A stretch of 64,000 bases of DNA from Lactobacillus sp. ESL0791 (GTDB lineage: Bacteria > Bacillota > Bacilli > Lactobacillales > Lactobacillaceae): assembly GCF_029433255.1 (NCBI RefSeq), contig NZ_JAQTHU010000001.1, forward strand, positions 310,001-374,000, in the 5' to 3' direction. The notes beneath the pieces are model-generated. The model was not told where the DNA came from, did not search any database, and saw only the letters and a program-made list of their open reading frames with translations. A program made the translations under genes and the position numbers. This document shows positions 1-64,000 of the stretch, piece after piece (position 1 is the first letter of the stretch; each line of letters begins with the position of its first letter).

Positions 1-243
1 GCGTGATGGTGTTGCGCGGATGAACTATTATAATAGAAAGTTAATATAAAAATTGCTTTATTATCAAGAATGAACGTAGAATCTAGCGAAAGTTAAATTA
101 TATAAAATATTTAGCTGCTCTGATATTGTTATATTAGATAATGGATAAATGTAAAGGTAAAAGTGATGTTAACCAGAACATATTATCTTTATATAAAAGT
201 TTTTTTGTTGTTCTTACTAAAGCCGTAGAAAATAAGTAATTTA
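1..243. other. Intergenic stretch, no gene seen
   Basis: AT-rich DNA with stops in all frames and no credible start with a ribosome site. I see no RNA gene. It may hold the 3' flank of a gene outside the window. Confidence 0.5.
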
Positions 244-283
244 AAATAGCCCTAGCAGAAGGAAAACTCTGTTAAGACTATTT
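244..283 (-). terminator. Terminator of the aldo/keto reductase gene
   Basis: A 16-base imperfect stem (arms at about 244-259 and 268-283, two mismatches and one wobble) lies just past the stop codon of the minus-strand reductase. Read on the minus strand it is followed by a T-rich run. Confidence 0.5.
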
Positions 284-298
284 GTTTTAGATCAATTT

Positions 299-1240
299 TT
301 ACGGTAAATCGTTTCCTGCAGCTAAATAGATGTCATACCATTCTTGGGCAGTCAATGCGATGTCTGCGCCTTTGGCACTATCAATAATATGTTCAGGATT
401 CATCGTGCCGATAATGACTTGGATTTTTGCAGGATGCCGTAAAATCCAAGCGGCGGCAATTGCATTCTTGGATGCACCTTTTTGGTAAGCCAGTTTTTGC
501 AGGGCGGCGTTAACTTCGGGGAATTTTGGATTGCCGATAAAATTGCCTTCAATTTGCCCATACTGGAAAGGTGACCAGGCCTGCACGGTCATCTTATGCA
601 GGCGCGAATAATCAAGAACGCCGCGATCGTGATCAATGCTGCGCTCATCGGTCATGTTGGTGTGAATGTTGAAATCAATCGGTCCTGTATGCATAACGCT
701 GAACTGGAGTTGGTTGATTAATAATTTTTGGCTCAGACCTTGTTGCAACAGTTCAACCTGCATGGGGTTGAAGTTGGACACGCCAAAGTGGCGCACTTTT
801 CCTGCTGCTTGTAACTCATCAAAAGCGGCAGCAATTTCAGCAGGATCCATCAAGGCATCCGGCCGGTGCAAAAGCAGGCTGTCAAGATAATCAATTCCCA
901 TGCGGCTCAGAATGTCGTCAACAGCATTAATAATATATTTTTGGGAAAAATCGTAGCGCGTGGTTTTATAATTTAAGTCGGGATTTTCGTAAATGCCGGT
1001 TTTAGATTGAATATAAAAATCGTCACGCGTCAGTAAAGATTTTTTGAAAGCCTGACCAAAAATTTCTTCAGATTTGCCATGACCATAAACATCGGCCGAA
1101 TCAATATAGTTAATGCCAACATCGTGCGCAGTTTCCAAAGTTTTGACCGCTTCGTTAACGGTTAAGGCGTTCATGCGCATGATACCCAAAGCGATGGCCG
1201 AACCTATAAAGTTAGTGTCACCAATTTTAATTTGTCTCAT
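299..1240 (-). CDS. Aldo/keto reductase, YdhF-like
   Basis: A cytosolic NAD(P)H-dependent oxidoreductase of the aldo/keto reductase superfamily, 313 residues, full length. The catalytic tetrad is visible: Asp47 and Tyr52 in DSADVYG, Lys80 in QSKTG and His125 in LLLHRPD. GVSNF, typical of the family, follows near residue 153. A GGGAGG ribosome site lies 8 bases before the ATG. It stands alone on this strand with a terminator behind it. The natural substrate cannot be read from sequence; the closest described type is the YdhF group of AKRs. Confidence 0.93.
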   Translation of the reverse strand: MRQIKIGDTNFIGSAIALGIMRMNALTVNEAVKTLETAHDVGINYIDSADVYGHGKSEEIFGQAFKKSLLTRDDFYIQSKTGIYENPDLNYKTTRYDFSQKYIINAVDDILSRMGIDYLDSLLLHRPDALMDPAEIAAAFDELQAAGKVRHFGVSNFNPMQVELLQQGLSQKLLINQLQFSVMHTGPIDFNIHTNMTDERSIDHDRGVLDYSRLHKMTVQAWSPFQYGQIEGNFIGNPKFPEVNAALQKLAYQKGASKNAIAAAWILRHPAKIQVIIGTMNPEHIIDSAKGADIALTAQEWYDIYLAAGNDLP

Positions 1241-1388
1241 TAGATTGCCTCCCTGTTTTTACTTCTAGTATAGGCTTATGATAATTTTTGTGTTGCGATA
1301 AGAGCTTTATATTTAAAATATCATAAATAATCTCATTAATCTGGTATAGTTAAATTAATATTTATGGAATAAAAGGGAGGAAAACTTA

Positions 1389-1660
1389 ATTGTAAAAGTA
1401 ATAAAAATTTTTTCAGTTATTTTGGAAATGCTTGGAACATTATTCGGATTATGGCTATTTTTTAATGAGATTGGCGGACTTAGGAATCCTGACTTTGAAT
1501 TACGGACCTATAGCATAATTTATGTTATTACTGGCTTGTTATTGATTGTTGGCTGCATTTTTCATGTTATAGAGAAATTCAACATGTTATTATTTCCCTG
1601 TTATTAGTAGTTGTCCTATTATTTTTAGATTTCTTAAATGGCGATTTTCTACATAAATAG
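1389..1660 (+). pseudogene. Small membrane protein gene, frameshifted
   Basis: A GGGAGG site at 1375-1380 is followed, 8 bases on, by ATT at 1389, which opens a frame reading IVKVIKIFSVILEMLG and continues in frame with a TTG at 1422. The frame holds two hydrophobic segments and stops at 1605-1607. In the frame two bases over, the DNA continues as LLLVVVLLFLDFLNGDFLHK up to a stop at 1658-1660, which looks like the lost third membrane segment. A one-base loss near 1591-1598 would explain it. So the ancestral product was probably a protein of about 90 residues with three membrane helices. The start codon also seems degraded (ATT instead of ATG). No family recognised. Confidence 0.55.
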
Positions 1661-1672
1661 TTTAATTTATGA

Positions 1673-1715
1673 AAAACTCCTAATTGCCTAATTTCATCTA
1701 GCATTTAGGAGTTTT
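1673..1715. terminator. Bidirectional terminator
   Basis: A perfect 11-bp stem (1673-1683 with 1705-1715) flanked by A-run and T-run. It separates the decayed plus-strand membrane gene from the converging toxin gene and can serve both. Confidence 0.75.
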
Positions 1716-1748
1716 GGTAAATATTGAAGAACTAATACTTTTGAGCAT

Positions 1749-2030
1749 TTATGATTTAAATAAATTAGAATGAGAACCTGTTCTGGTTAAAATTAGGACT
1801 AAAATTTCATCGTCTAATTTATAAATCAACAACCAGTCAGGTGCAATATGACATTCACGCGTGCCGGAATATTCGCCTGTTAATCTATGATCTTTAAATT
1901 GTTCCTTAAGTTGTTTGCCTTCTGCTAATTGCTCAATTACTTGATATAACTTTTCTATGTCTTGGTCTTGTTTGCGTGCAAGTTTGAAGTCTCTTTTAAA
2001 CTGCTTGGTAAATTTAACCTGATATTTCAT
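1749..2030 (-). CDS. yafQ: YafQ-family mRNA interferase toxin
   Basis: A 93-residue RelE-superfamily ribosome-dependent endoribonuclease. The YafQ signature is complete: DHRLTGEY (His48), RECHIAPDWLLIYK (His61, Asp65), and the C-terminal RTGSHSNLF with Arg83, His87 and Phe91, the positions used for catalysis in E. coli YafQ. It overlaps the upstream antitoxin gene by four bases (ATGA), the usual translational coupling of the pair. Expected to cleave mRNA on the ribosome when the antitoxin is degraded. It appears intact. Confidence 0.93.
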   Translation of the reverse strand: MKYQVKFTKQFKRDFKLARKQDQDIEKLYQVIEQLAEGKQLKEQFKDHRLTGEYSGTRECHIAPDWLLIYKLDDEILVLILTRTGSHSNLFKS

Positions 2031-2296
2031 TTTTCAAGTGCTTTGCGTAAATCTGTCATATTGTCATAACCAACTATATCTGCATCTTTTGCAATTTTTT
2101 CTGCATCCTTAATTGCTGTTACAGTTTCATAATTTGGTTTTAGTGTCAATTTGAACGGAAGTCCATTGTCTCTAATAGTTTGGCGTAAGAAAATATTGAT
2201 TGCTGTTGACATATTTAATCCTAATTCATTAAAAATATGTTCAGCTTGCTTTTTAACTTCTTTATCCGTGCGAATATTTAAATTTGCTGATGTCAT
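2027..2296 (-). CDS. dinJ: DinJ/RelB-family antitoxin
   Basis: An 89-residue ribbon-helix-helix antitoxin. The N-terminal strand reads LNIRTDKEVKKQAEHIFNEL, followed by LGLNMSTAINIFLRQTI, the standard RelB/DinJ dimerisation fold. The C-terminal half (residues 50-89) would wrap the YafQ toxin. Four-base overlap with yafQ. It should repress its own promoter at 2320-2348, where an inverted repeat sits over the -35 box. Confidence 0.93.
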   Translation of the reverse strand: MTSANLNIRTDKEVKKQAEHIFNELGLNMSTAINIFLRQTIRDNGLPFKLTLKPNYETVTAIKDAEKIAKDADIVGYDNMTDLRKALEK

Positions 2297-2319
2297 AATA
2301 TTGCCTTCCTTTTTGGTTA

Positions 2320-2351
2320 ATAATATGATTTTATGTTGTTAATGTCAACAT
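2320..2351 (-). promoter_or_regulatory. dinJ-yafQ promoter and likely operator
   Basis: On the minus strand TTGACA (2348-2343), a 17-base spacer, then TATTAT (2325-2320): a near-consensus sigma-A promoter. Six-base arms ATGTTG and CAACAT (2333-2338 and 2346-2351) overlap the -35 box and are a plausible binding site for the antitoxin. Confidence 0.75.
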
Positions 2352-2369
2352 TATGCAATGCAAATTACA

Positions 2370-3008
2370 TTACAATTGCTGCCATCCGTTATCTTCTGCA
2401 TAATCCCGTTTCTTCATTCTTGAAACATAAGAATTGCCGCCAACAAAATAGCGCAGCGGCTTGTTGGCCCACTCAGGATCATCTTGGTTAACACCGATGC
2501 GTTTATCTGTGATGATTTTTTTGGCTATTTTCTTATTTTTATCATCAAGATCGATTGTAAATGGGGAATCAACTAACAAGTGTTGATCCCAAATCTTGTT
2601 GTGAATGCCCAGAGCCTGCATCATTTTTGCTGGTCCGTTGGTTAATAAAACGCCGCTTTTACCGCCGCGATTATCAATCATTTGCTCGATGCCCCAAACG
2701 GGGTCAATTGCTCTGATTAAAATTCCCTGTGGTTCATTTTTTGCCTGGGTTGCAACGTCGAAAAAGAAATATTGTCGCTGGGCATAAATATAAATCGTAC
2801 CGCCCGCGCAGTACAAGCCTTCGTTTGCCGGACTGCGGCGGCCGCCATAAGAATGGGCCGCGCGGTCATTTTTACCTAAATAAGCTTCGGCTTCAACGAT
2901 GTAGCCGCCTAAGATCTCTTTGCCATCGTTAAAAGTGAGCGGCCTGCCAAGCAGGTCCCTTGTGATTTCTGCTGTTGAACGGTTAGTAAAATAAGTTGAA
3001 TAATTCAT
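2370..3008 (-). CDS. 3-methyladenine DNA glycosylase, AAG/MPG type
   Basis: A 212-residue base-excision-repair glycosylase of the AAG family (PF02245), which flips out alkylated purines. Visible signs: VEAEAYLG near residue 38 with the catalytic Glu, the HSYGGRRSPANEG segment, and NGPAKMMQALGI corresponding to the family GPgkL-xxALGI element. Full length for bacterial members. A different fold from the Tag glycosylase encoded at 33.2-33.8 kb, so the organism carries two separate alkylpurine glycosylases in this window, plus Ogt at 4.2 kb. Confidence 0.93.
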   Translation of the reverse strand: MNYSTYFTNRSTAEITRDLLGRPLTFNDGKEILGGYIVEAEAYLGKNDRAAHSYGGRRSPANEGLYCAGGTIYIYAQRQYFFFDVATQAKNEPQGILIRAIDPVWGIEQMIDNRGGKSGVLLTNGPAKMMQALGIHNKIWDQHLLVDSPFTIDLDDKNKKIAKKIITDKRIGVNQDDPEWANKPLRYFVGGNSYVSRMKKRDYAEDNGWQQL

Positions 3009-3049
3009 TTTGTCTTTCTCGTAGTAAACTTTAATTTGAGGTGAAAATT

Positions 3050-3409
3050 ATGCATGAAATTAAATTAGTCAGAATTTATGACCATGATCAACCGGTGGGT
3101 TACCGTATTTTAGTTGATCGTTTATGGCCGCGCGGCATTAGTAAGGTCAATGCTAAGTTGGACATGTGGGCAAAAGAGATTGGTCCAACTAAAGAGCTGC
3201 GCCAATGGTTCAATCATGAAGATGAAAAGTATCCAGAATTTAAAAAGCGCTACTTGGCTGAACTTGCTAACAATGATTTTACACCCGACTTCATCCAGTT
3301 GGTACAGGTCCAATTAAAAAAGCAGGATGTGTTGTTTTTGTTTGGTGCCAAAAACAAAGAACACAACCAGGCGGTTGTGCTTAAGGAATATACTGTAAGT
3401 CAGTTTTGA
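3050..3409 (+). CDS. DUF488 family protein, YeaO-like
   Basis: A 119-residue DUF488 protein. The family signature VDRLWPRGISK and the later FLFGAKNKEHNQAVVLKE are both present. A GTG at 3041 lies inside the GAGGTG ribosome site (3038-3043), so the ATG at 3050, six bases past it, is the real start. The function of DUF488 is not established. It stands alone and runs into the converging terC gene with no gap. Confidence 0.88.
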   Translation: MHEIKLVRIYDHDQPVGYRILVDRLWPRGISKVNAKLDMWAKEIGPTKELRQWFNHEDEKYPEFKKRYLAELANNDFTPDFIQLVQVQLKKQDVLFLFGAKNKEHNQAVVLKEYTVSQF

Positions 3410-4186
3410 TTAGTTACTGCTTTTGTGTTTTGCCCGCAAGAAATGAAAAATAATCGTGATCCCCAAAATGCTGAAAACAATTATGGCAAAAACTGTATTT
3501 GGCAGTTCGAAATTCAGCGGCGGCAGTGATAACAGCAGCTTGAGAGCGATAATCGCGATTAAGACATAGGCCATCGGCTGCAGTTCTGGAATAATATCCA
3601 TTAATTTAATAATAATTTCGGCAACGCCCCGCATACACAGAATGCCAATCATGCCGCCAATCAGCACAATAACAGGATTGTTGGAAACAGCTAGTGCGGC
3701 TAAAACAGAGTCAATGGAGAAGACAATATCCATTGCTTCAATTGAAATAACTGTCCGCCAGAAGAGAGAAAGCCAGTGCTTTTTCTTCTTTTTTTGCTCG
3801 TGCGCAATTTTTACTTGCGCGTTTTTTGCTTTAGCTGTCGCTTTTTGTGGGTGCCGCTCATCGTAAAAGAATTTCCAGGCCAAATAAAAAAGGTAGATGC
3901 TGCCGGCTAATTTGATTTCCCAAAAATTAATCAGATAGGTGCCAATACCAATCACGATAAAGCGGAAAAGATATGCGCCCCAAAGACCATAGAACAGCGA
4001 CTTTTCCTGCTGCTTTTTCGTGGGCAAAACTTTGGTTTGTGCAGCTAACACGACCGCATTGTCAACGGATAGCAAGCATTCCATCAGGATCAAAGTTAGG
4101 ATTACCATCCAGTCTTTGCCGCTGGTTAAGACGTGCAGCCAGTTGCTTCCACTGAAAAACGGGGCATACATTTTAATAATTGCCAT
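3410..4186 (-). CDS. TerC family integral membrane protein
   Basis: A 258-residue TerC/YceF-like membrane protein with about seven hydrophobic segments. Two acidic membrane motifs typical of the family are present: ECLLSVDNAVVLA near residue 36 and EAMDIVFSIDSVLAAL near residue 150. A highly basic cytoplasmic loop (EQKKKKKHW) lies between them. TerC proteins are linked to metal-ion efflux, including manganese at the secretory machinery in Bacillus; the substrate here is inferred only from the family. The ATG directly follows the ogt stop codon, so the two are translationally coupled in a sir2-ogt-terC operon. Confidence 0.9.
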   Translation of the reverse strand: MAIIKMYAPFFSGSNWLHVLTSGKDWMVILTLILMECLLSVDNAVVLAAQTKVLPTKKQQEKSLFYGLWGAYLFRFIVIGIGTYLINFWEIKLAGSIYLFYLAWKFFYDERHPQKATAKAKNAQVKIAHEQKKKKKHWLSLFWRTVISIEAMDIVFSIDSVLAALAVSNNPVIVLIGGMIGILCMRGVAEIIIKLMDIIPELQPMAYVLIAIIALKLLLSLPPLNFELPNTVFAIIVFSILGITIIFHFLRAKHKSSN

Positions 4187-4687
4187 CTACAAATAACTCT
4201 TTTCTAAATTGATTAGCTGTCTTTTTTCTTCCGGACCTAAGCGATAATTACCAATTTGACCGCTGGTAAGAATCACACGGTGGCAGGGAATAAAGAAGGG
4301 AACAGGATTGCGCGCGACAGCGTGGGCAACTGCGCGCACAGCCAGCGGCTTACCTACTGCTTGTGCCAAGCTACCATAACTTATTGTTTTACCATAAGGA
4401 ATTTTGGCAACATGTTCAAGCACCTGACGCTGCCAGGGCGTGCCGAACTTGCTGATATTAATTGGCACGGTGAATTTTTGCCGTTTACCAGAAAAATATT
4501 CGGTTAATTCTCTAATATAAGGTGCAAGCATTTGCGAATCGTGCAGTAACTTTTCTTCGTTAGGATAAAAATTGGCAATGTCATATTTAGGATCATTCTT
4601 TTTGCCAACATAGACTAATCCGGAAGTGTCGGCTGCCAAGCAATATGGTGTGCTGCCGATTTGTAAATAATCGTAATAAAAGGTCAT
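4187..4687 (-). CDS. ogt: Methylated-DNA--protein-cysteine methyltransferase
   Basis: A 166-residue suicide repair protein that moves the methyl group of O6-methylguanine to its own cysteine. The active site IPCHRVI (Cys135) is clear, preceded by the helix-turn-helix region KTISYGSLAQAVG and arginine-finger region AVRAVAHAVARNP. It starts 8 bases after the sirtuin stop codon and ends where terC begins, so it is the middle gene of an operon. Confidence 0.95.
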   Translation of the reverse strand: MTFYYDYLQIGSTPYCLAADTSGLVYVGKKNDPKYDIANFYPNEEKLLHDSQMLAPYIRELTEYFSGKRQKFTVPINISKFGTPWQRQVLEHVAKIPYGKTISYGSLAQAVGKPLAVRAVAHAVARNPVPFFIPCHRVILTSGQIGNYRLGPEEKRQLINLEKSYL

Positions 4688-4695
4688 TGCGGGTA

Positions 4696-5400
4696 TTAAA
4701 GCTTGGCGAAAACATCCAAGGCATCACCGATAATGGAATTGATGCCGGAAGCCGGAATTTCCGTTTTGTTGATAGCCCAGACCTTGGCCCCTGCCTGCTT
4801 GTAGGCCAGCAGTTGGGCAAAGGGATAAACTACGAAACTGGTGCCGGAAATAATGATTAGGTCGGAATTTTCCATGGCATTAACCGACCTGGACAAATTG
4901 TCGGGATTGATTGCTTCACCATAAAGGACAATTCCTGGACGAATGATGCCGCCGCAATCCTTGTGTTCATAGCCTTGAGCATATTCTTCGTAGGAAACCG
5001 CCTTTTGGCACTTGGTGCAATAAATATTGTAGAGGCTGCCGTGAAATTCGGTCATGTGCTGGTTACCTGCCTTATGGTCCAAGTTATCAACATTTTGGGT
5101 AATCAAGTCGCCTTTTTGGTTGCAGATTTGGGCAATTTTTTTGTGGATCAAATTGGGCTGGGCATCAGGAAAGTACATGTTTTTCATGACAAAATCATAG
5201 AAAAATTCTGGACGGTGGTAAAGGGTTTCGTCACTCAAAATTGTTTCCGGACTTTCGGACACACCGTCATAGATTCCGTTTTTGGAGCGGTAATCAGGGA
5301 TGCCGGAGTGGGTGGAAACGCCGGCACCGGTTAAAAAAGTAATGTGGTTAGCATCCTTAATATCAGTTTGTAATTGGGTAATTTGCTTAGAATCAATCAT
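4696..5400 (-). CDS. NAD-dependent protein deacylase, sirtuin
   Basis: A 234-residue SIR2-family enzyme. Seen: GAGVSTHSGIPDYRS (residues about 24-38, NAD binding), QNVDNLDHKAG and EFHGSLYNIYC with the catalytic His, and GTSFVV in the second half of the Rossmann fold. The zinc site has CTKC followed by HKDC rather than a second CxxC, so a His may replace the fourth Cys. The frame remains open upstream to 5676, but the ATG at 5400 is preceded by AAAGG and begins at the family start; the upstream part crosses the asnA terminator. First gene of the sir2-ogt-terC operon. Confidence 0.93.
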   Translation of the reverse strand: MIDSKQITQLQTDIKDANHITFLTGAGVSTHSGIPDYRSKNGIYDGVSESPETILSDETLYHRPEFFYDFVMKNMYFPDAQPNLIHKKIAQICNQKGDLITQNVDNLDHKAGNQHMTEFHGSLYNIYCTKCQKAVSYEEYAQGYEHKDCGGIIRPGIVLYGEAINPDNLSRSVNAMENSDLIIISGTSFVVYPFAQLLAYKQAGAKVWAINKTEIPASGINSIIGDALDVFAKL

Positions 5401-5483
5401 AATTTTCTGCCTTTCTAAAAAATAATTACTATCGTTAAGTTTACTACAAGAGTTTGCTTGAGGGCTAACTTCTTGTGCAATAG

Positions 5484-5513
5484 AAAAGCAACGCCTGCAC
5501 GACGTTGCCTTTT
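5484..5513 (-). terminator. asnA terminator
   Basis: Stem GCAACG / CGTTGC (5488-5493 with 5503-5508) with flanking A and T runs, immediately past the asnA stop codon. Confidence 0.8.
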
Positions 5514-5518
5514 GTTTC

Positions 5519-6532
5519 TTATAAAATTGGAATATGGTGTTCACTGCAGGCTTTAAGTGTGGCTTCTGGCCAGATGCTGGCCTGGACCTCACCAATGTGA
5601 GCCTTGCCGAGTAGAAGCATACACAAGCGTGATTGACCGATACCGCCGCCGATTGTGTATGGCAGTTCGCCAGCAAGCAGCATTTTGTGGAAAGGCAGCT
5701 TGGCCCGCTCTTCGCAGCCCGCCTTTTTCAGCTGGGTGCGAAGGCTTTCAGGACTAACGCGGATACCCATCGAAGAAATTTCGATTTTTTGTTCTAGCGG
5801 TTCGTACCAAAAAATGATGTCGCCGTTTAATTGCCAATCATCGTAATCGGGGGCCCGGCCATCGTGCGGCTTACCGCTGCGGCTTAACTTGTCGCCGATT
5901 TTCATTAAGAAGACGGCCTTCTTTTCTTTGGCAATCTTGTTTTCGCGTTCTTCGGGACTGATTTCCGGCCACCTGTCTTCCAATTCCTGAGTGGTGATAA
6001 AATGGATTTTATCAGGCAAGCGGTAAATTGAGCCCGGATAGCGTTTAGTACTCTCTTTTTCAATTTCTTTGATTGCGGCAAAAATTTTTTCGACAGTTGC
6101 CTTTAAGGTTTCTGTTGTTCGCTCCTCTTTTTTGATGATTTTTTCCCAATCCCATTGGTCAACATAAATTGAATGGAAATTATCTAAGTCTTCATCACGT
6201 CGAACGGCGTTCATGTTAGTGTAAAGGCCTTCGTGCATTCCAAAGCCGTATCTTTTCAGTGCCAACCGTTTCCACTTGGCAAGAGAATGGACAATTTCAA
6301 TCGTGTCCTCCTTAGGCAAAGCTTTCATGTCAAAGGCAACTGGGCGTTCAACACCGTTGAGATTATCGTTAATCCCCGTGCTTTTTTCGACGAACATGGG
6401 TGCAGACATTCTTTGCAGGTTAAGCTTGTCGGCCAATATTTGTTGAAAGTGTTCGCGGATAAAAACGATTGCGGCTTCGGTATCGCGAATGCTTAAAGTT
6501 GGGTGGTAGCTTTTAGGTAAAATTAGGGACAT
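5519..6532 (-). CDS. asnA: Aspartate--ammonia ligase
   Basis: A 337-residue ammonia-dependent asparagine synthetase of the class II tRNA-synthetase fold, making Asn from Asp, ATP and ammonia. Seen: [43 protein letters not shown], and [14 protein letters not shown] near the C-terminus. The open frame begins ten codons earlier, but the ATG at 6532 has GGAGG 8 bases before it and matches the family start. An Asn-type T-box leader precedes it, so expression should rise when tRNA-Asn is uncharged. The asnB-like gene at 42 kb probably does not duplicate this job (see there). Confidence 0.97.
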
Positions 6533-6540
6533 TTTCTTTT

Positions 6541-6840
6541 CCTCCGTGAAATCGTGAGGCAAAGAAAAAGCCCTTTGCCCCTAAACTTAATCAAGGACGA
6601 AAGGCTTTTTCCGCGGTACCACCTAAATTGCCCAAAACTTGGGCCAACTCAATAAAGCACAAACATGCTTTACCAGCGAGGTAACGTACTGGCTACGTCT
6701 CTGCTTACTCTAATAATTTTATTTCAGCGAGCTGCTAAAAGTGTTTTTCAATAATTCAGGGTCTGCTAACTTCTCACTATCGTTAACTCACTTGAAAGAG
6801 GTAAATTATCTACTCTTCTTTTTCATTGCATTTAAATTTA
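6541..6840 (-). promoter_or_regulatory. T-box leader of asnA
   Basis: On the minus strand the T-box core GGTGGTACCGCGG is at 6623-6611, followed by a terminator hairpin (about 6610-6565, arms AAAAAGCC/GGCTTTTT) that competes with the antiterminator. A long structured stem I region lies upstream. A promoter TTGCAT-17-TTTAAT (6875-6870 and 6852-6847) places the RNA start near 6840. T-box RNAs bind the matching uncharged tRNA and read through; tRNA-Asn is inferred from the downstream gene. Confidence 0.93.
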
Positions 6841-6957
6841 ATAAATATTAAACAACTTTTTTAATCATAATGCAAGTAAAAACTAATTTAAAATCTTAAG
6901 CAAACGAAGAATTACAAGTCTGTTATAATAAAACAAGAATTATTTAGGAGAATACAC

Positions 6958-7443
6958 ATGACCGAAACGGCAATTTTTTATCTTATTATTGATGCTTTAT
7001 TGATTGCGTACGCCTGCTACAGTTGGTACTGGCAGGCAAATATCGAATTGCGGGGAACTTATCGCAGTTCGTCAATTATTTGGGCGCTGATTTTCATCTG
7101 GATTGGGTTTATGTGGAATTACCTGGAAAAGGGTGATCAGAGTCTTAACTTTTTCTTAGCGCTGTTTTTACTGACTAGCATTATCGATGGCTTCGCTGGT
7201 TTTGCACCTAAGCGGATTGTTGTTTCCGGCTATTTTAAGCGAACGATTCGCTATTCCGAAGTTGTCACTGTAACTTTGATCGCAATGCCCGGTGTGAAAA
7301 AAGAAAACGTAATTTGTCTGGTGACGACAAAGAAAAACCGGCAGTATTATATCCGCTTCTCTCAGGGCGTGAGCAAGATTGTTTCCGTCTTAAAGAAGTA
7401 TGTCAAACATGATATTCAGATTGAGATTCAGAACATCATGTAA
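6958..7443 (+). CDS. Small integral membrane protein, unknown
   Basis: 161 residues with three hydrophobic segments in the first 85 (about 6-24, 40-55, 63-82) and a soluble C-terminal half of about 75 residues ending in IQIEIQNIM. The layout resembles Lactobacillus DUF5673-like membrane proteins, but I cannot assign a family with confidence. AGGAG lies 7 bases before the ATG and TATAAT at 6924-6929. It is divergent from asnA and ends in a strong hairpin that is repeated after the next gene. Confidence 0.75.
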   Translation: MTETAIFYLIIDALLIAYACYSWYWQANIELRGTYRSSSIIWALIFIWIGFMWNYLEKGDQSLNFFLALFLLTSIIDGFAGFAPKRIVVSGYFKRTIRYSEVVTVTLIAMPGVKKENVICLVTTKKNRQYYIRFSQGVSKIVSVLKKYVKHDIQIEIQNIM

Positions 7444-7457
7444 GAATAATAGATGAC

Positions 7458-7491
7458 GAAAAAGCAAGCACTGTTGCAGGTGCTTGTTTTT
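7458..7491 (+). terminator. Terminator, first copy of a 29-bp repeat
   Basis: Hairpin CAAGCAC / GTGCTTG (7465-7471 with 7480-7486) and a T run. The 29 bases 7458-7486 are identical to 9706-9734 after the next gene. Confidence 0.85.
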
Positions 7492-7600
7492 AAAATACGC
7501 ATTAGCATTATTTGTAATCGTATAGATAGCAGTGTGGTTAGTCACAATTGTGCTACAATTAATAAAAATCGTATATTTAGTTTTCTATTAGGAGAAGATT

Positions 7601-9691
7601 ATGAAAACAAAAAAACGTTTTAAATTAGTTGCAGTGAGCCTAATTGCTTTGCTAGCTGGTGGCGTCAGCCTCACTTTTACCGATCAGCCGGTTGCTGCTG
7701 CACATCGTACTACAATTAGTTCTAATCTAACAGGAACAGATGGGCAGTGTATGTGGATATTTAATAAGAAAACGGCCACTTTAACGATTAAACCTGGAAC
7801 TAAGGGCGGCATGATGTCTTCAACGCCAGTTTATAAGTGGGCTTCGACTGGAAAGAATTTGGTCGGCGTTAAACACCTGGTTTTCACTAAGGGCGTTGCG
7901 TTAGCTCCAGATTCTAAAAGTAAATTTAGTGTGCCAGAAATTGACGGGGATGATGACAATGAAATTAAAACTCCGCTGGATGACTTGCAGGATGTTTCCG
8001 GGCTAAGTAACCTTGATACTAGCCAAGTAACTAATATGAGCGGCCTTTTTTCTAACACCGGAATTAAGAGCCTTGATCTGACGGGATTAGATACCAGTCA
8101 TGTTACCGACATGAGTGAAATGTTTGCCGATTGTCAACAGCTTGCAAACTTGAATTTTGGCGGTATTGATACCAGTCATGTGACGACGATGGCGAGAATG
8201 TTTTATGAATGTGGCAAGCTGAAACAGCTTGACCTTGGCGGTCTTAATACCGCTGGTCTTCTTGATATGAGCAACATGTTTAACTATTCCGGGTTGGAGC
8301 AGGCCGATCTATCTAAATTGAATACTAGTCAGGTAACGGATATGTCGGAGCTTTTCTCTGAATGCTATCATTTGCAAAGTATTAATCTTGGTAATATTGA
8401 TACGGCAAATGTTACCAACATGAGCAACATGTTTGCTGAGTGTCCTAAGCTGTCCAGCATTGATGTGTCAAAATTAAATACCAGTAAGGTTACGGAAATT
8501 AATGGAATGTTTCAGAATAGTACGAGTTTGACTAATCTTGATTTACATAGCTTTGATACGCACAACATGACAGAAATGGGCTATGTTTTTAATGGCTGCA
8601 GTAACTTAGAAAGTGTTAATCTGTCTGGTTGGGATACAAGCAAGGTCACTTTTGCTTGGAACCTGTTTGCTAATTGCAAGAACTTAAAAGCAATCGATCT
8701 GTCTAACCTTGATTTTAGTAATGCGACTGATGTTCGAGGAATGTTTGCAAATTGTTTTTCGTTGTCTAAGCTGGACTTGACAAAATTTAATATCAGCAAG
8801 GCTCAGAAAACGGCGGGGCTCCTTGATAATACGGGTGACTTTGCCGGTTTTACGCTAATACTGGGGAAGTACCCGCTACCAAGCGACAATCAGGTTGGTA
8901 TTAATATGAATCATATCCAAATAGCTAATAGTTCCAATTCTTCAGAGCTGACGACTGCCGAACTGCAAAAGGATGTAACTGTCCCTGCAGACCATGGCAA
9001 AACTTATGTAATGTCGCGGACGCCTGTTGCCCAAGTTACAAAAAAGTTAACGCATAATGCTTATTTATATGATGAAAATGGCCAGCGCCGTGATAAACAC
9101 ATAGTTTTGCTGGCTGGTTCAGCGGTTGTGACTTATGGCAGCCCAGTAACAATTAATGGCAAAAAATATTATGATTTTGGTAATCAAACTTATCTTGATG
9201 CGGCCGATGTTGCTGATAAAACCACACGCAAGCTCAAGAAAACTACTAGCGGGATAAATTTTGACAAGTTTCGTAACCTGCGTAAAGCCGAAATTATTCC
9301 TGGTAATTCGAATCATGGCTCAAATGTCTATGTGCTTTATATGAATGGCCAGTTGTATACAGCTAAAAATATGGTGGTAGTTGATGAGCAGGACTATGTT
9401 TTTAGCCCAGATTACCGAATTAATCAAACCGAATTTAACGGTGAACGACAGAATCTTATTCATAATGCTTATCAATATAACAGGAAGGGTCAACGAATAG
9501 GCAAAAAGTTATTGGCTAAGGATGGTGATGATTTCTACACCTTTGGTGCACCGATTAAGATTAAAGGCAAAAAGTATTACAAGGTTAATGCTGCAGTTCC
9601 GAATACGATCTATGGTTATTCTAGTTTAGCTTTTAATAAATATCTTTATATTAAGGCGGCTAATCTAATTGACATGGGTAAGAGTAAATAA
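7601..9691 (+). CDS. S-layer-anchored BspA-like leucine-rich-repeat surface protein
   Basis: A 696-residue secreted protein. Residues 1-34 form a signal peptide ending in VAAA. From about 145 to 390 there are about ten repeats of 23-25 residues with the pattern LDTSxVTxMSxMFxxCxxLxxLDL, the DUF285/BspA-like family used by host-associated bacteria for adhesion. The C-terminal part holds two SLAP-type units: THNAYLYDENGQRRDKHI near 487 and IHNAYQYNRKGQRIGKKL near 620, each followed by G-x-KYY. SLAP domains hold Lactobacillus surface proteins on the wall non-covalently, so no LPxTG is needed and none is present. RBS GGAG 6 bases before ATG; TACAAT at 7554-7559. An adhesin role is inferred from the family. 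Confidence 0.9.
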   Translation: MKTKKRFKLVAVSLIALLAGGVSLTFTDQPVAAAHRTTISSNLTGTDGQCMWIFNKKTATLTIKPGTKGGMMSSTPVYKWASTGKNLVGVKHLVFTKGVALAPDSKSKFSVPEIDGDDDNEIKTPLDDLQDVSGLSNLDTSQVTNMSGLFSNTGIKSLDLTGLDTSHVTDMSEMFADCQQLANLNFGGIDTSHVTTMARMFYECGKLKQLDLGGLNTAGLLDMSNMFNYSGLEQADLSKLNTSQVTDMSELFSECYHLQSINLGNIDTANVTNMSNMFAECPKLSSIDVSKLNTSKVTEINGMFQNSTSLTNLDLHSFDTHNMTEMGYVFNGCSNLESVNLSGWDTSKVTFAWNLFANCKNLKAIDLSNLDFSNATDVRGMFANCFSLSKLDLTKFNISKAQKTAGLLDNTGDFAGFTLILGKYPLPSDNQVGINMNHIQIANSSNSSELTTAELQKDVTVPADHGKTYVMSRTPVAQVTKKLTHNAYLYDENGQRRDKHIVLLAGSAVVTYGSPVTINGKKYYDFGNQTYLDAADVADKTTRKLKKTTSGINFDKFRNLRKAEIIPGNSNHGSNVYVLYMNGQLYTAKNMVVVDEQDYVFSPDYRINQTEFNGERQNLIHNAYQYNRKGQRIGKKLLAKDGDDFYTFGAPIKIKGKKYYKVNAAVPNTIYGYSSLAFNKYLYIKAANLIDMGKSK

Positions 9692-9705
9692 AGTATTAGA
9701 CAGTT

Positions 9706-9741
9706 GAAAAAGCAAGCACTGTTGCAGGTGCTTGCTTTTTT
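9706..9741. terminator. Bidirectional terminator, second copy of the 29-bp repeat
   Basis: Same hairpin as at 7458-7486, here with longer flanking A and T runs, so it works for both the BspA-like gene and the converging metzincin gene. Confidence 0.85.
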
Positions 9742-9745
9742 TAAC

Positions 9746-10504
9746 TTATTTATAAAGTATGGCCAAACTTTGAATGTATTCCTGATCTAAGATTGGCTTG
9801 GTAGAATCTGCCTTGTATTTAGTATTGGCGTCATAGGTAGCCTCTGCATTCATGATGCTAGAAGCAGGGTTATGCTCTAATCCTAGTGCGTGTCCCAGTT
9901 CGTGGGCAAATATTATTTTGTAATAATGCTGCTCCTGCCCCAGTGTATGGCTGCCTGCCTTAGTGAAAATGGCATTGATTGAATTCAGGTAGATACTCAT
10001 AGCGGCATGCTCGTTGAGGTAGAGCCCCTTAGATTGCTCGTGGCTGTAGCTAATACTGGTATCTGCACAATGACTGTTATTTTCATCATTGTTAGTTGTA
10101 TCCACAACTGTAATGTCGGCATCACCGACTGTTGCGACCAGTTTGACCAAGTCCAAGTCGTTAATTTGTTTAATGACTTGTTCAAAAACTTCTTGCTGCT
10201 CGGACGGCAGGGCGGTATCGTCATAAGTAATTGTGGTTTTAGCAAAAGCATGTGTAGACAAATGGTATTGACTGATTATTTCAGGGGTAAAGTAGCTAAT
10301 TTTCGGTGTAGCAGCGATTGTTGCGGTCGTTTCATCTTCGTACAATTCCGTTTGTTTTTTGACGGCACGCTGTTTCTTCTTTTTCCGTTTTTGCTTTTTC
10401 GTTTTTTTAGCCGCGACTACGGTATTTGCCTGCATAGTGGTCAGCGGCAATGCACCGCTGATCGTTAATACAGCCATCAGCGAAATTAGATAATTCTTTT
10501 TCAT
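9746..10504 (-). CDS. Secreted metzincin-like zinc protease (matrixin type)
   Basis: About 252 residues with an N-terminal signal peptide (to about residue 32, VVAA) and then a very basic stretch. The zinc site HELGHALGLEH starts near residue 201, followed by SIMN, which fits the Met-turn of metzincins (M10-like). These features predict a secreted zinc endopeptidase. AGGAG lies 11 bases before the ATG at 10504 and 8 before a TTG at 10507; either could start it. A paralogue with the same zinc motif is at 59.7-60.5 kb. The substrate is unknown; both lie near surface-protein genes. Confidence 0.85.
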   Translation of the reverse strand: MKKNYLISLMAVLTISGALPLTTMQANTVVAAKKTKKQKRKKKKQRAVKKQTELYEDETTATIAATPKISYFTPEIISQYHLSTHAFAKTTITYDDTALPSEQQEVFEQVIKQINDLDLVKLVATVGDADITVVDTTNNDENNSHCADTSISYSHEQSKGLYLNEHAAMSIYLNSINAIFTKAGSHTLGQEQHYYKIIFAHELGHALGLEHNPASSIMNAEATYDANTKYKADSTKPILDQEYIQSLAILYK

Positions 10505-10534
10505 CAAAAATCAATCTCCTTTAAGTAATGTTTG

Positions 10535-11992
10535 CTATAGAATTGGCGATAGCATTCGGGAAAAACTCTGCAGAGTTTTAAGCCAGCGCCCCTGATTCTG
10601 GATCATTTCTTGTGTCAGAAGCGTTGAATCTTTCATGTCATCTTCAAAGGACGCTGCCACTTTTTTTGTAAATTCTTTGTCATAAAAAACCGCAATATCT
10701 TCAAAATTGAGGTCATAGGAGCGGTAGTCCTGGTTCATTGAACCGACAGTTGAAAACTTATCATCGACCACTATCGTCTTGGCGTGAATAAAGCCCTTAT
10801 TGTAAATATAAATTTTGACACCGTAACGTGATAATTCGTTGGCATACCACTGCGTTGCGCGGTAAATGAAGGGATGGTCGGGCATGCAGGGAATCATGAT
10901 ACGTAAATCAACGCCTGACATAGCAATTGTCTGCCAGGTAGCAAACATTGAATCATCGGGAATCAAGTAAGGGGTTTGAATCCACAGCCGTTTTTTCGCT
11001 AAGAGCATCAAGCGGGAAACACTGTTGCGCATGTACGGCTCATAGCGATCCGGACCATCCGACACAATTTGCGTTGCCACATCGCCGGGATGAATTTCAC
11101 TTTCGTCAAAATCGGGAAAGAACAGTTGGCTGAAAGTGATCACCTGATTGTCTTTTTGGATGGAAGCATTCCAGTCCATGACAAAACGTTCCTGCAAAAG
11201 AAGTGAAGCCGAACCCACAATCCGCACCTGGCTGTCGCGCCAGTAACCGAATTTCTTTTTGCGGCTGAGGTACTGGTCGCCGATATTAAAACCGCCGGTC
11301 CATGAAGTTTTACCGTCGATTACAACGATTTTGCGGTGCAGATGGTAATTGATCCGGTATCTGGAAATCATGTTGCGCGAGGTAATGAACGGCAAAACCT
11401 GCCCGCCAACTTTGCATAATTGGTTGAACCAAGCTTTGGTTGCACCTAATGAGCCCCAGGCATCGTAAAGCACACGTACCTGCAAACCCTCCTTGGCTTT
11501 TTTAATCAGCAGGTTAAGAAATTCATTGCCGATATCATCATTATAGAAAGTGTAAAATTCAATGTTGATTGTCTGCTTAGCGTGCTCAATATCCCTGATC
11601 ATGTCGTTGAACATTGGCCGACCGTCGGTATAAAGCTTAACTTGATTGTTTTTGCTTAAAGGTGACTCGCCGTTTTTGTTAAGCAGGCGAATCACCATAT
11701 CCGCCTTGTTAGAAGTGTCGGACGGACTGGTTTTTCGTGGCGCCTGCGTGATCGATCTCTGCACATTGCGCAGGCCGATATGGTGCTGCCTGTTGATGGC
11801 AAAGAGGTTTTCCTGCGAAATTCCCCGGCCGAAAAAGCCGTAGGCAATCATGCCGATTACGGGAAAAACAAGTAAAATAATTAACCAGGCCCAAGTGGTG
11901 GAAACGGACCGGCGCCGGTGAAAGACGATATAAAAAGCTAAGATTGTGTTGGTGATAACTAGTATGCGCCAGATATTATGTAGCAGTGACAC
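10535..11992 (-). CDS. cls: Cardiolipin synthase
   Basis: A 485-residue phospholipase-D-family membrane enzyme that joins two phosphatidylglycerols. Two N-terminal membrane helices (about 5-22 and 33-54) and two HKD motifs: His219-Lys221-Asp226 in HLHRKIVVID and His404-Lys406-Asp411 in HAKTIVVDD. It starts with GTG; GGAGG lies 6 bases before it. Full length for the family. The gene is followed at short range by the secreted metzincin-like gene on the same strand. Confidence 0.95.
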   Translation of the reverse strand: MSLLHNIWRILVITNTILAFYIVFHRRRSVSTTWAWLIILLVFPVIGMIAYGFFGRGISQENLFAINRQHHIGLRNVQRSITQAPRKTSPSDTSNKADMVIRLLNKNGESPLSKNNQVKLYTDGRPMFNDMIRDIEHAKQTINIEFYTFYNDDIGNEFLNLLIKKAKEGLQVRVLYDAWGSLGATKAWFNQLCKVGGQVLPFITSRNMISRYRINYHLHRKIVVIDGKTSWTGGFNIGDQYLSRKKKFGYWRDSQVRIVGSASLLLQERFVMDWNASIQKDNQVITFSQLFFPDFDESEIHPGDVATQIVSDGPDRYEPYMRNSVSRLMLLAKKRLWIQTPYLIPDDSMFATWQTIAMSGVDLRIMIPCMPDHPFIYRATQWYANELSRYGVKIYIYNKGFIHAKTIVVDDKFSTVGSMNQDYRSYDLNFEDIAVFYDKEFTKKVAASFEDDMKDSTLLTQEMIQNQGRWLKTLQSFSRMLSPIL

Positions 11993-12022
11993 GGAACCCC
12001 TCCAAATAAATTTTGGTGATTA

Positions 12023-12967
12023 CTACGAATTATGAGAATTTTTGAGACCGATAAATTCATCAATCATGTTGATGACAAACGGATTGTCATGCATCCAGCT
12101 GTGTTCCGCGTATTTTTCACCGCGAATTTCAACTTCGTGGTAAGAATGAGCGTTAGCTGCTAAAATGTAACGGATGCTTTTGGCGGAAATAACCGAAACG
12201 AACCTGTCAGTGTTGGTGTTGTTTAAAACATTACCATAAATGTTTAAAACGGAAATATTAGGATTAAAATGCCGGCGCCGCATCATCAAGTAAAGGTAGT
12301 GCGGGTTAATCACGCTGGGCCGCCCATTTTGGTTAAGACCGTTAACATTCGGAATGTCCCCCAAGAAAGTTACGCCATCGAACGGTCCCGCGACAAATGC
12401 ACATTTGATTAGGTGCGGGAACTTAGCCTTGCGGTAATATTTCATTTCTGTTCGGACAATGCAGGGACAGCCAAGTGAATGGGCCACGGCACTGTAATGT
12501 GAAAAATTGTATTTTTGGGCTAAAAAAGGCAGAACAAAACTTAAATAATAATCAATACCGTAAACACCGATGATTCGCTGCCGGAAGACAACCTGAACGA
12601 TCGGGTTGCGATCGCCGGTCCAGGTACCCTCTAATTTGAAATTGCCGAGCAAGTCGGCGGTAATCTTTAAGTATTTGCCATTTTTCTTATCTTTACACGC
12701 GGTTTTGACCATTACTTCGGTGGTGTAATCGCCGCCGCGAAAGCCGTGAAAATAGATTACCGGTATCTGTTCAAAGGAACCGTGTTTTTTTTCAATTACG
12801 GCTTCATCTTCAATTTGCCGATGATGCATTTTTAGGAAAATTCGGGTGGGAGCGAATGTGGCAAGAATTGCCAGGGAAATCATGTTAAATTTGCTGGGCT
12901 CTTCAGAAAGATTATGCTTGCGGTTTTTTTCCGCTTCTTCTTTATATTTTTTACTATTGAAGAACAT
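12023..12967 (-). CDS. Alpha/beta hydrolase, lipase-like (DUF915 type)
   Basis: A 314-residue serine hydrolase. The oxyanion-side motif IPVIYFHGFRGGDYTT is near residue 68 and the nucleophile elbow AHSLGCP near 161. A hydrophobic segment at about 30-48 (MISLAILATFAPTRIFL) may anchor it in the membrane. Start ATG at 12967 with AGGTGG before it, rather than the TTG eight codons upstream. DUF915-type proteins are common in lactobacilli, with no settled substrate. About 30 bases separate it from cls downstream, so the two may be co-transcribed. Confidence 0.82.
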   Translation of the reverse strand: MFFNSKKYKEEAEKNRKHNLSEEPSKFNMISLAILATFAPTRIFLKMHHRQIEDEAVIEKKHGSFEQIPVIYFHGFRGGDYTTEVMVKTACKDKKNGKYLKITADLLGNFKLEGTWTGDRNPIVQVVFRQRIIGVYGIDYYLSFVLPFLAQKYNFSHYSAVAHSLGCPCIVRTEMKYYRKAKFPHLIKCAFVAGPFDGVTFLGDIPNVNGLNQNGRPSVINPHYLYLMMRRRHFNPNISVLNIYGNVLNNTNTDRFVSVISAKSIRYILAANAHSYHEVEIRGEKYAEHSWMHDNPFVINMIDEFIGLKNSHNS

Positions 12968-13040
12968 ACGCCACCACCTTAAAATTAACAATAACTATAT
13001 TCTAACATTGACCATTGCTTTTAGTGAATGAGAGGTACAT

Positions 13041-13820
13041 ATGAAATTTTATGCAGTAAAAAAGGGTCGCATTCCCGGCATTTATCGCAGCTGGGATGCC
13101 GCTAAAAAACAGGTAGACGGCTTTTCAGGGGCCGAATATAAGTCATTTAGCAAGATTACTGATGCCACCGCCTATCTGGATTGGGACGAACAGACTCAGA
13201 AGAAAATTTTACAAAAGGGCGAGGACACATTGCAGAACGCAATCAAAAAAATTCAGGCGGAAAGTAAACGAGTAAAACAACCTGCTGCGGAAACATCTAA
13301 GCGTGTCAATAAAAAAAGCAAGGTAATAAATAGCAGCCCCGGCGATTATTTTGCTGTGACCTATACCGATGGCGGCACCCGCAACACCGGAAATTACAAA
13401 GGCGGTCATGTGCGGAAAACCGATAAGGCTGCCTGGGCCTATCTGATTGAGTGGAACGGCCAGGAAGTTCATGGTTCAGGCGGTGAGTTTGGTGCGACCA
13501 ACAATAAAATGGAACAAACAGCACTGATTATGGCACTGAAAAAGTTGCTTGAACTTGGTTTTAACAAACAGCACCTGCTGTTTGTGCTTGATTCACAGTA
13601 TGTCTTGAATGCAATCAATAAAGGATGGCTTAAATCATGGAAAAGGCGCGGCTGGAAACGCGGCAAAGGTAAGCTGGCCAATGTTTTGGAATGGCAGCAG
13701 CTTGAGCAGCTGCTGAAACAATTTCCGGACAGTCAGTTTGAATGGACGAAGGGCCACGCTAATAATCGCGGAAATGAATTCGTTGATCACACCCTGAATG
13801 TTTTTATGGATCAAATGTAA
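13041..13820 (+). CDS. rnhA: Ribonuclease HI with N-terminal hybrid-binding domain
   Basis: 259 residues. Residues 1-45 (KFYAVKKGRIPGIYRSW) are the caulimovirus-type RNA-DNA hybrid-binding domain; a basic linker follows; residues about 104-259 are RNase H. The four catalytic acids are seen as Asp110 (YTDGG), Glu158 (NKMEQ), Asp184 (VLDSQY) and Asp249 (EFVDH). It cleaves RNA in RNA-DNA hybrids, such as Okazaki primers and R-loops. AGAGG 5 bases before ATG. Confidence 0.95.
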   Translation: MKFYAVKKGRIPGIYRSWDAAKKQVDGFSGAEYKSFSKITDATAYLDWDEQTQKKILQKGEDTLQNAIKKIQAESKRVKQPAAETSKRVNKKSKVINSSPGDYFAVTYTDGGTRNTGNYKGGHVRKTDKAAWAYLIEWNGQEVHGSGGEFGATNNKMEQTALIMALKKLLELGFNKQHLLFVLDSQYVLNAINKGWLKSWKRRGWKRGKGKLANVLEWQQLEQLLKQFPDSQFEWTKGHANNRGNEFVDHTLNVFMDQM

Positions 13821-13968
13821 AATCATTTTGCCAGTACCATAGTTCTATTTGCCTAGAAATATTATTGGACAGGTAAATTTAGATAATTTTATTAACTGCT
13901 TAAAATTTGTCTAGACCATGCGCAAATTTCATTAGATGATATAATAAGACCAAGATAGGGAGGATGCT

Positions 13969-14814
13969 ATGTTAAAGCAACCTGAATTAACCGTCATTAT
14001 GCCGGTTTACAATGTTGAAGCTTATTTGGGCCGCGCGCTGGATCATCTAGCTAACCAGACAGACCCCAATTTCAAATTGCTAATTGTTAACGATGGTTCT
14101 ACTGATGAAACTAGGCAGATAGCAGAAAGTTACCGCCAGCAGTTTCATCATTTTAAAATTATTAATAAGCCCAATGGCGGCTTATCCGATGCCCGCAATG
14201 TCGGGATGGCAAATGTTGATACACCGTACTTTACTTTTCACGACGGAGATGACTGGGTTGATCCCGGTTATACGGCTTTTTTTGTTCAAGCCTTTCATGA
14301 TTATCCCGACAGCGCAATGGTTTCGTGTGGTTTTTGGCTTGATTATGAAAATAAACCTCAATCTGTTATTAGTACTAAAAAAGTAGCGGCAGGGATGAAA
14401 AACCGGTTACGGACCTACCAGCTGGTGACTAATCCGCTGGGCTCCTTTTTTAACAGCCGCTTTTTGACTACCCCGGTAAAAGGCTATACCTGGAATAAAG
14501 GCTATAAGACCAGCGTTGTACGTAAAAACAAGCTGCGCTTTGTTGAAAATCTAACTTTTATGGAAGATCAAATTTTTAACGTGCAGTATCTGGCGCTTAC
14601 TTCCGGTTTTTATTGCACGAGTCGGCCGCTGTATCATTATTTTCAACGTAAAGACAGCATGGTCCACGATTTTAACTTAAAGATGATCCCGGATGATTTT
14701 AAGGCGAATTATTTAATCCTTAAAATCATTTTACACAGCCTTTGGCGGGAGCGAAAAAAGGCACGGACTGACAAGCAGAAGTTGGTTCAGGCTAGTGAAA
14801 GGAAACAATCATGA
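13969..14814 (+). CDS. Glycosyltransferase family 2
   Basis: A 281-residue GT-A fold transferase: VIMPVYNVEAYLGRAL at the start, LIVNDGSTDET (residues 43-53), KPNGGLSDARNVG, and the metal-binding FHDGDDWVDPG near 85. No membrane helix is seen. It resembles enzymes adding sugars to cell-wall polysaccharide or lipids, but the acceptor cannot be told. GGGAGG before ATG and TATAAT at 13940-13945. It overlaps the next gene by four bases (ATGA), so the two are translationally coupled. Confidence 0.9.
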   Translation: MLKQPELTVIMPVYNVEAYLGRALDHLANQTDPNFKLLIVNDGSTDETRQIAESYRQQFHHFKIINKPNGGLSDARNVGMANVDTPYFTFHDGDDWVDPGYTAFFVQAFHDYPDSAMVSCGFWLDYENKPQSVISTKKVAAGMKNRLRTYQLVTNPLGSFFNSRFLTTPVKGYTWNKGYKTSVVRKNKLRFVENLTFMEDQIFNVQYLALTSGFYCTSRPLYHYFQRKDSMVHDFNLKMIPDDFKANYLILKIILHSLWRERKKARTDKQKLVQASERKQS

Positions 14815-15467
14815 TTGAAAAGGTTAACGGTGTTGGACTTTATTATCATAAGTTAGGTAAGGGGACGCCCCTGCTGCTGCTTCATGGCCATCACCTTGAC
14901 GGTGAGATGTTTGATAAGCTGGTGGCGCCCTTGTCGCTTTATTACACGGTTTATGTGCTGGACATGCGGGGCCATGGTTTAAGCGAGGGTGACGTTGCCG
15001 AGCACTACCAGACAGAAGTTGAAGATGTTTCTGCTTTTATCAAGCAAGTTGGCATCCAGGGCTGTTATTGCTATGGTTTTGATGCCGGCGGCCTGGTAGC
15101 CATGATGCTTGCCAGTCAGCAGACGGATATTTTCAAAAAAATAATTGTGGCTGGTGTTTTTGTTAACGGTGCGGGTATTCGCCCCTACCATTACTTGACA
15201 GAAGGTTGCTTGCGCTTCCTGCGGCTTGACCGCGACAGCCGGGTTGAATTGACCGAAAGTTTTATGTCTGAAGACAACCTGAAGAAAATTACCATTCCCG
15301 TTTATTGTGTGGTTGGTGAAAAAGATTGGGTCAAGGTGGAACATGTGCGCTGGTACAGCCAAATTATTCCGCAGGGCCAGCTGATCTTGATGCCGCGGCA
15401 GACGCATAACAGTTATGCGGTTAAGAGCTTGAAAATGCTGGACTTAATTGAAAATTCTTTTAAATAA
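14811..15467 (+). CDS. Alpha/beta hydrolase with Asp at the nucleophile position
   Basis: A 218-residue alpha/beta hydrolase: LLLLHGHHLDGEMF (oxyanion), DMRGHGLSEG, VVGEKDWVK (acid) and RQTHNSY (base His). The nucleophile elbow reads YGFDAGG, so residue 91 is Asp, not the usual Ser. Asp nucleophiles are known in haloalkane dehalogenases and epoxide hydrolases of this fold. It is coupled to the glycosyltransferase upstream by an ATGA overlap. Function unknown. Confidence 0.85.
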   Translation: MIEKVNGVGLYYHKLGKGTPLLLLHGHHLDGEMFDKLVAPLSLYYTVYVLDMRGHGLSEGDVAEHYQTEVEDVSAFIKQVGIQGCYCYGFDAGGLVAMMLASQQTDIFKKIIVAGVFVNGAGIRPYHYLTEGCLRFLRLDRDSRVELTESFMSEDNLKKITIPVYCVVGEKDWVKVEHVRWYSQIIPQGQLILMPRQTHNSYAVKSLKMLDLIENSFK

Positions 15468-15558
15468 TTGCGAGGTGCAGAGATTAGCTTTGCGCTTTTT
15501 TTTGTAGTTCGTTGTATTATTTTAAAAAAAGACCAGCAGAAGACTGAGAGGAAAAATA

Positions 15559-16992
15559 ATGGGGAAAGAAACTACAACCAAAAGTTCTGGGATCACAAAC
15601 GAGCGTTATCGCTTAAATTATCATGTTGCGGCACCAACCGGCTGGATGAATGATCCCAATGGCTTTTCGTATTTTAAAGGTTATTACCATCTTTTTTACC
15701 AATATTATCCCTATTCTGCTGAATGGGGCACGATGCATTGGGGACATTACCGCAGCAAAGACCTGGTTCACTGGGAGGAGCTGCCGGTTGCGCTCACGCC
15801 GGGGGATGCTGAAGATCGGGATGGCTGCTATTCTGGAGGTGCCATTGTCAAAGATAATTGTTTATACTTATTTTATACAGGACAGCATTATTACGATGCC
15901 AATAATCCTAGTCGCTTTTGGCAGACACAAAACATTGCTTGCAGCAGGGACGGAATTCATTTCACTAAGTATGAGAATAACCCCGTAATTGCTCAAGCCC
16001 CAGAAGATAACACTGAGCACTTTCGTGATCCTAAAGTCTGGCAACACGAAAATAATTATTACATGGTTTTGGGCAGTCAGAATAAAAGGGGCTTAGGCCG
16101 GGCTTTGCTTTATCGGTCTGCAAATTTACTGCATTGGTCATACTTGGGTCCAATTGCTGCGGCTGACAATGCTGAAAAAGAGGGCAATATGTGGGAGTGT
16201 CCAGATTTATTTAATTTGGATGGGAAAGATATCTTGCTGTGCTCGCCCAAAGGAATTAAAGCAACTGCTAAGGAATACCTGAATAAAGATGAAACTGGTT
16301 ATTTTATTGGCAGTCTAGATTATCGTAAAAACAAATTTACGCATGGCTCTTTTAAAGAGCTGGATCACGGGCATGATTTTTATGCAGCACAGACAATGCT
16401 TGCTCCGGACAAGCGCCGGATTGTCATTGGCTGGCTTGATATGTGGCACGCGCAAATGCCGGAGCAAGCAGACGGCTGGGCAGGAGCGTTAACGCTGCCA
16501 CGTGAATTAATTTTGAAAGACGATCACTTGTATATGAGGCCGGTTGCTGAACTGAAGAGCCTGCGTCAACAAGAAATTATTAATGAAGAAGAACTAATTA
16601 GCAAAAAACAACTTGCTGTGCCCGATTCGCAGCATCTTGAGCTTCTGCTTGAATTTTTCGTTGGCAATTGGTCAGGTAAAAAAATAAGTTTTATCTTAAA
16701 AAATGATAACAATGAACTAGTTTCACTAACTTGGAATAATGCAGCGAATGAAGTGGTTCTTGAGCGTGCCGACAAGCAAAAAGAAGATAAAAAAAGGTTT
16801 GGCAGCTTAAAGCCAAGCGCCAAACTAAAAATGCAAATTTTTATTGATACCAGTTCAATTGAGATTTTCTTAAATGATGGCGAAGTAGTTTTTTCCGAGC
16901 GTTATTATACAGAAGAAAAACCAGAAATCATAATTAAGACCCAAGCAGAAGTTCAGACTAAAGTTCAGGCTTATATGTTAAGCCATGGCTGA
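15559..16992 (+). CDS. scrB: Sucrose-6-phosphate hydrolase, GH32
   Basis: A 477-residue beta-fructosidase of family GH32. All three catalytic motifs are present: WMNDPNG with nucleophile Asp32, FRDPK (Asp157) and WECPDLF (acid/base Glu213). A C-terminal beta-sandwich follows from about 340. There is no signal peptide, so it acts in the cytosol, on sucrose-6-phosphate or fructo-oligosaccharides. No sucrose PTS or LacI-type regulator lies beside it, which is unusual for scrB; the name therefore rests on the family only. GAGAGG ribosome site. Confidence 0.9.
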   Translation: MGKETTTKSSGITNERYRLNYHVAAPTGWMNDPNGFSYFKGYYHLFYQYYPYSAEWGTMHWGHYRSKDLVHWEELPVALTPGDAEDRDGCYSGGAIVKDNCLYLFYTGQHYYDANNPSRFWQTQNIACSRDGIHFTKYENNPVIAQAPEDNTEHFRDPKVWQHENNYYMVLGSQNKRGLGRALLYRSANLLHWSYLGPIAAADNAEKEGNMWECPDLFNLDGKDILLCSPKGIKATAKEYLNKDETGYFIGSLDYRKNKFTHGSFKELDHGHDFYAAQTMLAPDKRRIVIGWLDMWHAQMPEQADGWAGALTLPRELILKDDHLYMRPVAELKSLRQQEIINEEELISKKQLAVPDSQHLELLLEFFVGNWSGKKISFILKNDNNELVSLTWNNAANEVVLERADKQKEDKKRFGSLKPSAKLKMQIFIDTSSIEIFLNDGEVVFSERYYTEEKPEIIIKTQAEVQTKVQAYMLSHG

Positions 16993-16999
16993 CTTAAAA

Positions 17000-17182
17000 T
17001 TACGTTTTGCGGTTTTTCCTTGCAGTGTTTGTTGTGCCGGTCTCATCTTCGGAAAGCACTTCTCGTCCAAAATTATTAATTACACACATAACATATTTGT
17101 CTGTTATTTTGGTTGCTGATTTATCCGAAATACTACCAAAATCTAATATATTATTTTCCAACTGTGTTATTCTATTTATAAA
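17000..17182 (-). other. Gap 16993-17359 with a possible gene remnant
   Basis: This 367-base gap has no clear gene. On the minus strand a 60-codon stretch stays open (after a stop at 17183-17185, ending TAA at 17002-17000) with protein-like composition, including KITDKYVMCVINNFGREV. It has no start codon with a ribosome site and no family I know. The plus strand is also open over the same bases. It may be a gene remnant. Confidence 0.2.
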
Positions 17183-17359
17183 CTACATAAAAATTTAAGA
17201 TTAATATAATATTGCAGCATTTAATAGTTTAGCTAGAGTTAAAAATGATTTTTTGGTAAATTTGAAAAAAATTAGCTTATTTTTGGGTGCTTTTTCAACA
17301 TTAAATTCTTTTTTTAGTTATAATATATTTAATGATAGTTTTAAATATAAGAGGTAACA

Positions 17360-18346
17360 ATGAACAAGGAAGAAATCTTGCAGTTATTACACCCAATGAA
17401 GTTAATTGGGCTCGGTGGCAATCCCGCATTAAACGAAAAAATTGCCGGAATTTTGAAAAAACCGCTGATTCAGACTGCGGTACACCATTTTAGTGACGGC
17501 GAAATTCAGGTAAATATCGGTGAAAGCGTCCGGGGCTGCGATGTTTTTGTCATCCAATCAATTCAGGATCCGGTAAATGAAAACTTCATGGAACTGGAAA
17601 TTGTGTTGGATGCACTGCATCGGGCATCGGCTCACCGCATTAATGTTGTCATTCCCTACTTGGCATATTCGCGCTCGGATACCAAGACACGCTCACGGGA
17701 GCCGATTACGGCCAAATTGGTTGCTAATTTGCTGCAGATTACCGGAATGGATCATTTAATTGTGCTTGATTTGCATGCTTCGCAAATCCAAGGCTTCTAT
17801 AATATTCCGGTTGACCACTTGCACGCAATGCCGCTTCTGGCGCAATATTTTTTAGATAATGGAATTGCCGCTGGTGAGGATGATGACTTAGTGGTCGTTT
17901 CCCCTGACCATTCTGGTGCTAAAATTGCGCGTGATTTTGGCCAGTATTTTAATGCGCCGATTGCGATTGTTGACCAGCGTACTGCGCGTTATGATACGGA
18001 AGTTCATGACATGATTGGCAACGTTAAGAACAAGAAGTGTATTATTGTTGATGATTTAATTGATACAGGATCAAGAATTTCGTCTTCAACTAAGTCGGTG
18101 ATGGCTGCTGGAGCTAAAAAAGTTTATGTGGCCGCAACCCACGCTCTGCTTTCACAGAATGCAACGGATGTCCTTAATGAACTGCCAATTGAGCAGATTG
18201 TTGTAACCGATACAATTAAGCATAGTCATTATCCAGACAGAATGGTTCGCATGTCTGTTGACCTTCTTTTAGCGCGCGGAATTGATTATGTTTATAATGA
18301 CCGTTCAATTCATAAAATTTTTGATGAGCAGGATAGATTAAAATAA
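17360..18346 (+). CDS. prs: Ribose-phosphate pyrophosphokinase, divergent paralogue
   Basis: A 328-residue PRPP synthetase making PRPP from ribose-5-phosphate and ATP. Family features: HFSDGEIQVNIGESVRG, SREPITAKLVANLL, LDLHASQIQGF (His139), VVSPDHSGA. Two conserved sites differ from the usual consensus: the ATP loop ARQDRK is SRSDTK (residues 104-109), and the PRPP loop DTAGT is DTGSR (235-239). So this looks like a second, diverged prs rather than the housekeeping one. Preceded by TATAAT at 17319-17324 and an AGAGG site; followed by a terminator. Confidence 0.88.
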   Translation: MNKEEILQLLHPMKLIGLGGNPALNEKIAGILKKPLIQTAVHHFSDGEIQVNIGESVRGCDVFVIQSIQDPVNENFMELEIVLDALHRASAHRINVVIPYLAYSRSDTKTRSREPITAKLVANLLQITGMDHLIVLDLHASQIQGFYNIPVDHLHAMPLLAQYFLDNGIAAGEDDDLVVVSPDHSGAKIARDFGQYFNAPIAIVDQRTARYDTEVHDMIGNVKNKKCIIVDDLIDTGSRISSSTKSVMAAGAKKVYVAATHALLSQNATDVLNELPIEQIVVTDTIKHSHYPDRMVRMSVDLLLARGIDYVYNDRSIHKIFDEQDRLK

Positions 18347-18363
18347 TTCTGCCCAAAAAAGTT

Positions 18364-18392
18364 AATCCTCTTTTAAACTGGAGGATTTTTTA
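18364..18392 (+). terminator. prs terminator
   Basis: Stem AATCCTC / GAGGATT (18364-18370 with 18381-18387) followed by T run. Confidence 0.85.
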
Positions 18393-18481
18393 TTATAATT
18401 TGCTCGCTTTTTGTGTACATTTGGCACTAACCCTTGATATAATATAACAAATTTGTTTGAAAGTAATTAGAGGATGATAAT

Positions 18482-19165
18482 ATGGCAAGACGAAAAAATA
18501 TGGAAAGACGAAGAGTTATTTTAAGGAATACTTTTCAGTTGATTAGAGAATACGGGATGGATGGTGTCTCTTTTCAAATGATTGCGGAGGAAACGGGTAT
18601 TTCTAAATCATTACTGCAATCATATTATCCGCATAAGGAAAAGTTGATTTCCGATATCATCCATAACTTATTTCATACTTTAGGTACACAAATTGAAGAT
18701 TATAACGATATCGTTAAAAATCAACCATTTGCTTTTACCAAGTCTTTTGTTTATACAGTTGCTCTTTTGGGGGAATATGACGACGGGATTGACAGAATTA
18801 TCACGGACGTATTCACCAGAAATGAAACATTGAACAAATGGTGCGGAATGCTTTGTGAATGGGTTAGTGAGGCCGGCCTTTTTGACGAAGTTAATCCTAA
18901 TGAACGAGAAGTGAATGCGGGCATTGCGTTTGTGACAACAGGAATGGTTCGGCTTTACTGTAATCGTCGGCATTTTAATCTTACACCTGAGCAAATTGCC
19001 GATTATACAACCAAAGCATTTATGTATAGCTTTATGCATTGCTCTACAAAGCAGGTTGACCAAGCGCTGAAGCTGGGCAATGAAATGGTTAAAAAGGCTG
19101 ATGTAAAAGCAATTTATAAGGCAGTTGACACAATGTTTAACAAAGGAAAAGAATTTTTCGGTTAG
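18482..19165 (+). CDS. TetR-family regulator
   Basis: A 227-residue repressor-like protein. N-terminal helix-turn-helix: ILRNTFQLIREYGMDGVSFQMIAEETGISKSLLQSYYPHKEKLI (residues about 14-58 in total), then a ligand-binding all-helical domain without known relatives. GAGG 8 bases before ATG; TATAAT at 18438-18443. It is followed after 12 bases by a membrane protein gene, its likely operon partner and possible target. Confidence 0.9.
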   Translation: MARRKNMERRRVILRNTFQLIREYGMDGVSFQMIAEETGISKSLLQSYYPHKEKLISDIIHNLFHTLGTQIEDYNDIVKNQPFAFTKSFVYTVALLGEYDDGIDRIITDVFTRNETLNKWCGMLCEWVSEAGLFDEVNPNEREVNAGIAFVTTGMVRLYCNRRHFNLTPEQIADYTTKAFMYSFMHCSTKQVDQALKLGNEMVKKADVKAIYKAVDTMFNKGKEFFG

Positions 19166-19177
19166 TGAGGGATAAGA

Positions 19178-20008
19178 ATGGCTGACGGCACGCGCTCAGC
19201 TGCCAGGCGAGTAAATAGCGAACAAAACAGTCAATACAAACGAATACTGACTTTTATTATTTTTCTACTTACGGCGTTGGTGATGCTCACCGGAACTTTT
19301 CTCAACCCCTTTTTTATGAAGAGACAGATTAGAACCGATAATAATCAAGCAACAGTGGTGCGGAAAGTCAATGTTAATTTTAATATTTTAGCCGGTCTTA
19401 TCGGTGCCAGCGAAGATGAAGATGCAAATTTGTTGACGGTTAAGCAGACACAGCCGATTGCTGATCACGTTGTCGACTATTCTTTAGGGATTCACTGGCT
19501 TAGATCCGATAGTTTGGGTCTAGCTAAGCAGATTCTGCATGATATTGACTTAAATATTGATAAAGATTCTTCAAGTGTGGCACAGCGAATAGATGATAAA
19601 TTAAATAAACAGCATAATAACGCTCCTTATTTTATCGTGGAGGCCTTTAATTTAAACACGATCATGCTTGGAGCCAATATTGCTGTGGTACTGTTAGTGG
19701 TGAATCTTGTGCTTATAGTTTGTACGGGCATTAGTTTGTATTCATTAATTACGGATATGATGACGCGAATGGCTACGAGAATGTTGGTTCATGATGTTAC
19801 TGCTGCTGGGATGTGGGCCGGCTTTTGGCTGATTTTGATTTTTGGTTTGTTGGCACTCATTCCTGTGGCATTTAATGTTGAAGCAATCGCTGTTTTCGGT
19901 TTTTTGCTGGAAATCAGCAGCAGCGTGTTTCTGTATAACGTGATTGTGGGTGCACTGCTATATGTCATTTGTGCAGTTCCATGGAAGATTACAGCAGAAG
20001 ATAATTAA
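19178..20008 (+). CDS. Multi-pass membrane protein in operon with TetR regulator
   Basis: 276 residues; hydrophobic segments near 24-45, 162-187, 212-233 and 238-265. Between the first and second lies an extracytoplasmic domain of about 115 residues. This topology (one helix, outer domain, three helices) is seen in some ABC permease-like or sensor proteins, but no motif allows a call. GAGGG ribosome site; co-transcribed with the TetR gene. Followed by a weak hairpin at about 20013-20046. Confidence 0.8.
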   Translation: MADGTRSAARRVNSEQNSQYKRILTFIIFLLTALVMLTGTFLNPFFMKRQIRTDNNQATVVRKVNVNFNILAGLIGASEDEDANLLTVKQTQPIADHVVDYSLGIHWLRSDSLGLAKQILHDIDLNIDKDSSSVAQRIDDKLNKQHNNAPYFIVEAFNLNTIMLGANIAVVLLVVNLVLIVCTGISLYSLITDMMTRMATRMLVHDVTAAGMWAGFWLILIFGLLALIPVAFNVEAIAVFGFLLEISSSVFLYNVIVGALLYVICAVPWKITAEDN

Positions 20009-20067
20009 AAGTTGAGTCATGGCTCGCAAGGAGCTGTGGCTTTTTATGTCTAGAAAGAGTTAATTTG

Positions 20068-20559
20068 ATGGCAGTTGAATACGTTCAGGCGCAAAAAGAA
20101 GATTTACCATTCATTGTCGCGGTTTATAACCAAAACATTGCTAGTAAAAAGGTGACAGCGGATCTTAAGCCGGTAACGATTGCAGAAAGAGAAGCTTGGT
20201 TTGCCGCACATAATGACCACAGGCCGCTGTGGATAATTGAAAATGATGGTGAAAAAGTTGGCTGGCTGAGTCTAGAATCTTTTTATGGCCGCCAGGCTTA
20301 CCATGCGACAGTTGAAATCAGCATTTATATCGACCGTCATTTTCAAGGCAGAGGACTTGGCAGTAAGGCCCTAGCATTTGCTGCTGGACAAACAAAAAAG
20401 CTGGGGATTACGACAATCCTCGCTTATATTTTTAGTGTAAATACTGCCAGCCAAAAACTATTTGCTGCAGCTGGTTATCAAAAGTATGGCCATTTGCCGC
20501 AAGTAGCGGATATGGCTGGTCAAGTCATTGATTTAGATATCTTGGGCAAACGATTTTAG
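20068..20559 (+). CDS. GNAT N-acetyltransferase, phosphinothricin-acetyltransferase-like
   Basis: A 163-residue GNAT enzyme. The acetyl-CoA binding element is VEISIYIDRHFQGRGLGSKAL (about 89-108), followed by YIFSVNTASQKLFAAAGYQKYG, typical of the PAT/Pat-like subgroup. Start taken at the ATG at 20068 rather than the TTG just before it. Substrate unknown. It converges without a gap on the CAP-domain gene. Confidence 0.88.
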   Translation: MAVEYVQAQKEDLPFIVAVYNQNIASKKVTADLKPVTIAEREAWFAAHNDHRPLWIIENDGEKVGWLSLESFYGRQAYHATVEISIYIDRHFQGRGLGSKALAFAAGQTKKLGITTILAYIFSVNTASQKLFAAAGYQKYGHLPQVADMAGQVIDLDILGKRF

Positions 20560-21555
20560 TTAATTTCCTTTTAGGCTGAATAATTTAAATTTGTAAGAAC
20601 TGATTCCAGCAATATTAACTTGGTATTCGTGACCTAAAATCAGCGGGGTTTTTCCGGGTGAATAGGTGATCACCGTTTTGAAATTACCGTAGCCGGCACT
20701 GCTGTAATTATTAATGTCGGTTGCTTGATAGGTTTTTCCTGAATCTTTGTCGGTAATTGTAATTTTGGGGCAATTGTTGATGCGCTTGTCTGCTAAATAT
20801 ACTGACCATGCGATATTTTCTCCGTCTAATAATTCAAGTGGAAAAAGTTCGCTGGATGGATAAGTTACAAGTGGGGCAGATGCCGGCCTATAAGTGTCCG
20901 CATGATTAACGACTTTTTGGACATAATAGCAGTAATTATTGCTGCCATAAGTGGCACCGATCCCAACAGAGGAGAGCCGCGGTGATAAAAGCCACGCGCG
21001 GTGGCCGGTGTCGCTGCCTGTCAGATTATATTGGTCGGTTAAGAGGGCATTAATGATGCTGGCAGATGTTTGCTGGCAGCTGATAAAATGCAGGTTGGCT
21101 GCTGCAGAAGTATTTTTAGCAAGCTGCCACAACCCCCCGCTGATAAAGGCAGGCCTTTTTTCGTAAGGCAGCCCATGCTGGTTAATAAATGGATTGGCAC
21201 CAATTGCGGCCATGACAGCTGCGGTTTTTTGGGCCTCTTTTTGTGTCAGCGAATTTTCGCTAACTGGCTGCAAGTTAAAAAGGCTGCGATAAAAGTTTAA
21301 ATAATTTAACTGGCTGTCAATGTAAGCGGGAACGAGCCTGCCCGCGTTAATTTTATTTTTAAGTACGGGCTGTTTAAGGTAAATGTTATTTGCATTGTAT
21401 TCGGTTTTATCCAAAGCGGCATATTTTGTTTGCAGGTGCTGAATTTGTTCCTGTTCATTTGGGGTATAGGCTGCTTGAGCCGCTTGGGTGCTGCCTAATA
21501 CTATCGATACTGTCAAAAGCAGTGTGGTCAGTGTTCGTGTAAATTTGTGCGGCAT
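20560..21555 (-). CDS. Secreted CAP/SCP-domain protein
   Basis: 331 residues with a signal peptide (residues 1-29, ending AQAA). The central part, about 80-225, has CAP (SCP/PR-1) features: LNYLNFYRSLFNLQPV, EAQKTAAVMAAIGANPF, and GHRAWLLSPRLSSVGIGATYG. The last 100 residues look like a beta-rich domain (ITITDKDSGKTYQ). CAP proteins are secreted with varied roles; in lactobacilli the role is unknown. AAGG lies 10 bases before the ATG. Confidence 0.85.
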   Translation of the reverse strand: MPHKFTRTLTTLLLTVSIVLGSTQAAQAAYTPNEQEQIQHLQTKYAALDKTEYNANNIYLKQPVLKNKINAGRLVPAYIDSQLNYLNFYRSLFNLQPVSENSLTQKEAQKTAAVMAAIGANPFINQHGLPYEKRPAFISGGLWQLAKNTSAAANLHFISCQQTSASIINALLTDQYNLTGSDTGHRAWLLSPRLSSVGIGATYGSNNYCYYVQKVVNHADTYRPASAPLVTYPSSELFPLELLDGENIAWSVYLADKRINNCPKITITDKDSGKTYQATDINNYSSAGYGNFKTVITYSPGKTPLILGHEYQVNIAGISSYKFKLFSLKGN

Positions 21556-21710
21556 GCTTATACGACCTTTCTTTGCTTGATAAAGTAATTATAGAACAGC
21601 GGCAGATTTTTTATTAAAAAATATTGTTAAATTTACCGTAATTTACAGTTTTTGGAAAGTTTATTACGTATAATTAAAAGTTGATAATAATAATTAAGAG
21701 GTAAAAAGTA

Positions 21711-22799
21711 ATGACTAAGAAAACGCAAGTAGGCTTGATTTTTGGTGGTAATTCTTCAGAATATGAAGTATCCATTTTGTCTGGACATAATATTTATAAT
21801 GCAATTGATAAGGATAAATTTGAAGTTCATCCCATTTGGGTTACCAATGATGGCTACTTTGCTAATGAAGAAGAATCCTTTAAGGTTTTAAAAAATCCAT
21901 CATACAAAATTAAAACGCCGCATGAAATAGCCAATATTGCAAATCTGGCTGAATTGGCTCATCTGCCGGAAATTGATGTTTTCTTTCCAATTGTTCATGG
22001 TAATTTGGGTGAAGACGGTAGCATGCAGGGATTGTTTAGAATTTTGGATAAGCCATTTGTCGGTGACGATGTTTTAGCCGCTGCCGTGACAATGGACAAG
22101 GAATTTACCAAGATTTTGGCACAGCGTGCTGGTGTGCCGGTAGCCCCGTGGATTGCGATTAAGCGATTTGAGTATCAAGATGCTGCCAGTGCTAAACATG
22201 ACTATGGAAAAGTTAGTGAAAAATTGGGACCAGATTTGTTTGTTAAGCCGTCCAATCAGGGCTCTTCAGTTGGGGTCCACCATGTGACCAATGAAGCCGA
22301 ATTTACTGCGGCATTAGCCGACGCCTTTAGGTATGATGATAAAGTTTTGATTGAGCAGACAATTCAAGGGACAGAGGTTGAAACGGCCGTTTTGGGCAAC
22401 GACAAGCCGCTGGTGTCCGGCGTCGGTCAGATCTTTAATGCTGCTGGTACTTTTTATTCTTATCAAAATAAATACGATGACAATTCAACAACCAAATTGC
22501 AGATTCCGGCAGATTTGCCAAAAGAAATTGTTGACAAGGTGCGTGCCAACGCATTAAAAGTTTACCAGGTAACTGAGTGCAGCGGGATGGCTCGGATTGA
22601 TTCGACGCTGCGTGCTAGTGATAATAAGGTGATTTTAACAGAAGTCAATGCTTTGCCGGGTTTTACCAATATCAGCATGTATCCAAAGCTGTTTGAAGAG
22701 TCCGGAATCCCTTATACGGAATTGATTACACGCTTAATTAAGGCTGGAATAGAGCGCTATAATCATAAGAAAACGCTGCTTCATAAAATAGATTTATAA
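21711..22799 (+). CDS. ddl: D-alanine--D-alanine ligase
   Basis: A 362-residue ATP-grasp enzyme joining two D-Ala for peptidoglycan. Seen: FGGNSSEYEVS (residues 11-21), FPIVHGNLGEDGSMQG, FVKPSNQGSSVGV, and the active-site loop FYSYQNKYDDNST. The residue that sets specificity is Tyr255 (NKY). Known work on this family ties Tyr here to D-Ala-D-Ala and Phe to D-Ala-D-Lac, so this species should make normal vancomycin-binding precursors. TATAAT at 21669-21674; AGAGG ribosome site. Confidence 0.97.
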   Translation: MTKKTQVGLIFGGNSSEYEVSILSGHNIYNAIDKDKFEVHPIWVTNDGYFANEEESFKVLKNPSYKIKTPHEIANIANLAELAHLPEIDVFFPIVHGNLGEDGSMQGLFRILDKPFVGDDVLAAAVTMDKEFTKILAQRAGVPVAPWIAIKRFEYQDAASAKHDYGKVSEKLGPDLFVKPSNQGSSVGVHHVTNEAEFTAALADAFRYDDKVLIEQTIQGTEVETAVLGNDKPLVSGVGQIFNAAGTFYSYQNKYDDNSTTKLQIPADLPKEIVDKVRANALKVYQVTECSGMARIDSTLRASDNKVILTEVNALPGFTNISMYPKLFEESGIPYTELITRLIKAGIERYNHKKTLLHKIDL

Positions 22800-22819
22800 T
22801 TGCTGTAAGGAGTATTTCA

Positions 22820-23539
22820 ATGGCAAGCGATAGGCATGATTTCAAGGAATTAATGGCGCCGGCCGCTGCTGCTAAAAAACTGCACATTAGTGTTGCTGCC
22901 TTGCGTAAATATTCCTTGATGATTGAAAAAGTTACGACAAATAAAAATTATTATCAGCGGACTAAACAAGAGATGCGTTTATACAGCAAGAAAGATCTCA
23001 CTGATCTAGCGATTTTGCATGACTTGATCGTTAAGGATAATTTGACTGTAGAAGAGGCCGCACGACAAGTTTATTTGGTTAATAACAAAAAAGCAGAAGC
23101 ACCGGATCGTGAAGCTGCACAGGGAAAGCCGGCACAAATACAAGAAATGATGCAGCTGTTGCAATCCTTGCAGCAAACAATTATAGCCCAAAGTAAGGTA
23201 ATTGCTTCACTGCAGGCGCAGCTTGAACGAGTTGAGCAAAAAAATACTACAGATGCAGTTCTACCAGATGAAGTAAAACCGACGAGTACTACTGCTGTCC
23301 CGGAGATATTTGACTCAGCTGCAAAAACTAAGTCGAAAGCTGATCAACCGTCAGAAAAAAGCAAAAAAACCCCTCCTGCCCAGAAAATAGAAAAAAGCAG
23401 TGAAGAAGTTCATGCGGAAATTTTAAGTAAAGTAAAAGAAAACGCACAAAAAAGGGGTCCGGGAGTGGAATACCGGACACTTGCCGACATGCAGTTGCCC
23501 AAAGAAAAACACTGGTGGCAAAAGTTGTTGGATCACTAA
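22820..23539 (+). CDS. MerR-type helix-turn-helix protein with coiled coil
   Basis: 239 residues. The N-terminus (AAAAKKLHISVAALRKYSLMIEK, about 16-38, then RLYSKKDLTDLAILHDLI) is a MerR-like winged-helix DNA-binding region. Residues about 105-140 form a coiled coil (MMQLLQSLQQTIIAQSKVIA), then a long Pro/Ser/Lys-rich linker and a conserved-looking tail PKEKHWWQKLLDH. The arrangement is like RacA-type chromosome-binding proteins of Bacillus, but that is only a resemblance. RBS AAGGAG; 20 bases after ddl, possibly co-transcribed with it. Confidence 0.75.
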   Translation: MASDRHDFKELMAPAAAAKKLHISVAALRKYSLMIEKVTTNKNYYQRTKQEMRLYSKKDLTDLAILHDLIVKDNLTVEEAARQVYLVNNKKAEAPDREAAQGKPAQIQEMMQLLQSLQQTIIAQSKVIASLQAQLERVEQKNTTDAVLPDEVKPTSTTAVPEIFDSAAKTKSKADQPSEKSKKTPPAQKIEKSSEEVHAEILSKVKENAQKRGPGVEYRTLADMQLPKEKHWWQKLLDH

Positions 23540-23546
23540 AATGTTG

Positions 23547-23571
23547 AGGTGGCTTAATAGTCACCTTTTTG
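23547..23571 (+). terminator. Terminator after the MerR-like gene
   Basis: Eight-base stem AGGTGGCT / AGTCACCT (one wobble) followed by T run. Confidence 0.8.
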
Positions 23572-23608
23572 TTTTAAAATTATGGTTAGTTTGCGGGGTT
23601 AGTAAAAG

Positions 23609-24727
23609 ATGAAAATCAAAAATAAACGGCGTTATCTTTGGGCTGCGGCAGTAGCAATAATTGGCTTGGTCTTGACTGCGTGTACTTATTTTGCAACGGA
23701 TATTTACCAGAAGGATGATGTAGCCGTGATTACGGATCATGTTATTGCGGACCGCTTAATTGAAAAAAATAAGGATGTCTATAATAATGCCGATCAGACA
23801 CGGCAGCAAATTTTGCATATTAAGGTCTTGTCGGGTCGCTATCGCGGACAGCATTTTACTGTCAAAAATATCTATTACCCATCACAGCTAGTTACACAGA
23901 AGTATCGGGCGCGGCAGCGAATTTTCGTTAATATTAAAAAAGGTGATCCGGCCTTGCAGAATCCCAAGCGGGATTGGGTCTTGGTTTTGACCTTAACGAT
24001 TACGTTGACACTGATGATTGCCATTGCGGGTAAACATGCCGTTAATTTGGCGATCTCGATGGCAATCAGCTGGCTGCTGTTTTATCTGGTAATTGCTTGT
24101 AATCTAAAAATGAATGGTGCCAAGATTATCTTGCTGTTCAGTTTAGCCGATATTGTGTTTTCTTTTTTCAGTTTACTGCTTGTGCAAGGTCTGAATAAAA
24201 AAATGCTGGCAACTTGGCTGGCAACCTTGCTTGGCGTTTTTGTTTCGTTTGCGCTTTGCTATCTCGTGATGCGACTGACAGGTGAAACAGAAATGAAGTA
24301 TGAAACAGGTGATTACGCAACTCAGGATCCGCGGGGCATTTTTTTGGCGCAAACTTTACTGGGAGTTTTGGGTGCGGTGATGGACGAAGCCACAGATATT
24401 ATTTCCAGTCTGTATGAATTGGTACAGACCAAAAAGGGACTAACGGCACAGCAGCTAATTAACAGCGGCCGCACGATGGGTCAGGAAATTATGGGTCCAT
24501 TGATCAATGTCTTGGTTTTGATTTTTATGGCCGGCGAATTACCGATGACGATCATCTACCTGCGAGATAATAATTCACTCAGTTCCGCCTTTGGTTTTAC
24601 CCTCTCACTTGGTGCAACCCAAAGCGTGATTTCAGCTATCGGAATTGTGTTGACGGTGATTTTTGCAACGGGCTGCAGCCTCGTATTTCTAAACGATAAA
24701 AAATTAAAGTGGGGTAAAATAAAATGA
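23609..24727 (+). CDS. YibE/F family membrane protein, first subunit
   Basis: A 372-residue YibE/F-like protein. A first membrane segment (residues 9-29) precedes an outer domain of about 95 residues, then six or seven membrane segments from about 128. Acidic and polar residues lie within the membrane part (GAVMDEATDIISSLYEL near 253). Overlaps the next gene by four bases (ATGA). The family is common in Firmicutes and always paired; its transport substrate is not known. Confidence 0.85.
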   Translation: MKIKNKRRYLWAAAVAIIGLVLTACTYFATDIYQKDDVAVITDHVIADRLIEKNKDVYNNADQTRQQILHIKVLSGRYRGQHFTVKNIYYPSQLVTQKYRARQRIFVNIKKGDPALQNPKRDWVLVLTLTITLTLMIAIAGKHAVNLAISMAISWLLFYLVIACNLKMNGAKIILLFSLADIVFSFFSLLLVQGLNKKMLATWLATLLGVFVSFALCYLVMRLTGETEMKYETGDYATQDPRGIFLAQTLLGVLGAVMDEATDIISSLYELVQTKKGLTAQQLINSGRTMGQEIMGPLINVLVLIFMAGELPMTIIYLRDNNSLSSAFGFTLSLGATQSVISAIGIVLTVIFATGCSLVFLNDKKLKWGKIK

Positions 24728-25485
24728 GTACTTTGACTGCTTTAATTATTATTTTAGCAATTTTAATGACAATTGTAGGTGGTGAAACTGGAATTCGCAG
24801 TTTCTTTAGTGTTTTAATTAATACAGCATTACTGATTTTGGTGGCTTTACTAATTTCTTGGGGAATAAGTATTCCTATTTTGATTTTAATTTTTATTCCG
24901 CTTAAGTTAGTTACAATTATCTTTTTGGGTACACATGATTATCAGGTGGCCAAAAATTCCTTTTACGCAGCTTTTATTGTCTGTTTGCTGGTTAGTTTAC
25001 TGATCTTAGGGTGCGAATGGCTGGCCCAAGCTGCCGGACTTGGCCCGGAAGCGGGGGAAGTGCTCGTTGGACTGTCACAGATGCCAGGCTTAAGCTACCC
25101 CATGATTGCGGTTGCAGTTGCAATTTTTTCGGCTTTGGGTGCGGTTGCCGAGGCGGCTGTGGCAATGAGTTCGGGTCTGCTTGAAATTAAAAAACATAAT
25201 CCTGAAATCAGCCGCAATGAATTAATCAATAGTGGGACAAAGATTGGCAACGATGTTTTGGGAACAGCAATGAACACTATTTTGTTTGGGATGTTTGGCA
25301 GTTTTTTATCATTATTTTTATGGTATTTCCGCCTACATTACAGTTTGGGCGAAGTTTTTAACGAAAAACTATTTGTCAATGAGGCATTAATCATCATGTA
25401 TTCGCTAATTGGTGTGCTGTTGACGGTACCCCTGTCAACTCATTTCTTGGCACGGGGAATAGGAAAAAATGAGGTGAAAAAATGA
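24724..25485 (+). CDS. YibE/F family membrane protein, second subunit
   Basis: 253 residues, about six membrane segments. Contains SALGAVAEAAVAMSSGLLEI and NELINSGTKIGNDVLGTAMNT, which mirror the segments VMDEATDIISSLYEL and QLINSGRTMGQEIMGP of the first subunit, so the two are related by ancient duplication and probably form one complex. Overlaps both neighbours by four bases (ATGA). Confidence 0.85.
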   Translation: MSTLTALIIILAILMTIVGGETGIRSFFSVLINTALLILVALLISWGISIPILILIFIPLKLVTIIFLGTHDYQVAKNSFYAAFIVCLLVSLLILGCEWLAQAAGLGPEAGEVLVGLSQMPGLSYPMIAVAVAIFSALGAVAEAAVAMSSGLLEIKKHNPEISRNELINSGTKIGNDVLGTAMNTILFGMFGSFLSLFLWYFRLHYSLGEVFNEKLFVNEALIIMYSLIGVLLTVPLSTHFLARGIGKNEVKK

Positions 25486-26300
25486 AAGTAGAAAATTTAA
25501 CGTTAACAAACTTTAATGGTCGAGAGTTCAAGATTCATAATTACATGTTGGCTAATATTGGTGACTTGGTGACGCCAATGCATCCGCTGGCAATTGTGAT
25601 TCCGGGCGGCAGCTTTGATCATTTGTCCAAAAGGGAGGGCGAACCTGTTGCCCTAGCCTTTAATAATCGTGGATTTAACAGTGTTGTGATGGAATATAAT
25701 TTGGTTCAAGAGGGCGATATTTATCCCGACGCGGGGTTAGATGTTTTGACAACCGTGAAGTATTTTCGTGAACGTGCTGCAAAATACAATATTGATCCTG
25801 AAAAGATCGTTACGATCGGCTTTTCCGCTGGCGGTCATGTGGCCAGTATTGCCAATGCGATGGCGAATGCGCATGATTATCAACAAAAATATGGTTTTAA
25901 AGCAGCAGCGGTTCGCCCCAATAAAACCATTTTGGGCTACCCATTGATTAATATTGAAAAAATTGGCTTTGATGTTCCAGATGATGAAGAGGATCTAGTT
26001 CCAGATGATCAATTTTTGAAGGATAGTTCGACGGGTGTAACACGTGAAACACCGGCAACTTTTATTTTTCACGCTTGGGATGACCCGATGGTTCTGGTGA
26101 CTAACACTTTGGAATATATTAAAGCGCTTCATGCCAAAGAAGTTCCGTGTGAGGTGCATATTTTTAACAAGGGCGGCCACGGCTTTTCCCTTGCGCGAAC
26201 CGATATGGTTATCAAAGACCGCGAGTTTCAGGACAATCCGCACGCTGGCCACTGGTTCGATCTTGCAATTGAGTGGCTGAACAGTGAATGGGGTAAATAA
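25482..26300 (+). CDS. Alpha/beta hydrolase, acyl esterase-like
   Basis: A 272-residue esterase/lipase (BD-FAE / COG0657 type). Seen: VIPGGSFDHLSKREGEPVA (oxyanion), TIGFSAGGHVASIAN with the nucleophile Ser at about 115, HAWDDPMV with the acid Asp, and KGGHGFS with the base His near 230. No signal peptide. It is the third gene of the YibE/F operon, overlapping by four bases, so it may act on something the membrane pair moves; that is inference. Confidence 0.9.
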   Translation: MKVENLTLTNFNGREFKIHNYMLANIGDLVTPMHPLAIVIPGGSFDHLSKREGEPVALAFNNRGFNSVVMEYNLVQEGDIYPDAGLDVLTTVKYFRERAAKYNIDPEKIVTIGFSAGGHVASIANAMANAHDYQQKYGFKAAAVRPNKTILGYPLINIEKIGFDVPDDEEDLVPDDQFLKDSSTGVTRETPATFIFHAWDDPMVLVTNTLEYIKALHAKEVPCEVHIFNKGGHGFSLARTDMVIKDREFQDNPHAGHWFDLAIEWLNSEWGK

Positions 26301-26473
26301 TATTTAATTTTAGATCTTTGATTATACTTTTAGCTAAAAAAGAGGGTAACATATTATTTCGAGTTTTTCGTAAACAATTGAATGCTAATAAAACTTGCTT
26401 TTCAGATCATTACGAAGGTATTTTAATGTTTCAGAAAGTATGTAAAAAAATATAAGAAATTCATGCAAAGTCC

Positions 26474-26501
26474 TTGCTTTTCCTGATAGATGGTATATAA
26501 T
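26474..26501 (+). promoter_or_regulatory. Promoter of small membrane protein gene
   Basis: TTGCTT (26474-26479), 16 bases, TATAAT (26496-26501). It covers an ATG at 26490, which therefore cannot be the start of the next gene. The rest of the 26301-26537 gap shows nothing else. Confidence 0.65.
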
Positions 26502-26537
26502 ACCGGTATTTATAGCGAAAAGAAAGGACATGATTTT

Positions 26538-26804
26538 TTGAAGTTAATCAAGATTAAAATTTTAACAGTTATCAGTGGCTTGCTAACTTTGAGCGGTTTG
26601 GTCATGTTATTCTTTGGTTTATGCAATCAACTAGATAGATCAAATCATTTTCTTATGAACGAGCAAGTGATTAACCTGAACGGTTATACTGATTCGACAA
26701 TCTTTTTGGCTGTGACCTCGATTGTGATTTTTGGGGTAATGTTTTTTACCAATTGGGCAAAAAGTAGGCAGCTCCAAGCACATCTGATAAGACATAAAAG
26801 TTAA
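26538..26804 (+). CDS. Small membrane protein, unknown
   Basis: 88 residues from a TTG start with AAAGGA nine bases before it. An in-frame ATG at 26490 is inside the promoter and is rejected. Two hydrophobic segments (about 8-27 and 50-71) with an outer loop between and a basic tail (RHKS). No family recognised. It is followed by a strong bidirectional terminator. Confidence 0.65.
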   Translation: MKLIKIKILTVISGLLTLSGLVMLFFGLCNQLDRSNHFLMNEQVINLNGYTDSTIFLAVTSIVIFGVMFFTNWAKSRQLQAHLIRHKS

Positions 26805-26805
26805 A

Positions 26806-26842
26806 ACAAAAAGTGCATCTCAATTGTGAGATGCATTTTTTG
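26806..26842. terminator. Bidirectional terminator
   Basis: Perfect 9-bp stem TGCATCTCA / TGAGATGCA (26814-26822 with 26827-26835), A run before and T run after, between converging genes. Confidence 0.85.
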
Positions 26843-26855
26843 TTCCGAATGAATT

Positions 26856-29800
26856 TTATCTTTTGGCTCTGAAGAAGATAATTTCTTTCCCTGCAGCAAA
26901 ATTACCAACTGCTTGGTAAATGTTTAGTCTAATTGCTTTCGCCGTCAAACCGCGTAAACCGATGACTTTATTTTTGCTGTCTGCTTTCCAAGGCATTTTT
27001 TCACCGTATGGTGCAAAGTTTTCGCCGTCGGCGGAAACATCAATGCTGATGGAGGTTGGGTCACCACCGTGGTCAATGTTTCGCGGAACGAAGGTCATTC
27101 TGCTCAACTGTTCTGGCTTGGCAAATGTAAAAATCAGCTGCAGCGGCTTTTCTTCGCTAATGCCGCTAACGCTTTGCCACTCGCTTGCTTCTTTTAGATC
27201 GGTTAAATAGCTGAGAGGATAATTTGGCTTACTGTCAAAATTGCTTTCTACCTGAAGGTCTTTAATTGCATAGTCTGTTGCAGACCGCTTAGTAATAATG
27301 CCAAAATATTCTGACCACTGAGAAACTTTGCTGCCTTGTGCATACCGCATGCGAATAATGTAACGCGAGCTTGGCGCCAATTCATGAAAAGTAAACGAAT
27401 TGCCATCAATGCCTTCATATAAAAGACCATTAATTTCTACCTGAACCCGCTGGGCAACCCGTGGCCAGGCGAGTGAGAATGAATGTGCGGTGATTTTTGC
27501 GGGATCAACTGTTGGAATTTTGGGTACGCGCAGCAGTGAATCCGTGATTGCGTGCACCATGACTTTTTTACCGTAATTAAAATTTGCAATAATGATTTCA
27601 ATTTTGGCATTTGCAATATTACGCTTAGCTAATTTGATTTGCAGCGCTGTTTGCCCATGTTTGGTGTATTGGGCAAAAGCAGGAAAAGGACGGTAGTTGG
27701 TATTATAAAAGAAGCCCTCTTTAGCAAGTGCGAATGAATCATTTGTGCCGTATTCCGGCAGTTCAATTATTTCGTCATTGATTTTGACACTTATTTTTTC
27801 GGGATAAGAGTCACACATAATATTTAAATTAGTAGTGTCTTCAGTTCTCATTCCGTTAAAGTTGCCCTGCACCGGTTCGATTTTGATTGCTAAATTGCTG
27901 GTACTAAGTTTGCTGCTGATGACTGTTTCGCTGTGATTGTAAGTAAAATCGGTTGAGCTGTTGTCGTTGTATATTGTGCTGCTGCTTGTGCCTTGCGGGT
28001 AAAATAAGAAATTGCGTTCGCCTAAATCAAAGATTGCACCGCCGCGCACAAAAACAGGCAGATGCCAAGTGGGGTATGATAATTTATTAAAAACTTGTCC
28101 GCCCATAAATTTTTGCCCGGTAAATAGATCAATCCAGATCGTCCGTATCCCCGGTAGGTACAAATTATCCTTGCGTGAATTGCATTCAGCATCTTCACGC
28201 CCGTTGGTGATGGGAGCAATTAACAAATTTGCTCCCAGCATAAATTCGCTGCCAAATTGTTCGCTGTAATTGACCTGTTCGTGGGGAAATTCAATAAAAA
28301 GGGGCCGCAAAATAGGACTTCCGCTTTGTGCGGAGTAGGTTAAAGTATAGAGGTAACTTTTAAGCTGTTGCCGCAATTGGAGGTAAGCCCAATTAATTTG
28401 CGTCATTTTTTTGTTGTAAGCAAATGGCTCCTTATCATAGTTGCCTTGATCGTCAATGTAAAAAAGGAGCGGCGTAAAGATCTTCCATTCAAAATCACGA
28501 ACGCTGATTTGCGCATTGCCACCACCGCTGATGCCGTCAACGGCTGCCCCCATGAAAGGCTGGCCGGATAAACTGGCACCTAAAAAACTGGCAACTTGGG
28601 TTGCAATGTTATCCCAGTTGCCGCCAGCAGTGCCGAAGGCAAGAGCAGTTTTGCCTTGGCTTTTTCCGATGCCATAGTTTGCCAAAATTAACGGCCGCTG
28701 CTTGCTTAATTTGCTTTGCAAAAGCTCAGCGTCCGCAGTTAAAGTGGCAGGCTCGCTTGAAGCACTAAAAATAAAAGAAGTATTGGCGGGTAATTTGTCA
28801 GGAACCTTTTGACTCCAGATTCCAGCGTGAATGTTGTGCTTAGCAGCGTAATCATTAAAAGTGGTCAAAGAATTCTGATCAGCGTCTGCAACTTGGTAGT
28901 TAGGCACAAACCAGGAAAGTGGGAAGTGTGCTTTTTGGTAGCGATCAATCATTGCCCGTGCCGAAAATTGATATTTTTCTTCACCATTAAGTGAAGCTTT
29001 TCCGCTTGCTTGTTCAGGATTGGTGGTTCGAACAAAATAATTATTGTTAAACTTGCTGGCATTGCGTTCTTTTGCTTGGCTAGGCTGCCACATTGTCGTT
29101 ACAAAATTACCAACATGTCCCAATCCGAGCGCATATTTTGGCAGCATCAGTGGCTGACCGCTCAATAAATAAAGTTTTCGCAAAAAGTCTTCTGCTGAAT
29201 TACCAATTAGATAGAAATTATCAAAGATACCACTATCGTGGCTGAGTTTTGTGACATTTTCTGCATTTTTACCAAAATTATATCTGCCAGGTTGAAGTGT
29301 ATTACGCAGCTCGCCAAAACCGGAATTAGACCAAAAGAACGGTACCTGCGTCAGAACGCCGCCCTTACCGGTAAGATGATCGCATCTGATTTCGATTTGT
29401 TGACCTTTATGGCTAAAATGCCCATTTTGCATACCGCCGCCAAAATAATATTCGTTCTTGTTTTGTTTTAGAAATTCAGTGGTCATGTTTTCTGATAATT
29501 CCAGTGGACTGCTCTGCTCCATTCGTGTTCGGTGTAATTCTTCGTCAAAGACACTGATTGTTGCCGGATTTTGGTTAAAAATAATTTGCAAATTAGCAGA
29601 ATGGATGATCAACGAATCACTGGTTGCGCGGACCGTCGACTGATCAAAAAATTGCTGGTTGATTTTGGGCAAATTAATAAGAGCAGTTTTTTTCGGTGTA
29701 AAAGTTTGGTCAGGGTCAAGAAAATAGCGAAAAATTCCGTTGCCGATAATATAAAACCGGGCAATTTCGCCGGTAGAATAATGCAGTTCATAGTAATTGC

Positions 29801-29864
29801 TGCGTTTGTTTGCGCCGATAAGTCGACCTAATTGCTGGTTATTTACTTGCATGTCTTTTGTCAT
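26856..29864 (-). CDS. GH31-like protein with FN3 and F5/8-type C domains, catalytic residues apparently lost
   Basis: A 1002-residue single frame. Residues 1-240 look like the GH31 N-terminal beta domain (YYFGGGMQNGHFSHKGQ); 240-520 the barrel; then the C-terminal beta domains; about 770-865 a fibronectin III domain; about 880-1002 a discoidin/CBM32-like domain (FVPRNIDHGGDPTSISIDVSADGENF). Aligned by eye with the GH31 pattern, the nucleophile block WxDMNEP reads FSASSEP (Asp to Ala368), and the block RSG(F/W)xGSQRYxxxWxGDNxxxW reads with Gly411-Thr412-Ala413 where Gly-Asp-Asn is expected, while Gly, Ser-Gln and Trp417 stay in register. So both catalytic Asp are gone though the fold is kept. 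No signal peptide is seen although the binding domains usually serve secreted enzymes. GGAAG precedes the ATG; TATAAT at 29901-29896. Confidence 0.8.
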   Translation of the reverse strand: MTKDMQVNNQQLGRLIGANKRSNYYELHYSTGEIARFYIIGNGIFRYFLDPDQTFTPKKTALINLPKINQQFFDQSTVRATSDSLIIHSANLQIIFNQNPATISVFDEELHRTRMEQSSPLELSENMTTEFLKQNKNEYYFGGGMQNGHFSHKGQQIEIRCDHLTGKGGVLTQVPFFWSNSGFGELRNTLQPGRYNFGKNAENVTKLSHDSGIFDNFYLIGNSAEDFLRKLYLLSGQPLMLPKYALGLGHVGNFVTTMWQPSQAKERNASKFNNNYFVRTTNPEQASGKASLNGEEKYQFSARAMIDRYQKAHFPLSWFVPNYQVADADQNSLTTFNDYAAKHNIHAGIWSQKVPDKLPANTSFIFSASSEPATLTADAELLQSKLSKQRPLILANYGIGKSQGKTALAFGTAGGNWDNIATQVASFLGASLSGQPFMGAAVDGISGGGNAQISVRDFEWKIFTPLLFYIDDQGNYDKEPFAYNKKMTQINWAYLQLRQQLKSYLYTLTYSAQSGSPILRPLFIEFPHEQVNYSEQFGSEFMLGANLLIAPITNGREDAECNSRKDNLYLPGIRTIWIDLFTGQKFMGGQVFNKLSYPTWHLPVFVRGGAIFDLGERNFLFYPQGTSSSTIYNDNSSTDFTYNHSETVISSKLSTSNLAIKIEPVQGNFNGMRTEDTTNLNIMCDSYPEKISVKINDEIIELPEYGTNDSFALAKEGFFYNTNYRPFPAFAQYTKHGQTALQIKLAKRNIANAKIEIIIANFNYGKKVMVHAITDSLLRVPKIPTVDPAKITAHSFSLAWPRVAQRVQVEINGLLYEGIDGNSFTFHELAPSSRYIIRMRYAQGSKVSQWSEYFGIITKRSATDYAIKDLQVESNFDSKPNYPLSYLTDLKEASEWQSVSGISEEKPLQLIFTFAKPEQLSRMTFVPRNIDHGGDPTSISIDVSADGENFAPYGEKMPWKADSKNKVIGLRGLTAKAIRLNIYQAVGNFAAGKEIIFFRAKR

Positions 29865-30014
29865 AATTTGTTCTTCCTATCAACTTACTATGTCTATTAT
29901 AACCAAAAAAGTTACATTTTTATTAGCTTTTGAATTAAAACTGGTAAAGACCAATTATTCGGATTAAAATAGCAGTATAAATTGAAAAAATTATTTTTGA
30001 AATGGAGAAAAACG

Positions 30015-31169
30015 ATGACTTATTATATTCATGCAGATAAATTTTTCTTGGAAAATACCACCGAACTTGGCGGCTATTTGGAAGTTCAAGATAACGGCAA
30101 GTTTGGTTTTTATTACCCTGAAGAAAATAAACCGACGGGTAAGATTGTGAATTATCCTGGCAAATGGATTGCTCCCGGCTATGTTGACACGCACGTTCAC
30201 GGCTCTTTGAAAGAAGATGTCATGAAAAGTGATTGGCAAGGAATAAAGCATTTGTCTGAAGGCTTTTTACGTGCGGGGGTAACCAGTTGGCTGCCGACAA
30301 CTTATACTGCCGGAGCTGATACCTTAACGAGAATCTGTCAAATGTTTGGTGCCCATAAGGGCGAAGAAACAGGAGCGAAGATTCAGGGCCTGCATTTTGA
30401 AGGACCATACTTCACGGCGGAACATGCTGGCGCCGAGAACCCGAAGTACCTGCTTGATCCGGATATTAACCAGTTTAATGGATGGCGTGCTGCTTCCGCT
30501 GGTTTACTCAACAAGATTGCCCTTGCACCGGAGAGAAAGGGTGCAAAGGAATTTATTCGGGCAGCGACAAATGAAGGCATAGTTGTGGCATTGGGACACT
30601 CAAGTGCAACTTACCGCGAGGCTGCGGCCGGAGTTGAAGCCGGTGCCACGATGTTTACCCATACTTTTAACGGGATGCCGGATCCATCGCACCATGCACC
30701 GAGTATTTCCAATGCTGCCATGGCACTAAATAATGTCACGGATGAATTGATTTGTGATGGTCACCATGTCAAAAAAGAAATGGTGCGTGCCTTGATTAAA
30801 GTTAAGGGTCCTGAGCATATTGCCCTGATTACCGACTGTATGGAAGCCGGGATGATGCCGGACGGCGATTATAGCCTGGGTGAATTACCGGTTTATGTTA
30901 AGGATGGCATGGCGCGGCTTAAGGACAATGATAATTTAGCCGGCAGTATCTTGCAACTAAAGAATGCGGTCAAGAACGTGGTTGACTGGAACGCAGCAAC
31001 ACCGGAAGAGGCCGTGATGATGGCATCATATGTTCCAGCTAAGAGTGCCCACATTTTAGACAAGTGCGGTTCGATTGCACCGGATAAGGACGCGGATTTC
31101 TTGGTACTGAATCCGGATATGACCCTGCAGGAGACGTATTTGAACGGTGAATCACGTTATCAGGCATAA
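30015..31169 (+). CDS. nagA: N-acetylglucosamine-6-phosphate deacetylase
   Basis: A 384-residue amidohydrolase converting GlcNAc-6-P to GlcN-6-P in amino-sugar recycling. Metal and active-site motifs: VDTHVHGS (near 54), HFEGPYF, LGHSSAT, FTHTFNGMPDPSHH, CDGHHV and TDCMEAG. The frame is open for 11 codons upstream, but GGAG at 30004-30007 fits the ATG at 30015. Divergent from the GH31-like gene, which makes a shared carbohydrate theme possible but unproven. Confidence 0.95.
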   Translation: MTYYIHADKFFLENTTELGGYLEVQDNGKFGFYYPEENKPTGKIVNYPGKWIAPGYVDTHVHGSLKEDVMKSDWQGIKHLSEGFLRAGVTSWLPTTYTAGADTLTRICQMFGAHKGEETGAKIQGLHFEGPYFTAEHAGAENPKYLLDPDINQFNGWRAASAGLLNKIALAPERKGAKEFIRAATNEGIVVALGHSSATYREAAAGVEAGATMFTHTFNGMPDPSHHAPSISNAAMALNNVTDELICDGHHVKKEMVRALIKVKGPEHIALITDCMEAGMMPDGDYSLGELPVYVKDGMARLKDNDNLAGSILQLKNAVKNVVDWNAATPEEAVMMASYVPAKSAHILDKCGSIAPDKDADFLVLNPDMTLQETYLNGESRYQA

Positions 31170-31187
31170 TTTAATAAAACGTAAACA

Positions 31188-31216
31188 AAAAGATTCTCGT
31201 GAGAGAATCTTTTTTA
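31188..31216 (+). terminator. nagA terminator
   Basis: Perfect nine-base stem AAGATTCTC / GAGAATCTT with T run. Confidence 0.88.
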
Positions 31217-31231
31217 GTAGGGCTAACTTTG

Positions 31232-31708
31232 TTAATAAACGGCACCGTCATAAAAGTTGAAACGCGGCTGATTAAAATTAAAATCCTTCAATTCGCTAAT
31301 TTTAATTACTCCGTCACAAACGCCCCAGCTCATCAGGTTGATTGGTTTGCCGTAATCTTCATCGGGAATCACCAGCAAAATATACTTGCCTTGGCTTAAC
31401 GCGTAGCCCAGTTCCATTCCTAGACCAACATCTTCTTCGTCTGGCAGGTAAACACCAAGCATAATGTCGGCAGACTTGATACCAATTAAGTCACCTTGAT
31501 AAGTTGCGCTGGCCCATTCAATATCGTGGAGATATTCCGGATGTTCGTCAACCCGGATATTTTTGTATTGGTTATCCAGCGGAACATAACTGTTTTTCAG
31601 GTCAATTGTTGGGTTTTCTTCTAAAGCCTTCATTGCTGCTTGGTAAGCTTTGTTTTGCTTGTCGTTAAACCAGCCGGCGCCAAAGTAAACGGTTTTTGTT
31701 TTTGTCAT
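31232..31708 (-). CDS. ntd: Nucleoside 2-deoxyribosyltransferase
   Basis: A 158-residue purine/pyrimidine deoxyribose-exchange enzyme of the nucleoside salvage pathway, characteristic of lactobacilli. Seen: YFGAGWFNDKQNKAY (residues 8-22), VDEHPEYLHD, and EEDVGLGMELGYALSQGKYILLVIPDEDYGKPINLMSWG with the catalytic Glu in GMELG. Very close to known Lactobacillus NDT of the same length. Its ribosome site and start codon lie in a tandem 23-base duplication (see the repeat entry), which creates a short upstream frame ending on its ATG. Confidence 0.97.
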   Translation of the reverse strand: MTKTKTVYFGAGWFNDKQNKAYQAAMKALEENPTIDLKNSYVPLDNQYKNIRVDEHPEYLHDIEWASATYQGDLIGIKSADIMLGVYLPDEEDVGLGMELGYALSQGKYILLVIPDEDYGKPINLMSWGVCDGVIKISELKDFNFNQPRFNFYDGAVY

Positions 31709-31744
31709 TGTTTTCTCCTCTTTTTTGTCATTGTTTTCTCCTCT
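31700..31744 (-). repeat. Tandem duplication of the ntd translation start
   Basis: Two perfect 22-base copies (31700-31721 and 31723-31744), period 23, each with AGAGGAGAAA and ATGACAAAA on the minus strand. The upstream ATG (31731) opens an eight-codon frame MTKKRRKQ whose TGA overlaps the ntd ATG as ATGA. Confidence 0.9.
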
Positions 31745-31755
31745 AATGTTAAGCC

Positions 31756-32556
31756 TTATTCAAGATAGATACTGCGTAAGTCCGCAATATCCTGGTCGGA
31801 TAATTGCATTACCTTATGCAAATAATTGTCAATGCTGCCATAATTTTTAGTGATCGTCTCCATAATATGATTGAAGTATTCAGGATGAACGGTCTGAAAA
31901 TCACGCAGCACATGCAGGGAACTATCACTTGCTCCTCTGAGTTTTGCCTGCTTCAAAAAGTTGGCGACATAATCCTTAGTGATAACATTGGTTAAAAGGT
32001 AGTCATTTTTGATTGTCTCAAAAGGAACACCCAGCGCACTTAAGATAAGAATTGCACCAAACCCGGTGCGATCTTTGCCCGCTGTACAGTGAAAGAGCAC
32101 GCTCTGCTCCGGTTCTTTATTTGCCAGCAGCAAAGCAAAAAACTTCCGGTAAGCCTCATTAGCAACCTTGCTGGTAATCATGTCTTCATAAGCCAGCAGC
32201 ATATGCTGAAAGCCAAATTCTTCGTCTTGATTAGCCTGGCGGATTATTTCGCTCATACTTTTGGAAGAATCGGTTAAGTCATCGCTGAATACGGGATCAT
32301 ACTCATAATCAGCGCCTTCAGGGATTGGATCTGGCTGCGCGTCGACTTCATCCTTGCTGCGAAAGTCAACAATATACTTAACACCGTATTGGCTGAGATA
32401 AGCTAATTCGTCTTTAGTTAATTCAGCTAAATTTCCGGTCCTAAGCAGCTTGTGCTTTTTAATTGTCTTGCCGTCGGTAGTTTGATAGCCGCCCAGTTCA
32501 CGAAAGTTGCGGCCATGGTTAACGCCGGTTAATTTTTTATCAATTTCGTTAGTCAT
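31756..32556 (-). CDS. Tyrosine-protein phosphatase, PTP-like
   Basis: A 266-residue phosphatase of the bacterial Tyr/Ser-phosphatase family (PF13350, like Mycobacterium PtpB and Listeria LipA). The P-loop HCTAGKDRTG near residue 150 fits C-x5-R, and the N-terminal GRNFRELGGYQT is the family hallmark. AAGGTGG lies before the ATG at 32556; the upstream in-frame ATG is before the ribosome site. No signal peptide. It may dephosphorylate proteins or phosphoinositide-like substrates. It precedes ntd on the same strand. Confidence 0.9.
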   Translation of the reverse strand: MTNEIDKKLTGVNHGRNFRELGGYQTTDGKTIKKHKLLRTGNLAELTKDELAYLSQYGVKYIVDFRSKDEVDAQPDPIPEGADYEYDPVFSDDLTDSSKSMSEIIRQANQDEEFGFQHMLLAYEDMITSKVANEAYRKFFALLLANKEPEQSVLFHCTAGKDRTGFGAILILSALGVPFETIKNDYLLTNVITKDYVANFLKQAKLRGASDSSLHVLRDFQTVHPEYFNHIMETITKNYGSIDNYLHKVMQLSDQDIADLRSIYLE

Positions 32557-32706
32557 AAATTCCACCTTTATCATTTAATGCACATCATCTATTCTAGCAA
32601 CAAATAAGGAAGTAAACAATTATAAAAAAGTAGTAACGCTCTAAATTATGCTAAAATAAGGGAAAGAAGTTTTGAAAATGTTTTTTAGGAAATGAGGAAC
32701 GTGAGT

Positions 32707-33180
32707 ATGGGAAAAGAAAGTATTTTAGTGCCGGTTGATGGCTCTGAATCAGCTGAACGTGCCTTTGACAAGGCAATTAAAATTGCAATGACGGATGATG
32801 CTCATGTTGATGTGCTTAATGTGATTGATACACGGCAATTCTTAGGCGAGATGCAGGATACTTTGATTTCAGGCGACACTGTTTACCAAATGACACAGGA
32901 CGCCGAAAAATATCTAAAAAGTCTGCAAAAGTGGGCCAAAGATAATTTTAACTTTGACGATCTTGATTACCACATTCGTTATGGCAGCCCGAAGGCGGTT
33001 ATTTCTTATGACTTCATCAAGGATCATGGCGATAGCCTGATTGTTATTGGAGCAACCGGCTTAAACGCGGTTGAACGGATGCTGATGGGCTCGGTGACCG
33101 AATATGTCAACCAGCATGCCTTGGCGGACGTCTTGATCGTGCGCACTGATGTTGACAATAACCCAATTAAGCCGAAATAA
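32707..33180 (+). CDS. Universal stress protein, UspA family
   Basis: 157 residues. Start of the fold VPVDGSESAERAFDKA (near 9) and the ATP-binding GATGLNAVERMLMGSVTEYV near the C-terminus, so it is the nucleotide-binding type. GAGG at 32694-32697 fits the ATG at 32707 rather than 32692. Alone in its transcript, with a strong terminator. Confidence 0.9.
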   Translation: MGKESILVPVDGSESAERAFDKAIKIAMTDDAHVDVLNVIDTRQFLGEMQDTLISGDTVYQMTQDAEKYLKSLQKWAKDNFNFDDLDYHIRYGSPKAVISYDFIKDHGDSLIVIGATGLNAVERMLMGSVTEYVNQHALADVLIVRTDVDNNPIKPK

Positions 33181-33204
33181 TTAATGCTTAATGAAAATGC
33201 ATTG

Positions 33205-33250
33205 AATAACGAATTCTGGTTTATTTAACCGGAGATCCGTTATTTTTTAT
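33205..33250. terminator. Bidirectional terminator
   Basis: Outer stem AATAACG / CGTTATT (33205-33211 with 33238-33244) plus an inner TCTGGTT / AACCGGA stem, then a T run; lies between converging usp and tag. Confidence 0.85.
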
Positions 33251-33822
33251 CCTTTATATTTAAACGGGCAGCTTTCAAGGTGGTCATTGATCAAGCCAAC
33301 TCCTTGTAAAAAAGAATAGGTGGTCACGGGGCCAACGAAGGAAAAACCATCTTTTTTCATTTGCTTGGCAATGCGTGTGGCTAATTCACTAGTTGGCGGA
33401 ATATCTGCCAATGTTTCTGGATGGTGAATAATGGGATTAACAATAAAACTCTGCAAGTATTTGGTAAAACTGCCGTGCTTAGCTTGAATCATCAGCACAG
33501 TTTTGGCATTGTTGATTGCTGCCGTGATTTTCATCTTATTGCGGATGATCGCCTTGTTTTCAAGCAGCATTTGCAGATCATCAGCGGTCATTTGGGCGAC
33601 TTCTTCGGGGACAAAATTTTTGAATGCCTGCCGGAAGTTTTCGCGTTTGTGCAAAACAATTGCCCAGTTTAGCCCCGATTGAAATGCCTCAAGAACCAGC
33701 ATTTCGTAGAGATAATTATCAGCCAAATTCAGCTTGCCCCACTCATGATCATGGTAGTTCTGCATTAATTTGTCTTGGCTTCGTGCCCACGGACAGCGTA
33801 AATCATTATTAATTTGTTCCAT
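33247..33822 (-). CDS. tag: 3-methyladenine DNA glycosylase I
   Basis: A 191-residue helix-hairpin-helix glycosylase removing 3-methyladenine. Seen: RCPWARSQ (Cys10), YHDHEWG, LYEMLVLEAFQSGLNW with the active-site Glu, FVGPVTTYSFLQGVGLINDH and HLESCPF, giving the Cys/His zinc ligands at both ends of the chain. Full length. Confidence 0.96.
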   Translation of the reverse strand: MEQINNDLRCPWARSQDKLMQNYHDHEWGKLNLADNYLYEMLVLEAFQSGLNWAIVLHKRENFRQAFKNFVPEEVAQMTADDLQMLLENKAIIRNKMKITAAINNAKTVLMIQAKHGSFTKYLQSFIVNPIIHHPETLADIPPTSELATRIAKQMKKDGFSFVGPVTTYSFLQGVGLINDHLESCPFKYKG

Positions 33823-33921
33823 ATGTTTGTTTTCTCCTAATGTCTTTAATTTTAGCCCTTATATAAAAATACGCAAAAAAGCAAAATACCTCTTTCATAA
33901 GTTTAAACTTTCTGCTATTAT

Positions 33922-34125
33922 TGCTATGGACTAATCATTTGATTGCTTAAGGGAGTTTAGGTTATGCATGCATGTGGAAAAGCAATATTCGTTAGTAGTG
34001 CTTTTGTAAGGAGATCCGCCGACTCTCTTAGCAATTTTATGCTTGTTCAGTTTTTAATTAAAGGTGTCGAAAATAGGCTTAACGTAGTTCACGTTCGTGT
34101 TTGACGTTAAGCTTATTTTTTGCAT
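33922..34125 (+). promoter_or_regulatory. Structured leader of the first phnD-like gene, with terminator (class unknown)
   Basis: TATTAT at 33916-33921 would start the RNA near 33928. A long-range stem pairs 33942-33956 with 34022-34035 (14 pairs, one bulge, one wobble). Directly 3' of its first arm is TTAGGTTATGCATG, then a hairpin 33978-33984 / 33999-34005. A terminator stem follows (34072-34084 with 34105-34117, 13 pairs, one wobble) and T run. This fits a riboswitch or attenuator layout. It does not match TPP, SAM, purine, preQ1, lysine, glycine or T-box patterns that I know. Confidence 0.6.
33964..34104 (+). CDS. Upstream frame 1 in the phnD leader
   Basis: 46 codons from ATG 33964 to TGA 34102-34104, with GGGAG eight bases before the ATG. 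The ATG lies in the conserved TATGCA of the leader and the TGA is the last three bases of the terminator loop. The product ends NRLNVVHVRV, similar to the end ERLDALHFCVSP of the frame in the second leader. Translation through it would cover the terminator's 5' arm. It may be a regulatory peptide or only an RNA feature. Confidence 0.35.
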   Translation: MHACGKAIFVSSAFVRRSADSLSNFMLVQFLIKGVENRLNVVHVRV

Positions 34126-34165
34126 TTTCGGGTTGCTATTTTTCAATGTCATGTAGGAGGGCATA

Positions 34166-35086
34166 ATGAAAAAATTTAAAAAAGTATTAGTAGGGTTCGT
34201 TGCTGTGTTGACTGCCCTGGTTGCAACTGCTTGTTCAAGCAAAAGTTCAACTAAGGACAGTTCTACGCCCAAATCTTTAAATGTTCAGTTTGTACCTAGT
34301 AACGCTGCTACCAAATTGGAAGCACGGGCTAAGCCGCTGGAGAAAATGCTCTCAAAACGATTGGGCATTCCAGTTCATGTGACGATGTCAACTGACTACA
34401 ATACGGTGGTTGAAGCCATGAAGTCGAAGAAAGTTGATGTCGGTTTCTTGCCTTCAGATGCTTATATCTTAGCGCACAAACAGCACGCTGCCGATTTGCT
34501 GCTGCAAGCGGAGCGTTACGGTATTAAGCAGCCGGGCGGCAAATTAACCAAGAGCCTTGTTAATTATTATCGTGCTGAGATTTTAGTTAAAAAGGGTTCA
34601 AAGATTAAAAGCTGGAAGGATCTTAAGGGTAAGAGCATTTCAGTTCAGAACCCAACCTCTACTTCCGGCTACATTTTTCCTGTAGCTGAATTAAAGGAAA
34701 AGGGTCTTAATGTGCCTAAGAGCTGTAAGTTAGTTACCGTCACTGGCCATGATCAGGCAGTTTTAAACGTTCTTAACGGCGATACTGATGCTGCCTTTGT
34801 CTTTGAAGATGCACGGACAATCGTACAAAAGGACAATCCTAAGATCATGAGTGAAGTTGTTCCAATTTACTTTACACAGAAAATTCCGAACGATACTATC
34901 TCAGTTTCACCATCAATGTCGAAGGCTTTCCGCAAAAAATTGGCAGATGCTTTCATTGCTATTGGTAAGTCCAAGGAAGGTAAGAAGGTAATTGAGAGCG
35001 TATATAATCATGAAGGTTATGTTTACGCTAAAGATAGTGACTTCGATATTATTCGGAAATACGACAAAATAGTAGCCGGAAAATAG
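34166..35086 (+). CDS. phnD: Phosphonate-type ABC transporter binding lipoprotein 1
   Basis: 306 residues. Signal peptide with lipobox VATAC (Cys23), so it is a lipoprotein on the outer membrane face. The mature part has PhnD-family features: [59 protein letters not shown] and [14 protein letters not shown]. Ligands of the family include phosphonates, phosphite and phosphate-like anions; no C-P lyase genes are nearby, so the substrate is open. RBS AGGAGG. It is very similar to the next gene along its whole length. Confidence 0.9.
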   Translation: MKKFKKVLVGFVAVLTALVATACSSKSSTKDSSTPKSLNVQFVPSNAATKLEARAKPLEKMLSKRLGIPVHVTMSTDYNTVVEAMKSKKVDVGFLPSDAYILAHKQHAADLLLQAERYGIKQPGGKLTKSLVNYYRAEILVKKGSKIKSWKDLKGKSISVQNPTSTSGYIFPVAELKEKGLNVPKSCKLVTVTGHDQAVLNVLNGDTDAAFVFEDARTIVQKDNPKIMSEVVPIYFTQKIPNDTISVSPSMSKAFRKKLADAFIAIGKSKEGKKVIESVYNHEGYVYAKDSDFDIIRKYDKIVAGK

Positions 35087-35096
35087 AGATAAATCT

Positions 35097-35124
35097 TTGT
35101 TTCAGCACAGATTTCTGGTATTAT
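35097..35124 (+). promoter_or_regulatory. Promoter of the second phnD leader
   Basis: TTGTTT (35097-35102), 16 bases, TATTAT (35119-35124), just after the first phnD stop codon. So the second gene has its own transcript start. Confidence 0.6.
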
Positions 35125-35332
35125 TTATGTAGCAAATAATAATTGAATTTTATGGAGGCAGTAAGGGGCTATGCAGGTATACAGAGAAGTAAAATTTGCT
35201 GTAAATTTTTTCTTGGCCCTGGCAGCTGTATCCCTTGAAAGTTTAGTATTTGCTGGCTTGCTAATTAAAATTATTTATATTGAAAGACTTGATGCGCTTC
35301 ACTTTTGTGTTTCGCCTTGAGTCTTTTTTTCT
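35125..35332 (+). promoter_or_regulatory. Structured leader of the second phnD-like gene, with terminator
   Basis: A stem 35132-35138 / 35247-35253 closes the domain. Inside, AAGGG (35163-35167) and ATACAG (35179-35184) pair with the contiguous CTGTATCCCTT (35226-35236), leaving an 11-base bulge with GCTATGCAGG. The terminator stem is 35283-35296 / 35313-35326 (one mismatch, two wobbles) and a T run. The 16-base terminator loop matches the first leader at 13 positions. The core stems differ in sequence from leader 1 but keep the order of parts. Confidence 0.6.
35171..35320 (+). CDS. Upstream frame 2 in the phnD leader
   Basis: 49 codons from ATG 35171 to TGA 35318-35320. The ATG is in the bulge motif TATGCA; the TGA is in the terminator's 3' arm. 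The product is hydrophobic in the middle and ends ERLDALHFCVSP. GGAGG lies 12 bases upstream and AAGGGG two bases upstream of the ATG, so initiation may depend on the fold. Confidence 0.3.
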   Translation: MQVYREVKFAVNFFLALAAVSLESLVFAGLLIKIIYIERLDALHFCVSP

Positions 35333-35365
35333 GATTTTATTTTTTGAAGCCATTTAGGAGGACGT

Positions 35366-36295
35366 ATGAAAAAACTTAAGAAAATATTGGCAGGGCTTGC
35401 TGTTGGCCTAGCTGCGTTTAGTTTGGCAGCTTGTTCAGCCAATAAAAATTCAAGCAAGGAAGATTACACACCCAAGTCGCTGAATGTGCAGTTTGTGCCT
35501 AGTCAGGCAGCGGATAAGCTCGAATCCCGGGCCAAGCCGCTGGAAAAGATGCTTTCGAAAAGGCTGGGGATTCCGGTTCATGTTTCAATGTCGACCGACT
35601 ATAACACGGTTGTGGAAGCTATGAAATCTAAAAAAGTTGATGTTGGCTTTTTGCCGCCTGATGGCTATATTCTGGCTCACAAGCAAAAAGCAGCTGATTT
35701 GCTGCTGCAGGCAGAACGCTACGGTGTTAAGCAGCCCGGTGGTAAACGCACGAAAAATTTGGTTAAGTTTTATCATTCAGAAATTTTAGTCAAAAAGGGT
35801 TCAAAAATTAAGAGCTGGAAAGACTTAAAAGGTAAGAGCATTTCCATTCAAAATCCGACTTCTAGTGCTGGATATGTATTTCCGATTGCCGAATTAAAAG
35901 AAAAGGGCCTGAATGTTCTTAAAAGCTGTAAGTTAGTTACGGTAACGGGGCAGGATCAGGCGGTTTTGAACGTTTTAAATGGTGACACCGATGCAGCTTT
36001 TGTCTTTGAGGATGCGCGGACAATTGTCCAAAAGGATAACCCGAAGATTATGAGCCAGGTGGTGCCGATTTACTTTACTAAACCGATTCCTAACGATGTT
36101 ATTGGCGTTACGCCAAATATTTCTAAGAAGTTCAAAGATAAATTGGCCAAAGCCTTTATTTCGATTGCCAAATCAAAAGAGGGCCACAAAGTAATCGAAA
36201 GCATTTATACCCATGAAGGCTATGATTATGTGAAGGACAGCGATTTTGATATTGTCCGTAAATACGACAAAATTATCGAATCAACAAAGAAGTAA
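35366..36295 (+). CDS. phnD: Phosphonate-type ABC transporter binding lipoprotein 2
   Basis: 309 residues, lipobox SLAAC. Mature part nearly parallel to the first copy: [58 protein letters not shown]. Differences cluster in places that could touch ligand (SDAY versus PDGY). AGGAGG ribosome site. Both the gene and its leader appear to come from a tandem duplication of about 1.2 kb. Downstream are the ATPase and two permeases. Confidence 0.9.
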
Positions 36296-36324
36296 GGATT
36301 TGGTTAGTAGGGGTGATGGCTGCA

Positions 36325-37086
36325 ATGGCAGAACCAATTATTGAATTAAACGGTGTAAAAAAGGTTTACGACAAGGGAGTTGTCGGCCTAAAAGATATCA
36401 ATCTGACAATTAATCAGGGCGAGTTTGTTGTGATTGTTGGCTTATCCGGCGCGGGCAAATCAACTCTGCTGCGGTCAATCAACCGCTTGATTGATATCAC
36501 TGCGGGTGATATTTTAATTGCCGGCGAATCGATTACCAAAGCTAAAGGTAAAAAGCTGCGGCTGCTTAGACGAAATATCGGCATGATTTTTCAGAGCTTT
36601 AACTTGGTTAAACGTTCAAGCGTTTTGCGCAATGTTCTTACGGGCCGGGTTGCCTATTATCCTACTTGGAAAAGCACGCTGAATTTGTTTAGCAGTGAGG
36701 ACAAAAACCGTGCTTATGAGGCTTTGAAGCAGGTTGGGCTGGAAGATAAAGTTTATACCCGGGCTGATCAATTATCCGGCGGGCAGCAGCAACGGGTCGC
36801 TATTGCCCGTGTTTTGACGCAAAATCCACAGATTATTTTAGCGGATGAGCCGACAGCCTCCCTTGATCCGCAAACTTCTCACCGAATCATGGAAGATTTA
36901 AAGATGCTGAATGAGGATCACGGCATGACGGTGGTCATTAACCTTCATAGTGTTGCCCTTGCCCGTGAATTTGGCAAGCGGGTCATTGGGATTCGCGGCG
37001 GTGAAGTCATTTATGACGGTGCAATGGCTGATACACCTGAAGCTATTTTCACTAAAATTTATAATGGCGGTGACGAAAATGACTGA
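36325..37086 (+). CDS. phnC: Phosphonate-type ABC transporter ATPase
   Basis: 253 residues. Walker [10 protein letters not shown] (near 38), Q-loop FQSFNLV, signature LSGGQQQR, Walker B IILADEP and the H-loop INLHS. Start taken at ATG 36325 (MAEPIIEL), nine bases past GGGGTG; GTG 36313 and ATG 36316 overlap that site. Overlaps phnE1 by eight bases, so translation is coupled. Confidence 0.94.
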
Positions 37087-37879
37087 TAGTGAGCAAAATT
37101 TAGCAGTTCTGCCCAAGAAAAAGCTGCACGTCATGAACCTAATCTGGCTGCTGGTGTTTATCGTTGGACTAGTTATTTCTACCAATGAAACGCATACAAA
37201 TCTTAGCGCATTGTTTGCAAACTTTGATCAGTTCGGTGATATTTTTGTGCAAATGCTGCATCCCGATTGGTCCTATCTTGGCAGCGTCATTCCATTGCTG
37301 CTGGAAACAATTAAAATGGCGGTGCTGGGAACAATTATTGGTTCGGTGTTGGCTTTTGTTTATTCGTTGTTGATTGCCAGGAATATTGTTAAAAATAAGA
37401 TTGTAACCAGTGTTTTGCGCTTTATCATGAATATTATCAGGACAATTCCCGACCTCCTTCTTGGGGCCATTTTCGTTGCGATTGTGGGGATTGGTCCCGT
37501 TGCCGGAATCTTGGCTCTTTCAATTTTTACATTTGGCGTGGTCGTCAAGCTTTTCTATGAGGCAATTGAAACGATTGATCCGGGTCCGATTGAAGCCTTG
37601 ACAGCCGTTGGTGCCAATAAGCTGCAGATCATCATGTTCGCGGTGCTGCCGCAGGTCATGACCTATTTTATTTCTTACTGTTTGTATGCGTTTGAGATCA
37701 ATGTGCGGGCTTCGACTGTTCTTGGTTATATTGGTGCCGGCGGCATTGGTCTGTATCTGCAGCAGACATTGCAGGTCTTTGACTATGGGAAAACCGGAAC
37801 AATTATTATCGTAATTATTTTAGTCGTGGTGCTGATTGACTACGTTTCGTCTAAATCACGGGAGGCGTTGATGGACTAA
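37079..37879 (+). CDS. phnE: Phosphonate-type ABC transporter permease 1
   Basis: 266 residues, about six membrane segments. The EAA-type loop is seen as [31 protein letters not shown] split over the chain near 165-200. GGTGA lies before ATG 37079; the frame is open upstream inside phnC but has no ribosome site. Stop TAA shares one base with the next ATG. Confidence 0.92.
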
Positions 37880-38691
37880 TGAATACTAGTATAAAAAAAT
37901 TACCAGCTAAACCCGTTGATTATAAAAAGCGCATTAAATATTCCGTTCTGACAATTTTGACGATTGCACTTATTATTTGGTCTTGCACTGGCATTGATTT
38001 TGGCGGAATTAAAGCAACTGCCGGACAAATCGCCGGGGCCATCTTTGCGGGGATTTTTCATCCTGATTGGTCTTATGTTTATAATGGCAGCGGTGAAGAC
38101 CTAGTTTCAGAACTTTGGCAGACAATTTGTATCGCCTTTCTGGGTACTTTTATTTCTGCAATTATCTCGCTGCCCTTTGCCTTTTGGGCCGCCCATACCA
38201 AACATAAGCATTGGTATGTTTCTCGCAGCGGGAAAATTGTACTGGCGGTTATTCGGTCATTTCCGGAAATCGTGTTGGCGCTAATGTTTATTAAGGCCGT
38301 TGGGCCGGGATCTGCTGCCGGAGTTTTGGCTTTAGGTTTTCACTCAGTGGGGATGCTGGCAAAGCTCTTTTCTGAAGAAATTGAAAACCTTGACGACGGG
38401 CCAAATGAGGCGGTGGCTGCCGCCGGTGGTTCTAAATTTAACATTACCATGTTTGCGACCTTGCCGGATTTGCTGCCGGCGCTGATCTCGAATACTTTGT
38501 ACCGGTTCGATGTTTCGATCCGTTCAGCTTCGGTGTTGGGCTTAGTTGGTGCCGGCGGTATTGGCTATCCCCTGATCATTGCCTTGCAGTACCGGCAATG
38601 GAACCGCGTTGGCATTATTCTTTTGGGAATCATCGTTATGGTAGTTGTAATTGATTGGATTTCTGGTGCGATTCGGAAAAAGTTGATTTAG
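37879..38691 (+). CDS. phnE: Phosphonate-type ABC transporter permease 2
   Basis: 270 residues, six membrane segments. EAA-type loop near 165-195 (NEAVAAAGGSKFNITMFATLP), then GLVGAGGIGYPL, also found in permease 1 as [12 protein letters not shown]. Last gene of the transporter operon. Shortly after its stop lies an IS30 element, so the original operon end may be on the far side of that element. Confidence 0.92.
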   Translation: MNTSIKKLPAKPVDYKKRIKYSVLTILTIALIIWSCTGIDFGGIKATAGQIAGAIFAGIFHPDWSYVYNGSGEDLVSELWQTICIAFLGTFISAIISLPFAFWAAHTKHKHWYVSRSGKIVLAVIRSFPEIVLALMFIKAVGPGSAAGVLALGFHSVGMLAKLFSEEIENLDDGPNEAVAAAGGSKFNITMFATLPDLLPALISNTLYRFDVSIRSASVLGLVGAGGIGYPLIIALQYRQWNRVGIILLGIIVMVVVIDWISGAIRKKLI

Positions 38692-38724
38692 TAAAAAAAC
38701 TAGTTTGGGGGATTGTATAATCAA

Positions 38725-39890
38725 ATTGAACACTGAGCGTAAATCTTGGTGTTTCAACTAAAAAGCCCATTGGCTCCTTCTGTTAGAATGTAATTATCAC
38801 CAAACACTCAGAAAGGATTCCAATGGACCAATTACATTCTAACATGAATATTCGCCAAAAAGGCAAACATCTCACTTTTGAGGATCGTGTGACAATCCAA
38901 GTTTTACGCAAACAAGGTAAGTCTTTACGTTTTATTGCCCGTGAACTGAATTGTTCACCCAGTACTGTTATGTATGAGCTCAGAAAGGGGCAAATCAGCC
39001 TTTATCATGGCAAAAAGCACCGCTATGATGCAAAAACTGCTCAGATAAAATATGAAGATAATCGTGCTAATTGCGGTCGTAAACTTGATTTTTTAGTTAA
39101 ACATAGGTTCATTGATTACGTAGAGCAAAATTTCTTTGGTTCTCACAAGTGGTCACTTGATGCTATCTGGGGCGAGGCAACAGCTACTGGTAAATTTACC
39201 AGCAAGCAGGCTGTTTGCTCTAAAACTTTGTATAACTACGTTGAACGTGGCTTGCTTAAAATTAAGCCAACTGACTTACCTGAAAAATTGAGCCGTAATA
39301 CTAAGATTAAACGTGTTCGTAAAAACAAAAAGAAGTTAGGCCGTAGTATTGAAGAGCGCGATCCAGCAATTGCTAAACGGTTGGAATTTGGTCACTGGGA
39401 ATGTGATCTAGTTCTTGGTAATAAGACCAAGGACGATGAAGTTCTACTTACCTTCTACGAACGAATGACACGCATGTTCTTTATCATCAAGATTAAAGAC
39501 AAAACTGCTGCTAGTGTCATGGCAGCTTTAGAAAACTTACGTCAGGAATACGGTGAACATTGGAATGAAATCTTTAAGACGATTACTACTGATAACGGGT
39601 CTGAGTTTGCAGATTTATCCCAGTTGGAACAAATTTCTGAAACGCTAGTTTACTTTGCTCATCCCTATACCGCTTGTGATAAAGGTGGAGTTGAATGCCA
39701 TAATCGTTTAATCAGGCGCTTCATTCCCAAAGGACAGGCAATTAAGAAATGGGCTCTCACCCAAATCTCAGAAATCCAAGAATGGTGCAATGGACTTCCA
39801 AGAAAAATTCTCGCTTACCATACTCCAGAAGAGCTATTTGACCGGGAGCTTGATCGGATTTACCAAGTTTCTGCTTAAAAAGTGTTCAAT
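38725..39890 (+). mobile_element. IS30-family insertion sequence
   Basis: About 1166 bp. Ends: ATTGAACACT at 38725-38734 and its complement AGTGTTCAAT at 39881-39890 (identity extends two bases further out). Further inward the match is partial, as usual in IS30. One intact transposase gene fills it. No clear target duplication could be fixed. A 13-base direct repeat AAAAAACTAGTTT lies 19-31 bases outside on each side (38694-38706, 39909-39921). Confidence 0.85.
38823..39878 (+). CDS. IS30-family transposase
   Basis: 351 residues, intact. N-terminal helix-turn-helix (TIQVLRKQGKSLRFIAREL and NCSPSTVMYELRKG, about 27-60). DDE residues: Asp in HWECDLVLGNK, Asp in TTDNGSEF and Glu in KGGVECHNRLIRRF. 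The element may therefore still move. Its ATG lies about 90 bases inside the left end. Confidence 0.95.
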   Translation: MDQLHSNMNIRQKGKHLTFEDRVTIQVLRKQGKSLRFIARELNCSPSTVMYELRKGQISLYHGKKHRYDAKTAQIKYEDNRANCGRKLDFLVKHRFIDYVEQNFFGSHKWSLDAIWGEATATGKFTSKQAVCSKTLYNYVERGLLKIKPTDLPEKLSRNTKIKRVRKNKKKLGRSIEERDPAIAKRLEFGHWECDLVLGNKTKDDEVLLTFYERMTRMFFIIKIKDKTAASVMAALENLRQEYGEHWNEIFKTITTDNGSEFADLSQLEQISETLVYFAHPYTACDKGGVECHNRLIRRFIPKGQAIKKWALTQISEIQEWCNGLPRKILAYHTPEELFDRELDRIYQVSA

Positions 39891-40028
39891 TTAATATTGC
39901 AATTCTCGAAAAAACTAGTTTATAGTTTTTATCAAAGTTAAGAAATATTAAATTAAGGCAATTTTTGCTGTTTAGAAGCGATAAATTGCCTTTTTTGATA
40001 TAATATAAGATAAATTGAGGAGGGCTAC

Positions 40029-40514
40029 ATGGAAAAGTTAGATACAATGATGTTGGCTGATGATTTGGCCTTGTCGCAGGATAAAATTTTAGGTAAAAAA
40101 CAGAGCTTTGATGCTGAGGCTGTTTATAAAGCAATCGATGACCTAGGTGTTTTAAATAAACCGATTAAGACTTATTTTGGAATGACTGAAGAACAGTATT
40201 ATGAAACCGAAAGTGACCACAAACTTACTCTGATTAAACTTTCAGATAAGTTGATTGATTTGCATGATCGCATTTTGACTAACCACGTTGACGGTTATGT
40301 CGATCAGGATAAAATCAACTTAACTTACAATCATGAAAACCCTTATGAAGATGGTTTTTATAATGCGGAAGTCGATTATCACGTTGTTACTTACAGCTTG
40401 AAGGTAATTGGTGCGGTAGAGGCAATTGCTGCACGCGATCTGCAGACTGTATTGTCAAAAGATGCAGTCCTGTCACTGGGGCTTGCAGCTTATGCTTTGG
40501 CACACAACGCATAG
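40029..40514 (+). CDS. Soluble protein of unknown function
   Basis: 161 residues, acidic, no signal peptide or membrane segment. Mostly predicted helical (for example LTLIKLSDKLIDLHDRILTN), ending ALAHNA. I recognise no family. GAGGAGGG ribosome site and TATAAT at 39999-40004 support it as a real gene. A terminator follows, so it is probably a single-gene transcript. Confidence 0.75.
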   Translation: MEKLDTMMLADDLALSQDKILGKKQSFDAEAVYKAIDDLGVLNKPIKTYFGMTEEQYYETESDHKLTLIKLSDKLIDLHDRILTNHVDGYVDQDKINLTYNHENPYEDGFYNAEVDYHVVTYSLKVIGAVEAIAARDLQTVLSKDAVLSLGLAAYALAHNA

Positions 40515-40521
40515 CTTTTTT

Positions 40522-40546
40522 AGTCGACATTAAAGTCGGCTTTTTC
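40522..40546 (+). terminator. Terminator
   Basis: Stem AGTCGAC / GTCGGCT (one wobble) with T run. Confidence 0.75.
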
Positions 40547-40567
40547 TTTGTCTTTTAGGGTGACATT

Positions 40568-41965
40568 ATGAGAATTTTTAAATATACGATGGGATTAGTT
40601 GATAAAGTTCTAGGTGCAAAAAATCGGATGAAACGGCAGCCGAAGAGCGCGGAGCTTGACCCGATGCAAAAATATATGACGGTTGGCGAATATCAAGTTG
40701 GCAAAGATGCAGGCACACCAGATGGGCAATCTTATGATTTAACTGTTTATAAAGATGAAAAAGGCGTTCTGCATCAAGCTCTTAGCCTTGCCAGCTCGCA
40801 AAATTTAGCACCAGAATATGTACGTAAGTTTAATGAGGAACTTGGTCGCTACCGCTCTTTTCAAAACCGGATTACTGGTCGGCGTTATCAAGTAGAACAG
40901 TATTTGGATGAGTTTGTTAATTATGTTAACAAACACACGCGTAGCGGCAATAATTCCGTTAATGTCAGTGTAATCAGTGATACACATTTTAAGGATAGAG
41001 ACAGCACAGATTTTTATGGCTGGAACGGCTTGACGCACGTTAACGAATTTTCCTATCTTGATGGTACCGGCGTTCTTGACTTAAAAGTACACTTAGGTGA
41101 CTGGATTGACGGTTCAGATACCGGCTTTTTGGGTGAGAGCGAATTAACTAAGCTGCGTGATGCCTTCAAGTCGACCAAGATTCCTTATATCATGGTTAAA
41201 GGTAACCACGATGAGAATGATAAGTTTGATGAGCACCATGACCTCCATGCTTCTTTTCCTGAAGGCGAATTTGAGAATATCATGTGGCCCGATATGTACC
41301 AGCAGCGGGCTTTGCATTATGTGACTAAACAACACGGTGTTTGTTATTTTGATGCTGATGATGTCCGGTTTATTTCGGTGAATACCTCGGATCTGCCCTA
41401 TGTTTTGGATGCTCATGGGCAGAAAAAGTATGACACCAAGCTGACATTAGCTGTGCGTGAAGACCAAATTGAAGAAATTATTGAAATTTTGGAGCAGTCA
41501 TCAAATAAGCAGATAATTTTGATGAGCCACGCAAATCCAATCAACCGCAAGGGCTCGAATGCGCTGAAGTATAACGGCCGTTCGCTGCATGAATTACTGG
41601 TTGCCTTTAATCAGGGCGAAAAGGGCCGGATGCATTCTAATTCCGATGTTCCACCGGAATTTCGTTTAGCCAATGACTTTGATTTTACAAAGGTAAAGAA
41701 TGCTCACGTTATTGCCTATTTCTGCGGGCACCGTCACCGTGAAGACCAGTACCGGATCAATGGTATTCAGTACATTCTGTTTAATTGCTCTGCTTTGATG
41801 GGTCCTAACCATGTGTTAACGACTAAATACAATAAAAATTGGAACCGGCAGATTGATCATGCTAACGAGTTTGCAGGGTATATTGTCAATATTGATTTGA
41901 AGCGGCACTGCATTCAAAGCTTTGGCTATGGCGCTGCTTCCAAAAGAAGATTTTTATACATTTAG
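40568..41965 (+). CDS. Calcineurin-like metallophosphoesterase
   Basis: A 465-residue cytosolic two-metal phosphoesterase. Metal ligands appear in order: SDTHF (about 137), GDWIDGSD, KGNHDEND, MSHANP and CGHRHRED. The first 110 residues are a separate N-terminal region without known motif (GRYRSFQNRITGRRYQVEQY). The substrate is unknown. AGGGTGA before ATG. Confidence 0.88.
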   Translation: MRIFKYTMGLVDKVLGAKNRMKRQPKSAELDPMQKYMTVGEYQVGKDAGTPDGQSYDLTVYKDEKGVLHQALSLASSQNLAPEYVRKFNEELGRYRSFQNRITGRRYQVEQYLDEFVNYVNKHTRSGNNSVNVSVISDTHFKDRDSTDFYGWNGLTHVNEFSYLDGTGVLDLKVHLGDWIDGSDTGFLGESELTKLRDAFKSTKIPYIMVKGNHDENDKFDEHHDLHASFPEGEFENIMWPDMYQQRALHYVTKQHGVCYFDADDVRFISVNTSDLPYVLDAHGQKKYDTKLTLAVREDQIEEIIEILEQSSNKQIILMSHANPINRKGSNALKYNGRSLHELLVAFNQGEKGRMHSNSDVPPEFRLANDFDFTKVKNAHVIAYFCGHRHREDQYRINGIQYILFNCSALMGPNHVLTTKYNKNWNRQIDHANEFAGYIVNIDLKRHCIQSFGYGAASKRRFLYI

Positions 41966-41987
41966 TTAAGGCTTGCGGGCCTGCTAT

Positions 41988-42016
41988 TTGGTAAATAGGT
42001 GGCTTTATCCTATAAT
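41988..42016 (+). promoter_or_regulatory. Promoter of the asnH-aslA pair
   Basis: TTGGTA (41988-41993), 17 bases, TATAAT (42011-42016). Confidence 0.7.
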
Positions 42017-42066
42017 AGAATAGTTAAATATTTAATTAGCAAAAACAATTAAGGGAAGTTCGAAAT

Positions 42067-44016
42067 ATGTGCGGAATCGTCGCTTTTTACAATCCAGAAA
42101 TAAATGATAAACAGGCAGCTATCGGCAAAATGATGGCGGCGATCAAGCATCGTGGCCCCGATTCCGATGGCTTTTATACCAATGATAAAGTTGCGCTTGG
42201 TTTCAGGCGGCTGTCGATCATTGATTTGCGCGGCGGCAGCCAGCCAATTTATAATGAAGATAATTCCCGGGCAATTATTTTTAACGGCGAGATTTATAAC
42301 TTTAAGCCGCTGCGCAAAGAACTGCTCGCGGCAGGACATACTTTTACTACTAAAACCGATACGGAGGTTTTGCTTCACGGCTTTGAGGAGTGGGGCATGG
42401 ACGGCTTGCTGAAGCGGGTTCGCGGCATGTTTGCCTTTGTTATCTGGGATGATAATACGCAGACAATGTACGGTGCTCGTGATTTCTTTGGTATCAAGCC
42501 GCTGTATTACAGCAACGAAAATGGTCATCTGATGGTTGCGTCAGAATTAAAGAGCCTGTTTGCCTTTCCTGGTTTTAAACGGCGCCTGAACGTTGAGGCG
42601 GTTAAGCCTTATTTAATGAACCAGTATAACGACTTGGATGAGACCTTCTTTGAAGGCGTTTATCGTTTTCCAGCTGGTCATTGGTTTGAGTATCACGACG
42701 GTCAAATGAAGACCCACCAATACTGGGATGCCGAGTACAAGGAAAATAATCTGAGTTTTGAAGAGACGATTGACAAGATTAATGAAGATCTGCAGGAAAC
42801 GGTCAAGCTTTACCATAATGCCGATGTTCCCGTGGGTGCATTCCTGTCTGAAGGGGTTGATTCAAGTTACGTCACCAGTATCTTGGACCCCGATGATGTG
42901 TTTTCGATTTCCTTTGATGATGCCACCTATGATGAAGCTTCAAAGGCGAAAGCCTTGGCCGATATTAAAGGCTGGAAGTTTTTCTCGGATAAGGTGAAAG
43001 CCGATGAGGCGATGCGTGATTTTCCGGAAATGCAGTATCACATGGAAGAGCCTGACGCTAATCCGTCGATTATCCCGCTCTGGTATCTCTGTAAAATGGC
43101 GCGTAAGCACGTAACGGTGGCCTTGTCTGGTGAGGGTGCCGACGAATTATTTGCGGGTTATGTCAATTACGGAATGCACACGCATAACAGCGTCATCAAG
43201 GTCTTCACTTCGGGCTTAAAAAAATTATCTAAGAAAACACAGGTTAAATTAGCACATACAGTTAAAAAAATGCCTAATTTCCCTGGTAAAGTGCACCTTT
43301 ATACCAATTTGGCAGAGCCCAATGAATTTTATGTTGGCCAGTCGATTATTTACGACATGGATTATCCGACAATTTTCACTAGCGAGGATGCTAATAATAT
43401 TTTGCAGCCGACATACCGCAATAAGTTGACGGTTAATGGCATTTACCAAAAGGACTTTCAAAAAGTTAAGGGGATTGATAACGTTAAGCAAATGCAGTAT
43501 ATTGATCTGCATCACTTTATGTTAAACGACATTGAGCAAAAAGCCGACAAGATTTCGATGGCGCATTCACTTGAATTACGGGTACCGTACCTGGACCGGA
43601 AGATTGCCGAATTGGCCAATTCAATCCCGACCAAGTATCTGATGAATAAACATGATACCAAGTACGCTTTGCGCAAGGCTTCAGAAAAGGTCCTGCCGGA
43701 AGAATGGGCTAAGCGGCCGAAGTTAGGTTTTCCGACTCCGATTAAGCAGTGGCTGCAAGAACCTCGTTTTGATAAACAGGTGCGGGAATTATTTGAAGAA
43801 GATTTTGTCAACGATATTTTTGAACAAAAAAAGATTTTAGCTTTGCTGGATGAGAATTATCATGGCGATGGTTCGCACCGGCGGCAGATTTGGACAATTT
43901 ATACTTTCTTAGTTTGGTATAAATTATTCTTTGTTGATTATGATGGTGCGGTTGCAAAATATCAGCACGTTCAACCAGAAGTAGCTAATTTACTTAAACA
44001 AGGGAAATTAGTCTAG
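42067..44016 (+). CDS. asnH: Asparagine-synthase-type amidotransferase, likely AsnH (peptidoglycan D-Asp amidation)
   Basis: 649 residues. N-terminal class II glutamine amidotransferase with Cys2 (MCGIVAF), RRLSIID, FNGEIYN; C-terminal synthetase domain with pyrophosphate loop SEGVDSS (261-267; SGG is the usual form) and LSGEGADELFAGY. By itself it would be called AsnB. But the next gene, 18 bases on, is a D-aspartate ligase, and in Lactococcus the asparagine synthase homologue AsnH amidates the D-Asp of the cross-bridge. A dedicated Asn synthetase (asnA) with Asn control exists at 5.5 kb. So a role in cell-wall D-Asn formation is favoured. Confidence 0.85.
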   Translation: MCGIVAFYNPEINDKQAAIGKMMAAIKHRGPDSDGFYTNDKVALGFRRLSIIDLRGGSQPIYNEDNSRAIIFNGEIYNFKPLRKELLAAGHTFTTKTDTEVLLHGFEEWGMDGLLKRVRGMFAFVIWDDNTQTMYGARDFFGIKPLYYSNENGHLMVASELKSLFAFPGFKRRLNVEAVKPYLMNQYNDLDETFFEGVYRFPAGHWFEYHDGQMKTHQYWDAEYKENNLSFEETIDKINEDLQETVKLYHNADVPVGAFLSEGVDSSYVTSILDPDDVFSISFDDATYDEASKAKALADIKGWKFFSDKVKADEAMRDFPEMQYHMEEPDANPSIIPLWYLCKMARKHVTVALSGEGADELFAGYVNYGMHTHNSVIKVFTSGLKKLSKKTQVKLAHTVKKMPNFPGKVHLYTNLAEPNEFYVGQSIIYDMDYPTIFTSEDANNILQPTYRNKLTVNGIYQKDFQKVKGIDNVKQMQYIDLHHFMLNDIEQKADKISMAHSLELRVPYLDRKIAELANSIPTKYLMNKHDTKYALRKASEKVLPEEWAKRPKLGFPTPIKQWLQEPRFDKQVRELFEEDFVNDIFEQKKILALLDENYHGDGSHRRQIWTIYTFLVWYKLFFVDYDGAVAKYQHVQPEVANLLKQGKLV

Positions 44017-44034
44017 TTAGGAGCTTAATTTAAG

Positions 44035-45294
44035 ATGGATAAAGATTTTACGCCCATTCTGCTTGGCAGTGATATGAATGTTTATGGCATGGCGCGGTCA
44101 TTTAATGAAGCTTACGGAATTAAAGTTAAAGCAATAGCCGAAAGTCAGTTGGCGGCAACACGTTATTCGAAAATTGTCAGTGTTGAATTGCATGCGGGCT
44201 TCAGCGAGGACCCAACTTTTATTGAAATAATGCGAGCTAAGATGAAGGCTTACCGGGACCACCAAGAACCGGTGATTTTGATTGCCTGCGGTGATGGCTA
44301 TGCTGAACTTTTATCTAAGCACAAGGATGAGCTGGAAAAAGTCTTTGTTGTTCCGTACACTGACTATGATTTACTGGAAAAGCTAATTTCGAAAGAAGGC
44401 TTTTATGAAATTGCGGGAAAGCATGGCTTGCCTTATCCGAAGACTAAAATTGTGACAATGACCGACTTCCAGAGCGGTAATTATCTAAATCTGCCGTTTT
44501 CTTATCCGATTGAATTGAAACCGGAAGATCCCGTTTCCTGGCTGGATGTGCATTTTGAGGGCAGAAAAAAGGCCTTCACCATCCACGATGAGGCTGAACT
44601 GAAAGAAATTGTCGGGAAAATTTATGGTAATGGCTATAAAGAAGATTTGATTCTGCAGGACTTTATTCCCGGGGATGATTCCAACATGCGTGTTGTTAAT
44701 GCCTACGTTGATAAGGAGCACCACGTCAAGATGATGTGTATGGGACACCCGCTTCTTGAAGACCCGACACCGCAGTCGATTGGCAATTACATGGCAATCT
44801 TGCCCGACTATAATGAAAAATTATATGAGGAAGTTGAGTCATTTTTGGAACAACTTGATTACACGGGAATGGCCAACTTTGATATTAAATATGATGTGCG
44901 CGATGGTCAATACAAATTTTTTGAGATCAATTTGCGTCAGGGTCGGTCCAGCTTTTATGTTACTTTAAATGGCTATAACTTAGCAAAATATTATGTTGAC
45001 GATTATGTTAATGACAGTTTGAAAGATAAAGAAACTATTTTTGGCAATAAGTTAAAATCAAAGCATGTTTTGTGGCTGGGGGTTCCAGAAAAAATCTTTT
45101 TGGAATATGCGGCTGACAATGAAGCCAAAAAGACAGCTGAGGAGCTGATTAATGAGGGCCGTTACGGCACAACGGTTTTCTACGATGAAGATCGCAGTTT
45201 CAAGCGCTGGCTGCTAATGAAATATATGTTTCATAACTACTATGGCAGGTACAAGAAGTTTTACCAAGTAAATAAGGGACAATTCTTTAAGTAA
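44035..45294 (+). CDS. aslA: D-aspartate ligase, ATP-grasp (peptidoglycan cross-bridge)
   Basis: A 419-residue ATP-grasp enzyme. The segments PILLGSDMNVYGMARSFNEA, IACGDGYAELLSKHKDEL, QDFIPGDDSNMRVVNAYV and EINLRQGRSSF match, as I remember them, the Enterococcus faecium Aslfm / Lactococcus AslA family, which adds D-Asp to the Lys side chain of the UDP-MurNAc-pentapeptide. Metal-binding Glu and Asn are in FEINLRQG. It shares the promoter with the amidotransferase upstream. This predicts a Lys-D-Asp/D-Asn bridge, usual in this Lactobacillus group. Confidence 0.92.
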   Translation: MDKDFTPILLGSDMNVYGMARSFNEAYGIKVKAIAESQLAATRYSKIVSVELHAGFSEDPTFIEIMRAKMKAYRDHQEPVILIACGDGYAELLSKHKDELEKVFVVPYTDYDLLEKLISKEGFYEIAGKHGLPYPKTKIVTMTDFQSGNYLNLPFSYPIELKPEDPVSWLDVHFEGRKKAFTIHDEAELKEIVGKIYGNGYKEDLILQDFIPGDDSNMRVVNAYVDKEHHVKMMCMGHPLLEDPTPQSIGNYMAILPDYNEKLYEEVESFLEQLDYTGMANFDIKYDVRDGQYKFFEINLRQGRSSFYVTLNGYNLAKYYVDDYVNDSLKDKETIFGNKLKSKHVLWLGVPEKIFLEYAADNEAKKTAEELINEGRYGTTVFYDEDRSFKRWLLMKYMFHNYYGRYKKFYQVNKGQFFK

Positions 45295-45346
45295 ATATTA
45301 TTGCTTAACCGTATAGTTAATTTAAAAGAACATGCTTTGCATCGGA

Positions 45347-45363
45347 AGAGCTGCTCTTTTTTT
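45347..45363 (+). terminator. Weak terminator after aslA
   Basis: Short stem AAGAG / CTCTT with three-base loop and seven T. Confidence 0.5.
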
Positions 45364-45405
45364 ATGCAGCTTGTTAGATTGAAATAGACAGAAAGGAATG
45401 GATGG

Positions 45406-46626
45406 ATGAAACTGACACATGGGGAAAACAAAGATAAAGAAATTAAATTACACTGGTTACTGCTTGGTGAGCTCACGACATGGATTGGCTCGAGCTTTGT
45501 TTGGCCGTTAACTTCTGTTTATTTGAATAAGCAGTTGCACATCAGCCTGTCGCTGATTGGGGTTGTGCTTTTTTGCAACTGTGCCAGTAATGTTCTGGGT
45601 TCGCTTGTCGGCGGCTGGCTTTATGACCGCTGCAACCCCTACCCAATGATTGTAGCCGGGCTGAGCTTGGATGCGCTGATTCTTTTTTTGATGGCCTTTT
45701 TTCATGGCTGGCCGGAATATTGGGTCTGGCTAACCCTCACTGGTTTTATCAGTGGCTGGAACGGAACCCTCATTAATTCAATTGCGACTAGTCTGCGCAG
45801 GTATCCTGGGCGTTATGTCTTTAACATTATTTATTTTGCACAAAATTTAGGAACCGTAACCGGAACCTTGGCCGTGGGCTACCTGTATGATTACTCGATT
45901 AAATTGCTCTTTATCATTGCGGCATCATTGTTTGTAGTTGCTACTGTTAATGCCGTGATTAATTACCGTCCGATTATTGCTTTTCACAAAAAGCGGCAAT
46001 CTAATGTTAGTCATGAAGGACATAAACAGAAGGCAGAGCCAATGCCGAAAAACAACTTATTGATGACGATTGGCTTTTCTGCTACTTTGATTGTTATTTG
46101 GTTGATGTATATGAATTGGGAATCAAATCTGTCGGTTTACATGGTTTCTTTGGGGATTCCGTTTCACATGTACAGTTTGTTATGGACTTTCAATGGTGCG
46201 ATTATCGTGATTGCGCAAATTATTTTGGCCCGCTACCCGCATCTATTTAAAAACCTTTTCCACCAAATAATCTTTGGGACAACGATGTTTGCTATTTCGT
46301 TTGTAACCCTGATTTTTGCGCGCGATTTTGCTCATTTTGCACTTTCAATGTTCATTTTGACGTTGGGCGAAGCCACAGCTTTTCCGGCCATTCCGTCTTA
46401 CGTTAATGAACTGTCGCCGATTACTAGTAAGGGTAAGTATCAAGGAGAAATTAACGTTTCGCGGGGAATTGGCCAAGCTTTTGGGCCTTTGTTTGGTGGA
46501 GCAATCATTGATCGTGCCGGTTATATCCCGTTCTTTATTACGGCTGCTTCTGGCATTTTTTTGATGATTCTTTTGATTTTGCCTCTGCACAGCAAACTGC
46601 GTAAGCGGCTCAAGTTATACAAATGA
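45406..46626 (+). CDS. MFS transporter, drug-proton antiporter type
   Basis: 406 residues, about 12 membrane segments. Motif-A-like GGWLYDRCNPYPM between helices 2 and 3 (usual GxLaDrxGrr). Helix-11 region has NVSRGIGQAFGPLFGGAIID. DHA1-like; the substrate cannot be told. AAGGA ribosome site. Confidence 0.88.
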   Translation: MKLTHGENKDKEIKLHWLLLGELTTWIGSSFVWPLTSVYLNKQLHISLSLIGVVLFCNCASNVLGSLVGGWLYDRCNPYPMIVAGLSLDALILFLMAFFHGWPEYWVWLTLTGFISGWNGTLINSIATSLRRYPGRYVFNIIYFAQNLGTVTGTLAVGYLYDYSIKLLFIIAASLFVVATVNAVINYRPIIAFHKKRQSNVSHEGHKQKAEPMPKNNLLMTIGFSATLIVIWLMYMNWESNLSVYMVSLGIPFHMYSLLWTFNGAIIVIAQIILARYPHLFKNLFHQIIFGTTMFAISFVTLIFARDFAHFALSMFILTLGEATAFPAIPSYVNELSPITSKGKYQGEINVSRGIGQAFGPLFGGAIIDRAGYIPFFITAASGIFLMILLILPLHSKLRKRLKLYK

Positions 46627-46628
46627 TT

Positions 46629-46643
46629 TTGTAAACGCATTTT
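46629..46643 (+). promoter_or_regulatory. Possible cre (CcpA) site upstream of the first pepO
   Basis: TTGTAAACGCATTTT matches the loose cre consensus WTGNAANCGNWNNCW at all but one fixed position. It lies about 75 bases before the first pepO ATG. Confidence 0.3.
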
Positions 46644-46716
46644 AACAGTTAGTTGCTGTGTAAAATGGTACGATAAGTCTAGTTTAAACTTTTAATAATG
46701 AGAGGATTCTTGAATA

Positions 46717-48666
46717 ATGAAAAAAATTATCGGTGTTCGCGGCGGCAGCGGCGATATCATTGAACCTAAAGTTGGTACAAGGCCGCAAGACAATATGTAT
46801 TTGGCAGTCAATTCAGAATGGATTGAAAAGACCAAGATTCCATCTGATCGGGCACGGATGGCATCGTTTGATGGCATTGCTGTTGCGGTTGAGAAGCAGT
46901 TGATGAAAGATTTTGCTGATTTTGCTGATGGTAAAAAAGAACTGCCAGATGTTCCTAATTTTGATAAGGCAGTAGAACTATATAAAATTGCGCGGGACTT
47001 TGATAAACGTAACCGTGATGGTGCAACGCCAATTAAACCAGATTTGGAAATTCTTGAAGGAATCAAGGATTTTGCTGATTTTAACTTGAATGCACCTGGA
47101 TTGGCGACCTTTGCTGCTTTGCCATTTTCGTTTAGTGTTGACCCAGATATGAAAAATACCAATGTTAATGTCCTCAATTTTGGCGGACCTGGGCTCTTTT
47201 TGCCGGATACAACGACATATGAGACACCGGATGCTGAAAAATTATTGGCAATTTTAAAGAAGCAATCCGTTAACTTATTGAAGATGGCTGGCGTAAGTGA
47301 AGCTCAAGCCGAAAAGTATGCGGATGATGCGCTTAAATTTGATGCCAAGTTAGCTAAAGTCGTTAAGTCGGCTGAGGAATGGGCAGATTACCCGGCAACC
47401 TATAACCCAATGAAGATTGAGGACTTTGAAGCAAAATTCAAGAACTTCAAGATAGAATATTACCTGAAAGAGGCAATTGGTGAGATTCCAGACAGAATTA
47501 TTGTGGCTGAACCGCGCTATTTGGATCATGTTAATGAAATTATTAATGAAGATAATTTTGCTGAGATCAAGGGTTGGATGCTCGTCAACTTTATCAACGA
47601 TGTGGCTTCGAGTTTGTCCCAAGAATTCCGGGAAGCAGCTTTTCCGTTCAGCCAGGCCTTGTCAGGGCAACCGGAACTATCTAGCGGTGAAAAGCAGGCT
47701 TTTCATATTGCCGACGGTGATTTTAGCGAAGTTGTCGGTGTTTACTACGGCAAAACCTATTTTGGTGAAGATGCTAAAAAAGACGTGACTGATATGATTC
47801 ACCGGATGCTCAAGGTTTATGAAGAACGTCTGGCAAATAATGATTGGCTGTCAGAGGCAACCAAGAAGCAGGCAATTGTTAAATTAAAGGCCTTGGTATT
47901 GAAAATTGGTTATCCTGACAAGATTGAAGAAATTTACAATCGCTTAAAGGTGATCCCTACTAGTCAGGGCGGCAGTTTGTATGCTAATGAGCGTGCTTTT
48001 ACCATTGAAGAACGAAAGTATAATATTGAACAATTACACAAGGAAGTCGACCGGACAGTTTGGGCAATGCCAGGGGACCTTGTCAATGCCTGTTATGATC
48101 CTTCAAGAAATGATCTGACATTCCCGGCAGCAATTTTACAGGCGCCATTCTATGATCTGAAACAGGATCGGGCGACTAATTATGGCGGCATTGGTTCGGT
48201 TATTGCGCACGAAGTTTCCCATGCCTTTGACAATAACGGTTCGCAATTCGATGAGTTTGGCAACATGAGAAATTGGTGGGCCAAGGAAGACTATGCTGAA
48301 TTTAAGAAGCGGACGCAAGCTGAAATCGATATTTTTGATGGCCTTCAATACGGACCGGTGAAGCTAAACGGTAAACAGATTGTTTCTGAAAATATTGCCG
48401 ATCAGGGTGGGTTAACTGCTGCAGTTGAAGCTGCTAAGAATGAAAATGAAGATTTAAAGAAGCTGTTTACTAATTTTGCACGGATTTGGGCTAACAAACA
48501 ATTAACCGAATCAATTAAAACGCAAACAGCAGTAGATGTTCATGCACCAGGTCCACTGCGCGCCAATGTGCAGATTCAGTGCCAGGATGATTTTTACAAG
48601 GTCTTTGACGTTAAACCTAGTGATGGCATGTGGCTTGATCCAGACGAGCGGGTTAAGATTTGGTAA
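46717..48666 (+). CDS. pepO: M13-family endopeptidase PepO, copy 1
   Basis: A 649-residue cytosolic oligopeptidase of the neprilysin family. Zinc site HEVSH (His498, Glu499, His502) and third ligand Glu558 in SENIADQGG; NACYDPSRNDLTFPAAIL is the substrate-backbone-binding block. No signal peptide. It cleaves casein-derived and similar peptides in lactic acid bacteria. First of three paralogues within 7.2 kb, each beginning RGG(S/M)G followed by IGTRPQDN-like sequence. Separate terminator. Confidence 0.95.
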   Translation: MKKIIGVRGGSGDIIEPKVGTRPQDNMYLAVNSEWIEKTKIPSDRARMASFDGIAVAVEKQLMKDFADFADGKKELPDVPNFDKAVELYKIARDFDKRNRDGATPIKPDLEILEGIKDFADFNLNAPGLATFAALPFSFSVDPDMKNTNVNVLNFGGPGLFLPDTTTYETPDAEKLLAILKKQSVNLLKMAGVSEAQAEKYADDALKFDAKLAKVVKSAEEWADYPATYNPMKIEDFEAKFKNFKIEYYLKEAIGEIPDRIIVAEPRYLDHVNEIINEDNFAEIKGWMLVNFINDVASSLSQEFREAAFPFSQALSGQPELSSGEKQAFHIADGDFSEVVGVYYGKTYFGEDAKKDVTDMIHRMLKVYEERLANNDWLSEATKKQAIVKLKALVLKIGYPDKIEEIYNRLKVIPTSQGGSLYANERAFTIEERKYNIEQLHKEVDRTVWAMPGDLVNACYDPSRNDLTFPAAILQAPFYDLKQDRATNYGGIGSVIAHEVSHAFDNNGSQFDEFGNMRNWWAKEDYAEFKKRTQAEIDIFDGLQYGPVKLNGKQIVSENIADQGGLTAAVEAAKNENEDLKKLFTNFARIWANKQLTESIKTQTAVDVHAPGPLRANVQIQCQDDFYKVFDVKPSDGMWLDPDERVKIW

Positions 48667-48686
48667 TTTAGAATAAAATTAAGATT

Positions 48687-48718
48687 GCTCTGTTCTTTTT
48701 GAGAACGGGGCTTTTTTT
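48687..48718 (+). terminator. Terminator of pepO copy 1
   Basis: Ten-base stem GCTCTGTTCT / AGAACGGGGC (two wobbles) with seven T. Confidence 0.8.
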
Positions 48719-48789
48719 GCGTATTTAAGAATATAAGTAAGTGAAGCTTGAAAAAATTTAATTTCTTTATTATGCAGAAAGGAAGCATC

Positions 48790-48971
48790 GTGCCGATAAA
48801 ACAAAGGAGTTTGTGAGACTTATCAAAAGAAATGGTTTTGTAAAAGTATCACAGACAGGTTCTCATACAAAATATACAAAAGGAGCTAGAGAAGTTATAG
48901 TTCCAATGCACGAAAGAGAATTACCGAAGGGGATTGAGCATTCTATGATGAAACAAGCAGGAATTAAATAA
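48790..48971 (+). pseudogene. hicA: HicA-family toxin gene with start-proximal frameshift
   Basis: AAAGGA followed by GTG at 48790 begins MP, but the HicA frame is one base off: from 48795 it reads DKTKEFVRLIKRNGFVKVSQ, then TGSHTKYTKG, IVPMHERELPKG, ending MMKQAGIK. That is a near-complete HicA RNA-binding toxin with its catalytic His (GSH). A one-base loss between GTG and GAT would account for it. A GTG at 48813 with AGGAG four bases before it could still start a 52-residue form lacking the first strand. Followed after 38 bases by hicB. Confidence 0.7.
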
Positions 48972-49009
48972 TTGTTTGTTATACTCCAAGAAAGTGAGGT
49001 ATTTATTGT

Positions 49010-49408
49010 ATGTCATATAAATATTTTGGTACGTTAGCGCACAACATTGCTGATGATGTCTGGGAAGTGAGCTTTGCTGATTTTCCTGAAGTGATAACTT
49101 TTGGATCCACCCCCGCGGAAGCCTATAATTATGGTAAAGATGCGTTGATTTTGGCTTTAGATGGTAAAACAAATTTTCCCAAACCCAGTGCTTTTAAAAA
49201 ACGTGTTAATTTTGATACTGAAAAATATGATGAAGCGTTTCAGTTGCCATTTGAAGTAACTAGAACAGAAATTGTAAGCACAGTCAAACATGAAAAAGTT
49301 AGGAAAAATATTACCATTCCTAAATATCTTGCCGATGAAGCTGACAAACACGATATTAATTATAGCCAGTTCATGGCTACAGCTTTAAAGCAAAAATTGC
49401 ATATTTAA
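49010..49408 (+). CDS. hicB: HicB-family antitoxin
   Basis: 132 residues. N-terminal partial RNase-H-like HicB fold (VWEVSFADFPEVITFGSTPAEAYNYGKDAL, about 17-47 in all) and a C-terminal ribbon-helix-helix (RKNITIPKYLADEADKHDINYSQFMATAL). It should bind the HicA toxin and the promoter. It seems intact although its partner is frame-broken. GAGG 11 bases before ATG. Confidence 0.9.
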   Translation: MSYKYFGTLAHNIADDVWEVSFADFPEVITFGSTPAEAYNYGKDALILALDGKTNFPKPSAFKKRVNFDTEKYDEAFQLPFEVTRTEIVSTVKHEKVRKNITIPKYLADEADKHDINYSQFMATALKQKLHI

Positions 49409-49427
49409 AATTATTATACTTGGAATT

Positions 49428-49472
49428 GTCCTGCTTAAACAAGCTGAAAAGTTAGTTTAAACAGGGCTTTTT
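49428..49472 (+). terminator. hicB terminator
   Basis: Eleven-base stem CCTGCTTAAAC / GTTTAAACAGG (one mismatch) then six T. Confidence 0.75.
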
Positions 49473-49540
49473 TGCTTGTGTAAAAGTAAAATGCTATTAT
49501 TAAGATAATTTAAATTTGTTAATAGAAAGGAATTAATTAA

Positions 49541-51490
49541 ATGAAAAATATTAAAAAAGTTCGCGGCGGCAGCGGCAATATTCTTGAACCAAAAGTTGGC
49601 ACACGTCCGCAAGATAACCTGTATCTCGCAGTGAATTCGCAGTGGCTGGAGGAGGCTAAAATTCCGGCAGACCTTTCCCGTTACGGGTCATTTACAATGA
49701 TTTCGGTTGCGCTGGAAAAGGCTTTGATGCATGATTTTGCCGCTTTTGCTGCTGGTAAAAAAGCTATGCCAAGTGTTCCTAATATGGATAAGGCGGTTGC
49801 TTTATATCAGCTGGCGCGTGATTTTGCTAAGCGTAATCAAGAGGGTGCCGAACCAATTAAGGAAGATTTGGCTACTCTTGAAGAAGTTAAAGACTTGGCT
49901 GACTTTAATGCTAAAGCGGTTGAACTAGGCAAAATTACCACTTTACCGTTTAGAACGAATGTTGCACCTGATATGAAAAATACCAAAGTCAATGTTGTTT
50001 ATTTTGCTGGCCCTGAAGTGTTTTTGCCTGATACAACAACCTATCAGACACCGGATGCAGCTAAGTTATTAGAAGTGTTAGAAAAGCAATCGGTCAAGCT
50101 GCTTGAACTGGCAGGTGTCACTAGCGAAAAAGCGGCTGAATATGCCAAAAATGCTATTAATTTTGATAAGAAACTGGCAGCAATTGTTAAATCTGGTGAA
50201 GAATGGGCCGATGAGCCTGCCATCTATAATCCGCTGGAAATTCAGGAGTTCGCAGGGCAATTTGCTAATTTCCCAATTAATGATTATTTGCAAGCAGTGT
50301 ACGGAGAGCTTCCGCAGCGCCTGATTGTCAGTGAACCACGTTTTCTAGAACATGTTAATGACTTGATTAACGAGGCTAATTTTACCGAGCTTAAAGGTTG
50401 GCTAATTGTTAACTTTATCAATAACAATGCAGAAAATCTGTCGCAAGAATTTCGTGACGCCAGCTTCCCGTTTACCCATGCTTTATACGGAATACCAGAG
50501 CTGGCAAGCGGCGAAAAACAAGCTTTTCAAATTGCTGATCGCGACTTTTCTGAAGTTGTTGGTGCTTATTATGGGCAAACTTATTTTGGCGAGGATGCCA
50601 AAAAAGACGTGACGGACATGATTTACCGGATGCTTAAGGTCTATGAAGAACGCTTGCAAAATAATAACTGGCTTTCAAGCACAACCAAAGAAAAGGCAAT
50701 CGTCAAGTTGCGTGCACTTAAGCTGAAAATTGGTTATCCAGATAAAATTGAAGCCATTTATGATCGTCTGCAGGTAACACCAGCAGCTCAAGGCGGAACA
50801 TTGTATGCAAACCGCCGTGCCTTTAGGAATGAACGGGCAAAATATAATGCTGAGCAGTTACAGCAGCCAGTAAATACAACTACTTGGGAAATGCCTGGGG
50901 ATCTGGTTAATGCCTGCTATGATGGTCAGCGAAATGATTTGACTTTTCCAGCGGCTATTTTGCAAAAACCATATTATAATTTGCACCAAAGCAGGGCGGC
51001 TAATTTTGGTGGTATCGGTTCGGTTATTGCCCACGAGATTTCGCACGCTTTTGATAATAATGGTGCGCAGTTTGATGAGCATGGCAATATGGTAAACTGG
51101 TGGACAAAGGAAGATTATGCTGAGTTTAAGAAGCGGACGCAAGCAGAAATTGACTTGTTTGATGGTATTCAATATGGACCGGTTAAGTTAAATGGTAAAC
51201 AGATGGTTTCTGAAAATATTGCCGATCAAGGTGGTTTAACCGCAGCGGTTGAAGCTGCGAAAGCCGAAGGCGATGATTTGCGGGAATTGTTTGAAAATTA
51301 TGCGCGAATTTGGGAGATGAAATCCACTCCGGAAACGATTAAGGCAATTCTTTCGTTTGATGTTCACGGTCCAGAACCCGAACGGGCTAATGTGCAGGCG
51401 CAATGCCAAGATGATTTTTATCAGGTCTTTGATGTTAAGCCGACAGATGGGATGTGGCTTGACCCGGACAAACGGGTTAAGATTTGGTAG
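49541..51490 (+). CDS. pepO: M13-family endopeptidase PepO, copy 2
   Basis: 649 residues, same length and motif positions as copy 1: HEISH at His498, SENIADQGG, NACYDGQRNDLTFPAAIL, and the C-terminal WLDPDKRVKIW. AAAGG ribosome site and its own terminator, so the copies are transcribed separately. Differences from copy 1 are spread across the chain, which points to an old duplication and possible change in peptide preference. Confidence 0.95.
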   Translation: MKNIKKVRGGSGNILEPKVGTRPQDNLYLAVNSQWLEEAKIPADLSRYGSFTMISVALEKALMHDFAAFAAGKKAMPSVPNMDKAVALYQLARDFAKRNQEGAEPIKEDLATLEEVKDLADFNAKAVELGKITTLPFRTNVAPDMKNTKVNVVYFAGPEVFLPDTTTYQTPDAAKLLEVLEKQSVKLLELAGVTSEKAAEYAKNAINFDKKLAAIVKSGEEWADEPAIYNPLEIQEFAGQFANFPINDYLQAVYGELPQRLIVSEPRFLEHVNDLINEANFTELKGWLIVNFINNNAENLSQEFRDASFPFTHALYGIPELASGEKQAFQIADRDFSEVVGAYYGQTYFGEDAKKDVTDMIYRMLKVYEERLQNNNWLSSTTKEKAIVKLRALKLKIGYPDKIEAIYDRLQVTPAAQGGTLYANRRAFRNERAKYNAEQLQQPVNTTTWEMPGDLVNACYDGQRNDLTFPAAILQKPYYNLHQSRAANFGGIGSVIAHEISHAFDNNGAQFDEHGNMVNWWTKEDYAEFKKRTQAEIDLFDGIQYGPVKLNGKQMVSENIADQGGLTAAVEAAKAEGDDLRELFENYARIWEMKSTPETIKAILSFDVHGPEPERANVQAQCQDDFYQVFDVKPTDGMWLDPDKRVKIW

Positions 51491-51498
51491 TTTAAAAT

Positions 51499-51534
51499 AA
51501 AAGCGCTGTTTCATCGGGAAGCAGCGCTTTTATA
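51499..51534 (+). terminator. Terminator of pepO copy 2
   Basis: Perfect nine-base stem AAAGCGCTG / CAGCGCTTT with flanking T. Confidence 0.85.
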
Positions 51535-51581
51535 GTGGGAAAAAATAAGAGATAATTCAAATTTGGTTTGAAATTATCCCT

Positions 51582-51632
51582 TTATTTAAATAAGTCTGCA
51601 TGTGAACCAGTGTTGATAAAACCATTTGTGTG
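51582..51632 (-). pseudogene. C-terminal remnant of a RelE/YafQ-family toxin
   Basis: On the minus strand, after a stop at 51635-51633, the DNA reads HTNGFINTGSHADLFK then TAA. (R/N)TGSHADLF is the fixed C-terminal motif of RelE/YafQ toxins, also present in the intact copy at 1.8 kb. The rest of the toxin gene is missing. Confidence 0.65.
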
Positions 51633-51654
51633 CTACTGATTATTTTTATGAATA

Positions 51655-51801
51655 TCAGTCACTGAGCCACTTTAATCCTTCGTCTGCATTAGTAAAGTGA
51701 ACGTAATTATGGCTATCTATTGAACGCTTTAACTCATGATTTGGATATTTAGGTTGAATGAAATTTTTAGTGAATATATTTAACTTTATTTGCTTCATCA
51801 T
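51655..51801 (-). CDS. Short antitoxin-like protein, RelB remnant
   Basis: 48 codons with GAGGTG six bases before the ATG and a promoter TTGCAA-16-TATACT (51844-51839 and 51822-51817). The end PNHELKRSIDSHNYVHFTNADEGLKWLSD resembles the C-terminal half of RelB-type antitoxins, but the DNA-binding half is missing. With the toxin remnant 20 bases on, it looks like the residue of a RelBE locus. It may still be translated. Confidence 0.45.
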   Translation of the reverse strand: MMKQIKLNIFTKNFIQPKYPNHELKRSIDSHNYVHFTNADEGLKWLSD

Positions 51802-51953
51802 GATTATCACCTCATCAGTATAGTATCACGTGGTACCATTGCAAAGCAAATTGAAAGATGCTATTTAGGCAATTTTTGCGCTACCTTTTTAAAAATTGAA
51901 ATGTTATGATTTATCTAATTTAAATTTTATCAATTATATGAAAGGCTCACTAA

Positions 51954-53879
51954 ATGAAAGAACAAGTTGATAACCGCGGCGGCATGGGTAATATTCTTGA
52001 ACCACATATCGGCACACGTCCCCAAGATAATTTGTATTTAGCGGTTAATTCAGACTGGCTGACCAAAACGCAAATTCCCGTAGATAAATATGCAATAAGT
52101 GCTTATAGTGAAGTTGAGCTAAAAATAGAAAAGTTGTTAATGCACGATTTTGAAGATTTTGCCGAGGATAGAAAGAAAATTCCCGCAATCCAGCATCTTG
52201 CTGATGCGGTGGAATTATATAAATTGGCGCGGGATTTTACTAAACGCAATCGTGATGGTGCCATTCCAATCAAAGAAGATGTAGCACAGATTGAAAACTT
52301 GCAGGACTTTGCCGATTATAACAGGAAGGCAGCTAAAATCAGTCTGATTGCTGATCCGCCTTTTTCATTTTATGTTGGCGTTGATAAAACAAATACCCAA
52401 GTAAATAGTTTATACTTTAGTGTTTCTAGGACATATTTTCCCATTGATGAAAGAACGTTAGCCGTTTTTCGTAAGCAAACAATAAAATTATTGCAGATGA
52501 TTGGCTTGTCGGAAACTGAGCTGCAAGAAAATGTTGCTCAGGCCATTAAATTCGACCATAAAATTGCCGGTTTGATCAAGCCTAGTGAAGAATGGGCGAA
52601 TTACGCGTCTTCTTATAACCCGATGAAACGGCAGGATTTTGCCCAGCAATTTGGCGACTTTGCGATTGAAAATTATTTAAAAGAAATGGTGGGTGAAGTC
52701 CCAGACCAAATCATTGTAAAGGATCCTAATTATCTTGCTCATCTTAGTGAAGTTTTCAATACAGCTAATTTTGCTGAATTTAAAAGTTGGCTGCTAGTCG
52801 GTTTTGTTTTCGATGCGGCAGCTTATTTATCACAGGATTTTCGCGCGGTAATTTTTCCCTGCATGCAAATTAGCGCGGGTCAGGCAGAACTATCTTCTCC
52901 GCAACACCAAGCATATCAAATTACTGCTGGCTGCTATGAAGAGGTTATCGGTATTTATTATGGTCGCACTTATTTGGGTGAAGCTGCCAAAAAAGAAGTT
53001 ACGGCCATGGTGCAGCATTTGCTAGATGTTTACGAAGAAATTTTACGAGATAATTCTTGGTTGTCAGCGGCAACTAAGAAAAAAGCCATTGTTAAGTTGC
53101 GGGCGATGAAGCTGAAAATTGGTTATCCTGATAAGGCTCCTGAATTTTATGATAGGTTAAAAATAATTCCCGCAAGCCAAGGCGGCAGTTTATACAGTAA
53201 TCTTAAGCGTTTTTCATTCGTAATTAACAAGTATAATTTGGCGCAGCTGCAGCAAAAGGTTGTGCACAATAAGTGGCCTCTTACTGCAACTGCTGTTGAT
53301 GCTTACTACGATCCACAGCTAAATGATCTGACTTTTCCGGCAGGAATTTTGCAGGCTCCGTTTTATGATACGAAGCAAAGCTGTGCTGCTAATTATGGCG
53401 GGATTGGCAAAACGATTGGGCATGAGATTACGCATGCCTTTGATAATAATGGTTCCCAGTATGATGAGCAAGGCAACCAGAAAAATTGGTGGACAAAAGC
53501 AGATTTGGCCGAATTTCGTAAGCGGGTGGCGGCGGAAGCGGCTTTGTTTGATGGCATTGAGTATGGTCCAGCAAAAATGAATGGTCAGCAAGTCGTTGCT
53601 GAAAATATTGCCGATCAAGGCGGTCTCACCGTTGCCCTTGCTGCTGCTAAAGAGGAAGGTTTAGACTTGCGGGAATTATTTGAAAATTACGCGCGGACTA
53701 ATGTTTGTAAGCAGACTGAAGAATCAATTCTGCCTTGTGCCGCATATGCCAATCATGCGCCTGATGCGCTTCGCGCCAATGTGCAGGTGCAGTGCCAAAA
53801 CGATTTTTATAAAGTGTATGATGTTCAGCCAACAGACGGGATGTGGCTTGATCCGGATAAGCGGGTTAAAATTTGGTAA
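51954..53879 (+). CDS. pepO: M13-family endopeptidase PepO, copy 3
   Basis: 641 residues. Zinc site HEITH (His490), third ligand in AENIADQGG, C-terminal WLDPDKRVKIW as in copy 2. The most diverged of the three: shorter in the first 200 residues, and the block NACYDP has become DAYYDPQLNDLTFPAGIL. Extra cysteines appear (CMQI, AGCYEE, VCKQTEE). RBS GAAAGG. Expected to be an active cytosolic oligopeptidase. Confidence 0.93.
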   Translation: MKEQVDNRGGMGNILEPHIGTRPQDNLYLAVNSDWLTKTQIPVDKYAISAYSEVELKIEKLLMHDFEDFAEDRKKIPAIQHLADAVELYKLARDFTKRNRDGAIPIKEDVAQIENLQDFADYNRKAAKISLIADPPFSFYVGVDKTNTQVNSLYFSVSRTYFPIDERTLAVFRKQTIKLLQMIGLSETELQENVAQAIKFDHKIAGLIKPSEEWANYASSYNPMKRQDFAQQFGDFAIENYLKEMVGEVPDQIIVKDPNYLAHLSEVFNTANFAEFKSWLLVGFVFDAAAYLSQDFRAVIFPCMQISAGQAELSSPQHQAYQITAGCYEEVIGIYYGRTYLGEAAKKEVTAMVQHLLDVYEEILRDNSWLSAATKKKAIVKLRAMKLKIGYPDKAPEFYDRLKIIPASQGGSLYSNLKRFSFVINKYNLAQLQQKVVHNKWPLTATAVDAYYDPQLNDLTFPAGILQAPFYDTKQSCAANYGGIGKTIGHEITHAFDNNGSQYDEQGNQKNWWTKADLAEFRKRVAAEAALFDGIEYGPAKMNGQQVVAENIADQGGLTVALAAAKEEGLDLRELFENYARTNVCKQTEESILPCAAYANHAPDALRANVQVQCQNDFYKVYDVQPTDGMWLDPDKRVKIW

Positions 53880-54012
53880 TTTAAAAGATAAAATGGAGTG
53901 TTTCTAGGCACTTACTTACGAATTACTTGTTAGAAGTTAGTGCCATGATTGCAACCACTGTCTTGTAGAGCTTTATGCATGTAATATGACTTTTTGAAAG
54001 AGAAATTTTAGT

Positions 54013-55170
54013 ATGAAAATTGTGATTGCACCGGATTCATTTAAGGGCAGCCTAACGGCAGCGGAAGCGGCCCAAGCTATTAAAAGTGGGATGGAAAAAA
54101 TTTTACCACATGCGGAATACACTCTGGTGCCAATGGCCGATGGTGGTGAGGGCACAGTAAATGCTTTGACAGCGGCGACCTCCGGGAAATTTATTCAAAA
54201 AGAAGTTGTTGGCCCCTTGGGACAGAAAGTCCAGGCAACCTATGGCCTGCTTGGCAGCTCGGATACCGCGGTCATTGAGATGGCGTCAGCTAGCGGGATG
54301 CAGTACGTCAATCAGCAAAACCACAATCCACTGATTGCGACCACTTTTGGTACGGGGCAATTAATCATTGATGCGCTCGATCATGGTGTCAAGCAGATCA
54401 TCTTAGGTATTGGCGGTTCTGCTACCAATGATGGCGGCGCGGGCATGGCTCAAGCCGTTGGTTACCAATTACTTGATGCAAGAGGGCAAGAGCTGGCCTT
54501 TGGTGGTGGTCAGCTAGTTGATTTAGCACAAATTGATGTCAGCAAGGTTGATCAGTGTCTCAAGGATGTCGAAATTCTGATTGCTTCGGATGTGACAAAT
54601 CCGCTGGTGGGTCCGAATGGAGCTAGTCGGATTTTTGGCCCGCAAAAAGGCGCCACACCGGCAATGGTTGAACAATTAGACGCAAACCTTGCGCATTATG
54701 CTGACGTGATTAAGTCCGAGCTGGGCAAGGAGATTAAGAATCTTTCGGGTGCCGGTGCCGCCGGTGGCTTAGGTGCTGGCTTACTTGCTTTTACTAATGC
54801 GACAATGGCTAAGGGCGTTGAGATTGTGATTAAGTTTAGCAATCTTAAGGAAAAAATGAAGGACGCCAACCTGGTGATTATTGGCGAAGGCGGGATTGAT
54901 TATCAGACTCAGTTTGGCAAAACACCTTACGGGGTGGCAATGACGGCCAAAAAAGTGGCCCCTCAGGCTCCCGTGCTGGCGCTTGCCGGGACTATCGGCA
55001 AGGATATCAGTGCCCTGTATAAAGATGACATCATTAGTGCGATTTTTGCGACGCCAACAGGGGCCAAAAACCTGAGTCAGGCAATACGGGATGCAAAACA
55101 TGACGTTGCCGTCACGGCTGAGAATGTGGCTCGCTTGATTAAAGCAATTAAGAAGCAAGAATTCATATAA
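54013..55170 (+). CDS. Glycerate kinase
   Basis: A 385-residue GarK/GlxK-type kinase phosphorylating D-glycerate. Seen: IAPDSFKGSLTAAEAA (residues 5-20), VPMADGGEGTVNAL, ILGIGGSATNDGGAGMAQALG-like stretch near 138-155, and GAGAAGGLGAGLLAF near 246. Full length. It stands alone between pepO and a toxin-antitoxin locus. The 130 bases before it hold only a hairpin (GGCACT / AGTGCC, about 53909-53947) without a T tail. Confidence 0.95.
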   Translation: MKIVIAPDSFKGSLTAAEAAQAIKSGMEKILPHAEYTLVPMADGGEGTVNALTAATSGKFIQKEVVGPLGQKVQATYGLLGSSDTAVIEMASASGMQYVNQQNHNPLIATTFGTGQLIIDALDHGVKQIILGIGGSATNDGGAGMAQAVGYQLLDARGQELAFGGGQLVDLAQIDVSKVDQCLKDVEILIASDVTNPLVGPNGASRIFGPQKGATPAMVEQLDANLAHYADVIKSELGKEIKNLSGAGAAGGLGAGLLAFTNATMAKGVEIVIKFSNLKEKMKDANLVIIGEGGIDYQTQFGKTPYGVAMTAKKVAPQAPVLALAGTIGKDISALYKDDIISAIFATPTGAKNLSQAIRDAKHDVAVTAENVARLIKAIKKQEFI

Positions 55171-55220
55171 ATTGGCAAAATAAATAGTCATAATTAATGG
55201 TAAAACAAATATAGCAAATA

Positions 55221-55248
55221 TTGATTTTAAATTTGTTCATGCTATACT
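55221..55248 (+). promoter_or_regulatory. higBA promoter
   Basis: TTGATT (55221-55226), 16 bases, TATACT (55243-55248). Only six bases separate the -10 box from the ATG at 55255. Confidence 0.65.
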
Positions 55249-55254
55249 TAAAAT

Positions 55255-55617
55255 ATGAAAAAGCCAAAATTTAAGAGTTATACGCGTCCTAATGGTCATA
55301 ATGAATTCAATGAGTTTTTTGCTAAATTACCTAAAAAAGATCAGCAAAAACTTGATGCTACTATTAAGGCTATTGAAGAATATGGCTTGTTGGTGGCAAT
55401 ACAGCAAGAATGGATAAAACGGCTTGATGCTAATTTGTATGAAATTAGGTCTAAGTTAGGCAGTAATATTCAAAGAGGTTTATATTTTCATGTTGATAAT
55501 AATGATTGTATGATTACCCATGGATTTATTAAGAAAACTCAGAAAACAGCTGTTAGAGAAATTAATCATGCAAAAATAATCAGAGCTGAATATTATCAAG
55601 AAAGGGGAGCCGAATAA
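55255..55617 (+). CDS. higB: HigB-like (Gp49) RelE-superfamily toxin
   Basis: 120 residues. EEYGLLVAIQQEWIKRLDANLYEIRSK is split over two strands of the fold and HGFIKKTQKTAVREINHA near 87 is the Gp49/HigB hallmark. Predicted ribosome-dependent mRNA nuclease. The toxin gene comes first and the antitoxin second, the HigBA order. No ribosome site precedes the ATG; the mRNA is probably leaderless. Confidence 0.88.
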   Translation: MKKPKFKSYTRPNGHNEFNEFFAKLPKKDQQKLDATIKAIEEYGLLVAIQQEWIKRLDANLYEIRSKLGSNIQRGLYFHVDNNDCMITHGFIKKTQKTAVREINHAKIIRAEYYQERGAE

Positions 55618-55619
55618 TT

Positions 55620-55904
55620 ATGAGAAAAAATGCAGTGAAAGATGTTGATGAGATGTTTGCAGAATATGAAAAAGATCCAGAATTTGCTAAGGGTGTTCAA
55701 GCCGAACTGAATAAATTGGACAGTGCTGTAGCTGTTCGGCAGGAACGCGAAGAGTATGGGTGGACGCAACAGGAATTGGCTGACAAAGCAGGAGTGCCAC
55801 AATCAACAATTGCGCGGATTGAGAATGGTGCGAATACTAGTATGGATACAATGTCTAAAATTGGTAGTGCATTTGGTAAATCTGTCAAAATAGAGTTTGC
55901 ATAA
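55620..55904 (+). CDS. higA: HigA-like XRE-family antitoxin
   Basis: 94 residues. Helix-turn-helix WTQQELADKAGVPQSTIARIENGANTSMDTMSKIG, about residues 43-77 in all. Starts two bases after the toxin stop codon, with AAAGGGGAG inside the toxin end as ribosome site. It should neutralise the toxin and repress the promoter. Confidence 0.9.
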   Translation: MRKNAVKDVDEMFAEYEKDPEFAKGVQAELNKLDSAVAVRQEREEYGWTQQELADKAGVPQSTIARIENGANTSMDTMSKIGSAFGKSVKIEFA

Positions 55905-56038
55905 TATTAAATTTTAATTCTCAAATTAAAAAAATAGTAATTGATGTTATCTGGATGAACCCAGTTCCCTGGTAGATATTGTTTGGGAGAATAATTGAAA
56001 TTTCGAATTTTTAAAATATTTACATCAATTGGCAAAAT

Positions 56039-56075
56039 AAAAGTATTACCTAGTTTCTTGCTAGATAATACTTTT
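56039..56075. terminator. Bidirectional terminator
   Basis: Ten-base stem AAAAGTATTA / TAATACTTTT with a second CTAG / CTAG step, between converging higA and kup. Confidence 0.8.
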
Positions 56076-56084
56076 TGCTTGCAA

Positions 56085-58115
56085 CTATAGATCAATTTTG
56101 GTCTTTGCTTTTGCGTAATTGATTGCCGCAACGCGCCGAATTTTTTGTTCCGTACGCTTTCTGCCTAAAATCAGCGGTACCCGTTCAATTACCGTGTCGG
56201 CATATTCCAGGCCAAACCAAGTGGCTGGATTGGAAGACAGGTTCTGCAGCCAGACCCGGGACTGCACAAGCCACTTGTCATAACCAACAAGGTTGGTTAG
56301 AGGGCTAACGACATCATTGACGATAACGAATGAGAAGTCGCCGACTTCTCGGCCGGGCGTGGTTGTGTATTCTTGCGGTTGCGCCTCAACTGTTCCGTCC
56401 TTGATTAAATCGTGAACAATTTGACGCAGATAGACATTGACACTAGTTTGCTGCTTGAATCCAAGGTACAGCTGAACGTTAATCACGTTTTTGGTATCGT
56501 AAGTGTTAACGGCGTACTTAGCGGTAAAAGGTTCATTGGTGATGTTAACCGTCACGAACCAATAGGCCTTGGCCCGCTTTGGCCGTTTATCCAAAATCGA
56601 ATACAGAATTTCCCGTTTGATAAACTTGTTGTATTTGACATTGGCCATGTAAACTAGGTTAGTGGCATAGGTTGGATAATCGTCATCATGACTGAGGTCG
56701 GTCAGCATGTCAGTGTACTCATCAAGCCGTACGTAAGCGTTGGTTTCTTCGTGGGCATCGCGTACCTTGTTGCCAAAGTACCAGATGAACATGATGATGC
56801 CGATAAAACCAGCAATCAGAACCGTTACATAGCCGCCGCGCAAAAACTTGGTTAGGCTGGAAATCAGGAACATTGACTCAATAAAGCCGAAAACCACTAA
56901 AAAGCAGATACGCAGGATAAACGGGTATTTCTTTTTATGTAAGTACTCGTAAAGAAGCAGAGTCGTCATCAGCATGGTTACCGTGATTGACAGGCCGTAA
57001 GCTGCTTCCATGTGTTGCGATGTTTGGAAGAATATCACAATTGCAATGGTGGCAACGCAGAGCATCTTATTGATGGATGGAATATAAATTTGCCCCTGTT
57101 CGGTTGATGGGTAATTAATATTCATCCGCGGTAAAAATTTTAAGCCAATCGCTTCCGAAACCAGTGTGAAAGAGCCGGTGATCAGTGCCTGCGAGGCAAT
57201 GATTGCGGCAATAGTAGCCAAAATAATCGCAAAAAAACGCAGGTTAGCCGGAACGGCTTCAAAGAAGGGATTGAGTTCGCCGCCGTGAGTTTGGTAATGT
57301 GGATTTTGTAAAATCCACACACCTTGCCCCAAGTAGTTAAGTGTCAAGCAAATAAAAACGTATGGCCAAGAACCGCGAATATTACCTTTGCCGACATGCC
57401 CCACGTCAGAATAAAGGGCTTCGGCACCGGTGGTTGCCAGAAAAATCGAACCCAGAATAAAAATGCCAACTTTGTTAGCAGGACTGAATAGCACCTTGAT
57501 AGCCCAAATGGGGTTGAGGGCTTCCAAAATTGACCAGTCTTGCGCCATGTTACAGATGCCAATGACACCCAAGAAGGTAAACCAGACAAACATGATTGGT
57601 CCAAAGGCTTTGCCAATGCTGCTTGTGCCCATGGCTTGGATTGAAAAAAGCAAAAGCAGGATAATAATCGTGATGACGATGACAACAGTTTGGTTGGGAA
57701 CGGGAATGCTTGACCCGAACTGCATTTTTTTCAAGCCTTCAATTGAAGTTGTAACGGTCACGGCTGGGGTCAAGGTTCCGTCGGCAAGCAATGCTGCACC
57801 GCCCACAAGAGCCGGAATAACCAGCCACTTACCCATTTTGCGTACCAAAGCATAAAGGGCAAAGATGCCGCCTTCACCATGGTTAGTAGCATTTAATGCG
57901 ATCAGCACATATTTGACCGTGGTCAGTAGGGTGACAGTCCAAAGAATTAATGAAATCGAACCGATAATTAGCTCGCGATTAACGGCAGCTATGCCGCCAT
58001 TACCGCTGATGATTGATTTCATTACGTAGAGAGGACTAGTCCCAATATCGCCGTAGACGATACCGATTGTGATCAGTAAGCCGGCTGCTGTAATGTGTTT
58101 CTTTTTTTGCTCCAT
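56085..58115 (-). CDS. kup: Potassium uptake transporter Kup
   Basis: A 676-residue KUP/HAK/KT potassium importer. Seen: GIVYGDIGTSPLYV at the start, about 12 membrane segments to residue 440, then a cytosolic domain of about 230 residues. GAGGAG lies 12 bases before the ATG at 58115; the frame is open upstream by 22 codons but the ribosome site lies inside that part. Ends at the shared terminator with higA. Confidence 0.95.
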   Translation of the reverse strand: MEQKKKHITAAGLLITIGIVYGDIGTSPLYVMKSIISGNGGIAAVNRELIIGSISLILWTVTLLTTVKYVLIALNATNHGEGGIFALYALVRKMGKWLVIPALVGGAALLADGTLTPAVTVTTSIEGLKKMQFGSSIPVPNQTVVIVITIIILLLLFSIQAMGTSSIGKAFGPIMFVWFTFLGVIGICNMAQDWSILEALNPIWAIKVLFSPANKVGIFILGSIFLATTGAEALYSDVGHVGKGNIRGSWPYVFICLTLNYLGQGVWILQNPHYQTHGGELNPFFEAVPANLRFFAIILATIAAIIASQALITGSFTLVSEAIGLKFLPRMNINYPSTEQGQIYIPSINKMLCVATIAIVIFFQTSQHMEAAYGLSITVTMLMTTLLLYEYLHKKKYPFILRICFLVVFGFIESMFLISSLTKFLRGGYVTVLIAGFIGIIMFIWYFGNKVRDAHEETNAYVRLDEYTDMLTDLSHDDDYPTYATNLVYMANVKYNKFIKREILYSILDKRPKRAKAYWFVTVNITNEPFTAKYAVNTYDTKNVINVQLYLGFKQQTSVNVYLRQIVHDLIKDGTVEAQPQEYTTTPGREVGDFSFVIVNDVVSPLTNLVGYDKWLVQSRVWLQNLSSNPATWFGLEYADTVIERVPLILGRKRTEQKIRRVAAINYAKAKTKIDL

Positions 58116-58157
58116 ACTTTGTGTAAACTCCTCTAGTTGCGTATATACAGTTGCCAT

Positions 58158-58189
58158 AAAAAAAGAACGCCCTATTGACATTCTTTTTT
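58158..58189 (-). terminator. Terminator upstream of kup
   Basis: Nine-base stem AAAAAAGAA / TTCTTTTTT; on the minus strand it follows the gene at 58234-58674. Confidence 0.6.
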
Positions 58190-58233
58190 AATCATATATA
58201 TTCTGTTCTTTTTATGCCTTTTACGCAAGTGAA

Positions 58234-58674
58234 TTATGACAAAGAATTTGGAATTTCACGCCGGCGTTTTTCGTACCAGGTATTCCAGTCCTCATAGGAA
58301 GTCATTTCCTTAGGATTAATTTTATCCTTTTTTGCAATTTCATCTAGCAAACTTTGGAAATTGTAATCATGATATTGCAATGCATGCTTTACCAAATTTT
58401 TACGGGTGAAATGAATGTTATCAAGCAGGTAGTGATTGATGTCAACCGTGTTTGATGAGGTATCATAAGCATCCATAATTTCTAAATCGCGTTGGGAGAA
58501 TTGGGAAATATAAAAGTTGGCGAATACCTTTAATTCTTCTGGCTGCTCTTTAAATTCTTCGGCATCCATGGTTGTCCATGAAGCTTCCGGCATGATAACT
58601 TCAAAATCTTCTTTTTCTTTCTCTTCCTCAACGTCAGGTTCGTTACTTGTAATCTTCTTTTCTTCGTCAGTCAA
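58234..58674 (-). CDS. Acidic cytosolic protein, unknown
   Basis: 146 residues from a TTG start with AAGGAG eight bases before it; the GTG three codons upstream abuts that site. The first 30 residues are strongly acidic (EEEKEKEDFE). The rest is helical, with NFYISQFSQRDLEIMDAYD and SYEDWNTWYEKRRREIP. I know no family. Own terminator. Confidence 0.7.
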   Translation of the reverse strand: MTDEEKKITSNEPDVEEEKEKEDFEVIMPEASWTTMDAEEFKEQPEELKVFANFYISQFSQRDLEIMDAYDTSSNTVDINHYLLDNIHFTRKNLVKHALQYHDYNFQSLLDEIAKKDKINPKEMTSYEDWNTWYEKRRREIPNSLS

Positions 58675-58806
58675 AGTGTGCACTCCTTTTTAAAAAATGG
58701 AAAATCGAAAAGTCTTTAGTAATTTTACCGATTTTACTGGGTAAAAGCAACTATTGCAGTATTTGAGCTGCTAATATTGTTTATCGTCAAGCGGTAAAAC
58801 TGACAA

Positions 58807-59667
58807 TTACTTCTTTAAATAATTAGCAATATCTTGCTTGGTGATTTGACTTGGACTAGTGCGTTTACTGCTTCTGTACAGGTCAATTAGGTCCTGTGGG
58901 CTCCAAGCATTAGCATCTTCACCTGCTTTTGCTACCTGCGCCTTAATTTCTTTAATCTCAGCAGGTGTTACGGTTTTGCCGTTGACTGTGTGATCACCAG
59001 GCGCACCTTCGCCGGTTTTGCCGGCATTGCCCGTGTCACCACCACTTGAAGACGAGGCATTATTGCTGTTTGAGGACGAAGGAGTGCTAGTTTTATTTTC
59101 TTTTGCCAATTGCTTATTGCGCTTGATTCCGTGTTTAGCTTCTTTCTTATATTTGGCGTAATACTTACCATTAATGTAAGGAAGAGCCAAAACATTTTTA
59201 TAAGCGTTCACGGCTTTACTATATTTTTCGTTTTCTTCGGCCTTTTCGGCATCATTAACCAGCGGTTTAATTTCATGCTCGTAATTATCTTTGACATTGC
59301 TAATCGTTGTCTTTAGTTTTTGTCCCTGTTCCTTTAAAACAGAATAACCGTTTTGCTGACTGATTACGTTTTTAACAGAAGAAAGGGCAGAAGAATAGGA
59401 GCCTTCTTTGGTGTCACTGATTGCAGCCAGCATATCGTTAGCCTGTGACTTATAAGCCTGCGCCTCGCTGGTATTTTTGATTTTTTCGGCCTGCTCGAAG
59501 CTATCGGCTGCTTGATGGTACTCTTTGCTGGCAACCGCGTCTTTGCCGCGGGCCATTGCTTGACCGTAGGCAGTATTATTGCCTGTATTATGAGTAACAT
59601 AGGCAATCCCGCCGCCGAGGGCAATGATGACTACGGCCACGATGGTCCAAATAGTTGATTTTTTCAT
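58807..59667 (-). CDS. Membrane-anchored extracellular protein, TPR-like
   Basis: 286 residues. One N-terminal membrane anchor (about 6-26, TIWTIVAVVIIALGGGIAYV), then about 150 residues of helical repeats (KDAVASKEYHQAADSFEQAEK, AEENEKYSKAVNAYKNVLAL) like TPR units, a Ser/Asn/Gly-rich linker (200-225), and a C-terminal helical part. Similar proteins are found in lactobacilli without known function. AGGAGG lies 13 bases before ATG. Confidence 0.75.
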   Translation of the reverse strand: MKKSTIWTIVAVVIIALGGGIAYVTHNTGNNTAYGQAMARGKDAVASKEYHQAADSFEQAEKIKNTSEAQAYKSQANDMLAAISDTKEGSYSSALSSVKNVISQQNGYSVLKEQGQKLKTTISNVKDNYEHEIKPLVNDAEKAEENEKYSKAVNAYKNVLALPYINGKYYAKYKKEAKHGIKRNKQLAKENKTSTPSSSNSNNASSSSGGDTGNAGKTGEGAPGDHTVNGKTVTPAEIKEIKAQVAKAGEDANAWSPQDLIDLYRSSKRTSPSQITKQDIANYLKK

Positions 59668-59747
59668 TATAAGAGAATTTCCTCCTTATTAATATCTATT
59701 CTACATTATAGATGGAATTTTCTTAGATGACTAGCGGGACTTCTTGC

Positions 59748-60491
59748 CTAATTTTCGTATAAAACAGCTAAAGATTGAATAAAATCGGGTGTTAACAAGG
59801 TTGTGCCGGAAGCATTATTAACCAAGTTTGAAGTCATCGTGCTGGTAGTTAAATTGCCGGTATGTGTCAGGCCGAGGACGTGTCCCAATTCGTGTGCCAT
59901 AAAATGCTTGAAGTAGAGCTGGTAGGTAGGACTGCTTTCACCATTTTGGGCATCTGCCGATTGCAACTGGTGGTAGATGATTTTATCGTGCATGGTAATT
60001 TTGGCGTGAGTATAATTGTATAGACCCTTGTGGATATCAGTGCCGATATCAAATGATGTGTTGCCGACATCAGTAGGATGGTTAATGTCGGCTTCATCAA
60101 TCTTAATGGTGATTTTTGCTTTTTTTGTTGTCTGCTTAAGGTGCACAATTTTCAGCTGATTGATTTGTTCAGCTGTCTCCGCGGTTAAATTTTGCTGAGT
60201 AGCGGATAAGGCAGAGTCATTATAAGTGATCGTCGGCGATTTCCAGCGCTTACCGGTTAGATGATATTGTTTTAAACGCTTCAAGGTAAATTTTTTAATT
60301 TTTGGGATGTTTTTTGTTCTGTGCACTATCTTCCAGGGAACGCGCACACCGCTGGGAATGTTGATGTTTTTATCTTTTTTGCTGGCCGCTGTGACGTTGC
60401 TATTAATATTGAGGGCAGGTACGAGTGTGCCTGCTGCCATCAATGCAACTGAAACTGCAGTCAGTTTTTTAATTGTTTTTATCTTATTCAT
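59748..60491 (-). CDS. Secreted metzincin-like zinc protease, paralogue
   Basis: 247 residues. Signal peptide to about residue 36, then a basic region. Zinc site HELGHVLGLTH near residue 192 with STMTS as a possible Met-turn. Related along the chain to the protein at 9.7-10.5 kb (both contain YHLxxxxxxxxTITYNDSALS- or TYDDTALP-like segments and end FIQSLAVLYE or YIQSLAILYK). Start ATG at 60491 with AGAAGG before it. It lies next to the S-layer region. Confidence 0.83.
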   Translation of the reverse strand: MNKIKTIKKLTAVSVALMAAGTLVPALNINSNVTAASKKDKNINIPSGVRVPWKIVHRTKNIPKIKKFTLKRLKQYHLTGKRWKSPTITYNDSALSATQQNLTAETAEQINQLKIVHLKQTTKKAKITIKIDEADINHPTDVGNTSFDIGTDIHKGLYNYTHAKITMHDKIIYHQLQSADAQNGESSPTYQLYFKHFMAHELGHVLGLTHTGNLTTSTMTSNLVNNASGTTLLTPDFIQSLAVLYEN

Positions 60492-60687
60492 GTTTATACC
60501 TTCTTTAAAAGTGCATTGCTGTCTGCTTGCTTTTATAAAAATCATACCATAATCTATGCATTATGATGGCCGCTAACCATGGTTTATTTGATGAATGTGC
60601 TTTGATTGACGATATTGAGCATTAGGGCAACAAAAGCGGTGGCTTCTATGGATAATGGAAGAAATCAACGGAAAGAGGAAGCAGCAC

Positions 60688-60777
60688 GTGAGTGTTTTTC
60701 AGGCGTTAATTTTAATGTTGACGTTTGGCACATTTGTTATTGCTTTAGTCGAATATCTCGATCATCGCAACAAGTAA
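60688..60777 (+). CDS. Fst/TxpA-family type I toxin
   Basis: 29 residues from GTG with GAGG nine bases before. Reads MSVFQALILMLTFGTFVIAL then VEYLDHRNK: one membrane helix and a charged tail, the plan of the Fst/TxpA/Lpt holin-like toxins. Directly followed by a bidirectional terminator and, on the other strand, a promoter for an antisense RNA, as in known Fst loci. Confidence 0.8.
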   Translation: MSVFQALILMLTFGTFVIALVEYLDHRNK

Positions 60778-60780
60778 CGC

Positions 60781-60828
60781 AAAAAGCTGTCTCATCAATA
60801 ACTTCGGCAGGTTATAAGACAGCTTTTT
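60781..60828. terminator. Bidirectional terminator shared by toxin mRNA and antitoxin RNA
   Basis: Perfect 12-base stem AAAAAGCTGTCT / AGACAGCTTTTT (60781-60792 with 60817-60828). Confidence 0.88.
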
Positions 60829-60914
60829 AGTAATTATAATTCAGTCACCGCCTTTAAAGCGGATGAGCCAGTAAGTTCAAGAAAGCCTTGCACTAGGTCT
60901 TCTCTTAATTTACA
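60781..60914 (-). ncRNA. Likely antisense antitoxin RNA of the Fst-type locus
   Basis: Extended -10 box TGCTATAAT on the minus strand (TATAAT at 60925-60920) would start an RNA near 60914 that runs about 135 bases to the shared terminator. AAAGCGG occurs in both the toxin 5' leader (about 60630) and this region (about 60858) in the same orientation, as the direct repeats of par-type loci do, so the two RNAs could pair there as well as at the terminator. Confidence 0.6.
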
Positions 60915-60929
60915 AGAATATTATAGCAT

Positions 60930-61275
60930 GGGCATTGTGATGGAAGAAAAGAAAATGAGCATTAGTAAGGGAGGGCACAGTGTAACAAAACACAACAATA
61001 TTACTAATAGAATTTAAATTGTAGCTTGACTGTATGTTAGAACGAAAACAACAGCAAGTTTAGAAGTGAATGTTGAAGAAGCTATTATTACTAAAGTGAC
61101 CAGTTTTGTTATAATTTTGTAAAATTAGAGGATATTTAAGAAGGCGATAATTAAACAATTACTAATTAGGAGAACCTTTTTGTTGTGCCGCAAGGCTTTT
61201 TCAATATCAGCAAAATAAAAGACTTTTAATGCTTGTAAAAAATTATTACAAAAGTGTTTTAAACTTGTAGATGCC
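60930..61275 (+). other. Gap upstream of slp, possible extra promoter
   Basis: No gene. A promoter-like TTACTA-16-TATAAT (61088-61093 and 61110-61115) points toward slp; about 75 bases on is a small GCC-GCAA-GGC hairpin with five T. It may be a second slp promoter or a short RNA. Nothing else is seen. Confidence 0.3.
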
Positions 61276-61304
61276 TTGCATTTTACCGAAAAGGTTAGTA
61301 CAAT
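61276..61304 (+). promoter_or_regulatory. Main slp promoter
   Basis: TTGCAT (61276-61281), 17 bases, TACAAT (61299-61304). Transcript start near 61311, leaving a leader of about 190 bases. Confidence 0.8.
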
Positions 61305-61310
61305 ATGAAT

Positions 61311-61501
61311 CGTGGTAAGTAATAGGGCTATGCTTCAGGCGCAAGGCCTGTACGCATGCTGATTCTTCAGTGAGATACACTACCTCATGGGAGTTATAAA
61401 CTCATGAATCTTATCTTGAAGGGTTTTGTACATTATAGGCTCTGACAAGCTGAACCTATAGCCTATTACGATTTTGTATATACACAAGGAGGAAAGACCA
61501 C
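61311..61501 (+). promoter_or_regulatory. Long untranslated leader of slp
   Basis: About 190 bases with local stems (CAGGC / GCCTG at about 61337-61351; CTCATG repeats near 61383-61407) and GGAGG nine bases before ATG. Long stable leaders that raise mRNA half-life are known for S-layer genes of lactobacilli. Confidence 0.7.
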
Positions 61502-63415
61502 ATGAAGAAAAATTTAAGAATTATTAGCGCTGCTGCTGCTGCTTTAATGACAGTTGCTCCAGTTGTTGCTACTTCAGTTTCAACTGTAATGGCTGATACA
61601 CCAATCGTAATACCTGGTGGCTCATCATCTACTACACCTGCAACTACAAGCGATATTACAGTTACTGTTCCAGTTAAGAATGTAGCTAGTTTAAAAGTTG
61701 GTGACTCAGTTTCAACAGTGAGTGCCAGCTTAACTTCAAATGTTGGTACAACTAAATTTGATAGTAGTTCTAATAGTAAGTTTGGTGTTTATGATGTAAC
61801 TGACTTTACCAGTGTAGCAGAAGGAAGCGTTGCTTTAAAAGCTGATGCAAAACCTGCTACTACATTTGTAAAAGGCCATACATATCGTGTCTATGTACCT
61901 AGTGTCACCTTAAGTGGGTTAACAGCTGGTCAAAAGTATACAGTAAATAAGGCACAAGCGACTTCAGATGCTTATGGTAATATTACCAGTAATGGTACCG
62001 GCGGTCCTATTAATGTAGCCAGTGAGGAAATTACTCCTGTTGATTCAAGCCTTCCTGGTTACCCTGTAGTAACAACGGGCACAGGTACTAATGCTACAAC
62101 TATATCAAAAGCTACTTTAACTCCTGTAAAAACTGGCAGTTCATATAAGGTATCTGATATTGCACAGCAAATTGTTGATGGTAAGAATAATGGCAGTACT
62201 ATTTATACATTTGGTATGAATATCACTCAAAGCGCATCAACAGCTAAACCAGTTGCATCCTTTAAGTCATCAGTAGAGGATGCAGTTAAGGATGCTTTAA
62301 AGACAGCTGGTGTTACAGTTAAAGATGATGGTACTTTTGATGCACCTGCAGCTCCTGTAAATGTTAAAGTTGTTTATACACTTACAAATGGTAATTCGTT
62401 GACCTTACCAGTTACATTAGACTTCACTCAACAAGATTCGAGTACTAAGTCTCCAATCTTTAGATATGGTGAAGCTGGCGAGTTCTTAAAAGATAACACT
62501 TTAACTACTGGTGTTGAAACTGCTGCTGAAAATGCTGATTGGTATTATACTCCAGTTGGCGCTACAGTTAATAAGAAAACAATTGCAGATCAGTTTACTG
62601 CTATATCTGCTAGAGGTGCAAATGGAGACGGCACAGGTACTGATGGTAATACACTTAAAATTCCGGTTACAGCAGATAATGTTGATGTAAGTAAGGTTAA
62701 TACTAAGGTTGCTGGTAAGTATCCTGTAAGTATCACTGTTGCTAACTTTGCTGGCGTGAAGACCACTCTTACATTTAATATTGCTGTTGGTGAATTTGGT
62801 GCTACTTATAAGACCGTTAAAGTTGGTGCTGGTCTATCTATTCCGGTTTATACCATTAATGGTAATACTGTAACAAAGAATACCGGTGACGGCTCAACTG
62901 TTGCTGATGGTACACAAATTGCTATTTTTGATAAGACAGATGCAAATCCTATTATTGTAAGTGGAGTTAAGTATTCAAGAGTTAATAAATCTGGTTCTGA
63001 TCAATACGTTGAGACTAAGTACATTGATGGTTCATATGTGCCTGCTGCTTCAGTTTCTAAGAAAGTTATGCACGCTTCATACGTTTACGATAAAGATCAT
63101 AAACGTGTAGGTACTAAGAGAATTGCTTCATACACTGATGTTCAAGTAACTGGTGATCCTGTTGCGTTAAGCGATGGTGTTATGGCTTACGCAATTGGTG
63201 ACAATCAATACGTAGTAGCTACTAACATTGATGGTACTAAGCTTACTTTGAAGCATAATGCTTATGTTTACTCAACAAGCAAGAAGCACAGTAAGAAGAG
63301 TATGAAGAAGGGTTCAGCTGTAACTGTTTATGGCGATCCTTACACATTCAAGGATGGTAAGAAGTACTACAGAATTGGTGAAGGTAAGCAATACATCAAG
63401 GTTGCTAACTTCTAA
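61502..63415 (+). CDS. slp: S-layer protein with C-terminal SLAP region
   Basis: 637 residues. Signal peptide 1-32 (MKKNLRIISAAAAALMTVAP, ending TVMAD). The assembly region 33-510 is rich in Thr, Val, Ala, Ser with few aromatic residues and no Cys. The last 120 residues hold two SLAP units: MHASYVYDKDHKRVGTKR and KHNAYVYSTSKKHSKKSMKK, basic, binding wall polymer. Codons are biased as in highly expressed genes (GGT, GTT, AAG, ACT). Strong promoter, long leader and strong terminator fit an abundant protein. Confidence 0.95.
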   Translation: MKKNLRIISAAAAALMTVAPVVATSVSTVMADTPIVIPGGSSSTTPATTSDITVTVPVKNVASLKVGDSVSTVSASLTSNVGTTKFDSSSNSKFGVYDVTDFTSVAEGSVALKADAKPATTFVKGHTYRVYVPSVTLSGLTAGQKYTVNKAQATSDAYGNITSNGTGGPINVASEEITPVDSSLPGYPVVTTGTGTNATTISKATLTPVKTGSSYKVSDIAQQIVDGKNNGSTIYTFGMNITQSASTAKPVASFKSSVEDAVKDALKTAGVTVKDDGTFDAPAAPVNVKVVYTLTNGNSLTLPVTLDFTQQDSSTKSPIFRYGEAGEFLKDNTLTTGVETAAENADWYYTPVGATVNKKTIADQFTAISARGANGDGTGTDGNTLKIPVTADNVDVSKVNTKVAGKYPVSITVANFAGVKTTLTFNIAVGEFGATYKTVKVGAGLSIPVYTINGNTVTKNTGDGSTVADGTQIAIFDKTDANPIIVSGVKYSRVNKSGSDQYVETKYIDGSYVPAASVSKKVMHASYVYDKDHKRVGTKRIASYTDVQVTGDPVALSDGVMAYAIGDNQYVVATNIDGTKLTLKHNAYVYSTSKKHSKKSMKKGSAVTVYGDPYTFKDGKKYYRIGEGKQYIKVANF

Positions 63416-63441
63416 TTAAGTAGTTTATCTTAACTATAAAG

Positions 63442-63468
63442 AAAAGCGATGTTAATTCATCGCTTTTT
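63442..63468 (+). terminator. slp terminator
   Basis: Ten-base stem AAAAGCGATG / CATCGCTTTT, six-base loop, T run. Confidence 0.9.
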
Positions 63469-63528
63469 TTGTGTAAGCAGAAGATTTAGGCTGATCGCCA
63501 AGTACCGAAAAATTAAACATTTTTAAAT

Positions 63529-64000
63529 TTACATTGTTGCTAATACACGATTTTGGTATTTTACTGGAGTCGTGTATTTTAATTTTTTTGATCTTCTAAT
63601 ACTGTTATACCAATAAACATATTTAGCCAAAACTTCTTTCATTTTGTCTAAAGAGCCAATCTTAAGTCGAATAATTGTTTCTCGCTTCGTTAAGTTAAAG
63701 ATTGTCTCGTCTGAAGCATTGTCATGACAATGTCCCTTGCGTGACATTCTCTGGGTGATGTTCATTTGTTTTAATTTGAACCTTTGACACTGTATTCCTT
63801 GATCTGTATGCAGAATTAACTGTTTAGCCTGGCTATTGTTAGGTAAGTTATCCTTAAGTTCGGTTAACATATCTAAGACTAAAGATATATTAGGTGAATA
63901 ACTAATCTGATACGCTAAAGTCTCTAAACTGGCCCATCAAGATTACTTAGTAACAATTTCTATTTCTAGTTTCGCCGAATATTGGTTCTATGTCTAACAA
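63529..64000 (-). pseudogene. IS3-family transposase (OrfB), decayed and cut by window edge
   Basis: The last 113 codons are open and hold LILHTDQGIQCQRFK, ITQRMSRKGHCHDNASDE and the end of the DDE catalytic core of IS3/IS150-type OrfB. Upstream the frame continues as LETLAYQISYSPNISLVLDM without start, and before 63915 stops and a frameshift appear (parts such as LDGPV lie in another frame). So the transposase is inactive. It lies about 60 bases after the slp terminator. Confidence 0.8.

Follow-up and report, generated by a model that had tools for sequence, protein, structure and literature searches.

Our results suggest that two neighbouring phnD-like genes of a Lactobacillus are each preceded by a leader that probably acts as a translation-dependent transcription attenuator of the pyrBI kind. 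An upstream open reading frame (uORF) in each leader runs into an intrinsic terminator that stands before phnD. Comparison with relatives shows that this frame is kept open to the terminator without constraint on its amino acids, and that its 3' half co-varies with the Shine-Dalgarno sequence and the 5' end of the predicted RNA.

The window, i.e., the whole stretch of 64,000 nucleotides that was analysed, comes from a Lactobacillus genome of 2.43 Mb. The leaders and phn genes described here lie on its + strand. The gene order is phnD 1 (34166..35086), phnD 2 (35366..36295), a phnC ATPase (36325..37086; TIGR02315) and two phnE permeases (37082-37879 and 37879-38691; TIGR01097), and a separate promoter box and leader precede each phnD. 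Both phnD products are substrate-binding lipoproteins matching TIGR01098 (phosphate/phosphite/phosphonate-type binding proteins); their score under the strict PhnD model is below the cut-off, and the closest solved structure by sequence is the phosphite-binding PtxB. Directly 3' of the phn cluster lies a transposase-like ORF (38823-39878), which we take to be of the IS30 type.

Leader 1 extends from about 33928 to 34121. Its extended -10 promoter (TGCTATTAT, 33913..33921, with the TATTAT box at 33916-33921) is found by reading the sequence and by a consensus scan and is kept in relatives; the transcript is predicted to start near 33928. The 5' strand of a long-range hairpin (33927..33957, from the fold and the co-variation tests) contains the Shine-Dalgarno sequence GGGAG (33951-33955) of uORF 1, and the 3' strand (34021..34049) lies opposite this sequence and the RNA 5' end. 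The motif GG(T/C)TATGCA(T/G)G starts at 33960, and its ATG opens uORF 1 (33964..34104), whose 46 codons (MHACGK...NVVHVRV) end with TGA at 34102-34104, within terminator 1 (34070..34121; hairpin about 34070-34119, T-run 34116-34121).

Leader 2 (about 35131 to 35330, predicted start near 35131) repeats this arrangement. Its extended -10 promoter (TGGTATTAT, 35116..35124, box at 35119-35124) was recognised by reading and is likewise kept in relatives. Hairpin 2 is formed by a 5' strand at 35130..35171, which holds GGAGG (35154-35158) and AAGGGG (35163-35168), and a 3' strand at 35214..35255. The motif starts at 35167 and opens uORF 2 (35171..35320; 49 codons, MQVYRE...ALHFCVSP), whose TGA (35318-35320) falls in the 3' arm of terminator 2 (35282..35330; hairpin about 35282-35327, T-run 35324-35330). 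The ribosome-site spacing of uORF 2 is poor, with GGAGG 12 nt and AAGGGG 2 nt from the ATG.

Direct reading and folding confirm most of what an earlier note on this DNA had described: twin leaders with a TATTAT box, a closing stem, the shared motif and a terminator, and frames of 46 and 49 codons that open at the ATG of the motif and stop inside the terminator. The note had placed the terminators 45-60 bases before the phnD ribosome site; they are present, but the T-runs end 33 nt (leader 1) and 25 nt (leader 2) away from it. The TATGCA motif occurs in both leaders of the window but is kept only in part in relatives. The likeness between the two peptide ends exists as well, but it lies in DNA that also forms the 5' arm and loop of the terminator.

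The folding energies of the leaders are lower than those of 200 out of 200 dinucleotide shuffles (z -5.1 for leader 1, -3.1 for leader 2), and both minimum-energy folds include the long-range closing stem. The terminator hairpins reach -21.3 kcal/mol (leader 1) and -17.7 kcal/mol (leader 2), and a T-run follows each. A simple consensus scan lists the promoter of leader 1 (9/12) and misses that of leader 2; in total it reports 7 promoter-like sites versus 4.1 in shuffles. The same scan lists neither leader terminator, probably because its rule is limited to loops of 3-8.

At gathering level, an Rfam search of the window leaves the leaders without a match; the sole match is a T-box leader at 6590-6835 on the - strand (112.7 bits). 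With E values up to 10, a search over 33800-35400 yields nothing credible at the leaders, and the weak matches look like noise. A T-box identity for the leaders was rejected (14 bits against a cut-off of 93), and so was a known riboswitch class, for which no Rfam covariance model matched. The earlier statement that neither leader could be assigned to a known riboswitch class stands.

Homologous leaders, as the earlier note had proposed, could be collected from other Lactobacillus. The best 80 of 93 matches in a scan for phnD represent 79 loci, 61 of them titled Lactobacillus, 17 Staphylococcus or Macrococcus, and 1 Faecalicatena. An extended -10 box can be recognised at 50 of the 73 phnD sites in the closer set (L031-L076, L085 and the window). 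At 46 of these 50 an ORF reaching the terminator was found by a blind rule, which picked the best ribosome site plus start codon in each leader. For three more (L045, L076, L085) a TTG or GTG start at the homologous place was set by hand, the uORF of L045 requiring TTG; one site, L048_4067, has the box without such a uORF and was left out. A uORF with terminator is hence present at 49 of 50 box-bearing sites, which gives a set of 49 leaders (47 distinct sequences from 45 loci). Their uORFs have 28 to 58 codons and start with ATG (44), GTG (4) or TTG (1), with an ATGCA opening in 28 of the 49. Every uORF stop lies in the interval from 12 nt upstream to 72 nt downstream of the point where the terminator starts: 12 are at or before this point, 30 inside the terminator and 7 beyond its end.

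The 23 sites without a box are a mixed group. Five are additional phnD genes with merely 23 to 141 nt of upstream space. Three sites of the johnsonii group (L032, L033, L035) have a uORF ending at a terminator, and in ten bee-gut copies (L038_2563, L050_4746 and their kin) such a uORF is located further upstream; L054_4738, L058_4803 and L062_4753 have none. The leader element seems to have multiplied together with phnD, with up to four leaders in a single locus. This locus (L046, 2423-6909) carries four tandem phnD genes, and two of the leaders (before 3607 and 4760) are shortened and box-less, keeping an ATG frame that stops in the terminator but no Shine-Dalgarno sequence.

Some further loci deserve mention. 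L060 and L066 contain a separate bee-gut phnD locus (about 7000-9050) with the same kind of leader, adjoining LacA/LacB/RpiB-like genes (one, in L066, confirmed by profile, the others by resemblance), which may be a hint to the substrate. Two phnD paralogues in L089 (5986-11956) are more distant; their neighbours are three Bmp/PnrA-like lipoproteins, of which Pfam confirmed one. L077, titled Faecalicatena absiana, has a Lactobacillus-like phnD with a leader of the same type; it is possible that this assembly is mislabelled or contaminated.

As far as we checked, the leader occurs before phnD only. A pattern for the 5' part (two mismatches allowed) matched in 11 of 41 genomes; ten of these are phnD leaders of the genus, and the eleventh comes from a genome that is not of the genus and gave no match to phnD. 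The pattern is not sensitive, as it missed 15 of 25 genomes of the genus, including that of the window. With a covariance model of the 3' part, G000-G036 yielded 35 matches at E < 1e-3, all about 200 nt or less upstream of phnD, as judged by eye from the phnD positions in these genomes. Three weaker matches were inspected and rejected; they resemble other terminators, and phnD was not seen in the stretch. In five genomes from other genera of the order the leader was not recognised in the 330 nt before phnD: four of the sites have no terminator, and in L131 a TTG frame crosses a terminator-like hairpin. Of 34 phnD sites that are more distant (paralogues in Lactobacillus, the delbrueckii group, Staphylococcus, Macrococcus and L077), one, L077, has a uORF ending in a terminator.

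The ribosome site of the uORF appears to be paired in most leaders. The minimum-energy folds of 44 of the 49 leaders show the RNA 5' end as well as the Shine-Dalgarno block base-paired to the 75 nt immediately upstream of the terminator. Clades differ in the register of the stem, and for this reason we swapped 5' and 3' segments among 30 hand-picked leaders. Native combinations average -23.3 kcal/mol and re-paired ones -18.6 kcal/mol, and none of 20,000 permutations was as good. Taken by part, 4 of 20,000 (5' end) and 15 of 20,000 (Shine-Dalgarno) were as good as native, versus 7869 to 11701 of 20,000 for three control segments. Only 5 of 30 leaders, however, beat every one of their own swapped 3' segments, and the thermodynamic occlusion is modest (probability of an unpaired Shine-Dalgarno of 0.26, versus 0.35 in shuffles).

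Co-variation by column is weak. The closing stem of the main clade is 90% paired with zero pairs changed on both sides, and the whole structure of this clade is distinct from slid partners (94 vs 28 to 50% paired) but not from shuffles. Both sides changed in 4 of the 15 pairs (6 cells) that make up the Shine-Dalgarno helix of the bee clade; as many cells were found in 3 and as many pairs in 80 of 500 shuffles, but partners slid by one column give 5 pairs and 8 cells, exceeding the native stem. The covariation that the earlier note had suggested looking for is therefore seen in the re-pairing test and only weakly by column.

A co-varying hairpin over a ribosome site could also be the target of a trans-acting factor. 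An RNA-binding protein or a small RNA would then open or close the hairpin, and translation of the uORF would relay this to the terminator. The relay part shares the support of the attenuator explanation, but we noticed no common single-stranded word in the alignments that we viewed, and we consider such a factor unlikely.

One could also argue that the leaders are ligand-binding riboswitches whose folding by a metabolite governs the terminator or the start of the uORF, with the frame being secondary. The stable folds, the terminator ahead of a transporter gene and two elements kept in many relatives (5' AAYRAACG and GTTCGTTT) would fit this proposal, which the earlier note had made in the form of ligand-controlled folding. 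However, alignments of relatives show no conserved sequence in the interior of the leader and no core beyond the closing stem. Because the interior is not conserved and Rfam offers no class, a small-molecule riboswitch is unsupported. We also looked for an antiterminator in 30 leaders: the 5' arm of the terminator has no excess of upstream complementarity (mean z +0.38; 3/30 below -1.65). A riboswitch would, moreover, leave an open frame without peptide constraint unexplained, and it seems decidedly unlikely to us.

Evidence concerning the frame comes from 16 disjoint pairs of related leaders. Substitutions in the uORF are spread equally over the three codon positions (140/133/151; p 0.56), whereas phnD in the same pairs shows 257/142/1367 changes; 38 overlapping pairs give 327/310/330. 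The synonymous conservation that the earlier note had considered is thus not seen. Yet the frame itself is kept. Indels are in frame in 7 of 8 cases inside the uORF versus 6 of 41 in the flanking leader DNA (Fisher p 1.4e-4). With an equal number of random changes, the chances of the 16 frames staying open multiply to about 10^-10 (10^-7.7 for substitutions alone); this product is biased, as the pairs were taken from leaders that bear a uORF, though 49 of 50 promoter-bearing leaders do. The arrangement goes beyond chance, since shuffled uORFs are open in just 9% of cases on average and the frame recurs in 49 leaders; over 45 uORFs, the +1 frame holds 129 stops and the +2 frame 180. The last codons are less strict, because 4 of 38 comparisons show one-base indels close to where the uORF ends (L032, L070), and in a T-run the bee clade differs by one base. 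The altered frames still reach the terminator.

A leader peptide, whether one that stalls its ribosome like those of tnaC or erm or one that senses an amino acid like that of trp, would also call for a uORF with a ribosome site that reaches the terminator, as found blind in 46 of 50 sites, and V-R-F words do recur in the peptides before the terminator. These words, however, coincide with the pairing element GUUCGUUU. Residue runs of 3 or 4 occur in 4 of 28 uORFs, the longest being 4, and no amino acid exceeds 1.54 times its expectation. With equal change at the codon positions, no long runs and no enriched residue, the peptide-sensing attenuator offered as the other option in the earlier note is not supported; the lack of a conserved antiterminator also speaks against it, and we regard it as very unlikely. 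That the uORF is simply a small gene, placed with a terminator of its own between phnD and the gene upstream, so that phnD would be transcribed by readthrough, is highly improbable: B. subtilis terminators do closely trail stop codons (PMC7858274), but amino-acid conservation is absent, 37 of 49 frames run into or past the terminator, and the arrangement was seen at phnD only, as far as checked.

Translation-dependent attenuation remains our preferred explanation. The earlier note had proposed that a ribosome on the upstream frame blocks the terminator, and the geometry, the conservation of the frame and the co-varying hairpin argue for it. RNA polymerase would first transcribe the ribosome site of the uORF. 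A ribosome that loads while the 3' half is still unmade would translate the uORF, and its footprint would cover the 5' arm of the terminator when the polymerase arrives. The covered terminator would fail and phnD would be transcribed, from leader 2 probably together with phnC and phnE. If the ribosome comes late or not at all, the 3' half of the uORF would pair with the RNA 5' end and the Shine-Dalgarno sequence, shut the site and leave the terminator to fire. The hairpin would restrict loading to the time before its own 3' strand exists.

We infer that a ribosome translates the uORF and thereby suppresses termination, and that the leader senses a race between the loading ribosome and the polymerase. 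It is possible, although we hold it only tentatively, that this Firmicute genus has a class of attenuators reading this race directly, so that a polymerase slowed at low nucleotide supply switches the importer on. The uORF would close its own ribosome site, the chance for loading would be brief, and only a loaded ribosome would rescue the transcript. As the signal, a shortage of nucleotides or phosphorus slowing the polymerase appeals to us most, but it is a guess, drawn only from the type of transporter and from analogy.

The strongest doubt about this mechanism comes from B. subtilis, where the polymerase is reported to outrun the ribosome (PMC7858274, PMC9226507) and terminators sit just a few nucleotides past stop codons (PMC7858274). 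In E. coli, termination fell from about 90% to under 10% when a stop codon 28 bp ahead of a terminator was brought to a distance of 5 bp (PMC4824070), and pyrBI attenuation is described as needing a ribosome close behind the polymerase (PMC4824070, PMC5021804). If the polymerase outruns the ribosome in Lactobacillus as in B. subtilis, a stop codon close by would not necessarily suppress the terminator, and the mechanism would then require a pause in the leader. A pause-like motif, TTNTTT, is found in 19 of 30 leaders versus 6.2 in shuffles; the tested interval of both leaders in the window is without it.

Since transcription reportedly runs ahead of translation in B. subtilis, attenuators that depend on a ribosome close behind the polymerase would be a surprise in Firmicutes. 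A leader family that keeps a frame open without keeping its peptide, across dozens of Lactobacillus genomes, would offer a natural way to test coupling in this group. It would also help to find out what the phnD-like transporters of lactobacilli are for.

In searches of the open-access literature we found no description of a Lactobacillus phnD leader, and the available parts of PMC11109978, PMC8632094, PMC2965389, PMC2864571 and PMC7266159 likewise do not contain it. Judged by their sequences, the phnD leaders appear to be a variant form of ribosome-dependent attenuation for which no earlier description turned up there. The amino-acid leader peptides of the trp/his type also attenuate transcription through a translating ribosome. 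They carry runs of regulatory codons. Unlike the phnD leaders, they have terminators more than 20 bp past the leader gene, and competing structures (both in PMC4824070). The vmlR leader of B. subtilis resembles ours in being a Firmicute uORF within a hairpin followed by an intrinsic terminator, but according to PMC9226507 it uses antibiotic stalling, an anti-antiterminator and an antiterminator; the phnD leaders have no conserved antiterminator, and their uORF reaches the terminator. Another similar leader is the fthC uORF motif of Streptococcus, a Lactobacillales leader with a Shine-Dalgarno sequence, an AUG, an in-frame stop and a terminator, for which the authors suggest the speed of uORF initiation as the control (PMC11109978). 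Its stop often lies in a hairpin before the terminator, and it precedes a different gene (PMC11109978).

The closest likeness is to pyrBI of E. coli, whose leader ORF (pyrL) is of similar length (135 bp) and contains the intrinsic terminator (PMC4824070, PMC5021804). A leader ORF up to or through the terminator is found in all 49 phnD leaders of our set (from which L048_4067, without a uORF, was left out), there is no competing antiterminator in the 30 leaders examined, and comparison suggests that, as in pyrBI, translation matters and the peptide sequence does not. Two further marks of the pyrBI leader are a pause of the polymerase at a U-rich tract upstream of the terminator and a response to UTP. 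It differs from the phnD leaders in that there the 3' part of the uORF lies opposite the uORF's own ribosome site, and the host is a Firmicute with a phn-type transporter gene. Because pyrBI controls pyrimidine synthesis genes and our leaders precede phnD, phnC and phnE, we do not file them as pyrBI attenuators but as leaders that would work like one.
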